Below are positions 1 through 38,763 of a DNA stretch of 38,763 bases, one piece after another. The stretch is from Nitrospirota bacterium (GTDB lineage Bacteria > Nitrospirota > Thermodesulfovibrionia > Thermodesulfovibrionales > UBA9159): assembly GCA_021790195.1 (NCBI GenBank), contig JAJYIF010000030.1, positions 1 through 38,763 on the forward strand, read 5' to 3'. The number at the start of each line of letters is the position of its first letter. Position 1 is the first letter of the stretch. The translations under genes were made by a program, and so were the position numbers. The notes under the pieces were generated by a model. The model made no database searches and was not told the origin of the DNA. It saw only the letters and a list, made by a program, of their open reading frames with translations.

Positions 1-185
1 TGCCTCTGGTTGCCCCGGGTTATTACGTGATAAAATGCACCCTCAAATTCTATCCTCGGCTTGCGCGCCACAAACAAACACTATCACCACACCCGTACAA
101 TGTCAATAGTCAAGTCTGACCCCATGTGTGTGTGGAGCCGCAGGTTGGTATTCAATATTTTGAAATGATTTTCCCTGACAATGTT
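1..185. other. Non-coding window edge
   Basis: I see no gene here. Around 100-125 there is a stretch containing AGTCAAGTCTGACCCC, a string often seen beside REP-associated (Y1) transposases. No transposase or paired repeat is present, so this is at most a remnant. Confidence 0.3.
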
Positions 186-593
186 TCACGACTGCATCCT
201 GGTACTTATTATTCCGAAGATGATTACCGAAACGATGCTGAGCACAATGGACCTTTTACAGAAATTAATTATCTTTAAAATCTGAATCGCGTCTTGGTCA
301 TTCTGTTTTGCAAGCTCCTTTAAATCGTTTCCCATCTGCAAAATATTTCCGAAATAGACGTAATTCTCCCATAGCTTTCTCTTGCCTCTTTTTGACATGA
401 TCCATGGCCCCAAGCCTGCGTGACAAAATGGATAACCAATAAAAATAGAAAGCATTAGGAAAATTATTGATATGAACAGAAGGCGAGTTGGCCAGATTGT
501 TTGATAGAAATCAGCAAGCACGGGGCGCATCGAGAAAAGAATATACAAGATGAAGGCGACAGCAGCGATGATCGTTGCTTTTTTGATCTTCAA
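186..593 (-). CDS. Small hypothetical membrane protein (135 aa)
   Basis: I do not recognise the family. The protein has a hydrophobic N-terminal segment (about residues 8-27), a second one (about 37-56) and a third near the C-terminus (about 113-131), with a basic, charged middle (WIMSKRGKRK and the following helix). It is therefore probably an inner-membrane protein with a cytoplasmic loop. The start is a TTG codon, supported by AAGGAG seven bases upstream; no ATG in frame has comparable support. It stands alone on the minus strand, and 380 bp separate it from the next upstream minus-strand gene. Nothing in the sequence points to a function. Confidence 0.6.
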   Translation of the reverse strand: MKIKKATIIAAVAFILYILFSMRPVLADFYQTIWPTRLLFISIIFLMLSIFIGYPFCHAGLGPWIMSKRGKRKLWENYVYFGNILQMGNDLKELAKQNDQDAIQILKIINFCKRSIVLSIVSVIIFGIISTRMQS

Positions 594-973
594 AAGGTTC
601 TCCTTAAAACTAACAAGTTATTGAGTACACCACATCTTGCATCTACACATAGATACCGCCTTCCGCCCGCTGCTTTGGCCTGTGACCGCATCAGCATGTC
701 GTCGTGTTTTATTCCTAGCGGCACAAGCGAGTTTGAGGCATACCGAGACAGTGGTGACTTCCATTTGGAATAGGCATGGCGATTAAGCTTCTGAGGCCTT
801 TTCGAATCCCTCCCCATTATACCTTCCCTTTTCCGTCAAATCCTCCCACTGATTGACAGCCCTCCGAATCGGTATTGCATTATGATAGAAGACCTGGCTG
901 CAAGATGCAAGGAGAAAAGGCGCCGTGCTTGCTTGGGTCTGCAAGGAGCCTGACAACGGCTGCTACACCGTTA
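594..973. other. Intergenic stretch without a recognised gene
   Basis: This 380-bp stretch lies between two minus-strand genes. Possible short reading frames lack a Shine-Dalgarno sequence and look compositionally random. A TTCGAATCCC string near 800 recalls a tRNA T-arm, but the flanking bases do not pair. No terminator with a clear U-tract is visible. It presumably carries the promoter of the 186-593 gene. Confidence 0.4.
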
Positions 974-1819
974 TTATTTCTTGTACTGAATCCCGTACTT
1001 CTTCTGAAGTTCCGGATAATCCGCAAGATGGCGTACGGTACCCGTATCCAGATCGACATCAAAATAGAAACCCTTGGTTTCTATGCCGTCGCTTATGCTG
1101 AAGGCCACGAGGTACATCTGCGCGTCAAACTTCTTTGCCTTCCACCCAAGGATCTGGTACTTCGCCGAGTTATCGGCCGCCCATTTCTTCATGAGCGAAT
1201 CCACTGTGAGGACCCGGTCGATCACGTGGGATTTCTTAACAAGCTCTATCGCCCTGTCATCCGGATTCCCCGGTAATGCTTCAGAAGAAAGGTCGTCTTT
1301 TTGATCGGATGATGTTTGCTGACCGGCCCCGTTGCCACCGGACGAGTTAACGGAAGGCTGGTTGCCGGACGCCTTTGCCTCCTCTTTCTTAGAAGGTCCG
1401 GGTGTGCCCACAGCGCCGCCTTGAGAGTTGGCCTCCCTTACAGGAGCGCTTTTGGGGGAAACGGCCATATAGACAAAAACAGAAGCGACGATCAAAACAG
1501 CTATCGCCGTGATCGAGATTATTCTTGCTCGATTCGTTCCTGTTCCCGGCTCTTTCTGTCCCTGCGCAAAATGTTTCCTGAATATCTCGTAGGCATCGTT
1601 TATCTTCTTCTTCCTTTCCCTGGCGTTCTTCAGCGCCTGCGGATCATGGGCGAATTTGTCCTCCTGCCAGACGGTCATCAGATACCTGTATGTCTTCTTT
1701 ACGAACTCTTCAGATTCGCCCGATCTGATCCCCATGACCTTATAATATGCGTAGCCGCATGAGCACTCTTGTTTGGAGTCAGGGTTCTCAGCCTTGCAAT
1801 CAGGACATTTCCAGGTCAT
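974..1819 (-). CDS. Zinc-ribbon / degenerate J-domain membrane protein
   Basis: The 281-residue protein begins with a zinc-ribbon-like knuckle (Cys5, Cys8, Cys18, Cys20). About residues 27-85 follow the J-domain pattern: a VMGI start like the usual VLG, then helices ending in KKINDAYEIF. The catalytic HPD loop is missing, so stimulation of a DnaK partner is unlikely. One transmembrane helix (about 98-119) follows, then a Gly/Ser/Pro-rich linker of about 60 residues, and a C-terminal domain of about 95 residues that I do not recognise. Topology is probably cytoplasmic N-terminus and periplasmic C-terminus. GGGAGAAC precedes the ATG and supports this start. Function is unknown; a membrane-tethered sensor or adaptor is a guess. 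Confidence 0.7.
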   Translation of the reverse strand: MTWKCPDCKAENPDSKQECSCGYAYYKVMGIRSGESEEFVKKTYRYLMTVWQEDKFAHDPQALKNARERKKKINDAYEIFRKHFAQGQKEPGTGTNRARIISITAIAVLIVASVFVYMAVSPKSAPVREANSQGGAVGTPGPSKKEEAKASGNQPSVNSSGGNGAGQQTSSDQKDDLSSEALPGNPDDRAIELVKKSHVIDRVLTVDSLMKKWAADNSAKYQILGWKAKKFDAQMYLVAFSISDGIETKGFYFDVDLDTGTVRHLADYPELQKKYGIQYKK

Positions 1820-1922
1820 CTTGTTCTCCCGTCGAACTTCTCATCGGTTTTCTTTCACTGATCCTATTTTATCAAAAACGGAGGGCAATGGAAAAGAAGC
1901 GCATCTGCAAAGAGACATTAAT

Positions 1923-2285
1923 TCACGCACGTCGTTTAGGAGGGGCCTGTTTTTTCCTGCCGTCCACCACATGGCGCAGCGCCAGAAGCGGGTGACGATA
2001 GGTCATGCGCGGTCCGGAGTAGCGCATCACCTCTTTGATCCTTTCCCGCATAACCGGCTTATAACAATGCACGGGGCAATTTGCGCAGGTCGTCTTCTTC
2101 TCCTGGAAGGGGCACTTCGCAAGACGCATTTCAGCGTAGTCCAGGAGTTCCCTGCACCCGGCGCACATTTCATGGTCCGGCGAATGGTGATCGCGGCAGT
2201 AGATCTCGACCATCGCCCTGATCGTTTCTTCTTCTCTGACAACCCTCGGATGCCTGCCCTGCGATATTGTCTCCTTCTTGTCCAT
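1923..2285 (-). CDS. ygbA: YgbA-family protein (nitrosative-stress associated)
   Basis: The 120-residue product matches the E. coli YgbA pattern along its length: MVEIYCRDHH, a CxxC pair (CAGC), DYAEMRLAKCPF, CANCPVHCYK, VMRYSGPRM and RHPLLALRH. The many conserved Cys and His residues suggest metal or Fe-S binding. In E. coli, ygbA belongs to the NO-responsive NsrR regulon; its exact biochemical role is not settled. I chose the ATG at 2285 because AAGGATGAAGAG lies just upstream. Starts at 2300 or 2357 are possible, but both lack a well-spaced ribosome binding site. A Crp/Fnr-type palindrome lies about 125 bp upstream, suggesting nitrosative or redox control. Monocistronic here. Confidence 0.88.
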   Translation of the reverse strand: MDKKETISQGRHPRVVREEETIRAMVEIYCRDHHSPDHEMCAGCRELLDYAEMRLAKCPFQEKKTTCANCPVHCYKPVMRERIKEVMRYSGPRMTYRHPLLALRHVVDGRKKQAPPKRRA

Positions 2286-2403
2286 ACTGCCACTCTTCAT
2301 CCTTATGTGATCTCTCCGGCCGGTTTTTCCGGCATGACCTTCGCAAGCCAGGCCCATTTCAAGTTCTTATGTATATATGATGACAAAAAACTGCCGGACT
2401 CTC

Positions 2404-2419
2404 AATGATCTGAATCAGT
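2404..2419 (-). promoter_or_regulatory. Crp/Fnr-type operator upstream of ygbA
   Basis: ATGAT-CTGA-ATCAG forms an inverted repeat with a 4-base spacer (half-sites 2405-2409 and 2414-2418), the architecture of FNR/DNR/HcpR sites. A weak -10 (CATCAT, 2382-2377 on the minus strand) lies 32 bp from the centre, close to class II geometry. It is the weakest of the three such sites in this window. Confidence 0.5.
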
Positions 2420-2448
2420 CTTTTCCGCGAACGTGCTGGAACTTCTCC

Positions 2449-2486
2449 AAAAAAAACCTTAACGCGTATTCTTACGCATTAAGGTT
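2449..2486 (-). terminator. Rho-independent terminator of the 58-aa gene
   Basis: A 14-bp stem (2455-2468 with 2473-2486, one mismatch) closes on the loop TTCT. On the minus strand it runs into a T-tract (2456-2449). It lies about 100 bp downstream of the stop of the riboswitch-controlled small gene and isolates that gene from ygbA. Confidence 0.85.
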
Positions 2487-2584
2487 TGCGGGAACTGTAG
2501 CAATCCATTCGCAGGATCATATGCAGGAATATTAATATCAGCAGCTTCAATTTTTTATGCCGGACACCGCTTCGCCCTCTAGGA

Positions 2585-2761
2585 TCATGCTCTTGCCGAT
2601 ACTTTTTCAATGAGACTTCTTATAGCCTGCTCTTCGCCTCGAAGGGCATATCTCCAGTTCTGCTTATCCGTCTTTGCTAATTCGTCCCGCAGATCACTTT
2701 CAAAGCTTTCAAGAGCAATCTTCAACAATTCTTTTTCTTTCTCCGTCAGTTCAAGTACCAT
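2585..2761 (-). CDS. 58-residue helical protein under riboswitch control
   Basis: A short gene starts with ATG at 2761 behind a very strong ribosome binding site (AAGGAGGAG, spacer about 4-6). The product begins MVLELTEKEKELLKIALES, is rich in Glu, Lys and Leu, and is predicted to be almost wholly helical and soluble. It has no Cys, signal peptide or membrane segment. I do not recognise a family with a known role. The gene stands alone: a GEMM-I riboswitch and its terminator precede it, and an intrinsic terminator follows. Its expression should therefore follow the cellular level of a cyclic dinucleotide. Possible roles include a small adaptor or an effector of motility or surface behaviour; this is inference. 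Confidence 0.8.
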   Translation of the reverse strand: MVLELTEKEKELLKIALESFESDLRDELAKTDKQNWRYALRGEEQAIRSLIEKVSARA

Positions 2762-2788
2762 GTCGCTCCTCCTTCCTGTTCAGCAAAC

Positions 2789-2825
2789 AAAAAACCGAGC
2801 AACCTTTTTCCCTTCGGCAGCTCGG
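2789..2825 (-). terminator. Riboswitch expression-platform terminator
   Basis: On the minus strand CCGAGCTGCC (2825-2816) pairs with GGTTGCTCGG (2804-2795), with one mismatch and one wobble, and is followed by TTTTTT (2794-2789). The 5' arm is also the 3' strand of the aptamer's P3 and P1 helices. Aptamer folding and terminator folding therefore exclude each other, which predicts a ligand-ON switch. Confidence 0.85.
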
Positions 2826-2889
2826 CCATCTCATTTATGAGACCCGCCGCTTTCCGCCCCCTCTTCGCAGAGAGTTTGGCTTTGTCGGG
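2815..2889 (-). ncRNA. GEMM-I cyclic dinucleotide riboswitch aptamer
   Basis: The RNA shows the GEMM-I layout. P1 is CGACA/TGCCG with one mismatch. The conserved AAAC (2877-2874) opens a 6-bp P2 (2874-2869 with 2864-2859) capped by the GNRA loop GCGA. The junction GGCGGAAAGC (2858-2849) follows, then P3 with GGGTCTCA/TGAGATGGCC and its asymmetric tetraloop receptor, and finally the 3' CTGCCG. Compared from memory with the Vibrio Vc2 and Geobacter cGAMP aptamers, the peripheral sequence resembles Geobacter, with a C21-G46 pair equivalent (C2879, G2854). The base at the specificity position (Vc2 G20) is G2880, which favours c-di-GMP over cGAMP. The regulated gene is the 58-residue one just downstream. 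Confidence 0.85.
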
Positions 2890-2905
2890 ACCTCTTCTTA
2901 CTATT

Positions 2906-2915
2906 ATTATATCAC
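2906..2915 (-). promoter_or_regulatory. Extended -10 promoter of the riboswitch gene
   Basis: GTGATATAAT on the minus strand gives a perfect TATAAT (2911-2906) with the TGn extension. Transcription should start near 2899, about ten bases before the aptamer's P1. No convincing -35 box is seen, as is usual for extended -10 promoters. Confidence 0.7.
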
Positions 2916-3075
2916 ATAACAGACCCTCTTCTTAGCTATAAGAAAGAAAAGACGGACTCTGGAAGGGGCTCGAAATCAGGGGCATTTCATCGAATAAAAT
3001 CGGATATTTACCACTACGTCCATATTATGGTATCCTTGTTATACATTAACTGTTTCTTGACAGGATCGAGAATCG

Positions 3076-4902
3076 ATGGCCTTCACAGGAGACTTAGAAC
3101 ATCTCAGCATATTTGACATAATTCAACTGCTCAACACGACCCGGAAATCAGGCACCTTTTCGGTCAAGGGGAGCAGGGGTGAAAGCCGCATAATCTTCAG
3201 CAACGGCTGCATCGTCGGTGCAAGCCACCTCAACAACAAAGTCCGCATCGGAAGTGTTCTGGTGAGGATGAACGCCATAAACCGGGAAGATCTCGAAAAG
3301 GTGCTGCAGGTCCAGAGGAGCGCCGGCGCCGGGCGGAAACCCCTGATCGCGACCCTGATAGATATGGGCAGACTGAAGCCTGAAGCTGCGACCAAAGGTC
3401 TGAAGAAACTGATTGAGATGACCATAGTCGAGCTTGTCGGCTGGACAGCCGGGACCTTCACCCTTGACACAGAGGCCATCTATGTTTCACCTGAGTGCAG
3501 TTATCCCATCAGCAAGATGGAGCAGGAGATAAGCCTCGACGCGCAGATGGTATTGATGGACGCCCTCCGCATCTATGATGAACGCGAGCGTGACCGCAAC
3601 GCCGGGAAGGTCATACCCTCGGATGAGGAATTGTTCGAGGAGGTCATCCCTTCGGAAACTCAGGCCGAAAGCCTGCAGGCGGGCCCGGCCGTTACAGCGG
3701 ACGACCTCGGACTGAGCGATCTCGATCACCTCGAAAGGAAGATGCCAGAAATCTTCTCGGCTGACGAAATCTTCGACCCCCTCGAGATCCACCGCCAGAA
3801 GATAAGAGAGCTCCTCCCCGGTTTTCCGTCCGGCGACCAGGAGGCCCTCGTCTCTTTCCTGCATGGCTCCGCCGTGAGTGTGGACGCCCGCAAAGGCTTG
3901 GCCAGGAAAGAAGGCGGTATGAAAGCGGTTGTTCTTGTGAGCAAGGATGAACTGATCACCCATTCCGTTATGACGATTTGCAAGGATGAGGGCGTTCTCG
4001 TGTTTACTGCTGACCGTCCCGAGGAGCTTGACCGTATTATAAATAATTGCACCGAAAGGAAATTCTCGGCTATCGTTGCCTTCGATAATCCCGGGCCCGC
4101 TCCGGGATCACTTTCGGCGGATCACATCGCTGACTGGCGGCATCGTTTGAGAGAGCAGTTCCCGAAGGTCCCTGTAATCCAGATGGTGTCTCCGCTGGAT
4201 TACGATTTCACACTTAAGGCATTGGATGACGGCATCGGGGCGGTTTTCCCGAGGCCCTCAACGGAGGACCGCGGCCAGACCTTTGTAAGAGACGTGATAG
4301 CCTTCTTAGATACTTTCAACTCCTATATAAGACGTTTCTTTCAGGAAGAGAGAGAGGGAGCGGCTTCGGACGAAGACCGGCTCGCCAGACTCAGGCGACG
4401 CATAGCGGCCTTCAGGGACCTCAGTGAACCTTCAGCCGTGTCTCTCGCCCTTCTTCACTGTGTCTCAGAAGTCTTTGAACGGTCTATCACGTTTATCGTG
4501 CGGCCTTCGGAGCTCACCGGAGAGAAGGCCATCGGGGTATACGCTGAAAAAGACCACGGCGCTACGCCGGCCGGAGGCCTGAAGATACCCTTGACCGAAC
4601 CCTCGGTTTTCCGTGATATGATTGAAAAGGGAAGGCTGTTCTATGGCGAATGCAGCGACCAGGTGCTGAAGGAACACCTATTTGAAGGAATCGGCGCCCC
4701 GCTCAGGCCGGTCATAGCCTTGCTTCCGATGAAGAGTCTCGGCAGGATCGTGACCGTGACATACGGGGATTTCGGCGATAAAGAGGTTTCCGGAATCCAA
4801 AGCGATATCCTGGAGATCCTGGCGAATGAGGCCGGACTCGTATTGGAAAATTCGCTTTATCGAAAGAAACTCGGCATAGCACATTCCGGAGAGGAACAGT
4901 AA
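3076..4902 (+). CDS. DUF4388 / receiver-like / GAF-like regulatory protein
   Basis: The N-terminal 130 residues are a DUF4388 (PatA-like) domain: the start MAFTGDLEHLSIFDIIQLL, then the GTFSVKG and IIFSNGCIVGAS strands and the later WTAGTF motif. An acidic linker follows. About residues 280-415 look like a receiver fold (VVLVSKDE, VPVIQMVSPLDY, GAVFPRP), but the phosphoacceptor region is not canonical, so this is probably a pseudo-receiver. Residues 435-600 resemble a GAF domain. DUF4388 proteins are common in gliding or twitching bacteria. The next gene, 44 bp downstream, encodes a PilT-type ATPase, suggesting a role in pilus control. AGGA lies 10 bases before the ATG. Confidence 0.8.
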   Translation: MAFTGDLEHLSIFDIIQLLNTTRKSGTFSVKGSRGESRIIFSNGCIVGASHLNNKVRIGSVLVRMNAINREDLEKVLQVQRSAGAGRKPLIATLIDMGRLKPEAATKGLKKLIEMTIVELVGWTAGTFTLDTEAIYVSPECSYPISKMEQEISLDAQMVLMDALRIYDERERDRNAGKVIPSDEELFEEVIPSETQAESLQAGPAVTADDLGLSDLDHLERKMPEIFSADEIFDPLEIHRQKIRELLPGFPSGDQEALVSFLHGSAVSVDARKGLARKEGGMKAVVLVSKDELITHSVMTICKDEGVLVFTADRPEELDRIINNCTERKFSAIVAFDNPGPAPGSLSADHIADWRHRLREQFPKVPVIQMVSPLDYDFTLKALDDGIGAVFPRPSTEDRGQTFVRDVIAFLDTFNSYIRRFFQEEREGAASDEDRLARLRRRIAAFRDLSEPSAVSLALLHCVSEVFERSITFIVRPSELTGEKAIGVYAEKDHGATPAGGLKIPLTEPSVFRDMIEKGRLFYGECSDQVLKEHLFEGIGAPLRPVIALLPMKSLGRIVTVTYGDFGDKEVSGIQSDILEILANEAGLVLENSLYRKKLGIAHSGEEQ

Positions 4903-4946
4903 GACAGACTCAAATACTCAGGCAACAAGAAGAAGGAAAGAAAGTC

Positions 4947-6014
4947 ATGGACATAGCAACTTTTACGCAGATTCTCGAAATAGCCTTTGAAAAGAAGGTC
5001 TCTGACATCCACTTTGAAGTGGACAATCCCCCCATATTCAGGGCGCGCGGGCACCTCATCCGTTCCAAACTCAGCGCGCTGACGGTGAAAGACACAGAGT
5101 TCATCGCCTCGATAGTGATGGAACAGCAAAACCGGAAACTGCCGGAGGACATTCGGGAGTTCGACACCTCATATACTCTCTCCAACGTGGGGCGTTTCCG
5201 CGTCAGCATTTTTCGCCAGCGCGGCAATATCGGTCTTGTAATGCGGGTCATACCCCATCATATCGGCACCTTTGAGGAGCTGAATCTTCCCTTGGTATTG
5301 GGAAACATATCGAAGGCCCCAAATGGTCTTGTCCTTGTCTGCGGTCCGACGGGCAACGGGAAATCCACTACCCTCGCCTCGATGATCAGGTATATCAACG
5401 ACAACATGAATTACAACATAGTCACTATCGAGGACCCTATAGAGTTTATTTTTCATTCGAACAAGAGCTGCATCATTCAGAGAGAGGTCGGCATCGACAC
5501 TGATAATTTCAGCGGCGCCCTGAGGTCGGCCATGCGCATGGACCCGGATGTCATTATGGTCGGAGAAATGCGCGATCTCGAGACGATCGACGCCTGCATC
5601 AAGGCCGCCGAGACCGGTCATCTGGTGCTTACGACCCTTCATACCAATAATGCCGCCTCCACCATAAATCGAATCGTGGGCTACTTCCCGCCGCAGACCC
5701 AGGAGAATGTCCGCCACAGGCTCGCAGACAGTATCGTGGCCACGGTATCCCTGCGTCTCGTGAGGGGCAAGAGCGGAGATAACATACTTCCCGCCCTTGA
5801 GGTCATGTATGCGACATCCACCATAAAGTCGTGCATACGCGACGGGCACCTCGAAGAGATCGAAGGACACATCGAAAAGGGGCGCGATGAATACCACATG
5901 CAGACCATGGACCAGCACCTGATCCAGCTCTGCAGGCAGGACGTCATAACCCTTGAAGAAGCGAAGCGCATTTCCCGCTCTACCGACCTCGAACGCAAGG
6001 TGCTGTATTCTTAG
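4947..6014 (+). CDS. pilT: Type IV pilus retraction ATPase, PilT/PilU type
   Basis: PilT-family hexameric ATPases power pilus depolymerisation at the cytoplasmic side of the inner membrane. All hallmarks are visible: SDIHFEV near residue 19, Walker A GPTGNGKST (133-141), the Asp box TIEDPIEF, Walker B DVIMVGEMRD (201-210) and the His box LTTLHTNNA. The length of 355 residues is normal. The Walker A fifth residue is Asn instead of the usual Ser, and the C-terminal AIRNLIRE motif of true PilT is replaced by TIKSCIRDG. A PilU- or PilT2-like accessory role is therefore as likely as the main retraction motor. AAGGAA precedes the start. It is probably co-transcribed with the DUF4388 gene. Other pilus genes in the window are the pseudopilin and the prepilin peptidase. 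Confidence 0.93.
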   Translation: MDIATFTQILEIAFEKKVSDIHFEVDNPPIFRARGHLIRSKLSALTVKDTEFIASIVMEQQNRKLPEDIREFDTSYTLSNVGRFRVSIFRQRGNIGLVMRVIPHHIGTFEELNLPLVLGNISKAPNGLVLVCGPTGNGKSTTLASMIRYINDNMNYNIVTIEDPIEFIFHSNKSCIIQREVGIDTDNFSGALRSAMRMDPDVIMVGEMRDLETIDACIKAAETGHLVLTTLHTNNAASTINRIVGYFPPQTQENVRHRLADSIVATVSLRLVRGKSGDNILPALEVMYATSTIKSCIRDGHLEEIEGHIEKGRDEYHMQTMDQHLIQLCRQDVITLEEAKRISRSTDLERKVLYS

Positions 6015-6253
6015 CACGGGTCATTCATGAACCTGGTTGCATGACGGGCAGACACGACTCAAGACTTTTTTGCAATCGACGGAATATCAAGACCGGGAAG
6101 CCGGGATTAATGAAAATTGACTGTGGCAACATCTGGCAAAGTGCTTATTGGAAAATTACTTTACTGTGTCGAAACAATAAAGTCTTGCGTCGCACCTGCC
6201 CATATTTTATGAATGTGGGTTATACTGCGAGTTGACTTCTTGAGCTACTTGCC

Positions 6254-7189
6254 ATGAACGCCGGAGGAACATATGAAGTCATCATCGTCGGAGGGGGGCC
6301 TGCCGGACTCACCGCGGGGCTCTATTGCAAGAGAGCTGCCTTAGAAACAGTCCTGATTGAAAAAGGATTGTTAGGCGGACAGATAGCAATATCGAAGGAT
6401 GTCGAAAACTATCCGGGGGTCGAGGGCATAACGGGATTTGACCTGTCTGAAAGACTGGTCCGCCACGCCAGAGCGTTCGGCCTGAAGATTGTGCAGGAAG
6501 AGGTGACCGAAATAAGGACCGGCATTGACTTCCACTCTGTCCGTCTTGCAAGCGGCGACCTCCTTATAGCGCGGGCGCTGATCCTGTCAGTAGGAGGCAC
6601 TGTAAGGAAGCTCGGCGTCCCGGGAGAGGCAGAATATCTCGGCAGCGGCGTTTCCTACTGCGCCACCTGCGACGGCTTCTTCTTCAGGGACCTGACCGTT
6701 GCGGTTGTGGGCGGAGGAGACACAGCCGTCGAGGAGGCGCTTTATCTGTCCAAACTGACAAAGAAGGTCTATCTTATTCATAGGAGGGACTCTTTGCGGG
6801 CAAGCAGGATATTGCAAAACCGTCTGGTCTCGGAACCGAAGATAGAGATCGTCTGGAACACGGTCATCAGGGAAATCTTGGGTGATGGGAAAAAGGTCAG
6901 GGCCGTAACGCTGGAGGACGTCAGGACCGGGGAAGGGCGAGAGTTGAGCGCCGACGGCGTCTTCATCTTCATCGGTTATTCTCCGAACAGTCATCTGATT
7001 CCGCCGGAGGTCCGGGTGAATGAGCAGGGCTTCGTCATCACCGACGACAGGTGCGCAACAAGCGTCCCGGGCATTTTTGCGGCCGGCGACATAAGGCAGA
7101 AGTTTGCAAATCAGATCGTAGTCGCTGCTGCCGACGGATGCGTAGCGGCCCTTGCCGCGGCGCATTATGTAGAGGTCCAGAGGGCCTAA
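6254..7189 (+). CDS. trxB: Thioredoxin reductase
   Basis: This cytoplasmic FAD enzyme passes electrons from NADPH to thioredoxin. The 311-residue protein has the FAD-binding GGGPAGLTA (13-21), the redox-active CATC (Cys136, Cys139), the NADP-binding GGGDTA (153-158), HRRDSLRA (176-183) and the C-terminal FAAGD motif. This is the standard order for low-molecular-weight bacterial TrxB. The start is ATG with only a weak ribosome binding site. A possible promoter in the 239-bp upstream gap has TTGCGT, 17 bp, then TATGAA. The two genes after it follow closely (7-bp and 4-bp gaps) and are probably in the same transcript. Confidence 0.94.
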   Translation: MNAGGTYEVIIVGGGPAGLTAGLYCKRAALETVLIEKGLLGGQIAISKDVENYPGVEGITGFDLSERLVRHARAFGLKIVQEEVTEIRTGIDFHSVRLASGDLLIARALILSVGGTVRKLGVPGEAEYLGSGVSYCATCDGFFFRDLTVAVVGGGDTAVEEALYLSKLTKKVYLIHRRDSLRASRILQNRLVSEPKIEIVWNTVIREILGDGKKVRAVTLEDVRTGEGRELSADGVFIFIGYSPNSHLIPPEVRVNEQGFVITDDRCATSVPGIFAAGDIRQKFANQIVVAAADGCVAALAAAHYVEVQRA

Positions 7190-7196
7190 TCTCGCA

Positions 7197-7433
7197 ATGA
7201 CCGAACACGACCCGAGGAAGTTCAGACGATTTGTCCTCAACAGGAGCGAGGATGAATGCCGTATTTCAGGGACCGGTCTCGTGGCCGAAGGAATACAGTT
7301 CTCATCCGGCAGATGCGTCATTATATGGCTCACCGAAACGCCTTCGATCGACCTCTATGAAAGCATCGGGGACGTTGAAAAGGTCCACGGCCACAGAGGG
7401 AAGACCTCTATCCAATGGATCGACGGCGAATAG
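7197..7433 (+). CDS. Small conserved protein of unknown function (78 aa)
   Basis: The product (RFVLNRSEDE, SGTGLVAEG, FSSGRCVIIWL, TPSIDLYESI, VEKVHGHRGKT, IQWID) fits a widespread family of about 75-residue soluble proteins with no assigned function. The conserved GHxGKT near the C-terminus is a family trait and not a Walker A motif in a P-loop protein. It sits 7 bp after trxB and 4 bp before the Cys-cluster gene. A longer frame overlapping it out of register belongs to the next gene and is not its true start. Confidence 0.7.
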   Translation: MTEHDPRKFRRFVLNRSEDECRISGTGLVAEGIQFSSGRCVIIWLTETPSIDLYESIGDVEKVHGHRGKTSIQWIDGE

Positions 7434-7437
7434 AGCC

Positions 7438-8124
7438 TTGACCGGGGAGAGCTCAAGAGAGATAACGAGCTGCATGCGCTGCGGCGCCTGCTGCATGAAA
7501 GGGGGGCCGACCCTCCATGCGGAAGACAGGCATCTCATCGCGGCAGGACGCGTACGGCGCGAGGACCTTATAACCATCAGAAAAGGAGAGCTCACCCACA
7601 TTCCGGACAGGGAGGGACTTCATCCTGCGGGGACTGAGATCGTCAAGATTTCGGGCAAAGGGCGGACGTGGGAATGTCTTTTTTTCGATAGGGCAGGATC
7701 ATCTTGCAGGATCTATGAACACAGACCATTGGAATGCCGGATCCTGAAGTGCTGGGATACTGCGGAGCTTTTGTCCGTCATCGGCAAAGACCCGCTCAGG
7801 CGGGCAGACGTAATAGATCCCGAAGACCCTGTATTGGAATTGATCGAGGGCCACGAAGAAGAATGCTCTGTCCGGCAAATGGAAGACTTGCTTTCTTTAT
7901 TATCAGGCAGTAATGAGGACCCGGCAGCTTTTGAGGAACTCGAAGAACTTATTCAGAGGGACCTGACTTTTCGTGCCGCAGCCGTTTCCGCATTCTCGCT
8001 TCCTCTTTCAGCCGAATTGTTCATGTTCGGCCGTCCGCTCTTCAAGCTGCTGGGCGGCAGAGGGGTATCTGTTCGGGAAGAAGACGGCGGGCTGCGTCTC
8101 TTTCGCTCCGATTCATCTTCTTAG
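7438..8124 (+). CDS. YkgJ-type CxxCxxCC cysteine-cluster protein
   Basis: The protein begins with the family signature CMRCGACC at residues 12-19, and a later Cys/Glu-rich segment (SSCRIYEHRPLECRIL, CWDT) completes the likely metal site. Such proteins are thought to bind zinc or Fe-S; no reaction is established. The rest is helical and acidic, ending with a hydrophobic stretch. I chose the TTG at 7438 because the first Cys of the signature precedes the ATG at 7474 and would otherwise be lost. Ribosome binding support for TTG is weak. It lies 4 bp after the 78-residue gene and ends at a bidirectional terminator. Confidence 0.72.
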   Translation: MTGESSREITSCMRCGACCMKGGPTLHAEDRHLIAAGRVRREDLITIRKGELTHIPDREGLHPAGTEIVKISGKGRTWECLFFDRAGSSCRIYEHRPLECRILKCWDTAELLSVIGKDPLRRADVIDPEDPVLELIEGHEEECSVRQMEDLLSLLSGSNEDPAAFEELEELIQRDLTFRAAAVSAFSLPLSAELFMFGRPLFKLLGGRGVSVREEDGGLRLFRSDSSS

Positions 8125-8188
8125 GCCGCAGACAAGAGGGCTTTTTCCTGCAACCTCGAAACGAACATTATCTGCGCCTGTTCTCACA

Positions 8189-8216
8189 GAAAAGGCGTCG
8201 CATTCGACGCCTTTTC
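8189..8216. terminator. Bidirectional Rho-independent terminator
   Basis: A perfect stem GAAAAGGCGTCG / CGACGCCTTTTC with a 4-base loop lies between the convergent YkgJ-type and secreted-protein genes. The A-rich and T-rich feet give a U-tract in both directions. Confidence 0.9.
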
Positions 8217-8230
8217 AAGGCCTGTGACCT

Positions 8231-8620
8231 TCAGCATTTTCTATCGGGCGAAGACCAGATCGTGATGTTGTCGGCGTAATGTTTGCCGTCCATATCGTGG
8301 TACATCAGGGTGAGCGTGTCGCCTACCCTTATATCGTCGAAGTTCTTGCTCTTGTTGCACATAAACACCTTTGTCCCGGGATCAGCATTGACCGTTATCT
8401 CTCCTTTTACCCTCTCAGGCGAAGACACGGCCGATTCATATAACCTCACATTCAGTGTCTTGGTGGAAGGGTCGATGCCGAGAACATAGGCGTGATGAGG
8501 GAGGCCTTCCGAGTGGAATGCCGACGCCGTATTTACAAACGACGCCAGCAGAAACCCTGCGAAAAGCGCCACTCCTGCAAAGAAAATGTCAGCTCTGTTT
8601 GTTATTCTCTTTTTCATCAT
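8231..8620 (-). CDS. Small exported protein of unknown function
   Basis: The 129-residue precursor has a basic start (MMKKR), a hydrophobic core (about 14-28) and a likely signal peptidase I site after ASA near residue 34. The mature part has short beta-strand motifs (YVLGIDPSTKTLNVRL, KGEITVNADPGTKVFM, VGDTLTLMYHDMDGKHYADNI), resembling small OB- or barrel-like periplasmic proteins of the DUF5666 kind. AAGGAG lies nine bases before the first of two ATG codons. It is monocistronic, with a TATAAA box about 55 bp upstream. Function unknown. Confidence 0.7.
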   Translation of the reverse strand: MMKKRITNRADIFFAGVALFAGFLLASFVNTASAFHSEGLPHHAYVLGIDPSTKTLNVRLYESAVSSPERVKGEITVNADPGTKVFMCNKSKNFDDIRVGDTLTLMYHDMDGKHYADNITIWSSPDRKC

Positions 8621-8825
8621 TTGGATTCACTCCTTTCTTCAGTCATTCAAAAAGGAAACAGGACCTTTATAGTTTAGAATAAGCTTTACTTTCTTATTTA
8701 TGCAACTTCGAAACATGTTCCTTGCAGCTTGCGTCAAGCATTTAATTGAAAAGAATATGGGGAAAGCATCATTTTCGCCGCAATACTTATTCCTGCTCTT
8801 TCGTATTCGGCCTGAATGACCCGGT

Positions 8826-9692
8826 CTAAATGATCTCTTTTTTCTCCCGCAAGGACAGGTGAGAAGACAGGGAGCGCGCCACAAGCTGGTTTGCAGCGAT
8901 CGGTGGGATACCGATATCTTCCAGCACTTTGCCGCAGAGCTCCATTTCGTCGATCGAGGGATTGTTCTCGGCGATCCCAAGAACCGAATCGTGGACACGC
9001 TGCAAATAGCGCAGTCCCTCATCCAAGCGCTCATAAGCCTGGGTCCCTTTCCTGGGCTCATCCCAGGAAGCAAGGAGTTGTCGCAGTCCCGGAATGCCCT
9101 TCAACCTCTTCAGAGACGTGACGGACGCGGCCACATCTTCATAAATCGGCAGATCTCCCGGGACAGGCACAGCGTCCCCGGAAAAGAGCACGTTATATCC
9201 CGAAAGCAGGAGTGAGACAGAGCCCCTAGAATGCCCTGGAGTATGAATGACCTGCAGCTTCAGGCCGCAGCCCAGATCAATGATTTCCCCGTCCTCGATG
9301 ACCCTGTTGACCCCGACCGGACCTGCGACAAGAGAATGGAATCCCGGCACAGGACGCTCTCTGTTCTGACGCTCTACATCTTCGATCCACTCCTTCTCGG
9401 AAGAATGAACGGCGACCGCGCAGCCCGTCTCCGCCTTTATGATTCTTGTTGCGCCGATATGGTCGGGATGTGAGTGCGTCTGGACGATCAGGGATATGTC
9501 GCCGACCTTCCGGTCGGTCCTCCTTACATAATCGAAGATCTCCTCCGCCGAAGATGCAATGCCGGAATCTATCAGACAGATCTCGGTGCCGTAGATGAGA
9601 TACACGTAGACGAAACGCTCAAGGACCATCCCGGACGGACTCGTCACATAGAAAGGCAGCTTGAGCGCGTGAATCTTCTGGTCTATCTGCAT
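8826..9692 (-). CDS. MBL-fold metallo-hydrolase
   Basis: The 288-residue protein has the metallo-beta-lactamase zinc motif THSHPDH near residue 71, the downstream HTPGHSRGS and the FSGDAV loop with the bridging Asp. The C-terminal 80 residues are helical. This is the glyoxalase-II-like group of the superfamily. The substrate cannot be told from sequence; thioester or small ester hydrolysis is typical. The ATG is preceded by AGGAAAAGAT, and a perfect TATAAT lies 33-38 bp upstream of the start codon (9730-9725). Confidence 0.85.
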   Translation of the reverse strand: MQIDQKIHALKLPFYVTSPSGMVLERFVYVYLIYGTEICLIDSGIASSAEEIFDYVRRTDRKVGDISLIVQTHSHPDHIGATRIIKAETGCAVAVHSSEKEWIEDVERQNRERPVPGFHSLVAGPVGVNRVIEDGEIIDLGCGLKLQVIHTPGHSRGSVSLLLSGYNVLFSGDAVPVPGDLPIYEDVAASVTSLKRLKGIPGLRQLLASWDEPRKGTQAYERLDEGLRYLQRVHDSVLGIAENNPSIDEMELCGKVLEDIGIPPIAANQLVARSLSSHLSLREKKEII

Positions 9693-9770
9693 TATCTTTT
9701 CCTGTCTGTCATACTATACCGCTTATTATACGACATCCCGGATCCTGCCGCAGCAGACAATCCTGAAGGA

Positions 9771-10571
9771 TCATGAGACATATGAGAATAAGAAGTAGCC
9801 GATAGTAAGGTCAGCCCCGACGTGAGCGCAATAGGGCACCAGCAGGCCCTGGGTCCTGTCCCTGAGATGACCCATCATAAGTCCGTACACAAACGCCATC
9901 ACATAGCCTGCATAGCCGTTCGGAAATCCACCGGCAACATGAAAGGCGGCAAATGCGGAGGCCTGCAATATAAGGACAATAGGTCGTCGCGGAAAGGCCT
10001 TGCTAAGGGCGTTCTGCATTACCCCGCGAAAGACGATCTCTTCTGCGAAGGCGTTCACAAGGGCGAACAGCGGCACGCCGACTGCAAGGACCAGCAATTT
10101 GGGGAATCGTAGAAAGCCTTTGGCCATGCCGACTCCCACACCGAGGTTGTCCGTTCCGAAGGCCCATAAGAGAAGCGCGCCGCTGGAAACAACTACGGTT
10201 ATAAGTATCAAGATCAAGGAGGGCCCGTCGATCGTTCCCTTCCTTACCCACGAAAGAGAGGCGCGGAGGGCGGGAACAAGAAGCACGACTGATGTGGAAA
10301 CGGCGAGGGGTATCAGAAATTTTATCGAAGGAATGCTCGAGACGGCCGCAGGAAACATGGCGGTTAAAAGGCATATGAGGAGGAAGAGGGCCGAAAGATG
10401 GAAAAAGTCCCATTTCTTCAGCATCAGAACAGCGCCAAAAATAAATCCGTACGCGACCTCCACGAAGAGTTCATGCTTTAAGACAGGAGATATATTGACC
10501 AGCAGGACCACTGCCAGAGGCAGGAACCTGGTCGTATGCGTGGAGACAATGATTCTTTCCCGGTCAGGCAT
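9771..10571 (-). CDS. CPBP-family intramembrane metalloprotease
   Basis: This polytopic membrane protein has about eight hydrophobic segments. It carries the Abi/CAAX (CPBP) signature: EEIVFRG (motif EExxxR), FAAFHVAGG (FxxxH) and a third motif around YCAHVGADL. The bacterial family resembles CAAX prenyl endopeptidase Rce1, and most members have no defined substrate. A GTG immediately upstream of the ATG at 10571 could also serve as start; neither has a strong ribosome binding site. It lies 78 bp downstream-facing from the MBL gene, which may be separately transcribed. Confidence 0.85.
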   Translation of the reverse strand: MPDRERIIVSTHTTRFLPLAVVLLVNISPVLKHELFVEVAYGFIFGAVLMLKKWDFFHLSALFLLICLLTAMFPAAVSSIPSIKFLIPLAVSTSVVLLVPALRASLSWVRKGTIDGPSLILILITVVVSSGALLLWAFGTDNLGVGVGMAKGFLRFPKLLVLAVGVPLFALVNAFAEEIVFRGVMQNALSKAFPRRPIVLILQASAFAAFHVAGGFPNGYAGYVMAFVYGLMMGHLRDRTQGLLVPYCAHVGADLTIGYFLFSYVS

Positions 10572-10639
10572 CACATACCCATCGCCGGTAGATAATCCAT
10601 AGACTAAAGACGTTTATTGTCCGGCTCTTTCTCAGACGA

Positions 10640-11323
10640 TTATTTCCGCTTTCCTGTCCTTGAAGTCACCTTCTTTGCCGTCTTAGTCCTGCGTCTCACG
10701 TCCTTGCCGGCGGCAGCTCTACCCGTTGTCTTAGCTTTGGCTTTCTTTTCATTTTTCTTCTTCAAGGTCTTACCCGCAGTTACGGTCTTCTTCGACTTCA
10801 TTTTTCGCACAGAGCGGATTTTGCCTGCTGAGTCGGCATTCTTCAATTTTCTCGTCTTTCGGGTCGCAGAGATCTTTCCTGCCTTCCCTTTCGGTTTTTC
10901 GGTCTTGATTGAAGTCCTCCCTTTAGCCTTCTTCAGGGTCCCCTTTTTCATCGTCTTTTCCTCTTTTGCGCCCCTTTTGTTTGATGCGGCCTTCTCCCCT
11001 TGTCTTTCCATGTGGCGGACGCCGTTATCTTCGAGGACACCGAGGATATCCTCTTCCCTGATAAGCGTAATCTTTTCGCCGTCGAGATCTATGTCACTTG
11101 CGGAATACTCTCCAAAATAGACGCGCTGTCCAGGCTGAAGGACGGTCGGCACGAACCTTTCTCCCTTCTTGCCTTTCTTAATCCTACCGGGACCAACCGC
11201 CTCCACAAGGCCTTCCGACTGTTTCTCCTTGGCGGACTCAGGAATTATAATGCCGCCGGAACTCTTCGCGGCAGACCCGCTTCTTGTAATTACCACCCAA
11301 TCCTGCAATGGCCTTAATTTCAT
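10640..11323 (-). CDS. GroES domain fused to a lysine-rich H1-like tail
   Basis: Residues 1-96 form a complete Cpn10 domain: MKLRPLQDWVVI, the mobile-loop region followed by GGIIIPESAKEKQSEG, VEAVGPG, a VLQPGQRVYFGEY strand and the terminal IREEDILGVLE. The remaining 131 residues are almost only Lys, Arg, Ala, Thr, Gly and Ser, with repeated KKxK and AKKT units like histone H1 or AlgP-type tails. This tail is strongly basic and probably unstructured, and should bind nucleic acid or other polyanions. No groEL is nearby. It may be a dedicated co-chaperonin variant tethered to DNA or RNA, or a nucleoid protein that reuses the GroES fold; both are inference. TTGGAGGTG precedes the ATG. Confidence 0.9.
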   Translation of the reverse strand: MKLRPLQDWVVITRSGSAAKSSGGIIIPESAKEKQSEGLVEAVGPGRIKKGKKGERFVPTVLQPGQRVYFGEYSASDIDLDGEKITLIREEDILGVLEDNGVRHMERQGEKAASNKRGAKEEKTMKKGTLKKAKGRTSIKTEKPKGKAGKISATRKTRKLKNADSAGKIRSVRKMKSKKTVTAGKTLKKKNEKKAKAKTTGRAAAGKDVRRRTKTAKKVTSRTGKRK

Positions 11324-11356
11324 AAGAACACCTCCAAAAAGGATGATTGATTATCC

Positions 11357-11362
11357 ATTATA
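11357..11362 (-). promoter_or_regulatory. -10 box of the GroES-like gene
   Basis: A perfect TATAAT lies 34 bp upstream of the ATG on the minus strand. A weak TTCCAA sits 18 bp upstream as a possible -35. No CIRCE or other heat-shock operator is visible. Confidence 0.55.
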
Positions 11363-11537
11363 CTGAATGAGGCGCCCGTATTGGAAATAGCTGCACAGCC
11401 TCCGGCAACGTCGCAAGAAAGAAAGAGAGCGTGTTTCCTCGGACTTTATCGGAAGAGATGAAAAAAGTGTAGTTTCAAAGCTGTGAGTTTGCTAAAATTA
11501 AGGCGTTGAATATGTGTCTGTAGAAAGGAGCGGAATC

Positions 11538-12128
11538 ATGGCAGAAGTGAAAAGCGCCTTTGAGAAGGCCATGGAAAAGATGAAGAGCATAGAATCGCTG
11601 TCCTCGGAAGAAAAGGCTGAGATGAAAGACCGCGAAGAGATGAAGTCTCTGCTGGCGGTTTTTTTCAAGGGCCGGCTCAGCAGGGACGAGATTTGGCAGA
11701 GATTTAAGGGGATAAAGCCGTCTCTTCTGCGTGAGGCCCAGCAGAGCATCGCCGACTCACTGAGGCTCGGGACGTCGCAGGAAGAGTTCGTGCTGCGAAG
11801 AGACGGGATACTGGCCATAGAGGCCCTGAAGGAAAAGCGAAACCCCTCCGCAATAGAGAGCTTAATCAACGCTATGGAGAGACTGCGCAAGGAATACAGT
11901 CAGGCGAAGGAGCAGGCCGTACAGCAGCTAAGGGCCGCAATCGAGCAGAACCCGCAGCTCAGGATGCGGCCTGTGAGGACCCCGGACGGCCGGACGACAT
12001 ATCAGGCTGCCCTCTCAGTGGATGAGGCCCTGCAAACAAAGATGTCGGAGTTCCTGTCCGAGCACGAAAAAAGATATGGAGAGATTTTCGGTCAGGCCCT
12101 TGAGAAACTGAAAAGGGAGCTGAAGTAG
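11538..12128 (+). CDS. Hypothetical helical protein (196 aa)
   Basis: The protein is highly charged and helical, with long heptad-like stretches (FEKAMEKMKSIESLSSEEKAE, later AMERLRKEYSQAKEQAVQQLR). It has no Cys, signal peptide or membrane helix. I do not recognise a named domain. An ATG at 11538 follows AAAGGAGCGG with a good spacer; an upstream in-frame GTG has no support. It is transcribed divergently from the GroES-like gene across about 215 bp and converges on the two-CW gene. It might be a cytoplasmic coiled-coil or structural protein, but there is no direct clue. Confidence 0.7.
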   Translation: MAEVKSAFEKAMEKMKSIESLSSEEKAEMKDREEMKSLLAVFFKGRLSRDEIWQRFKGIKPSLLREAQQSIADSLRLGTSQEEFVLRRDGILAIEALKEKRNPSAIESLINAMERLRKEYSQAKEQAVQQLRAAIEQNPQLRMRPVRTPDGRTTYQAALSVDEALQTKMSEFLSEHEKRYGEIFGQALEKLKRELK

Positions 12129-12151
12129 GCCGGTGTTTCGCGCATCGCCGA

Positions 12152-12349
12152 TCAGAATTTATTGGCGAACCTCTGATAAAAATCGCACCTGCGGCAGTAC
12201 TCTATCTTCTCAGAGATCGACGCCATAACATATTTCCCGAGTGCGCATTTCGTACCGGTCACTTTCCAGCAATCCAGTCCGTGCTCGGGATACGCCGGGC
12301 AGTTCGCCTGGACTTCACCCGGACACCGCATAAATTCCCAGCAGTTCAT
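12152..12349 (-). CDS. Two-CW domain protein, short form (65 aa)
   Basis: The product has the two-CW signature: MNCWEFMRC at the N-terminus, NCPAY, then CWKVTGTKC, and a final CRRCDFYQ. The seven or so Cys and two CW pairs suggest a compact metal-binding or Fe-S knuckle. Members of this family are common in Nitrospirota and delta-group genomes, often near sensory proteins; their role is unknown. I chose the ATG at 12349, preceded by AAGGAG, over a longer in-frame start without a ribosome binding site. A second member lies at 33986-34294. Confidence 0.82.
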   Translation of the reverse strand: MNCWEFMRCPGEVQANCPAYPEHGLDCWKVTGTKCALGKYVMASISEKIEYCRRCDFYQRFANKF

Positions 12350-12465
12350 CTTACCATCCTCTCCTTTTAGAACCGCTTGTCTCGGCCTTCCCCAAATAAA
12401 CAAGTCCACCCGTAAAGGCCCTTTGCATTTAAGCACGCAACAACGACTTTTTTCAACTTCAAATC

Positions 12466-12480
12466 AAGACTTTAAGTCTT
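12466..12480 (-). promoter_or_regulatory. Palindrome at the likely start of two-CW transcription
   Basis: AAGACTT-T-AAGTCTT is a perfect 15-bp palindrome just downstream of an AT-rich TATAAATATAG (minus strand, about 12492-12482). If that is the -10, the palindrome covers the transcription start, which suits a repressor operator. The protein partner is unknown. Confidence 0.4.
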
Positions 12481-12588
12481 CTATATTTATAATTCGACTG
12501 CGGCAAAAAATGAACAAAGATTCTTCCGGCGCCCGGGCCGCGGGCCGTTTCCGTTAAAAGTAATACAGGACGAATGAAGATATTGCAT

Positions 12589-12634
12589 AAAAAACAAGCC
12601 GGGGGAACAAATTATTATTATTTGTTCCCCCGGC
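12589..12634 (-). terminator. Strong Rho-independent terminator
   Basis: A perfect 15-bp stem (GCCGGGGGAACAAAT, 12598-12612, with its complement 12620-12634) and a 7-base loop are followed on the minus strand by TTGTTTTTT. It ends the 105-residue gene 33 bp after its stop. Confidence 0.93.
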
Positions 12635-12666
12635 CAAGAGCGATTCTCAGGCATCAAAGAGAGATC

Positions 12667-12984
12667 TTAGCCTCCAATGTTTCCGGCACCGATAACCTCT
12701 TTCTGAACGAATTCTTCATCGACACGAATGGAAGCGGTTTTTTCGACATCCGGATAACCCGCCCACTCAAAGGGGCAAACCCTTGTCAGGATTTCGAGTT
12801 TCCACTCAATGGTCCTCACCATATCCTGAAAATGAGGGATCTGATATTCCAGCTGCTCCCTGTCCGGACCCTTCATATGCTCGATCTCGGACACAAAATC
12901 CAGGAGTTTCTTCCTCATGTCCACGAGCTCCGTGTACATCCTGTTACAATAATTTCCATAGCCTATGTTCTTTCTGCTTGCCAT
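12667..12984 (-). CDS. Hypothetical protein (105 aa)
   Basis: This is a small, soluble, mostly helical protein (NRMYTELVDMRKKLLDF, YQIPHFQDMVRTIEWKLEIL) ending in a short Gly-rich tail. It has two Cys and no recognisable catalytic motif. The full expression unit is clear: a consensus promoter at 13054-13082, a leader of about 60 bases with two inverted repeats, AAGGAGG before the ATG, and a strong terminator after the stop. This suggests a well-expressed, individually regulated gene. I do not recognise the family. Confidence 0.75.
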   Translation of the reverse strand: MASRKNIGYGNYCNRMYTELVDMRKKLLDFVSEIEHMKGPDREQLEYQIPHFQDMVRTIEWKLEILTRVCPFEWAGYPDVEKTASIRVDEEFVQKEVIGAGNIGG

Positions 12985-12993
12985 GTTGCCTCC

Positions 12994-13036
12994 TTAAGGA
13001 GTAAACATCTCGTGAGTAATCTGAATTTCAGTTACT
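12994..13036 (-). promoter_or_regulatory. Structured leader covering the ribosome binding site
   Basis: The leader contains an 11-bp bulged hairpin (13014-13036, GAGTAA and CTGAA arms). Closer to the start, CTCC-TTAA-GGAG places the Shine-Dalgarno sequence in a small stem. This could tune translation, for example with temperature. It is only 4-5 bp, so the effect is uncertain. Confidence 0.4.
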
Positions 13037-13053
13037 CTCTCCTTCTTATTTTC

Positions 13054-13082
13054 AGACTATCACAGGAAGCATAATTTGTCAA
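13054..13082 (-). promoter_or_regulatory. Sigma-70 type promoter of the 105-aa gene
   Basis: TTGACA (13082-13077), a 17-bp spacer and TAGTCT (13059-13054) with a preceding TGn on the minus strand. This is one of the best promoter matches in the window. Confidence 0.75.
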
Positions 13083-13161
13083 GCATATAAATAACTGCGC
13101 AACTGTATATTGCGCCCTCTCAATCACTGGGCTTTGCGGCAGAGACATTGGTCTTCGTGCC

Positions 13162-13668
13162 TCAATCCGGACGTCGTCTGGCAAGCCCGGCTTGCACGGT
13201 TATGCCCGCTATTAAGAGGAAAAGGAAGATCAGCCTTGCGAGATCGTGGGACATATGAAGCGAGTGAAGGATGAGGACCGACCCTATCGCCGACGACAGG
13301 ACAATCAAAGTCCAATCGAACACAATGCTCATAAGAAATGCCCCCAGAACGCCGCCGACAAGGAAAAAGACCCAATGGTACTGGCCGGCTGCCATCCCCA
13401 GCTCCCTTAAAAGGCCGACAAGTATGTAGCCGCCCGCAAAAAATCCTCCCAAACCAATTGCAACTCTTTGAAAGAGAACCGCGATTACGGCCCCGATTAC
13501 TCCGGCAACCAAGGCAATCAGGACTATGATGTGATGCGGCTGTCCGTGAATCAACCTTTCCGCCAGGTCAACGCCGAAAACAAACCCTACGCCGCCGAGG
13601 AAAAGCCAGAAGAGCTTGCGACCGGCGATGAGCAGAGCGGTCCCGACGATGAGTCTGAGAAGCAGCAC
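13162..13668 (-). CDS. Polytopic membrane protein, TM198/DUF4203-like
   Basis: The 168-residue protein consists of about six to seven hydrophobic helices with Gly-rich faces (GGVGFVFGVD, AGVIGAVIAVLF, GGFFAGGYILVG). This pattern matches small bacterial TM198/DUF4203-like membrane proteins, whose function is not known. The start is GTG at 13668, supported by AAGGAGGAGGG. It is transcribed away from the fatty-acid-hydroxylase-like gene. Confidence 0.65.
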   Translation of the reverse strand: MLLLRLIVGTALLIAGRKLFWLFLGGVGFVFGVDLAERLIHGQPHHIIVLIALVAGVIGAVIAVLFQRVAIGLGGFFAGGYILVGLLRELGMAAGQYHWVFFLVGGVLGAFLMSIVFDWTLIVLSSAIGSVLILHSLHMSHDLARLIFLFLLIAGITVQAGLARRRPD

Positions 13669-13777
13669 GCAACCCTCCTCCTTTCTTTATAGTCTATCAT
13701 TCCGGATACGAATAAAGAAGCGTTGCCCCTTCACCCGACTTTCCTTGCAAAAAGTGTCTTATGACCTATTATGTTAT

Positions 13778-14533
13778 ATGACCACGATGGACAGAGAGAG
13801 ACTCCTCGAGACATTTACACTTATGGTGATAGTGCTTTACGTTGATTATCTGGAGCGCCGCCGTCCCGGCCGGCCAGTGGACAGGCGATGGGAATTCGGC
13901 CTCAATGCGCTCTCGCTTGCCGTAGTCGTTTTTGCGGGCGAGGGATGGAAGGAGATCCTGATGAAAGGCTTTTCGGCGCTCGACACAAAGGAGCTGTTCG
14001 CCTGGACCGGCCTGCAGTGGCTTCCTGGCCCGCTCAGGGTCGTACTTGGGATAGTCCTTGCTGATTTCTGCCTCTACTGGGTCCACAGGGGGATGCATTG
14101 GATAGGACTCCTCTGGCGCACCCACGCTTTTCATCACAGCATAGAACATCTGTGGTGGCTTTCAGGCTCGAGAACAAGCGTTATTCATCTGCTGCTCTTT
14201 GCAGTTCCTCAAATCCTGATCTCTTATTATCTGTTCCAGATGACTACATGGGAAGCAGGCGTGGCCTTTTCTTTCGGGGTAGCGGTAAACATATGGATCC
14301 ACTCCAACCTATGGGTGGACCTGGGTGCACTGGAATGGCTCTTCATCACTCCCAACTATCACCGTGTCCATCACGGCTCCAGAGGGCTCCTTCGCAAGAA
14401 TCTCGGTTTTGTCCTCACCATCTGGGACAGGATGTTCGGGACTTTTGCGGACCCTCGATCGGCCGGAAGGGAATTCCCACTCGGCTTTGTCCCCACCAAA
14501 GGCCGTCTCCTCAGGATGATCGTCGGTTTTTGA
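13778..14533 (+). CDS. Fatty acid hydroxylase / sterol desaturase superfamily protein
   Basis: The 251-residue membrane protein has the di-iron histidine clusters of the superfamily: HRGMH (103-107), HAFHH (116-120), an isolated His176 and HRVHH (195-199). About four to five transmembrane helices surround them. Such enzymes use O2 to hydroxylate or desaturate lipid chains, or to open alkyl-ether lipids. The exact substrate cannot be read. I chose the ATG at 13778, where similarity-like sequence begins; the ribosome binding site is poor, and the ATG three codons later is an alternative. An O2-dependent enzyme implies at least occasional exposure to oxygen. Confidence 0.82.
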   Translation: MTTMDRERLLETFTLMVIVLYVDYLERRRPGRPVDRRWEFGLNALSLAVVVFAGEGWKEILMKGFSALDTKELFAWTGLQWLPGPLRVVLGIVLADFCLYWVHRGMHWIGLLWRTHAFHHSIEHLWWLSGSRTSVIHLLLFAVPQILISYYLFQMTTWEAGVAFSFGVAVNIWIHSNLWVDLGALEWLFITPNYHRVHHGSRGLLRKNLGFVLTIWDRMFGTFADPRSAGREFPLGFVPTKGRLLRMIVGF

Positions 14534-14553
14534 AAAGTCCTTCCTCTGAGACT

Positions 14554-15357
14554 CTATTTCTGATTTCCCTGGTAATTCTCGCCGTCGGGCCATTGCAGAA
14601 GAATAAGATTACAACCGTGATCTCTTTTTGCCGCAATAGCGGCGGCATAGTCCGGGGCCACGGGCAGATCACGCAAAGACCATTGGGTCACGTCCTCTCT
14701 GTTGCCCCGGACGCTTAGAAGCGAGGCAGGCAATTCCGGATCCGTAGAAACCTCGACTCGATCGATGCCGAAGGAGAGTCCTCTGCCCGAAGCCTTCAGG
14801 AATGCCTCCTTGCGGGCCCAGCACGCAAAAAAGCCCCTTTCCTTCATCTCCGGAGAAAGGCTTTCAAGAGAGAGCCTCTCACCCGGCGAAAAAAAACGTC
14901 CCGCAATGTGGTCCACTCCGATGTCCGGGCGTCTGAATTCTATGTCCACACCGACGTCGCAATCGAGAGCAAAAGCAAGAAGAGCAAGCCCGCGAGAGTG
15001 CGATACGTTAAAACAGACGGGTTTTGAACGCCCTTTCGCAGAGAGCTCCGGTTTTCCGAAAGGACCATTTACAAGCGACACCTCTCCGGCAGCTATGTTC
15101 AGATAGCCGCCCAGGAGAACTTTCAGTATTCCGCGCGTCGCGATGAAACTTCTCCGGTCTTTTTCAAAGCGAAACCGGCAGGCCCTTTCCTTTTCTTCAA
15201 CAGACAATACATCTTCAAGCGCACGCAGTCTTTCCCCTCCCGTCTCAAGTGATGCCAGCCACACGTGGACCTCATCCGCCCCGAGCAGAGGGACTGTCCT
15301 CTGCGGCGACCAGATACGGCTATCGATGATTCTCTGCGTTGATTTAGGATCTATCAT
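14554..15357 (-). CDS. 4'-phosphopantetheinyl transferase, Sfp type
   Basis: The enzyme moves phosphopantetheine from CoA to a Ser of acyl- or peptidyl-carrier proteins. The family motifs are present: FNVSHSRGLALLAF, GVDIEF with the Mg-binding acidic residues, and FACWARKEAFLKA with the catalytic Glu and Lys. The 267-residue two-lobed length matches Sfp/Gsp enzymes and not the short AcpS. No polyketide or NRPS genes are in the window, so it may serve fatty acid or lipid synthesis. The ribosome binding site is weak. It converges with the fatty-acid-hydroxylase-like gene, 20 bp apart. Confidence 0.9.
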   Translation of the reverse strand: MIDPKSTQRIIDSRIWSPQRTVPLLGADEVHVWLASLETGGERLRALEDVLSVEEKERACRFRFEKDRRSFIATRGILKVLLGGYLNIAAGEVSLVNGPFGKPELSAKGRSKPVCFNVSHSRGLALLAFALDCDVGVDIEFRRPDIGVDHIAGRFFSPGERLSLESLSPEMKERGFFACWARKEAFLKASGRGLSFGIDRVEVSTDPELPASLLSVRGNREDVTQWSLRDLPVAPDYAAAIAAKRDHGCNLILLQWPDGENYQGNQK

Positions 15358-15475
15358 TTCTAAGAATGGTAACGTCGTCTTCTTGTAATATAAAACCCGG
15401 CCGTCGATTTTTTCCAGGCAATAATTAAGCTAACTTGTCCTTCATGGGACTGCGTGATAGCATTATGCTAGAGAC

Positions 15476-16150
15476 ATGGACGGTCGCAGGGAAAGCGCTC
15501 AAACGGCAAAGCCGAAACTCGAGATAGTCCTCAAATGTGATTCCGTGGGGAGCGTCGAGGCGGTTACTACAGCGATTTCGAAGATAAGCTTCCCGATCGA
15601 GACAGCCGTTATTCACAGCGGCCTGGGGTCGGTCAGCAAATCGGATGTCATGCTGGCGCAAACGGGAAGCGGCCTCATCGTCGGTTTTCAGGTAGACATA
15701 CAGAGGGAAATGGAGCGTACGGTCAGGGAACACAATGTTGAAGTGCGTCTCTATAAAGTGATATATGACCTGACCGATGACATAAAAGCAGTAGCCGAAA
15801 GCATGCTGCCGTCCGCTCCAGGGGAAGAGATAATCGGCTCTGCAAAGGTGATCGCGCTTTTCAAAGGCAGCCGCAAGGGCATAATAGCCGGATGCGAAGT
15901 CTCGGAAGGTCACCTTGCCCTCGGGCAGCATTTCCGCGTTATATCGGCCGCCGGTCCTGTTTATGCAGGCGTTATTGAGTCGATCCACATAGGCGAAAAA
16001 ACTGTGCAAAAAGCGGTCTCAGGACAAAAGGCCGGGATAGCAATAAAAGGTTTCAATCAGGTCAGGACAGGGGACTTGGTCGAGAGCTTCCGCCCGCTGT
16101 CCAGGAGAGTCCAGACGTGGCGGCCCAGTGGAAAGATAATACGGAAGTAG
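15476..16150 (+). CDS. Stand-alone IF-2 C-terminal (domains III-IV) protein
   Basis: The 224 residues align only with the last third of translation initiation factor IF-2. About 12-112 match domain III (C1): CDSVGSVEAV, VIHSGLGSVSKSDVMLA, VGFQVD, VRLYKVIYDLTDDIKA. About 115-210 match domain IV (C2), which binds fMet-tRNA: AKVIALFKGSRKGIIAGCEV, GIAIKGFNQVRTGDLVESF. There is no GTPase domain and none upstream. The conserved Cys of the GxxCGI segment is Ala here. It begins with its own ATG on a short non-coding leader, so it is a free-standing gene and not the tail of infB. It could act as a tRNA-binding regulator or decoy of initiation; this is inference. Confidence 0.88.
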   Translation: MDGRRESAQTAKPKLEIVLKCDSVGSVEAVTTAISKISFPIETAVIHSGLGSVSKSDVMLAQTGSGLIVGFQVDIQREMERTVREHNVEVRLYKVIYDLTDDIKAVAESMLPSAPGEEIIGSAKVIALFKGSRKGIIAGCEVSEGHLALGQHFRVISAAGPVYAGVIESIHIGEKTVQKAVSGQKAGIAIKGFNQVRTGDLVESFRPLSRRVQTWRPSGKIIRK

Positions 16151-16151
16151 C

Positions 16152-17537
16152 TCACTCCGTCTCTTCGAGATTTCCGAGTGCGGCGACAATCAGCTCGGAG
16201 AGGGCCGGGTGGATATGAAGACCCTTTGCAATCGCCCAAATGTCCAGGTCGTTCGCCATAGCCAGGACGACCTCCTGTATAAGCATGGAGGCATAAGGTC
16301 CGACGATATGAAAGCCGATGATCTTTCCCGAGTCCTTCTTTACAATTGCCTTCGCAAATGACTTCTCTTCCATCATCGCTTCTCCCCTCGCCACCTGGGA
16401 GTATAGCGCCTTTCCTACAAGCAAGTCCCGGGAGCGGTATTGCTTCTTCGCACGGTCTTCCGTAAGGCCCACCGACGCTATCTCCGGATAAGAGAAGACG
16501 GCGTGGGGAGCCGCAAGATAATCCATCTTTTCCTTCTTGCCGTGCTCTGCATTGTCCCACGCCACGGAAGACTCCCTGTTGGCCACATGCCTGAACATTT
16601 TCTTGCCTATCGCATCTCCGAAGGCCCATATGTTCTTCTTGCCTGTTTCCAGGTATTCGTTTACAACGATATATCCGCGCCCGTCCGTCTTCACCCCGGT
16701 ATTTTCCACTTTAAGAAGGTCTGCATTCGACATCCTGCCCGAGGCGACCATGATCTTTCCGGCACTAAACACACGCTCTTTTCCGCCGGCTTTCTCTCTG
16801 CCTCTCACCGTGTAACCAGGAGATGTCTCCAGCACCTCGACCACTTCCGTATTCGTATGGATCTCCATGCGTTTACCCATCTCGCTCTTCAGCAGGTCCG
16901 ATATCTCGGGCTCCTCGTCCGGGACAAGCCGCGCGTTCCTCTGGATGATCGTCACCTTCACGCCCATGCCTTCAAGGAAATGGGCATACTCAGCGGCTAT
17001 ATATCCGCCGCCGATAATGATCAGGTCCTCAGGCCTCTCTTTCAACTGCAATACGCTTTCATTCGTCAGAAACCCGGATGGTTCCAGCCCCCTTATCGGC
17101 GGCACAAACGGTCTGGCACCCGAGGCGATGAATATGCGTTTCCCCTTTATCTTCTGCCCGTTGACCTCTAGTGTATAGTCGCCGACAAAATGTCCCAGGC
17201 CCTCGTAGAATTCCAGTCCATCGTAATGTGTAATACCTTCCCGCACATGCCTTGAACCCCTCGAAACGGTCCTCCGCATCCTTTCCATGATCGAACCGAA
17301 ATCAATGTCCCTGATCTCCGCGGTCACCCCGAGCTTTCGGGCATTCCTTATCTCAACAACGCTGTCGGCGGGATAGATAAGCATCTTCGAAGGAATGCAT
17401 CCAAGGTTCAGGCAGGTGCCCCCCAGCGGTCCCTTGTCCACCAGCGCGACGGTAAGACCGTGAGACAGAGCGCCCTCGACGATGTTGAGTCCGGCGCCCG
17501 AGCCTATCACAACGACATCAAACTCTTTCAGCGGCAT
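16152..17537 (-). CDS. Pyridine nucleotide-disulfide oxidoreductase, class I
   Basis: This FAD flavoprotein has the redox-active CLNLGC disulfide in GGTCLNLGCIPSK, an NAD(P)-binding GGGYIAAEYAHFL motif, the FAD motif AFGDA, and the C-terminal HIHPALSE containing the catalytic His-Glu pair. The family covers dihydrolipoyl dehydrogenase, mycothione and mercuric reductases. The N-terminal GSGAGLNI and the C-terminal HPALSE pattern look closest to mycothione-reductase-like members, but no lipoyl- or thiol-pathway gene is adjacent, so the substrate is open. It is 461 residues, a normal length. A long, structured leader precedes it. It converges with the IF-2-like gene, one base apart. Confidence 0.87.
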   Translation of the reverse strand: MPLKEFDVVVIGSGAGLNIVEGALSHGLTVALVDKGPLGGTCLNLGCIPSKMLIYPADSVVEIRNARKLGVTAEIRDIDFGSIMERMRRTVSRGSRHVREGITHYDGLEFYEGLGHFVGDYTLEVNGQKIKGKRIFIASGARPFVPPIRGLEPSGFLTNESVLQLKERPEDLIIIGGGYIAAEYAHFLEGMGVKVTIIQRNARLVPDEEPEISDLLKSEMGKRMEIHTNTEVVEVLETSPGYTVRGREKAGGKERVFSAGKIMVASGRMSNADLLKVENTGVKTDGRGYIVVNEYLETGKKNIWAFGDAIGKKMFRHVANRESSVAWDNAEHGKKEKMDYLAAPHAVFSYPEIASVGLTEDRAKKQYRSRDLLVGKALYSQVARGEAMMEEKSFAKAIVKKDSGKIIGFHIVGPYASMLIQEVVLAMANDLDIWAIAKGLHIHPALSELIVAALGNLEETE

Positions 17538-17550
17538 GATCCGTCTTTCT

Positions 17551-17737
17551 TATACCCCTGAGTATAGCTGTCATTCCTTTTTAGGTGGCAGTCGGGCTTC
17601 ATCAGATTCTCTTCACGCTGAGCGCCTGGCCGACTGCGGGGATAAAATCCCTTTTCCTCGAAAGGACCCCGGGACAAACGTCAAACCCGCGTCAGCGCTA
17701 TTTTCTCTCCAGTCACGGAGACAATTTATATTGTATC
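17551..17737 (-). promoter_or_regulatory. Long structured leader of the disulfide reductase gene
   Basis: Between a TACAATATAAA box near 17730 and the ATG there are four inverted repeats. They are TCCT-TTCG-AGGA (17655-17666), GGGAT-TTT-ATCCC (17639-17651), an 8-bp long-range pair GCAGTCGG/CCGACTGC (17588-17595 with 17630-17637) enclosing a smaller hairpin, and TATAC-N6-GTATA near 17553-17568. I recognise no riboswitch class. Confidence 0.4.
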
Positions 17738-17782
17738 AGATATTTTATAAACCGGCCCCCAGTTCGCGGGTGCATAAAACGC

Positions 17783-17820
17783 AAAAAAAACTCCCCGTCC
17801 TGAAACAGGCGGGGAGTTTT
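17783..17820 (-). terminator. Rho-independent terminator of hsp20
   Basis: The stem ACTCCCCG-CCTG / CAGG-CGGGGAGT (one mismatch) with a TTT loop runs into eight T on the minus strand, 9 bp after the Hsp20 stop codon. Confidence 0.92.
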
Positions 17821-17828
17821 CGCAGAAA

Positions 17829-18317
17829 TTACGAGATCGAGACTTTCTTGCTTTTGCTTTTGGCCTCTTCGCTCTTCGGAAGCCTGACTTCCAGGATGCC
17901 GTTTTCGAGATGGGCCTTGATCTTGTCTGCGTCTATCTCGGTAGGCAGCTCAAACCTTCTGTAGAAGGAGCCGTGCGATCTCTCGTACCTGAAATAATTC
18001 TCTTTTTCGACTTTTTCTTCCTTCCTCCGCTCTCCGGAGACCGTCAGGAAGTTGTCGCTGATGCTGATGTCTATGTCCTTCTTTTCCATACCCGGCATGT
18101 CGGCCTTGAGAACGAGTTCATTTCCCTGTTCATATATGTCCACAGTCGGGATAACTGTCTCAAATTCGCCTGCCCTTTCCGGCCACGCGCTCGGCGTCAA
18201 AAGTGAAAACGGCCTGCGCCAGAAGTCCTCAAACCATCTTTCCATTTCCTCAAAAGGCGTAAGATATCTTGGCCTTTCCGTCTTCACAACCTCTGTAGAG
18301 CCTTTATAACCTGCCAT
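17829..18317 (-). CDS. Small heat-shock protein, Hsp20/alpha-crystallin family
   Basis: This ATP-independent holdase binds unfolding proteins. The 162-residue protein has an N-terminal aromatic segment (FEEMERWFEDFWRRPF) and an alpha-crystallin domain of about 90 residues (VDIYEQGNELVLKADMPGMEKKDIDISISDNFLTVSGER, then FYRRFELPTEID, LENGILEVRLPK). The C-terminal tail ends KKVSIS, a degenerate form of the usual IxI. I chose the ATG at 18317, preceded by GAGGAGGT; an upstream in-frame start has no support. A GTTGC-N8-GCAAC repeat lies about 65-80 bp upstream near a TATATA box. No CIRCE or HAIR element is seen. Confidence 0.93.
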   Translation of the reverse strand: MAGYKGSTEVVKTERPRYLTPFEEMERWFEDFWRRPFSLLTPSAWPERAGEFETVIPTVDIYEQGNELVLKADMPGMEKKDIDISISDNFLTVSGERRKEEKVEKENYFRYERSHGSFYRRFELPTEIDADKIKAHLENGILEVRLPKSEEAKSKSKKVSIS

Positions 18318-18740
18318 ATTATTTACCTCCTCGGGGTTTTTGAACAACCATTAAACCCCTTTCATAAGCTCAATATATAACATGTTGCGCATGAATGCAA
18401 CTTGAGAATCAATCAAAACCCGGCTCCCAATCAGTCTCTAAAATGGAAAAAGAGTAAAAAGGCATTTTTTCTTTGCATCGCTCTTGAGATCTTTGACTGG
18501 CTTACTATAGCGCCATCTGGTCCGAAAGCATCTGCGGTCAGCGGCTGATAGAGATCAGAGGGTCCCGAAACTGCATGCCTTTTCAAGAAGGTCATTCGAA
18601 ATCGGACCCATATTTGTCATGTCACCCAAAAATACCCCGGCCGGGTGATTTCATTCCTTCATCTCACCTGCTATTGTAAATTGCCGATTCACGCATTGCC
18701 CGGAGGGGCTCAAACAACACTTTGCTCAGGAGGGGACAAA
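18318..18740. other. Divergent intergenic region, hsp20 / pseudopilin
   Basis: This 423-bp stretch contains no plausible gene. It holds the hsp20 promoter region (TATATA near 18375 on the minus strand with TTGCAT upstream) and the pseudopilin leader. A TCACCC / GGGTGA inverted repeat (about 18620-18648) containing CCCGGCCGGG could be a weak terminator or an operator. I recognise no riboswitch or sigma-54 site. Confidence 0.4.
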
Positions 18741-19274
18741 ATGTTGGAGAGGAAGAAATTCGGGGAAAACGGCTTTAGTCTGGTCGAACTAATGATCGTT
18801 GTATGCATAGCGGCCATTCTCTTCGCCATTGCCGGGATCCAGTATTCGACCTGGATGAAGAGGTACAACGTCGAGAGAGAAACGAGAGAGCTTCATGCAG
18901 ACTTGATGAATGCGAGGGTGAGGGCGATCGGGAGAAACAGGCTCCATTTTGTTGCCTTCTCGGCCGACAAGTACACAATATATGAGGACACTTACGACGA
19001 TGCCCTCTCCGCTTATACCCATGACGGTGACGGGACGCTTCAGACAACAACGCCCGGAGACACGGTAATACTGCAGAAGCAGACGGACAACGCGGTCTTT
19101 CCTTCGCTGGGTCTCGGCAAGACAACGTTCTACTTCGACAACAACGGCCTTGCGTCACTGAAAGGTCACATCAGACTTGGTTTGGACGTCAAGGCCGATT
19201 ACGACTGTATTGTGTTGTCGGCGACAAGGATAAACGTGGGGCAATGGAACGGCTCCTCCTGCAAGGCCAGATGA
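18741..19274 (+). CDS. Type IV pseudopilin, GspH/FimT-like
   Basis: The precursor has a short basic leader (MLERKKFGENG) and the prepilin peptidase motif G/FSLVE, with Gly at -1, Phe at +1 and Glu at +5. A 20-residue hydrophobic helix follows, then a globular C-terminal domain of about 140 residues containing two Cys (positions 165 and 175 of the precursor) that may form a disulfide loop. This matches FimT/GspH minor pilins that prime or decorate type IV pili. I chose the ATG at 18741 behind AGGAGGGG. Processing would use the prepilin peptidase encoded at 31432-32199. No other minor pilin genes are adjacent. Confidence 0.87.
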   Translation: MLERKKFGENGFSLVELMIVVCIAAILFAIAGIQYSTWMKRYNVERETRELHADLMNARVRAIGRNRLHFVAFSADKYTIYEDTYDDALSAYTHDGDGTLQTTTPGDTVILQKQTDNAVFPSLGLGKTTFYFDNNGLASLKGHIRLGLDVKADYDCIVLSATRINVGQWNGSSCKAR

Positions 19275-19280
19275 GAAGAC

Positions 19281-21386
19281 CTAATATGGCCGCCTTTTCC
19301 TCAGGAAATCCCTCGGTTTTCCCGCCCCTTTCGGCGGGCCGACGAGACCGTCTTCTTCGAGGAGTTCCATGATCCTCGCGGCGCGGTTGTAGCCGATCTT
19401 GAACCTGCGCTGGATCGACGATATGGACACCTCTCCAGCACCTTCGCCGAACTCGAGGACCTTCTGGTACATGTCGTCCCGGTCGTCGGACATATCTCCC
19501 TGCCCCGGCTCTTCAACCTGGATGGACTCGAACATCGAGTAATCGGGGCCGCCCTGGGAGGTGATGTGCTCCGTGACCGCGCGAATCTCCTCCTCCGTGA
19601 CAAAGGCGCCGTGAATGCGGAGTATCCTCATGCCTGGCTGCATGAAGAGCATGTCCCCTCTTCCAAGAAGCTGCTCGGCCCCTTGTCCGTCGATTATCGT
19701 TCTTGAATCGATACGCGATGTGACCTGGAAAGATATCCTGGCCGGGAAGTTTGCCTTGATGACGCCTGTAATGACATCCACCGACGGCCTCTGCGTTGCG
19801 AGAATAAGATGTATGCCGGAAGCCCTCGCCATCTGCGCAAGCCGCGCAATAGAGTCTTCAACCTCGTTTGCCGAGGCAAACATAAGGTCGGCCAGCTCAT
19901 CTATGAAAACCACGATATAGGGCAGCTGCTCCCCGTCCGGGACCATCCTGTTGAAGGTCTCTATGTTTCTGACCCCTCTTTCAGCAAGAAGCCTGTACCG
20001 GCGCTCCATCTCAAAGACCATTTTTCTCAGGGCCTCGGCCGCATCCTTGGGACTCGTGATTACAGGGGAGATGAGGTGAGGGATGTTCTCGTAATAGGAG
20101 AGCTCGAGCAGTTTCGGATCTATCATGAGCATCTTCACCTCTCTCGGAGCCGCCTTATACAGAATGCTCATGACCATGGAATTTATGGAAACGCTCTTCC
20201 CCGAACCTGTCGCGCCCGCTACGAGCAGATGGGGCATTTTCAAGAGGTCGGTCACTACAGGGTTTCCGAATATATCTTTGCCCAGCGCCAGGGTAAGCTT
20301 GGAATGGCTCTTCTGGAACATCTCGGACGAAACGATCTCCCGCAGACACACGATCTCGCGGTTTCTGTTGGGGACTTCTATCCCTATCGCAGATTTGTGA
20401 GGCAGGGTCGAGACCCTGACGCTCTGGGCCTTGAGAGAAAGGGCGAGGTCGTCGGAGAGAGTCACTACCCGGTTTATCTTCACGCCGGGGGCAGGTTCGA
20501 ATTCATACATGGTCACTACCGGGCCGGACTGCACGAGGTTTACCTTGCCTTCGACGTCGAAGTCCTTCAGCGTCTTTTCGAGAAGAGATGAGCTCGAAAG
20601 CACCTCCTCCCTTGCCGGCCTAGAAGATTCCGGAGAAGGAGGACTCAGGAATTCCAGTCTGGGAAGCTCGTATTCTCCCTTCTGCCGTCCCTTACTCTTC
20701 GGCGGCTTCCGGCCTTCCGGAACACCCGTCTCACGAAACACCTCAAACCCGGCAGACGCAGGCGCAACATCAGGCAAAGAGCTATTGAGCTCAAAGGCGG
20801 GACCTTCCTCGGGAGGACCCCCCAGGATTATCGGTCCTTCATTTGCCGTTTCTGTCTCTGCAGGCCCTTCGGCGGGTTTCCTGACGAAAAGGGATATGAG
20901 AGATACCGGACTCAGGATTATTATTGAAGAGAGGAAAAGCGCAAGCGTCAGGATATAGGCCCCTGGAAGAGAAAGCATCCTTATTGAGAAATAGGAGAGC
21001 ACGGCGCCGATAAGACCGCCCGATCCGTCGAGAAAGACGATGGGAAAGGTCCTTTCGATAAGGGAAATAGACAGCGCCGAGGAAAGGATAAAAAGAATGA
21101 GTCCGACAATGTGGATTTTGTGTCCCTGCCTGCCCATCAGCTTCCTGATCCCGAAGACCAATAGTGCAACAGGGGTTATGAACGAAACAAGACCGGCCGA
21201 GGAAATCAGGAGGTCGGCGATATAGGAGCCCATGATTCCTCCATAGTTCCGAACGGGCAAAGTGGTATATACGAGAAAAGAAGGGTCCCATCTGGAATAT
21301 GTCGCGAGGCAAAGGGCGATATAGACACTGCCGAGGACCGATACGACGCCGGTTATCTCCTGTCTGATCCTTTTCAGCTCGGCCAT
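19281..21386 (-). CDS. ftsK: DNA translocase FtsK/SpoIIIE
   Basis: FtsK pumps chromosomal DNA at the division septum and aids dimer resolution. The 701-residue protein has four N-terminal transmembrane helices (within about 12-165), a short Pro/Glu-rich linker, the alpha-beta motor with Walker A GATGSGKS (391-398) and Walker B VVFIDELADLM, and a C-terminal winged-helix gamma domain (about 635-701, ISSIQRRFKIGYNRAARIMELLEEDGLV). The linker is short, as in SpoIIIE, in contrast to E. coli FtsK. It lies 28 bp downstream of rnj and is likely the last gene of the argD-argF-rnj-ftsK transcript. Its stop is 6 bp from the convergent pseudopilin stop. Confidence 0.95.
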   Translation of the reverse strand: MAELKRIRQEITGVVSVLGSVYIALCLATYSRWDPSFLVYTTLPVRNYGGIMGSYIADLLISSAGLVSFITPVALLVFGIRKLMGRQGHKIHIVGLILFILSSALSISLIERTFPIVFLDGSGGLIGAVLSYFSIRMLSLPGAYILTLALFLSSIIILSPVSLISLFVRKPAEGPAETETANEGPIILGGPPEEGPAFELNSSLPDVAPASAGFEVFRETGVPEGRKPPKSKGRQKGEYELPRLEFLSPPSPESSRPAREEVLSSSSLLEKTLKDFDVEGKVNLVQSGPVVTMYEFEPAPGVKINRVVTLSDDLALSLKAQSVRVSTLPHKSAIGIEVPNRNREIVCLREIVSSEMFQKSHSKLTLALGKDIFGNPVVTDLLKMPHLLVAGATGSGKSVSINSMVMSILYKAAPREVKMLMIDPKLLELSYYENIPHLISPVITSPKDAAEALRKMVFEMERRYRLLAERGVRNIETFNRMVPDGEQLPYIVVFIDELADLMFASANEVEDSIARLAQMARASGIHLILATQRPSVDVITGVIKANFPARISFQVTSRIDSRTIIDGQGAEQLLGRGDMLFMQPGMRILRIHGAFVTEEEIRAVTEHITSQGGPDYSMFESIQVEEPGQGDMSDDRDDMYQKVLEFGEGAGEVSISSIQRRFKIGYNRAARIMELLEEDGLVGPPKGAGKPRDFLRKRRPY

Positions 21387-21414
21387 AAGTTAACCATCGC
21401 CCGGATTCTTCAGC

Positions 21415-23112
21415 TCATACCTCCACTATTATCGGCATGATCATGGGTCTGCGCTCCATCGTGTTTCTCAGGTACTTCTTGAGGGTGCTTCTGAGTTTGG
21501 CCTGAAGAAGCGACGGGTCGATGACAAGCTCCCGGTCCATTTCCCTCAACGTATTAGATACAAGTTCCTTCACATCGTTCATCACCTCAGGCGAGGCGTC
21601 TTCGAATATGAACCCCCTTGAGATGATCTCCGGGCCGGACACGATATTTCCGGTGAGTTTCTCCACTGCGATAAGCACCAGGACAATTCCGTCATGGGCA
21701 AGCCTGCGTCTGTCGCGCAGGACCATGTCCTCTACGTCCCCCATCCCTTTCCCGTCGATAAAGACCCTGCCCGAGTTTACCCTGCCGTTCTTCCCGGCGC
21801 CTGAATCCGATATATCGAGGACCTCGCCGTTTTCGAGGATAAAGACGTTTTCGGGCGGGATTCCCGTCTTTTCGGCAAGCATGGCATGATACCTGAGATG
21901 GCGGTATTCCCCGTGGATCGGCATAAAGTATTTCGGCCTCACCATGTTCAGGATGAGTTTAAGCTCTTCCTTGGAGGCATGGCCAGAGACATGTATCTCA
22001 GACACCTTTTCATAGATTACATTCGCCCCGCGCCTGAAGAGGTGGTTGATGATCTTCCCGATGGATCGTTCGTTGCCGGGGATGATCTTTGCAGAAAGTA
22101 TTACCGTATCCCCGTCTCTTATCTTTATGGTCTTGTGCTCTCCTGTGGCGATCCTCGAAAGCACGCTCATCGGCTCGCCCTGGCTGCCGGTGGTTATTAT
22201 GACCACCTCTTCGTCCCTGAGACTGTCGAGGTCTTCAAGTTTCAGCCAGGTATTGGGAGGCAGACGGAGATAGCCGAGATCTAGCGCTATCTGGGAATTG
22301 GAGACAATGCTCCGGCCGCACAGGATGACCTTCCTCCCGTACATTACCGCAACGTCTATCGCCTGCTGGATCCGGTGGATATTGGAGGCGAAAGTGGCGA
22401 TGATTATCCTTCCCTTTGTTCTTGAAAAGATGTCCTCAAAGGCCCTTCTGACCTCCTTCTCGGAAAAGGTGAACCCGCCTTTCTCGGCATTTGTGCTGTC
22501 CGAGAGCATCAGCACGGTCCCTCTTTCACCATATTCTGAGAACTTGTGAAAGTCCATCAACTGGCCGTCAACCGGCGTGGGATCGAGTTTGAAGTCCCCG
22601 GTATGGACCACCCTGCCCACAGGTGTTTCTATACAGATCCCGACGCCGTCCACTATGCTGTGAGTGACCCTTACGAACTCCACTGAAAAACTTCCGAGCT
22701 GGATGACGTCCCTCGGTTTCACAGGTATGAGTCTGACATGTTCAAGGTGGTGTTCCTTGAGCTTCTCTCTGATGAGACCGAGGGTGAGGGCCGTGCCGTA
22801 TACCGGCACATCGAGGCCTTCCTCCGAAGAAGCCGCATTACCGTCCGGGGACCCGAGTTCCTTCAGCAGGAAAGGAAGGGCCCCGGTATGGTCTTCATGT
22901 CCGTGGGTGATAAGGATCCCTCTGATCTTCTTCCTGTTCTCTGTGACATAGGAAAAATCAGGTATGACAAAATCCACGCCCAACATGTCCTCTTCAGGGA
23001 ACATAAGGCCGGCGTCCACCAGAATGATATCGTCGGAATACTCGAAAACTGTGGAGTTGAGGCCAATCTCCTCAACGCCTCCGAGGGGGATTATGGATAG
23101 AGAGTCGCTCAA
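21415..23112 (-). CDS. rnj: Ribonuclease J
   Basis: RNase J is a metallo-beta-lactamase/beta-CASP nuclease with 5'-exo and endonuclease activity in RNA decay and maturation. The 565-residue protein has the start IIPLGGVEEIGLN, the zinc motif THGHEDHTGA (69-78), VRVTHSI, VVHTGDFK and the beta-CASP segment (ITTGSQGEPMSVLSR, PMHGEYRHL). A C-terminal domain follows. Its ATG overlaps the argF stop by four bases (ATGA), so translation is coupled to argF. The presence of RNase J is unusual for Proteobacteria with RNase E but common in other phyla. Confidence 0.95.
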   Translation of the reverse strand: MSDSLSIIPLGGVEEIGLNSTVFEYSDDIILVDAGLMFPEEDMLGVDFVIPDFSYVTENRKKIRGILITHGHEDHTGALPFLLKELGSPDGNAASSEEGLDVPVYGTALTLGLIREKLKEHHLEHVRLIPVKPRDVIQLGSFSVEFVRVTHSIVDGVGICIETPVGRVVHTGDFKLDPTPVDGQLMDFHKFSEYGERGTVLMLSDSTNAEKGGFTFSEKEVRRAFEDIFSRTKGRIIIATFASNIHRIQQAIDVAVMYGRKVILCGRSIVSNSQIALDLGYLRLPPNTWLKLEDLDSLRDEEVVIITTGSQGEPMSVLSRIATGEHKTIKIRDGDTVILSAKIIPGNERSIGKIINHLFRRGANVIYEKVSEIHVSGHASKEELKLILNMVRPKYFMPIHGEYRHLRYHAMLAEKTGIPPENVFILENGEVLDISDSGAGKNGRVNSGRVFIDGKGMGDVEDMVLRDRRRLAHDGIVLVLIAVEKLTGNIVSGPEIISRGFIFEDASPEVMNDVKELVSNTLREMDRELVIDPSLLQAKLRSTLKKYLRNTMERRPMIMPIIVEV

Positions 23113-24017
23113 TTACTTAACAAAAACTCCAGCAACGCCTTCTGTGAATGCAGTCTGTTTTCCGCCTGATCAAAGACCACGCTGTGGGGGCCGTCCATGA
23201 CCTCGTCGGATATCTCTTCCCCGCGATGGGCCGGAAGGCAATGCATCACAACCACATCCTTCTTTGCGCAGGAAAGGAGGGCCGCATTGATCTGGTAAGG
23301 TCTGAATCTCCTCTTCCTCTCCTCCGCCTCTTTCTCCTGCCCCATGCTGACCCAGACATCCGTATATATGACATCCGCCATGCCCGCCGCCTCGCGTGGG
23401 TCTCTGAGGATAATTATTTCGCTGCTCCCGCCGTTCCTCGCGTTCTCAAGGACCTCGGGGTCGGGCTCATAGCCCTCCGGAGAGGCCATCACAAGGTTGA
23501 TCTTCATTCTCGAAGCCGCCTCGATCAAAGAATTTGCAACGTTGTTGCCGTCCCCTATATAAGCAAGCCGAATGCCTTCAAGCTTACCTTTCTTTTCATG
23601 AATAGTCATCAGGTCTGCAAGGACCTGGCATGGGTGATGAAGGTCCGAAAGGCCGTTTACCACCGGCACTGAGGCATTCTCGGCAAGGACCTTGATTCTC
23701 GAATGCTCATATGTCCGCAGGACCACCGCATCGAGGTACCTCGAAAGAGTCCTGGCCGTGTCCCCGATGGTCTCACCCCGGCCCAGCTGAAGCTCGGAGA
23801 CATTCATGTAAATCGCCTGCGCGCCAAGCTGATAAATCCCTGTTTCGAAAGAGACCCTCGTCCTCGTCGATGCTTTCTCGAACAAAAGCCCTATACTCTT
23901 ACCTATCAGGGGACATTTACTCCTGTCTTCTCCTCCTTTCAGCTTCAGGCCCCGCTCAACTACCGAATGAAGCTCCCCGGCAGTTAAATCCCAGATGGTA
24001 AGAAAATCTCTCTTCAT
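23109..24017 (-). CDS. argF: Ornithine carbamoyltransferase
   Basis: The enzyme makes citrulline from ornithine and carbamoyl phosphate, step six of arginine synthesis. Motifs: carbamoyl-phosphate binding STRTR (50-54), HPCQ (128-131), the ornithine-binding SMG loop (VWVSMGQE) and the catalytic HCLPAHRG. The length of 302 residues is typical for anabolic OTC. The start overlaps the argD stop by four bases (ATGA), and the end overlaps the rnj start in the same way. The three are therefore one translationally coupled unit driven from the argD promoter. Confidence 0.96.
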   Translation of the reverse strand: MKRDFLTIWDLTAGELHSVVERGLKLKGGEDRSKCPLIGKSIGLLFEKASTRTRVSFETGIYQLGAQAIYMNVSELQLGRGETIGDTARTLSRYLDAVVLRTYEHSRIKVLAENASVPVVNGLSDLHHPCQVLADLMTIHEKKGKLEGIRLAYIGDGNNVANSLIEAASRMKINLVMASPEGYEPDPEVLENARNGGSSEIIILRDPREAAGMADVIYTDVWVSMGQEKEAEERKRRFRPYQINAALLSCAKKDVVVMHCLPAHRGEEISDEVMDGPHSVVFDQAENRLHSQKALLEFLLSN

Positions 24018-25213
24018 GAAAGTCTCCCTAAGATGTCGTCAAGTATATCGAGCATATGGTCTATGTCCTTCTCCCGTACAATCAGAGGCGGAGTGAACCG
24101 CACGACGTTTCCCGCTGTGCAGTTTATGATTATGCCGCGCTCCATGCATGCCTTCACTATGCTTGCGCATTCCCTCGTCAGCTCCATGCCGACGAGTAGC
24201 CCCATCCCCCTGATCTCGGCAACGACGCTCGGGTACTCCTTCTTAAGGTCCGTAAGGCCCTGAACAAGATATGAGCCCATCCTCCGGCACTGGTCCAGAA
24301 TAAAGCCGTCTTCAAGAAGGGTCTCCAGCGTGGCAACGGCGGCCGCGCAGGCAAGAGGATTGCCCCCGAAAGTCGAGGCATGGTTGCCGGGCTGAAAGGC
24401 CGAGGCAACCTTGTTGCTTGAGAGCATGGCGCCTATCGGGAAACCACCGCCCAGACCTTTTGCGAGGGTCATGATATCCGGCACTATCTCGGAATGCTCA
24501 TGGGCAAAGAGCTGGCCGGTCCTGCCCATGCCTGTCTGCACTTCGTCCAGGATGAGCAAAAGACCGCGTTCATCGCAGACCTCCCGGACCGATTTCAGGT
24601 AATCAGGCGAGGGAAGCCTTACGCCCCCTTCGCCCTGGATGGGCTCCAGCATAACGGCGCAGGTTTCCTCTCCTATGGTCTTCTTGAGGGAGCCGATGTC
24701 GTTGTAATCAAAGTATCTGAACCCGGGCATCAGGGGCTCGAAGCCCTTCTGGAATTTCTTCTGTCCCGTCGCCGTCACGGTCGCGAGGGTCCGCCCATGG
24801 AAGGAATTGAGCGCGGTAAGCACCTCGTAGCGGTTCCCCGACATGTTCTCCTTTGCATATTTCCTCGCAAGCTTGATCGCCGCTTCGTTGGCCTCGGCCC
24901 CGGAATTGCAAAAAAAGACCTTGTCGGCGAACGAATGTTCAACGAGCAGCTTTGCAAGCTTGATCTGGGGCTCGTTGTGATAGAGGTTCGAAACATGAAG
25001 GAGCCTTTGCGCTTGTTTCTGCAAGGCAATGACCACTCTCGGATGACAGTGCCCGAGGATGTTCACCGCAATGCCTCCCACAAAGTCCAGATACTCCTTC
25101 CCGTCCGAGCTCCAGACGTTCATCCCCCTGCCCTTCCTGAGCACAAGGGGATACCTGTCATAGGTATTCATAATGTAATAGCTCGATTCTTCCAATATTC
25201 TCTTGATTTCCAT
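24014..25213 (-). CDS. argD: Acetylornithine aminotransferase
   Basis: This PLP-dependent class III aminotransferase converts N-acetylglutamate semialdehyde to N-acetylornithine. The 399-residue protein shows YIMNTYDRYPLVL at the start, NSGAEANEAAIKLAR, the FHGRTLATV motif, ILDEVQTGMGRTG and the PLP lysine in TLAKGLGGGFPIG. I chose the ATG at 25213. A near-consensus promoter ends only 7 bases before it and no ribosome binding site precedes it, so the mRNA may be leaderless. An internal ATG at 25171 is the alternative. It is the first gene of the argD-argF-rnj-ftsK cluster. Confidence 0.95.
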   Translation of the reverse strand: MEIKRILEESSYYIMNTYDRYPLVLRKGRGMNVWSSDGKEYLDFVGGIAVNILGHCHPRVVIALQKQAQRLLHVSNLYHNEPQIKLAKLLVEHSFADKVFFCNSGAEANEAAIKLARKYAKENMSGNRYEVLTALNSFHGRTLATVTATGQKKFQKGFEPLMPGFRYFDYNDIGSLKKTIGEETCAVMLEPIQGEGGVRLPSPDYLKSVREVCDERGLLLILDEVQTGMGRTGQLFAHEHSEIVPDIMTLAKGLGGGFPIGAMLSSNKVASAFQPGNHASTFGGNPLACAAAVATLETLLEDGFILDQCRRMGSYLVQGLTDLKKEYPSVVAEIRGMGLLVGMELTRECASIVKACMERGIIINCTAGNVVRFTPPLIVREKDIDHMLDILDDILGRLS

Positions 25214-25219
25214 ACAGAA

Positions 25220-25248
25220 ATAATACTCGAAAAACTAAGAAAAATCAA
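25220..25248 (-). promoter_or_regulatory. Promoter of argD
   Basis: TTGATT (25248-25243), a 17-bp spacer and TATTAT (25225-25220) on the minus strand. The predicted transcription start coincides with the A of the argD ATG. No ArgR box is recognised. Confidence 0.7.
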
Positions 25249-25300
25249 TAGTTTGAAGCGGTTGTACTCCGGGACGACCTTTGGGGTCTCCCGGCAGGCG

Positions 25301-26416
25301 CTATCTCCCCATAATCTGGACGTAACTCGCGATGCCGTTTCTTGTGATCAGTCCGATCACTTTCTCCTTCTCCATCACTACCAGTCTCCCCTTGTCCTCA
25401 TTTATCATTAACTCCAGGGCTTTCATCGCATTGTCGTCCGTCGAGACCTCCCATTTCTTGCTATGGGGCACTACGACGTCAGAGACCCGGACACCCGGCC
25501 ATTCCTTTTTCGGCACATTTCTTATTTCCTTGAGGGTCACAAACCCGAGGAACTCTTCGCCTTTCATGACCGGGAAACCGCCATACCCGTATCGCAAGAA
25601 ATATTCATTGACGGCGGCATCCAGATTTAGGCCCGCCGGGACAGTCACAATGTCCTTCACCATGATGTCTCTCACCTTTATGTCTCCGAGCGTTTCCTGC
25701 AGATTGGCCTGACGATAGCTCGATTGCGCTGCTGTGTGCAGAAACCACCCTATGAGCATCAGCCAGATAGCCCCGGGAAATCCCGCAAAGAGAGAGAAAA
25801 GGCCGAAAATAATAAAAAACAGAGAGATGTTCTGGCCGTAACGCGAAGCTTTGCGCGTCGCAGAATAGAAATCGCCGCTTCTTCTCCAAAGATAAGACCT
25901 CAATACCCTTCCGCCGTCCATCGGGAAACCGGGTATCAGGTTGAAAGCGCCGAGCACGAGGTTCAAGCGGGCGAGGTATGAAAAGAGCGCTCTCGCCACC
26001 GGCTCTTCGAACGCGTAATAAGCCAGGAAGAATAACAACGACAGGACGAAGCTTGACAGCGGCCCTGCCAGGGCAATCGCGCGCTCTGCCCCCGGGGTCG
26101 GCGGCTCGCCCTTCATCTGGGACACCCCGCCGAAAATAAAGAGGGTGATATCCGATATGACAAGTCTGTACTTCTTTGCAACGATCGAGTGGGACAATTC
26201 ATGAAAAGCCACGGACAGGAACAGCAGAAAGGCCGCCACCAATCCCCCGGCCCAGTAAGACAACTCGGAAAGGTCCGGGGCGACCCTCGGGAAATAGGCG
26301 ACTGACAGCGACCAGGCGATCAGGCCGAAAATTATGAGCCATGAGAAATGCACTCTTATCGGTATGCCCATAACCGACGCTATCTTCCAGGAACCGTGCT
26401 CCAAAGTACCGTTCAT
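25301..26416 (-). CDS. Site-2 protease-like zinc metalloprotease with CBS pair
   Basis: This is an intramembrane M50 protease of the SpoIVFB-like group. It has about six hydrophobic segments, the zinc motif HELSH (72-76) and the second motif NLIPGFPMDGGRVLR with the third zinc ligand Asp. Two CBS domains fill the C-terminal 130 residues (VRDIMVKDIVTVPAG, VSDVVVPHSKKWEVSTDD). CBS pairs usually bind adenine nucleotides and may gate the protease according to energy state. No anti-sigma factor substrate is nearby. The promoter is clear (TTGCCA-17-TATAAT). GAGGAGG precedes the ATG. Confidence 0.9.
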   Translation of the reverse strand: MNGTLEHGSWKIASVMGIPIRVHFSWLIIFGLIAWSLSVAYFPRVAPDLSELSYWAGGLVAAFLLFLSVAFHELSHSIVAKKYRLVISDITLFIFGGVSQMKGEPPTPGAERAIALAGPLSSFVLSLLFFLAYYAFEEPVARALFSYLARLNLVLGAFNLIPGFPMDGGRVLRSYLWRRSGDFYSATRKASRYGQNISLFFIIFGLFSLFAGFPGAIWLMLIGWFLHTAAQSSYRQANLQETLGDIKVRDIMVKDIVTVPAGLNLDAAVNEYFLRYGYGGFPVMKGEEFLGFVTLKEIRNVPKKEWPGVRVSDVVVPHSKKWEVSTDDNAMKALELMINEDKGRLVVMEKEKVIGLITRNGIASYVQIMGR

Positions 26417-26445
26417 TCTACCTCCTCTGCATCATTCATAACTTC

Positions 26446-26474
26446 ATTATATTCGCCAATTGCGGCCATGGCAA
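26446..26474 (-). promoter_or_regulatory. Promoter of the S2P/CBS gene
   Basis: TTGCCA (26474-26469), a 17-bp spacer and a perfect TATAAT (26451-26446), read on the minus strand. Confidence 0.75.
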
Positions 26475-26553
26475 CCGGCTTCCCATTCCGGCACGGTCGG
26501 CGCACTGCGTATAAGCGTATCTTATTTCAGGCGGTAAAAAATGCTCTTTAAGG

Positions 26554-26582
26554 TTGAAACATTCCTCGGTTAGGTGTATCAT
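26554..26582 (+). promoter_or_regulatory. Promoter of the Lpp-like lipoprotein gene
   Basis: TTGAAA (26554-26559), a 17-bp spacer and TATCAT (26577-26582). The start codon lies 34 bp beyond the -10. Confidence 0.7.
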
Positions 26583-26616
26583 TTTAGAAGTTTCTTAATT
26601 TGTGAAAGGAGGTGGA

Positions 26617-26811
26617 ATGATGAGAAGAGCAATAACATCGTTGCTTGCAATCAGCCTTTTATTAATTTTCTCTTTTGTGTCCTTTGGGTGTGCCTGCCAG
26701 GAAGTGAAAAGGGCGGAGGCGGCTGCCGACCGGGCAGAGGCCGCCGCAAAGAAGGCAGAGGCGGCCGCACAGGGATCAAAGAAGGCGTTTGAATTGCAGC
26801 AGAAGAAATAG
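26617..26811 (+). CDS. Small Lpp-like lipoprotein
   Basis: The 64-residue precursor has a lipoprotein signal: MMRR, a hydrophobic core, and a lipobox-like VSFGC with Cys near residue 29. The mature part is an Ala/Glu/Lys-rich helix with heptad-like repeats (AEAAADRAEAAAKKAEAAA), as in Braun's Lpp and short Lpp-like proteins, and ends in KK. Phe at -2 of the lipobox is unusual. It would sit in the outer membrane as a helical trimer, perhaps linked to peptidoglycan through the terminal Lys. AAAGGAGGTGG precedes the start. It has its own promoter and terminator. Confidence 0.8.
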   Translation: MMRRAITSLLAISLLLIFSFVSFGCACQEVKRAEAAADRAEAAAKKAEAAAQGSKKAFELQQKK

Positions 26812-26840
26812 CGGTCTATATGAGAGGGGACGGGACTGCA

Positions 26841-26880
26841 AAAAGCCGCCCCTCTTTTTATCTTTTGAGGGGCGGTTGAC
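26841..26880 (+). terminator. Terminator after the Lpp-like gene
   Basis: A perfect 9-bp GC stem (CCGCCCCTC 26846-26854 with GAGGGGCGG 26867-26875) closes a T-rich loop. It has A-rich 5' and T-containing 3' flanks and could work in both directions. Confidence 0.8.
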
Positions 26881-26993
26881 TTTTCCTGAGGCCCGTATTT
26901 CGTGACCTTAAAGAGTACTGCCCGCAGGAAAGAGACGCTGAAAGCGGCTTATAAAACCGCTGAATTGTGACGGCATTCTTTGACAATTTTTTC

Positions 26994-27022
26994 TTGACAT
27001 TGTCTTTAATGTGTGGTAATAA
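26994..27022 (+). promoter_or_regulatory. Promoter of the Pro/Ala-rich lipoprotein gene
   Basis: A perfect TTGACA (26994-26999), a 17-bp spacer and TAATAA (27017-27022), followed by a leader of about 50 bases. Confidence 0.7.
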
Positions 27023-27079
27023 TTGAGAGGTCTTGCATTTTTGCATGGTCCAATAAAAAGGAAGGAGGTGACAGTCAGG

Positions 27080-27268
27080 ATGAAGAAGATCATAGCCCTG
27101 TTACTTTCATTATTGTTGGTGGTAGCATTTAGCCTTACTGTAGGTTGCAAGAAGGCTGAGACACCGGCACCGGCCCCAGCGCCAGCGCCAGCTCCGGCTC
27201 CAACTCCAGCGCCTGAGACACCGGCACCGGCACCGGCACCGGCCCCAGCGCCAGCACCGGGCAAATAA
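27080..27268 (+). CDS. Short Pro/Ala-repeat lipoprotein
   Basis: The 62-residue precursor has a signal peptide (MKKIIALLLSLLL), a lipobox LTVGC and then a mature tail made almost entirely of (PA)n units interrupted by ETPAP and PTPAP, ending in GK. Such a tail is extended and rod-like and could span periplasm or peptidoglycan. The gene is in tandem with the Lpp-like gene but independently transcribed. AAGGAGGT lies 10 bases before the ATG; an in-frame GTG inside the ribosome binding site is unlikely to be the start. Function beyond envelope structure is unknown. Confidence 0.78.
   Translation: MKKIIALLLSLLLVVAFSLTVGCKKAETPAPAPAPAPAPAPTPAPETPAPAPAPAPAPAPGK
27160..27264 (+). repeat. GC-rich PAPA-coding repeat tract
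   Basis: Imperfect short direct repeats of the type CCGGCACCGG and CCAGCGCCAGC encode the Pro-Ala tail. The tract is prone to slippage, so tail length may vary between strains. Confidence 0.7.
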
Positions 27269-27273
27269 TGTTA

Positions 27274-27315
27274 TTGCTCAGGGGTGGGAGACCACCCCTG
27301 AGGTTGCAATTTTTT
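27274..27315 (+). terminator. Terminator of the Pro/Ala lipoprotein gene
   Basis: The stem CAGGGGTGG / CCACCCCTG with loop GAGA is extended by ATTGC/GCAAT at its foot, then followed by TTTTTT. Confidence 0.9.
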
Positions 27316-27332
27316 GCTTAACGTCTTATTCT
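27304..27332 (+). promoter_or_regulatory. Possible rimP-nusA promoter
   Basis: TTGCAA (27304-27309), a 17-bp spacer and TATTCT (27327-27332). It overlaps the foot of the preceding terminator, a common arrangement, but the -10 is weak. Confidence 0.4.
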
Positions 27333-27354
27333 AATTAAAAAAGTTCTTTTTATG

Positions 27355-27382
27355 AAGAGTGGTCAACCCACTCTTTTGTTTT
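27355..27382 (+). terminator. Leader terminator / attenuator before rimP
   Basis: AAGAGTGG-TCAAC-CCACTCTT followed by TTGTTTT forms an intrinsic-terminator-like hairpin ending 3 bases before the rimP ATG. Located in the leader of a nusA operon, it could serve autoregulation by NusA. Confidence 0.6.
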
Positions 27383-27385
27383 ATT

Positions 27386-27853
27386 ATGCACAAGAATGTT
27401 GAGGAGCAGATCAGGTTTCTGGCGGCCGATGTGGCGAATAATTGTGGCTGCGAGCTCTTTGATGTCAGCCTTTCGGGAGTCGGGAAGAGGACCTTTCTCA
27501 GGGTCTTCATAGACAAGGAGGGCGGAATCACGCTTGATGACTGTGAAATCTTCAGCAGGCGACTCGAAGCCCTTCTGGACGTGGAGGACCCTATAGCAGG
27601 ACCGTATACGCTTGAGGTATCTTCGCCGGGACTGGACAGACCGCTTAAGAGTCTTGACGATTTTCAAAGGAACATCGGCAAGATGATCAGGGTGGTTACA
27701 AAGGAGAGCATCGAAAACCAGAGTTTTTTTGTAGGCAGACTGGAAAGAGTGGATGGCGAGACGATAAGGTTGTCCCTTTCCGAAGGAAAGAAGGAAGTGC
27801 TGATTCCTTTGAGCGGCGTGTCGAAGGCGAGGCTGGAGATAACACTAAAATGA
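27386..27853 (+). CDS. rimP: Ribosome maturation factor RimP
   Basis: RimP assists 30S subunit assembly. The 155-residue protein matches the family: CGCELFDVSLSGVGKRTFLRVFIDKEGGITLDDC, then RRLEALLDVEDPI, YTLEVSSPGLDRPL with the conserved SPGLDRPL motif, and the C-terminal SH3-like barrel (FVGRLERVDGETIRLSL). I chose the ATG at 27386. It has no Shine-Dalgarno sequence; an upstream GTG at 27359 falls inside the leader hairpin. It overlaps nusA by four bases, the classical rimP-nusA pair. Confidence 0.95.
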   Translation: MHKNVEEQIRFLAADVANNCGCELFDVSLSGVGKRTFLRVFIDKEGGITLDDCEIFSRRLEALLDVEDPIAGPYTLEVSSPGLDRPLKSLDDFQRNIGKMIRVVTKESIENQSFFVGRLERVDGETIRLSLSEGKKEVLIPLSGVSKARLEITLK

Positions 27854-29001
27854 CGAAAGAACTTTGTTCCATAGTTGACCAGATAAGCAGGGAGAAGAGC
27901 ATACCCAGGGAGACGCTCCTCTCTACCCTCGAGTCCGCACTGCTTTCGGCGGCCCGGAAGAGATACGGCGGAAGGACGAATGTAAACCTGAGGATCGATC
28001 CAAAGTCCTGCAATATCACTGTCTTCGAAACCAAGAAGGTCGTCGAGAAAGTTGACAACAGGGACGAAGAGATATCGGTGGACGATGCTGCCGGTCTGGC
28101 TCCGGGCAAGTCTCTTGGCGAGGAGGTAGAAGTCCCGATCCACCTGCACGACTTCGGCAGGATAGCGGCCCAGACAGCCAAGCAGGTAATCTTTCAGCGC
28201 GTGCGCGAGGCCGAGCGGGACGTGATTTTTAAGGAGTTCAAAGACAAGGCGGGACGCATAATAAGCGGGGCCGTTATACGCAAGGAAAAGGGCATCTACT
28301 TTCTGAATATAGGAAAGACGGAGGCCGTTTTACCACAGAGGGAGTCCCTGCCCGGAGAGAATCTTAAGCGCGGGGACACGGTCCGGGCGCTGATCGAAGA
28401 TGTTCGGGTCACGCCGAGAGGACCTATAATTTATCTGTCGAGGAACAACCCCAAGTTTGTTCTCGAACTTTTCAAGATGGAGGTCCCGGAGATCAGCGAA
28501 GGGCTTGTTGTCATAAAGAACATTGTGCGCGAGCCCGGGGAGAGGACGAAGATAGCGGTGTATTCGAAGGACCAGACCATCGACCCGGTGGGAGCCTGCG
28601 TCGGCATGAAAGGGACCCGGGTGCAGTCCATAGTGCGTGAACTGAGAGGGGAGAGGATAGACATAATCCCGTGGACCGACGATCCGAGGATACTTATATC
28701 GAGGGCGTTGAGTCCGGCCTCTGTGGACAAGATAGGCATTAATGAAGAAGAGAAGACCGCGATGGTGGTCGTCAATGACCAGCAATTGTCTCTTGCCATC
28801 GGCAAGAAAGGACAGAATGTGAAGCTCGCGATGAAGCTTACCGGGTGGGACATCGACATCATAAGCGACTCCGAGTATTCGAAGATGAGGATGGAAGAGA
28901 CAGACGCCGCCCTGCAGGAAGGCATCAAGAAAGAATCACTGAAGAAAGAATCGCTGAAGAATGATGAGGCCGCCCCAAAGCCGGAAGACTCATCGGAGTG
29001 A
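27850..29001 (+). CDS. nusA: Transcription termination/antitermination factor NusA
   Basis: NusA binds RNA polymerase and nascent RNA and modulates pausing and termination. The 383-residue protein has the N-terminal polymerase-binding domain, an S1 domain (about 135-200), and two KH domains (EGLVVIKNIVREPGERTKIAVYS, GACVGMKGTRVQSIVRELRGERIDII, LAIGKKGQNVKLAMKLTGWDIDI). It ends with a short acidic tail and lacks the C-terminal acidic repeats of E. coli NusA. The tail holds a tandem KKESLKKESLK. It overlaps rimP by ATGA. infB, which commonly follows nusA, is absent here and is replaced by recG. Confidence 0.96.
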   Translation: MTKELCSIVDQISREKSIPRETLLSTLESALLSAARKRYGGRTNVNLRIDPKSCNITVFETKKVVEKVDNRDEEISVDDAAGLAPGKSLGEEVEVPIHLHDFGRIAAQTAKQVIFQRVREAERDVIFKEFKDKAGRIISGAVIRKEKGIYFLNIGKTEAVLPQRESLPGENLKRGDTVRALIEDVRVTPRGPIIYLSRNNPKFVLELFKMEVPEISEGLVVIKNIVREPGERTKIAVYSKDQTIDPVGACVGMKGTRVQSIVRELRGERIDIIPWTDDPRILISRALSPASVDKIGINEEEKTAMVVVNDQQLSLAIGKKGQNVKLAMKLTGWDIDIISDSEYSKMRMEETDAALQEGIKKESLKKESLKNDEAAPKPEDSSE

Positions 29002-29020
29002 CCTTGCTTAGCAGTAATTG

Positions 29021-31111
29021 ATGGATAGGGACGCTTCAGAATTCCCGATCCAGTTTATAAAGGGCGTCGGCCCGCAAAGAGCGCGCCTGCTCAGCCGCCT
29101 GAATATAAGAACCACCCGTGACGCGCTTTATTACCTGCCCTGCCGTTATGAAGACAGACAAAACATCAAGAAGATATGTCACCTCGCTTATGCGCGCATG
29201 GAAACAGCCGTTGGAAAGATAATCTCTATGGAAGTGGTAAGACTTCCGAGAAGAAACCTGAGGATATTCGAGCTTGTAGTTTCAGACGGCACCGGGCTCT
29301 TGAAGGGCAAATGGTTCAATCAGCCGTACATGAAGAAGAACTTTGCGGTAGGGCGCGAGGTTATCTTAAGCGGCATGGTCAAACGCGATTCATACTGGGG
29401 TACGGGCTTCGAGATGGACAATCCAGAATACGAGTTTACGGATGACGACCCCGGGAGCCTGATCCACACATCAAGGATAGTGCCCATCTATAGGACAACG
29501 GCCGGCATAAGCGTGCGCGTGTTGAGGTCCATTATGTTCAATTCGGTCTCAGAGACATGCGAGGATATACGCGATGAAGTCCCTGCCGAGATATGCTCCA
29601 GGTATGGTCTCCCCTCTTTGAAGGAAAGCTTGCGCAACTGCCATTTCCCGGACAGCGGCCAAGATGTCGAAAGCCTTAACAGCGGGAACAACGACTACCG
29701 CAGAAGACTCGCCTTTGACGAGCTTTTCCATCTGGAGCTAGGGATAGCCGTGATGAAAAAGAGAGAGACAAAGGAAAAGGGCGTGGCTCTGCGCCCTGAC
29801 GGGCGGATTGTCAACAGACTTAGGGAAAAGCTCACTTTCAGGCTGACGGGCTCTCAGGAAAAGGTCTTCAGCGAAATTCTAGATGATATGAGGAGACCCT
29901 TCCCGATGAACAGGTTGATTCAGGGAGATGTTGGCTGCGGGAAGACGGTTGTCGCCCTTATGGCCATGCTAAGCGCAGTTGAATCCGGATATCAGGCGGC
30001 GATGATGGCACCTACCGAGATACTGGCGGAGCAGCATTATATGAATATCCGGGGGCTTGTACAGGACCTCGGCGTCAGGGTCCGCCTTCTGACAGCAAGC
30101 AAGAAAGAGGGCTCCGACGGGGATGTCGCCCCCGGAGACGCGGACATCATAGTTGGGACACATGCCCTTATTCAGGAGGGGATAAAGTTCAGAAAACTGG
30201 GACTTGCTGTAATCGATGAACAGCACCGCTTCGGAGTACTGCAAAGAGTGAAACTTCGCAAGAAGGCGAGGAACCCCGATGTGCTGGTCATGACGGCGAC
30301 ACCCATTCCCAGGACTCTTGCTATGACGGTTTACGGAGATCTCGACTACTCGGTAATCGACGAACTCCCCCTGGGCAGAAGTCCGGTGACAACCAGACTC
30401 TTTCACGACAATCAGAAGCACTTGATCTACCAGGCAATAGAGGCCGAGGTAAAGCGGAGAAGACAGGTATATGTCGTCTACCCTCTTATCGAAGAGTCGG
30501 AGACCTCCGATCTCAGATCCGCGATAGCGGGGAAGGCCGCGCTCGAAAGGATCTTTCCTGCATTCAGGACCGGACTGATTCATGGTAAGATGAAGACTGC
30601 GGAAAGAGAGGCTGTCATGCTGTCTTTTACGGGCGGGAAAATCGACGTCCTTGTGAGCACGACGGTCATTGAAGTGGGAGTAGATGTGCCCAATGCCACT
30701 ATGATGCTTGTAGTTCACGCAGAGAGGTTCGGCCTTTCGCAGCTTCATCAGCTGCGGGGGAGGGTCGGCAGGGGCAGCGATCAGTCGCACTGCTTCTTGA
30801 TCGCCTACCGGCCGTATGGAGAAGAGGCTAAGAGGAGACTCGATATAATGGTCAAGTCCACGGACGGCTTCAGGATCGCAGAGGAGGACCTGGACATCAG
30901 GGGGCCGGGCGAATTCTTCGGAACAAAGCAATCGGGGATGCCGGGCCTGAGGGTAGCAAACATTGTCCGTGATCACCGTCTCCTTGAGATCGCGCAAAAA
31001 GAGGCGTTAAGAATGGTCGGGAGCGACCCGGACCTGATGCAGTGGCCTCATCTGAAGAACTCCGTCGAACGCTTCTGGCAAGGGAAGCTGGATATCTTCA
31101 GGACGGGCTAA
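29021..31111 (+). CDS. recG: ATP-dependent DNA helicase RecG
   Basis: RecG remodels stalled replication forks and branched DNA. The 696-residue protein has the N-terminal wedge/OB domain (KGVGPQRARLLSRLNI, VGKIISMEVVRLPRRN), Walker A GDVGCGKT near residue 305, the helicase motif DEQHRFGV, VMTATPIPRTLAMTVYGDLD and the C-terminal RGRVGRGSDQSHCFLI and GPGEFFGTKQSG motifs. All are canonical. I chose the ATG at 29021 over an in-frame TTG one codon before. The ribosome binding site is poor, and the gene lies 19 bp after nusA, so coupling is likely. Confidence 0.96.
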   Translation: MDRDASEFPIQFIKGVGPQRARLLSRLNIRTTRDALYYLPCRYEDRQNIKKICHLAYARMETAVGKIISMEVVRLPRRNLRIFELVVSDGTGLLKGKWFNQPYMKKNFAVGREVILSGMVKRDSYWGTGFEMDNPEYEFTDDDPGSLIHTSRIVPIYRTTAGISVRVLRSIMFNSVSETCEDIRDEVPAEICSRYGLPSLKESLRNCHFPDSGQDVESLNSGNNDYRRRLAFDELFHLELGIAVMKKRETKEKGVALRPDGRIVNRLREKLTFRLTGSQEKVFSEILDDMRRPFPMNRLIQGDVGCGKTVVALMAMLSAVESGYQAAMMAPTEILAEQHYMNIRGLVQDLGVRVRLLTASKKEGSDGDVAPGDADIIVGTHALIQEGIKFRKLGLAVIDEQHRFGVLQRVKLRKKARNPDVLVMTATPIPRTLAMTVYGDLDYSVIDELPLGRSPVTTRLFHDNQKHLIYQAIEAEVKRRRQVYVVYPLIEESETSDLRSAIAGKAALERIFPAFRTGLIHGKMKTAEREAVMLSFTGGKIDVLVSTTVIEVGVDVPNATMMLVVHAERFGLSQLHQLRGRVGRGSDQSHCFLIAYRPYGEEAKRRLDIMVKSTDGFRIAEEDLDIRGPGEFFGTKQSGMPGLRVANIVRDHRLLEIAQKEALRMVGSDPDLMQWPHLKNSVERFWQGKLDIFRTG

Positions 31112-31120
31112 GGAGGAATT

Positions 31121-31435
31121 ATGTGGAAAAGGATCAAAGAGAACTTCGATTCCGGCTTAGATAAGGTCAAATGGTTTTCTTCACTGATGAACGAAAGGGT
31201 CAAGATAGAGCTCTCCCTTTTCAAGCTCCTTTACCAGACAGCGGAAATGGAAAAGAAGAGAGCCGCATTGATGAAGGCCATCGGGGAAAGGGTCTTTGAA
31301 TTCAGAGACTCCTCCGAGAGGCATATACTGAGGGACCCGGCAATAGTAGAGGCGCTCAGGGCACTGGAGAGACTGGATGAGGAGATAGAGGACATGAGAA
31401 GAAAGGCGTCCGAGATCGAAAGAATAGAGGCATGA
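31121..31435 (+). CDS. Hypothetical coiled-coil protein (104 aa)
   Basis: This is a small, highly charged, helical protein with no Cys and no membrane segment (WKRIKENFDSGLDKVKWFSSLMNERVKIELSLFKLLYQTAEMEKKR, then VEALRALERLDEEIEDMRRKASEIERIEA). It is preceded by AAGGAGG, 9 bp after recG, and overlaps the prepilin peptidase start by four bases. I recognise no family with a function. The coupling suggests a link either with recG or with pilus biogenesis, but neither is shown. Confidence 0.75.
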   Translation: MWKRIKENFDSGLDKVKWFSSLMNERVKIELSLFKLLYQTAEMEKKRAALMKAIGERVFEFRDSSERHILRDPAIVEALRALERLDEEIEDMRRKASEIERIEA

Positions 31436-32199
31436 TAGTCCAGGTCCTCGTATTTTTGCTCGGAACGATCATCGGCTCTTTTCTGAACGTCTGTATTTAC
31501 AGGTTACCGAGAGGCCTGTCCATTGTTTCGCCGTCGTCGCGTTGCCCCTCCTGCAATACGCCGATCAGACCATACGACAACATTCCCATAATGAGCTTTC
31601 TTCTTCTCGGCGGGAAATGCAGGTACTGCAAATCGAGGATATCAATCCGATATCCTCTGGTGGAGGCGCTTAATGGAATTATGTATGTCCTCTCTGTCTG
31701 GCGTTTCGGTCTGGGGCCGCACACGCCCCTTGTCTTTGCATATTGTTCCGCCCTGGTCGTCATCACCTTTATAGACCTGGATTTCCAGATAATACCCGAT
31801 ATCATAACCATACCCGGTATCGCCGTCGGTCTGATTGCCGGGTCTCTGTTTTTTCCCGATCCCTTTGACAGAGGCTTTGTACTCGGCTTTAAGGACGCGG
31901 CTATAGGTCTCGCCTCGGGCGGCATGTTGTTCCTAGTAATAGCAGTCCTCAGCAGAGGCGGGATGGGCGGAGGAGACATAAAGATGATGGCCATGATCGG
32001 GGCCTTTTCAGGGTGGAAATCCGTGCTGCTGACGACCTTTGCAGGAAGCCTCCTGGGGTCTGTTATAGGTATTTCTCTTATGGTCTTCAAAGGGAAAGGG
32101 AGGAAGACCAAGATACCTTTCGGCCCTTTTCTTGCGCTGGGCGCGATCATAAGCCTTTTTTACGGACAGGAGATAGCGGCGTTTTACCTTAGTCGATGA
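31432..32199 (+). CDS. pilD: Prepilin peptidase / N-methyltransferase
   Basis: This bifunctional membrane enzyme cleaves type IV prepilin leaders after Gly and methylates the new N-terminus. The 255-residue protein has the N-terminal methylase-associated zinc Cys tetrad (Cys38, Cys41, Cys63, Cys66) and the two catalytic Asp positions, FIDLDFQIIPD (about 114-123) and GGGD (Asp182), between about eight hydrophobic helices. It overlaps both neighbours by ATGA. Likely substrates include the pseudopilin at 18741-19274. Confidence 0.95.
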   Translation: MIVQVLVFLLGTIIGSFLNVCIYRLPRGLSIVSPSSRCPSCNTPIRPYDNIPIMSFLLLGGKCRYCKSRISIRYPLVEALNGIMYVLSVWRFGLGPHTPLVFAYCSALVVITFIDLDFQIIPDIITIPGIAVGLIAGSLFFPDPFDRGFVLGFKDAAIGLASGGMLFLVIAVLSRGGMGGGDIKMMAMIGAFSGWKSVLLTTFAGSLLGSVIGISLMVFKGKGRKTKIPFGPFLALGAIISLFYGQEIAAFYLSR

Positions 32200-33455
32200 A
32201 CGAGGGACTTTTTCTCGTAACCATATTGCTGCTCTTCATGATCTTCATTCTCTTCGTGCTGATCAGGGTGACCCTGAGAAGGCGAAAGGAGATAGAAAAG
32301 CTCGGGAAGGAAGATGACTCTCAGGTCGGTTTTATAGTCGGGACTTTTCATGAGCTTGTGGCAAAGCTCAAGGAAAAGGAAAAGGAACTTGAGAGCCTCC
32401 GCAAGAGAGCCGAGGAACGCGCAGAGGTCGTCGAGGGCTATAATGAATACATCCTGCAGAGCGTGCCGAGCGGGGTCATCAGCCTCGATAGCGACCTTAT
32501 CGTAACGAAGCTTAATGCCGCTGCCGGCAGGATATTGAATCTAGATGCCGGGGAGGTAATAGGGAAGCCTTATCACGAGATTTTCAGGGACCCTCTTAAG
32601 AGCATCCTTGACGGCAGAAACTCAGTGGAGCGTGGAGAACTTCAGTACGTCACAGGCTCGGGGAAGAACATGCACCTCGGCCTTGCGGTGACTCCGCTCA
32701 TGGATGCCAAGAAGGAGGCCATAGGTAAGCTCATTGTATTTACGGACCTTACGGAGCTCAAGGCACTCCAGTCCCAGGCGGAACTGCGTGACAGGCTGTC
32801 GAGTCTCGGCGAGATGGCCGCCGGAATGGCCCACGAACTGAGAAACCCCATGGGTGTAATTGCGGGCTATACAAAACTCCTCTCGAAGAAGGTCGACCCC
32901 TCACTCGGCCACATAGTCGAGTCGGTCTCTCAGGAGGTCGCCGTTATGGACAGAATAATTACGGACTTTCTTTCTTTCGCGAGACCCGCAGAAATAAACT
33001 TCTCCTGCGTAGACCTTGACACCCTCTTAAAGAATTGTATTGCCGGGGTTTTGGGAGAAAGGGAAGACATAAAGGTCCATTTGAGCGCCGACAGAGCACC
33101 TTCACTTTACGGGGATGAAATACTGCTAAGGCAGGCCTTCACAAATCTTATACAGAACGCGGTCGAAGCCATGCACCAGGGTGGCGACCTGAAATTCGCT
33201 TTTTCCCTGAAGGAGGAGACTGTGGAGATCGCCATATCCGATTCCGGACACGGGATCCCCGAGAAGATAAAGGACAGGATATTCCTTCCCTTTTATACTA
33301 CCAAAGACAAAGGCACGGGCCTGGGCCTTGCAATTGTGCACAAGATAGTGGTCTCCCACAGGGGATCGATCTCGGTCGACAGCAGCGAAAAGGGGACGAC
33401 ATTCAGGGTCAGACTGCCGGCCGGACGGCCGGCTGCAAAGCCGGGCAACGCATGA
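32196..33455 (+). CDS. PAS-domain sensor histidine kinase
   Basis: The 419-residue kinase has one N-terminal transmembrane helix (about 5-26) and a coiled coil (about 52-80). A PAS domain follows (about 82-185, LQSVPSGVISLDSDLIV, GKPYHEIFRDPL). The HisKA domain has phospho-acceptor His213 in MAHELRNPMG, and the HATPase domain has the N box FTNLIQNAVEAM and the glycine-rich ISDSGHGIPE, FYTTKDKGTGLGLAI. This NtrB/PilS-like layout often controls sigma-54 regulators of pilus genes. No response regulator follows: the transcript ends against convergent genes. It overlaps pilD by ATGA, which suggests a pilus-related signal. Confidence 0.92.
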   Translation: MNEGLFLVTILLLFMIFILFVLIRVTLRRRKEIEKLGKEDDSQVGFIVGTFHELVAKLKEKEKELESLRKRAEERAEVVEGYNEYILQSVPSGVISLDSDLIVTKLNAAAGRILNLDAGEVIGKPYHEIFRDPLKSILDGRNSVERGELQYVTGSGKNMHLGLAVTPLMDAKKEAIGKLIVFTDLTELKALQSQAELRDRLSSLGEMAAGMAHELRNPMGVIAGYTKLLSKKVDPSLGHIVESVSQEVAVMDRIITDFLSFARPAEINFSCVDLDTLLKNCIAGVLGEREDIKVHLSADRAPSLYGDEILLRQAFTNLIQNAVEAMHQGGDLKFAFSLKEETVEIAISDSGHGIPEKIKDRIFLPFYTTKDKGTGLGLAIVHKIVVSHRGSISVDSSEKGTTFRVRLPAGRPAAKPGNA

Positions 33456-33479
33456 GCCGCCGATCGTCCGGGAAAGGCC

Positions 33480-33608
33480 TCAATGACCGCCGTGGATCAA
33501 CACCGGGAGACAACGGACGCATACAAGCTTACCCTGGCCCTGGTGCACGCAATTCAAGTACACAACATCCTTATCGGTCCTGCCACACACAAAACACTTA
33601 GTCTCCAT
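33480..33608 (-). CDS. 42-residue zinc-ribbon protein
   Basis: A very short gene whose ATG shares one base with the TAA of the DUF1858 gene (TAATG), so it is translationally coupled. The product starts METKCFVCGRTDKD and has a second pair in LVCVRC, giving a CxxC...CxxC ribbon, then ends in LPVLIHGGH. It has additional Cys20 and His22. The pattern is that of a free-standing structural zinc or Fe-S knuckle. Function is unknown. Regulation follows the Crp/Fnr-type promoter of the upstream gene. Confidence 0.8.
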   Translation of the reverse strand: METKCFVCGRTDKDVVYLNCVHQGQGKLVCVRCLPVLIHGGH

Positions 33609-33829
33609 TAGTCCTCCAGCTCATTCAACTCGTTAAGGAGTTTCCCGACATCGAGATTATGCATCATAGCCCCGAAAGAAAGCGACTCCATCTTGACCCC
33701 CGGGCAGGTGAAGCATCCGTTGCCGAAATGCTTCTCTATCACCTTCATTGCCGACGGGCTTGCTTTTATGACATCCCCGATCAATGAGTCCTTTGTAAAT
33801 CTTTGTTTTGCTGTTTCAGTTGTCGCCAT
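33608..33829 (-). CDS. DUF1858 redox-disulfide protein
   Basis: The 73-residue protein matches DUF1858 (hybrid-cluster-protein-associated disulfide domain): LIGDVIKASPSAMKVIEKHFGNGCFTCPGVKMESLSFGAMMHNLD with the CFTC dithiol. The family often travels with hybrid cluster proteins and NO-stress genes. A redox role with a Cys pair is likely, but the partner is not known. AAAGGAG precedes the ATG. The promoter has a palindromic Crp/Fnr site with its centre 33 bp from a TATCCT -10. The 42-residue zinc ribbon is coupled downstream. Confidence 0.88.
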   Translation of the reverse strand: MATTETAKQRFTKDSLIGDVIKASPSAMKVIEKHFGNGCFTCPGVKMESLSFGAMMHNLDVGKLLNELNELED

Positions 33830-33892
33830 TTCTTCTCCTTTCGTTCCTTGCCGGAAACAGCCGGCGCGCTCCTGCTTGAACTCGATGTATTC

Positions 33893-33937
33893 AGGATACC
33901 ACCGGCGTATGATATCGCGCTATGACACAGGTCATAG
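33893..33937 (-). promoter_or_regulatory. Class II Crp/Fnr operator and promoter of DUF1858
   Basis: CTATGAC-ACAG-GTCATAG (33920-33937) is a perfect 7-bp inverted repeat with a 4-base spacer. On the minus strand the -10 TATCCT (33898-33893) lies 33 bp from its centre, the position expected for an activator at about -41.5. There is no -35 box, as usual for activator-dependent promoters. The half-site TGAC matches what I recall of HcpR-type sites. Confidence 0.75.
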
Positions 33938-33985
33938 AGAATCAAAGAATGGAAAGCTGCTCGTTTGGCTGATCAGCGGAGGGGA

Positions 33986-34294
33986 CTATCTCTCGAAGGC
34001 CCTCATCTTATTGAGAAGGACTATCAACAACTGATATGATGAGTCTTCTTCCTTCTTGACGGTCTTAAAGAAATCGCAGACCTCACAGTTTTCGTATTTC
34101 TGCGCAAACGTGCCCTGCACCTTGCCCCCGCACATCGTACCGGCGACTACCCAGCAGGCCCTTCCCGCGTTCCTCCCTCCGTGGACCCTGTCGAGCCTCT
34201 GTTCAGCTGCCGCAGGGCAAACTCCAAGGTCGCGTGAGTGCTCCCCGCCTTCCTGTCTGCCGCACTTCTTAAACTCCCAGCAATTCTTCTTCAT
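33986..34294 (-). CDS. Two-CW domain protein, long form (102 aa)
   Basis: The N-terminal NCWEFKKCGRQ and central ACWVVAGTMC carry the two CW pairs, and CEVCDFFK completes the set. Altogether there are eight Cys (including VCPAAAEQ), suggesting a metal or Fe-S knuckle. A 30-residue helical C-terminal extension distinguishes it from the short paralogue at 12152-12349. GGGGAGGACAGG precedes the ATG. It lies 35 bp downstream of the MshEN gene on the same strand. An AGTATATTC in the gap may be its own -10. Function unknown. Confidence 0.82.
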   Translation of the reverse strand: MKKNCWEFKKCGRQEGGEHSRDLGVCPAAAEQRLDRVHGGRNAGRACWVVAGTMCGGKVQGTFAQKYENCEVCDFFKTVKKEEDSSYQLLIVLLNKMRAFER

Positions 34295-34329
34295 CCTGTC
34301 CTCCCCAAAAATGTAGAATATACTCCCGC

Positions 34330-35016
34330 TTAACTCCGATTATCCCTTTCCTTTATCTTTCTGGTCAGCTCCTCCTTTGTAACCAAACCCTTTTCCATAA
34401 GCAGAGAGACGAGGGCCTCGACTATTGTCTTCATCGGGATCTCCCTCCGCTCCGCGCGCTGGTCCACACCGGCTGTCTTTTCGGACGATGCCGGAGGTGT
34501 GAGGAAGCGCTCGTCTTTCAGGATCTTTTCCCTCCGGGGCGGCGCAGCGAGTATGCTCTTATGCGGTACACCCTCCGCCGCAATACCTTCATAATGCAGC
34601 GCTATGGCCTTGCTTATTCCTGATTCAAGGGCGAGCACCGGTCTTATTCTCATGCCGACGACGAAACCCAGCTCATCTAAAGTCCTGAGATCCGTGGGAT
34701 CGGACATCGCGACGACAAGAGTCAATCCCTGGATTTCGACGGGGATGACGCCATATTTCCGCGCCACGTCCACTTTCACCTTCTTCAGGGCTTCCAGAGA
34801 TATTTCTCTGTTTTCAAGAGACATGCACGTCATTCCGAGCTGTTCTTCGAGTACACAGGCTATGGCGCGCTCATCGGCAAAGCCAAGCCGTACGAGGATT
34901 GAGCAGAGTCTTCCCCCCCACTGTTTTTGCTCGCCGAGGGCCACACTCAGCTGCATGGAATTGATGATCCCAGCGCCAATGAGAATCTCGCCGATTTTCT
35001 TTTTGTCTTCTTTCAA
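34330..35016 (-). CDS. Free-standing MshEN-domain protein (putative c-di-GMP binder)
   Basis: About residues 5-150 match the MshEN (T2SSE N-terminal) domain of PilB/MshE ATPases: two tandem helical repeats KIGEILIGAGIINSMQLSVAL and RLCSILVRLGFADERAI, then QLGMTCMSLENREI and IPVEIQGLTLVVAMSDPTDL. In MshE this domain binds c-di-GMP. Here there is no ATPase; a linker and a short helical C-terminal piece (KTIVEALVSLLMEKGLVTKEELTRKIK) follow. The first motif has Lys where Arg is usual. I chose the TTG at 35016 with GGGGAAGG before it, because the upstream ATG at 35067 would place the -10 box TATAAT inside the coding region. Confidence 0.8.
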   Translation of the reverse strand: MKEDKKKIGEILIGAGIINSMQLSVALGEQKQWGGRLCSILVRLGFADERAIACVLEEQLGMTCMSLENREISLEALKKVKVDVARKYGVIPVEIQGLTLVVAMSDPTDLRTLDELGFVVGMRIRPVLALESGISKAIALHYEGIAAEGVPHKSILAAPPRREKILKDERFLTPPASSEKTAGVDQRAERREIPMKTIVEALVSLLMEKGLVTKEELTRKIKERDNRS

Positions 35017-35043
35017 CGGCCTTCCCCGATGAAAACCATCCCC

Positions 35044-35052
35044 ATTATACCA
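35044..35052 (-). promoter_or_regulatory. Extended -10 promoter of the MshEN gene
   Basis: TGG-TATAAT (TATAAT at 35049-35044, minus strand) abuts the Crp/Fnr palindrome at 35053-35068. A bound regulator would cover the promoter spacer and should repress. Confidence 0.6.
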
Positions 35053-35096
35053 TATGACTTCGATCATAGCAGACGACGACCATCAGGCCTTATAAT
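35052..35096 (+). promoter_or_regulatory. Shared Crp/Fnr operator and class II promoter
   Basis: TATGAC-TTCG-ATCATA (35053-35068) is an inverted repeat of the same form as the DUF1858 site. A perfect TATAAT (35091-35096) lies 33 bp from its centre. This predicts activation of the plus-strand oxidase-like gene and, from the same site, repression of the divergent MshEN gene. Confidence 0.75.
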
Positions 35097-35131
35097 TAGA
35101 CTATAAAAAGACAAGAAAGAGGAGGAAACAC

Positions 35132-35542
35132 ATGGACAGGTTTGCCAGGAATTTTATCGGAATGAGCATAGTCTATCTCTTCATTGCGTCGATCTTCGGG
35201 GTCGCAATGCTGGTCTATCCCCCGATGACCGGACTGAAGTTCGTCCACTCCCACCTGAATCTTCTCGGCTGGGTATCGATGATGATTTACGGGGTAGGCT
35301 ATCACATATTGCCGCGCTTCACCGGCAGGCCCCTGAAGAGTCCGAAGATGGCGGAGACCCAGTTCTGGCTTGCCAACATAGGGCTTATCGGTATGCTCCT
35401 GTTCTATACCCTTGGCGTTTACAGTCCTGATAGAGGATTATATACGGGGATAACTGCGGCCTTTGGTTTGCTGGAGGCGGTTTCGATATTTCTGTTCTTC
35501 TTTAATATGCTCACCACCATCTTTGCGAAGTCGGAGGAGTGA
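35132..35542 (+). CDS. Small heme-copper-oxidase subunit I-like membrane protein
   Basis: The 136-residue protein has four transmembrane helices (about 10-30, 40-62, 77-97, 103-128). The segment FVHSHLNLLGWVSMMIYGVGYHILPRF resembles the heme-ligand helix of cbb3/NorB-type oxidase subunit I, with His38, His40 and His57. It is far too short to be a full catalytic subunit. Short proteins of this kind are found with NO-stress genes, and a heme- or NO-linked membrane role is likely but unproven. AAAGAGGAGG precedes the ATG. The promoter is of class II Crp/Fnr type. It converges with the regulator gene. Confidence 0.75.
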   Translation: MDRFARNFIGMSIVYLFIASIFGVAMLVYPPMTGLKFVHSHLNLLGWVSMMIYGVGYHILPRFTGRPLKSPKMAETQFWLANIGLIGMLLFYTLGVYSPDRGLYTGITAAFGLLEAVSIFLFFFNMLTTIFAKSEE

Positions 35543-35555
35543 GCCGGGACCTCAG

Positions 35556-36227
35556 TCAGCAGTAGATTGACTTCAGCTTCTCATGGTTCTTTATCAGGAT
35601 CCTGCCGTCCCTATCGGCCAGGATCCCCATCTTCCTGAGCTTGGATATGGTCCTTATCGAAGTCTCTACGGTAGTGCCGACCATTTCGGCAATATCCTGC
35701 TTGGTGAGCTTCATGTCGATAATGATTCCTTCTTCGGCCTTCCTGCCGGTCTTGTCTGCCAACTTGAGCAGAAGAGACGCTATTCTCGCCTCCACGCGCT
35801 CGAGGGCGATGTTCTTCAGCGTCTCGTGAGACTCTTTCATGCGGTCTCCCACCTGCTGCGCCATGCAATACATCAGATTGGGGAACCTGTCGACTATCCT
35901 TAGGAGGCTCGATCTGGAAACCTTCAGGAGTTTTGTGTCTTCCATAGCGACCGCATTCGCGGGATACGGAAAGCCCCGTATGACCGCAAGGCCCCCGAAG
36001 AAGTCCGCTGGACGGATCACTTCGAGTATTATCTCCTTGCCGTCCTGGGAGAGCTTGGTGATTTTGACTTTGCCCTCCGTTACTATATAAAGCCACTCCG
36101 AAGGGTCTCCCTCCGAAAATATAACGTCCTTCTTTCTGGCAGACGAGGGAGTAAAGTAAGGAGAGATTTCTTTGATTTCAGTATCGGTGAGGGTGCTGAA
36201 AAGGGCAATCTTTTTCAGTTCGTGCAT
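35556..36227 (-). CDS. Crp/Fnr-family transcriptional regulator
   Basis: The 223-residue protein has a cyclic-nucleotide-binding-like sensor fold (FSTLTDTEIKEI, VIFSEGDPSEWLYIVTEGKVKI, FFGGLAVI), a long dimer helix, and a winged HTH with LTKQDIAEMVGTTVETSIRTISKLRKMGIL. The recognition helix keeps the Glu and Arg that read TGA in CRP/FNR half-sites. The FNR Fe-S cysteines are absent, and the CRP cAMP-phosphate RxS motif is not seen. A DNR/HcpR-like heme or NO sensor is the best guess. It lies 12 bp after ilvN and is probably co-transcribed with ilvB-ilvN. It is the obvious candidate for the three palindromes in this window. Confidence 0.92.
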   Translation of the reverse strand: MHELKKIALFSTLTDTEIKEISPYFTPSSARKKDVIFSEGDPSEWLYIVTEGKVKITKLSQDGKEIILEVIRPADFFGGLAVIRGFPYPANAVAMEDTKLLKVSRSSLLRIVDRFPNLMYCMAQQVGDRMKESHETLKNIALERVEARIASLLLKLADKTGRKAEEGIIIDMKLTKQDIAEMVGTTVETSIRTISKLRKMGILADRDGRILIKNHEKLKSIYC

Positions 36228-36239
36228 GGCGGCGGGACT

Positions 36240-36731
36240 TCAGCCTTTCTTCTTCATGCCTTCCCTTGCGATTGCTACCTTGCCGGTCCTAACAAATTCC
36301 TTGATCCCCATGGGCTTCATCAATTCTATGAAGGCCTCTATCTTTTTTTCGTCCCCGGTGATCTCGATGGTATAAGTCTTCTGGCTCGAGTCGACGATCC
36401 GGCCCCGGAAAATCTCTGCAAGGTTCAGTACTTCCGCTTTGTCCTGCTGTCTCGGCGCCACTTTCACAAGGACCATCTCCCGCTCTACATGCTCCAGCTC
36501 CTTCATATCAACGACCTTGATAACGTCTATAAGCTTGTTCAGCTGCTTGGTAATCTGCTCGATTACCCAGTCATCGCCAGTCGTCACGATCGTCATGGTC
36601 GATATCTGAGGGTCGATAGTCTCCCCTACCGAAAGGCTTTCAATATTGTAACCCCTTCCGCTGAAAAGCCCGGATATCCTCGAAAGCACCCCGAATTTGT
36701 TTTCAACAAGAACAGAGATAGTGTGACGCAT
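36240..36731 (-). CDS. ilvN: Acetolactate synthase small (regulatory) subunit
   Basis: This subunit activates the catalytic IlvB and gives valine feedback inhibition. The 163-residue protein has the N-terminal ACT domain ([34 protein letters not shown]) and a second ACT-like domain ([32 protein letters not shown]), the usual length for IlvN/IlvH. It starts 3 bp after ilvB and is followed by the Crp/Fnr gene. Confidence 0.95.
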
Positions 36732-36734
36732 ATC

Positions 36735-38462
36735 TTATTTCACCGCCTTGAGCTTCTTTTCTTTCTTCTCGGGCTCCTCAAAAAGCATATGGTCTATGGG
36801 CGCGCCCGCCGGGACCATAGGATAGACCTTCTCCTTCCAGTTCACAACAAACTCCATGAATACGGGCTTCTGTATCTTGAACGCCTCCCTCAGAACCGGC
36901 TCGACTTCGGAGGGCTTGGTCGCCCGCAGACCAACGGCGCGATAAGCCTGTGCGACTTCCACGAAATCAGGGATGACATCGAGGTGGCTGTATGAGTATC
37001 TCTCATTGTAGAAAAGCTCCTGCCACTGCCTCACCATTCCGAGGTATCTGTTGCTCAGGATCGCCACCTTAACAGGGAGTTTATAAATGACCGCTGTAGC
37101 AAGCTCCTGTATATTCATCTGTATGCTCCCGTCGCCAGCTATGTCAATGACCAATTTATTGGGGAAGGCGAGTTGCGCTCCTATCGCAGCAGGAAAACCA
37201 TAGCCCATGGTGCCGAGCCCCCCTGAAGAGAGGAATGTCCTGGGCTTGTCGTATTTGAAAAACTGGGCCGCCCACATCTGGTTCTGGCCGACCTCGGTGG
37301 TAATGATCGCGTCTCCCTTTGTTAGCTCATGGATCTTCTCCACGACAAACTGGGGCTTTATCTCTTCATCGCTCCACGTATACGACATCGGCCTTTCAGC
37401 CTTCCACGCAGAGATCTGTTTGAGCCACGCCTTCCTCACCTCGCCCCACTGTTCCTTCACCTCTTCCTTCAATACCTTGTTGAGGACCGTAAGGACCCTT
37501 TTTACATCGCCGACTATAGGCACATCCACTCTCACATTCTTTCTTATGGACGTGGGGTCTATGTCGATATGGACGATCTTGGCGTGGGGTGCAAAGGCCT
37601 CGATCTTTCCGGTCACCCTGTCGTCGAACCTCATTCCGATGGCTATGAGAAGGTCGGAATCCTGGACAGCCATATTGGCGTAGTAAGTCCCGTGCATTCC
37701 CAACATCCCAAGGGACAGATCATGGGTCCCCGGAAAACCTCCCAGTCCCATCAGGGTCATGGTGACCGGAATCTCGGCATGCTCGGCAAGCTCCCTGAGC
37801 TCCTTCGAAGCCCCGGATATTATGACCCCTCCTCCGGCAATGATCACGGGCTTCTTTGCCTTTGCGATCTGGTGTGCGGCATTCGTAATCATCCACTTAT
37901 TGCCTTCGTAGGTCGGCTTGTAGCTTCTTATGTCGGTTTCCGGCCACACGAATTCCGTCTTGTTCGAAGTCACGTCTTTGGGAAGATCTATGAGGACCGG
38001 CCCGGGCCTTCCGGTGGTTGCGATATGAAAGGCCTCCTTTATGGTCCTCGAAAGGTCTTTCACATCTTTGACGAGAAAGTTATATTTTGTGCAGGGTCTG
38101 GTTATGCCGACAATGTCGGCCTCCTGAAAGGCATCATTGCCGATAAGCATAGTGGGGACCTGGCCCGACAATACCACGAGGGGGATGGAGTCCATAGACG
38201 CGGTGGCGATGCCGGTCACAGTATTGGTCGCGCCCGGCCCTGAAGTCACGAGGGCCACACCCGCCTTGCCGGTCGCCCTGGCATAGCCGTCTGCGGCATG
38301 TATCGCGCCCTGCTCGTGCCTTGTCAGGATCAGCTGGATGTCTTTATTATCATAAAGCAGGTCGAAAATGTTAAGGACCACCCCGCCGGGGTAACCGAAT
38401 AAGTGCCTGACCCCTTCTCTCTTAAGGCTTTCAATAATTATCTCAGCGCCTGTGATCTTCAT
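36735..38462 (-). CDS. ilvB: Acetolactate synthase large (catalytic) subunit
   Basis: This ThDP/FAD enzyme condenses pyruvate to acetolactate, the first common step of valine and leucine synthesis, or pyruvate and 2-oxobutyrate for isoleucine. The 575-residue protein has [10 protein letters not shown], the catalytic Glu in [23 protein letters not shown], and the ThDP/Mg motif [17 protein letters not shown] chose the ATG at 38462; a GTG four codons upstream overlaps the AAGGAG ribosome binding site. It is the first gene of an ilvB-ilvN-regulator unit. No leader peptide with branched-chain codons is seen. Confidence 0.96.
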
Positions 38463-38763
38463 TGGCTTCTCCACTCCTTGTAAATTTTATAATTTTAACA
38501 AATGTGGGTATAAAATGGAATAGGACGCAATGGCTGCTTTCAAGGTCATTCAGTTTATCCATCGGAACTTGGATCTGAATGCAAGAGGCGATGAGAAGAC
38601 CAATATCTGACAATAAATTGATTCGGAGAAGCGCTTAACACTTATAAGGCCCTTGGCTGTCAAGAGAAAAAGCGTACCTAATCGGAAATCAAAATAGAAT
38701 CATTTCCTTAGTGTTCTTCAGATTGCAAGTCAGTCTTGACTTGGTTTCCACTGCGGCGTCAGA
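38463..38763. other. Upstream region of ilvB and window edge
   Basis: No gene is recognised in these 301 bases. An AT-rich block (about 38482-38515) with TTATAAAAT on the minus strand is probably the ilvB promoter. There is no T-box, attenuator or leader peptide. Near the edge CAAGTC-AGTCTT-GACTTG (38726-38743) is a short inverted repeat of unknown meaning. Confidence 0.35.

Follow-up and report, generated by a model that had tools for sequence, protein, structure and literature searches.

GroES is usually treated as a single, interchangeable lid. In Helicobacter pylori, the sole GroES of the genome, HspA, carries a His/Cys-rich, nickel-binding C-terminal extension that gives the protein a new function and that has been described as absent from bacteria other than Helicobacter (PMC4671568). 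As the C-terminal residue of GroES is flexible in the free ring (PMC5653362), an added tail is plausible at this end of the protein. Tails of a different composition are found in AlgP and PhaF of Pseudomonas, where they bind DNA and place granules (PMC9239181). Stand-alone groES genes are also already known, and one survey lists 435 of 5,253 groES genes, from 4,861 genomes, without a neighboring groEL (PMC5406781). Divergent caps with the GroES fold include gp31 of phage T4 and the chloroplast proteins Cpn20 and Cpn23. The latter two are present in a solved structure with the title CrClpP; rings of the GroES type can therefore accompany other machines.

Here we describe a groES paralogue in a 38,763-nt stretch of DNA from a Nitrospirota bacterium (contig JAJYIF010000030.1 of GCA_021790195.1), referred to as the window. 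Its product resembles canonical GroES/Cpn10 (PF00166) in its complete domain, its fold, the length of its mobile loop and a GGI(I)IP segment. It differs in having Trp rather than Arg at position 9, in the long roof hairpin of its subfamily, in its C-terminal tail and in lacking both an upstream CIRCE element and an adjacent groEL. Like HspA, it is a GroES to which a presumably functional extension has been added at the C terminus, but the extension is rich in Lys, Ala and Thr and the protein is the second GroES of its genome. Like AlgP and PhaF, it ends in a probably disordered tail that is rich in Lys and Ala and close to theirs in size and charge. The N-terminal modules are unrelated; those of AlgP and PhaF are helical or phasin, not co-chaperonin. 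The stand-alone genes of the survey are similar in lacking an adjacent groEL, and the portion consulted does not describe tails, Trp9 or this clade (PMC5406781). No GroES with a lysine-rich or histone-like tail, and no Trp9 clade, was found in the open literature searched, a body of work that leaves subscription papers largely outside.

A complete GroES domain with a basic tail

The gene lies at 10640..11323 on the minus strand and is a complete open reading frame of 227 codons plus stop, supported by the list of open reading frames, by Pfam Cpn10 and by a profile of its own subfamily. It starts with ATG, and a Shine-Dalgarno sequence, GGAGG (11331..11335), is found 7 nt before this codon. The GroES domain is made up of residues 1 to 97 (11033..11323). 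Pfam Cpn10 matches residues 2 to 96 with an E value of 8.5e-24 and 83.9 bits against a cutoff of 21.1, and since positions 1 to 92 of the 93 in the profile are covered, the domain is complete. The protein falls under the cutoff of every NCBIfam GroES model, the best score being 85 bits against a cutoff of 120. Structure prediction with AlphaFold2, run on the monomer with an alignment of 22 sequences drawn from the window and related loci, a minority of the subfamily, gave a GroES core with pLDDT values of 85 to 96 over most of its length and 65 to 85 around the mobile loop. When this model was compared with solved structures using Foldseek, the top matches were GroES/Cpn10, and all 35 PDB matches at E ≤ 0.001 were GroES/Cpn10-type chains. 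These include gp31, a weak match with 15% identity, and Cpn20/23, which are tandem double domains, unlike the window protein.

Within the domain, the codon for Trp9, the signature residue of the subfamily, is found at 11297..11299. The mobile loop is made up of residues 16 to 33 (11225..11278) and contains the putative GroEL-binding segment GGIIIP at residues 23 to 28. The roof hairpin (residues 46 to 65; 11129..11188) is lysine-rich and longer than that of Escherichia coli GroES.

The domain is followed by a histone-H1-like tail of 130 residues (98 to 227; 10643..11032), of which 27.7% are Lys, 10.8% Arg, 11.5% Ala and 11.5% Thr. Lys and Arg together make up 38% and the net charge is +40. There are no aromatic residues and only one proline, and the tail lacks the regular KPAA repeats of AlgP (PMC9239181). 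It is predicted to be disordered, with pLDDT values of 50 to 57 per block from residue 101 on. A first-pass annotation had proposed a complete co-chaperonin domain joined to a Lys/Ala/Thr-rich, probably disordered tail, and these data agree with it on both points. Metal binding in the manner of HspA can be ruled out, as the tail contains a single His (0.8%) and no Cys.

Two further reading frames are found close to the gene. A 167-residue frame on the plus strand (10617-11120) is an antisense shadow of the groES paralogue and has no support. Upstream, and divergent from it, is a frame of 204 residues (11514-12128, plus strand) whose product is probably helical; it has no Pfam match and no counterpart in related loci.

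Genomic context and regulation

The genome that contains the window is 3.3 Mb in size and 96% complete. It contains a single GroEL and a single canonical GroES, encoded side by side on another contig (C38:61134-63013), with a perfect CIRCE (0 mismatches) just upstream of the canonical groES. The window gene is therefore not the only GroES of its genome. Both traits of a canonical-type groES, an adjacent groEL and an upstream CIRCE, are absent from it; the former absence had already been noted in the first-pass annotation, and the groES-groEL pair whose existence it had left to be checked is the operon on C38. No CIRCE was found anywhere in the window, and no match to the sigma-70 consensus was found near the gene. 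Given a normal CIRCE-preceded operon elsewhere and only one GroEL, the window gene is a stand-alone second GroES.

The same arrangement is seen in related genomes. When CIRCE was scored at up to 3 mismatches within 300 nt upstream, 59 of 69 canonical genes had the element compared with 0 of 69 genes of the window's subfamily. A Shine-Dalgarno-like motif precedes 68 of 70 subfamily genes. Among the 30 carriers in the window's order, 29 have a canonical GroES and 29 have a GroEL match, which is single in nearly all of them (two genomes have an extra weak match and in one the match is split). The assembly of one genome, G165 (L126, L249; 98% complete), gave no match to GroEL or to canonical GroES and contains only the Trp9 type and a third GroES-like type discussed below; this is probably an assembly gap.

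A Trp9 subfamily of GroES

A search profile was built from nine GroES domains of the window's type. In 30 of the 176 genomes of the window's order it retrieved a clearly separated group scoring 119 to 168 bits, compared with at most 108 bits for canonical GroES; the window protein scored 150 bits and the canonical GroES of its own genome 98 bits. The same profile yielded no further member over the class (230 genomes), while in a sample of the phylum 76 of 396 genomes had a match at E ≤ 1e-31. The collected set is made up of 70 distinct proteins, one per genome and including that of the window; 30 belong to the order and the other 40 do not. A tree of 175 proteins joins all 70 in a single clade (support 100/99) that excludes the canonical GroES of these genomes. 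Closest to the clade, with modest support (85/79), are GroES proteins of Bdellovibrionales. A phage or viral origin can be set aside, as GroES matches from viruses and phages are no more than 48% identical, with the exception of one partial match of the 43-residue type, and all of them lack a long H1-like tail. Four viral contigs (L320, L331, L332 and L333) encode short GroES-like proteins with PLHDW at position 9; their similarity to the clade is low, and this motif is probably convergent.

E. coli GroES served as the reference for residue numbering. Position 9 is Trp in 69 of the 70 members and Arg in every collected canonical GroES of Nitrospirota. Almost every member of the clade has Phe at E. 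coli position 54, and this residue may pack against Trp9. The roof hairpin, counted as the residues between conserved glycines, is 20 to 32 residues long in the subfamily versus 17 in E. coli GroES. Canonical Nitrospirota proteins (loci such as L136-L160 and L217-L241) mostly fall short of both, with 8 residues in 54 of 70 and 17 in the other 16, so that many genomes have two lids, one nearly roofless and the other with a large roof. In the 54 short proteins the roof hairpin is missing, and the main lid of these genomes may be open at the top; the canonical lid of the window genome has an ordinary roof. The mobile loop is 18 residues long in all 70 members, with G24 and P28 invariant and I27 present in 97%. 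Conservation of both its length and these residues argues that GroEL binding has been retained in the subfamily.

Composition and evolution of the tail

Tails are found in 36 of the 70 members, both inside and outside the window's order. They are 39 to 175 residues long and all are basic, while the other 34 proteins end at the domain. On the tree, the presence of a tail requires three changes, as a single gain and two losses could explain. All tail carriers branch from one fork, supported at 92/85, that also contains five tail-less members. In codon comparisons between close pairs, the dN/dS of the tail is about 0.1 to 0.5 and mostly 0.1 to 0.4, which indicates that the related tails are translated and kept; the window gene is in none of these pairs, having no relative close enough. 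In dN the tail exceeds the domain by a factor of about 1.3 to 9. By this codon-based measure the related tails are under purifying selection with a loose constraint on sequence. The first-pass annotation had named homologues that all lack the tail as the sign of a frameshift or assembly artefact. A search for the same domain pair found it in the 36 tailed members, and together with purifying selection this rules out a frameshift, an assembly artefact or a chance open frame.

Some relatives have tandem repeats in the DNA that encodes the tail, such as the 15- and 72-bp units of L086; none was found in the tail of the window gene. A proline-hydrophobic motif about 20 residues past the domain occurs in 11 of 19 representative tails, compared with a mean of 0.9 to 1.3 in shuffled sequences, a comparison that is biased because the pattern was chosen after inspection of these very tails. 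As the motif is also absent from the window's own tail, a shared linker motif was set aside.

Proposed role

The fusion of GroES and tail that was first noted in the window is real and conserved, but it is not simply a GroES with a tail. It belongs to a distinct, phylum-wide subfamily of second GroES proteins that appears to be undescribed, and the tail, missing from about half of the collected members, is an accessory carried by part of this subfamily. Two functions had been offered for the fusion, namely delivery of chaperonin activity to the nucleoid or to RNA, and a nucleoid protein for which the GroES ring is the base. The former, taken to cover other polyanions as well, fits better, as the putative GroEL-binding loop has been kept.

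The explanation that we favor as a whole, with a rough probability of 0.42, is that of a second co-chaperonin that caps the sole GroEL and is tethered by its tail to a polyanion. Judging from the fold, seven subunits would form a GroES-type ring, and this ring would bind the only GroEL of the genome through the conserved mobile loop, capping the chamber under an enlarged roof. Without the CIRCE of the heat-shock groESL operon, the lids may be swapped under other conditions. In the window's lineage each subunit would add a disordered polycationic tail, for a total of about +280 per ring, and these tails could hold the cap, with GroEL, on nucleoid DNA in the first instance or on RNA or polyphosphate in the second. 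Such tethering would be analogous to that in AlgP and PhaF, where an H1-like tail connects a non-DNA module with the nucleoid; HspA, as an extended GroES, is the other working analogy. Nucleic acid binding by the tail is suggested by the AlgP/PhaF precedent, and polyphosphate or RNA would suit both this precedent and the chemistry of the tail equally well. While the fold, the intact mobile loop, the single GroEL, the missing CIRCE and the conserved, basic and probably disordered tail follow from sequence or prediction, we infer that the subunits assemble into a ring, that the ring caps GroEL, that the lid is expressed separately and that the tail tethers it to a polyanion. Evidence against this explanation is that half of the collected subfamily is tail-less, so the core role of the subfamily needs no tail. 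The diversity of the tails in length and sequence (39 to 175 residues) is expected of a tether that acts by charge only, and also of a weakly constrained appendage, and the neighboring genes give no functional hint. The more specific form, in which a phylum-specific second lid that is not part of the CIRCE heat-shock regulon uses seven H1-like tails to hold the folding chamber of the sole GroEL on the nucleoid, is doubtful. If true, it would be a chromatin-tethered chaperonin and would mean localized protein folding in a bacterium.

Alternatively, the protein may be a specialized co-chaperonin that its tail directs to RNA, ribosomes or polyphosphate granules instead of the nucleoid, making it a stress or starvation lid concentrated at sites of aggregates or granules. 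AlgP, which has a tail of this kind, localizes to polyphosphate granules, and polycations and polyphosphate form condensates together (PMC9239181). The missing CIRCE would also suit such a lid, but nothing in the locus is tied to polyphosphate or RNA metabolism, and we regard this version as unlikely. It is quite improbable that the ring no longer serves GroEL and has become a nucleoid-associated scaffold for seven multivalent H1-like tails. The tails are strongly polycationic, the gene is unlinked to groEL and a normal GroES is present for folding, all of which favor a scaffold. Against this, conservation of the mobile loop and of its hydrophobic tripeptide matches that seen in canonical GroES, and the tail-less half of the clade points to selection on a function of the domain that is independent of the tail.

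The tail could also act within the chaperonin complex, in or around the GroEL chamber, where it would need no external partner and would tune charge, lid release or the handling of substrates. Lysine is abundant in roof and tail alike, and the proline-hydrophobic motif, although from a biased pattern, suggests a specific contact near the ring. We give this idea little credence, as the motif is missing from the window tail and as seven tails of up to 175 residues per ring would crowd the chamber if held inside. Lastly, the tail may be a nearly neutral, low-complexity appendage produced by codon-repeat slippage and without a selected function. Such an origin would account for the repeats of L086, the raised tail dN and the likely loss of tails, but it is very improbable given the low dN/dS of most pairs, the strongly basic character of all 36 tails inside and outside the order, and a window tail that is free of tandem repeats.

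The two lids kept by genomes with one chaperonin come from separate GroES branches and are distinguished by the roof, the signature residue and the control element upstream, and one group adds a polycationic tail. If the tethered second lid that we favor is correct, the choice of lid could set where and when GroEL works, and the subfamily would offer naturally matched rings with and without a tail on which to test this. Along with HspA, the protein would then be another example of a GroES that has gained a function through a C-terminal extension.

Additional observations on related loci

A conserved gene neighborhood was sought in 30 loci, and none was found beyond close relatives. In 8 of the 30 (L102, L107, L109, L110, L113, L116, L121 and L124) an MsrA/MsrB-like methionine sulfoxide reductase gene lies no more than about 3 kb from the tailed groES, with distance and strand varying between loci. 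More than ten genomes of the phylum encode a third, still more divergent GroES-like protein of about 118 residues (L247-L258; e.g., L247:3445-3909 on the minus strand and L254:2117-2506 on the plus strand). It is highly conserved, contains the pattern GDRVLI...SGLYLPxTVKEKEKV...GPGYxxHD and was not found in the window genome. In four tail-less members (L127-L130), a conserved small open reading frame (MDIEVTVGGEALSITVENPFHMD...) begins in another frame at the end of the GroES gene, to which it is possibly translationally coupled.
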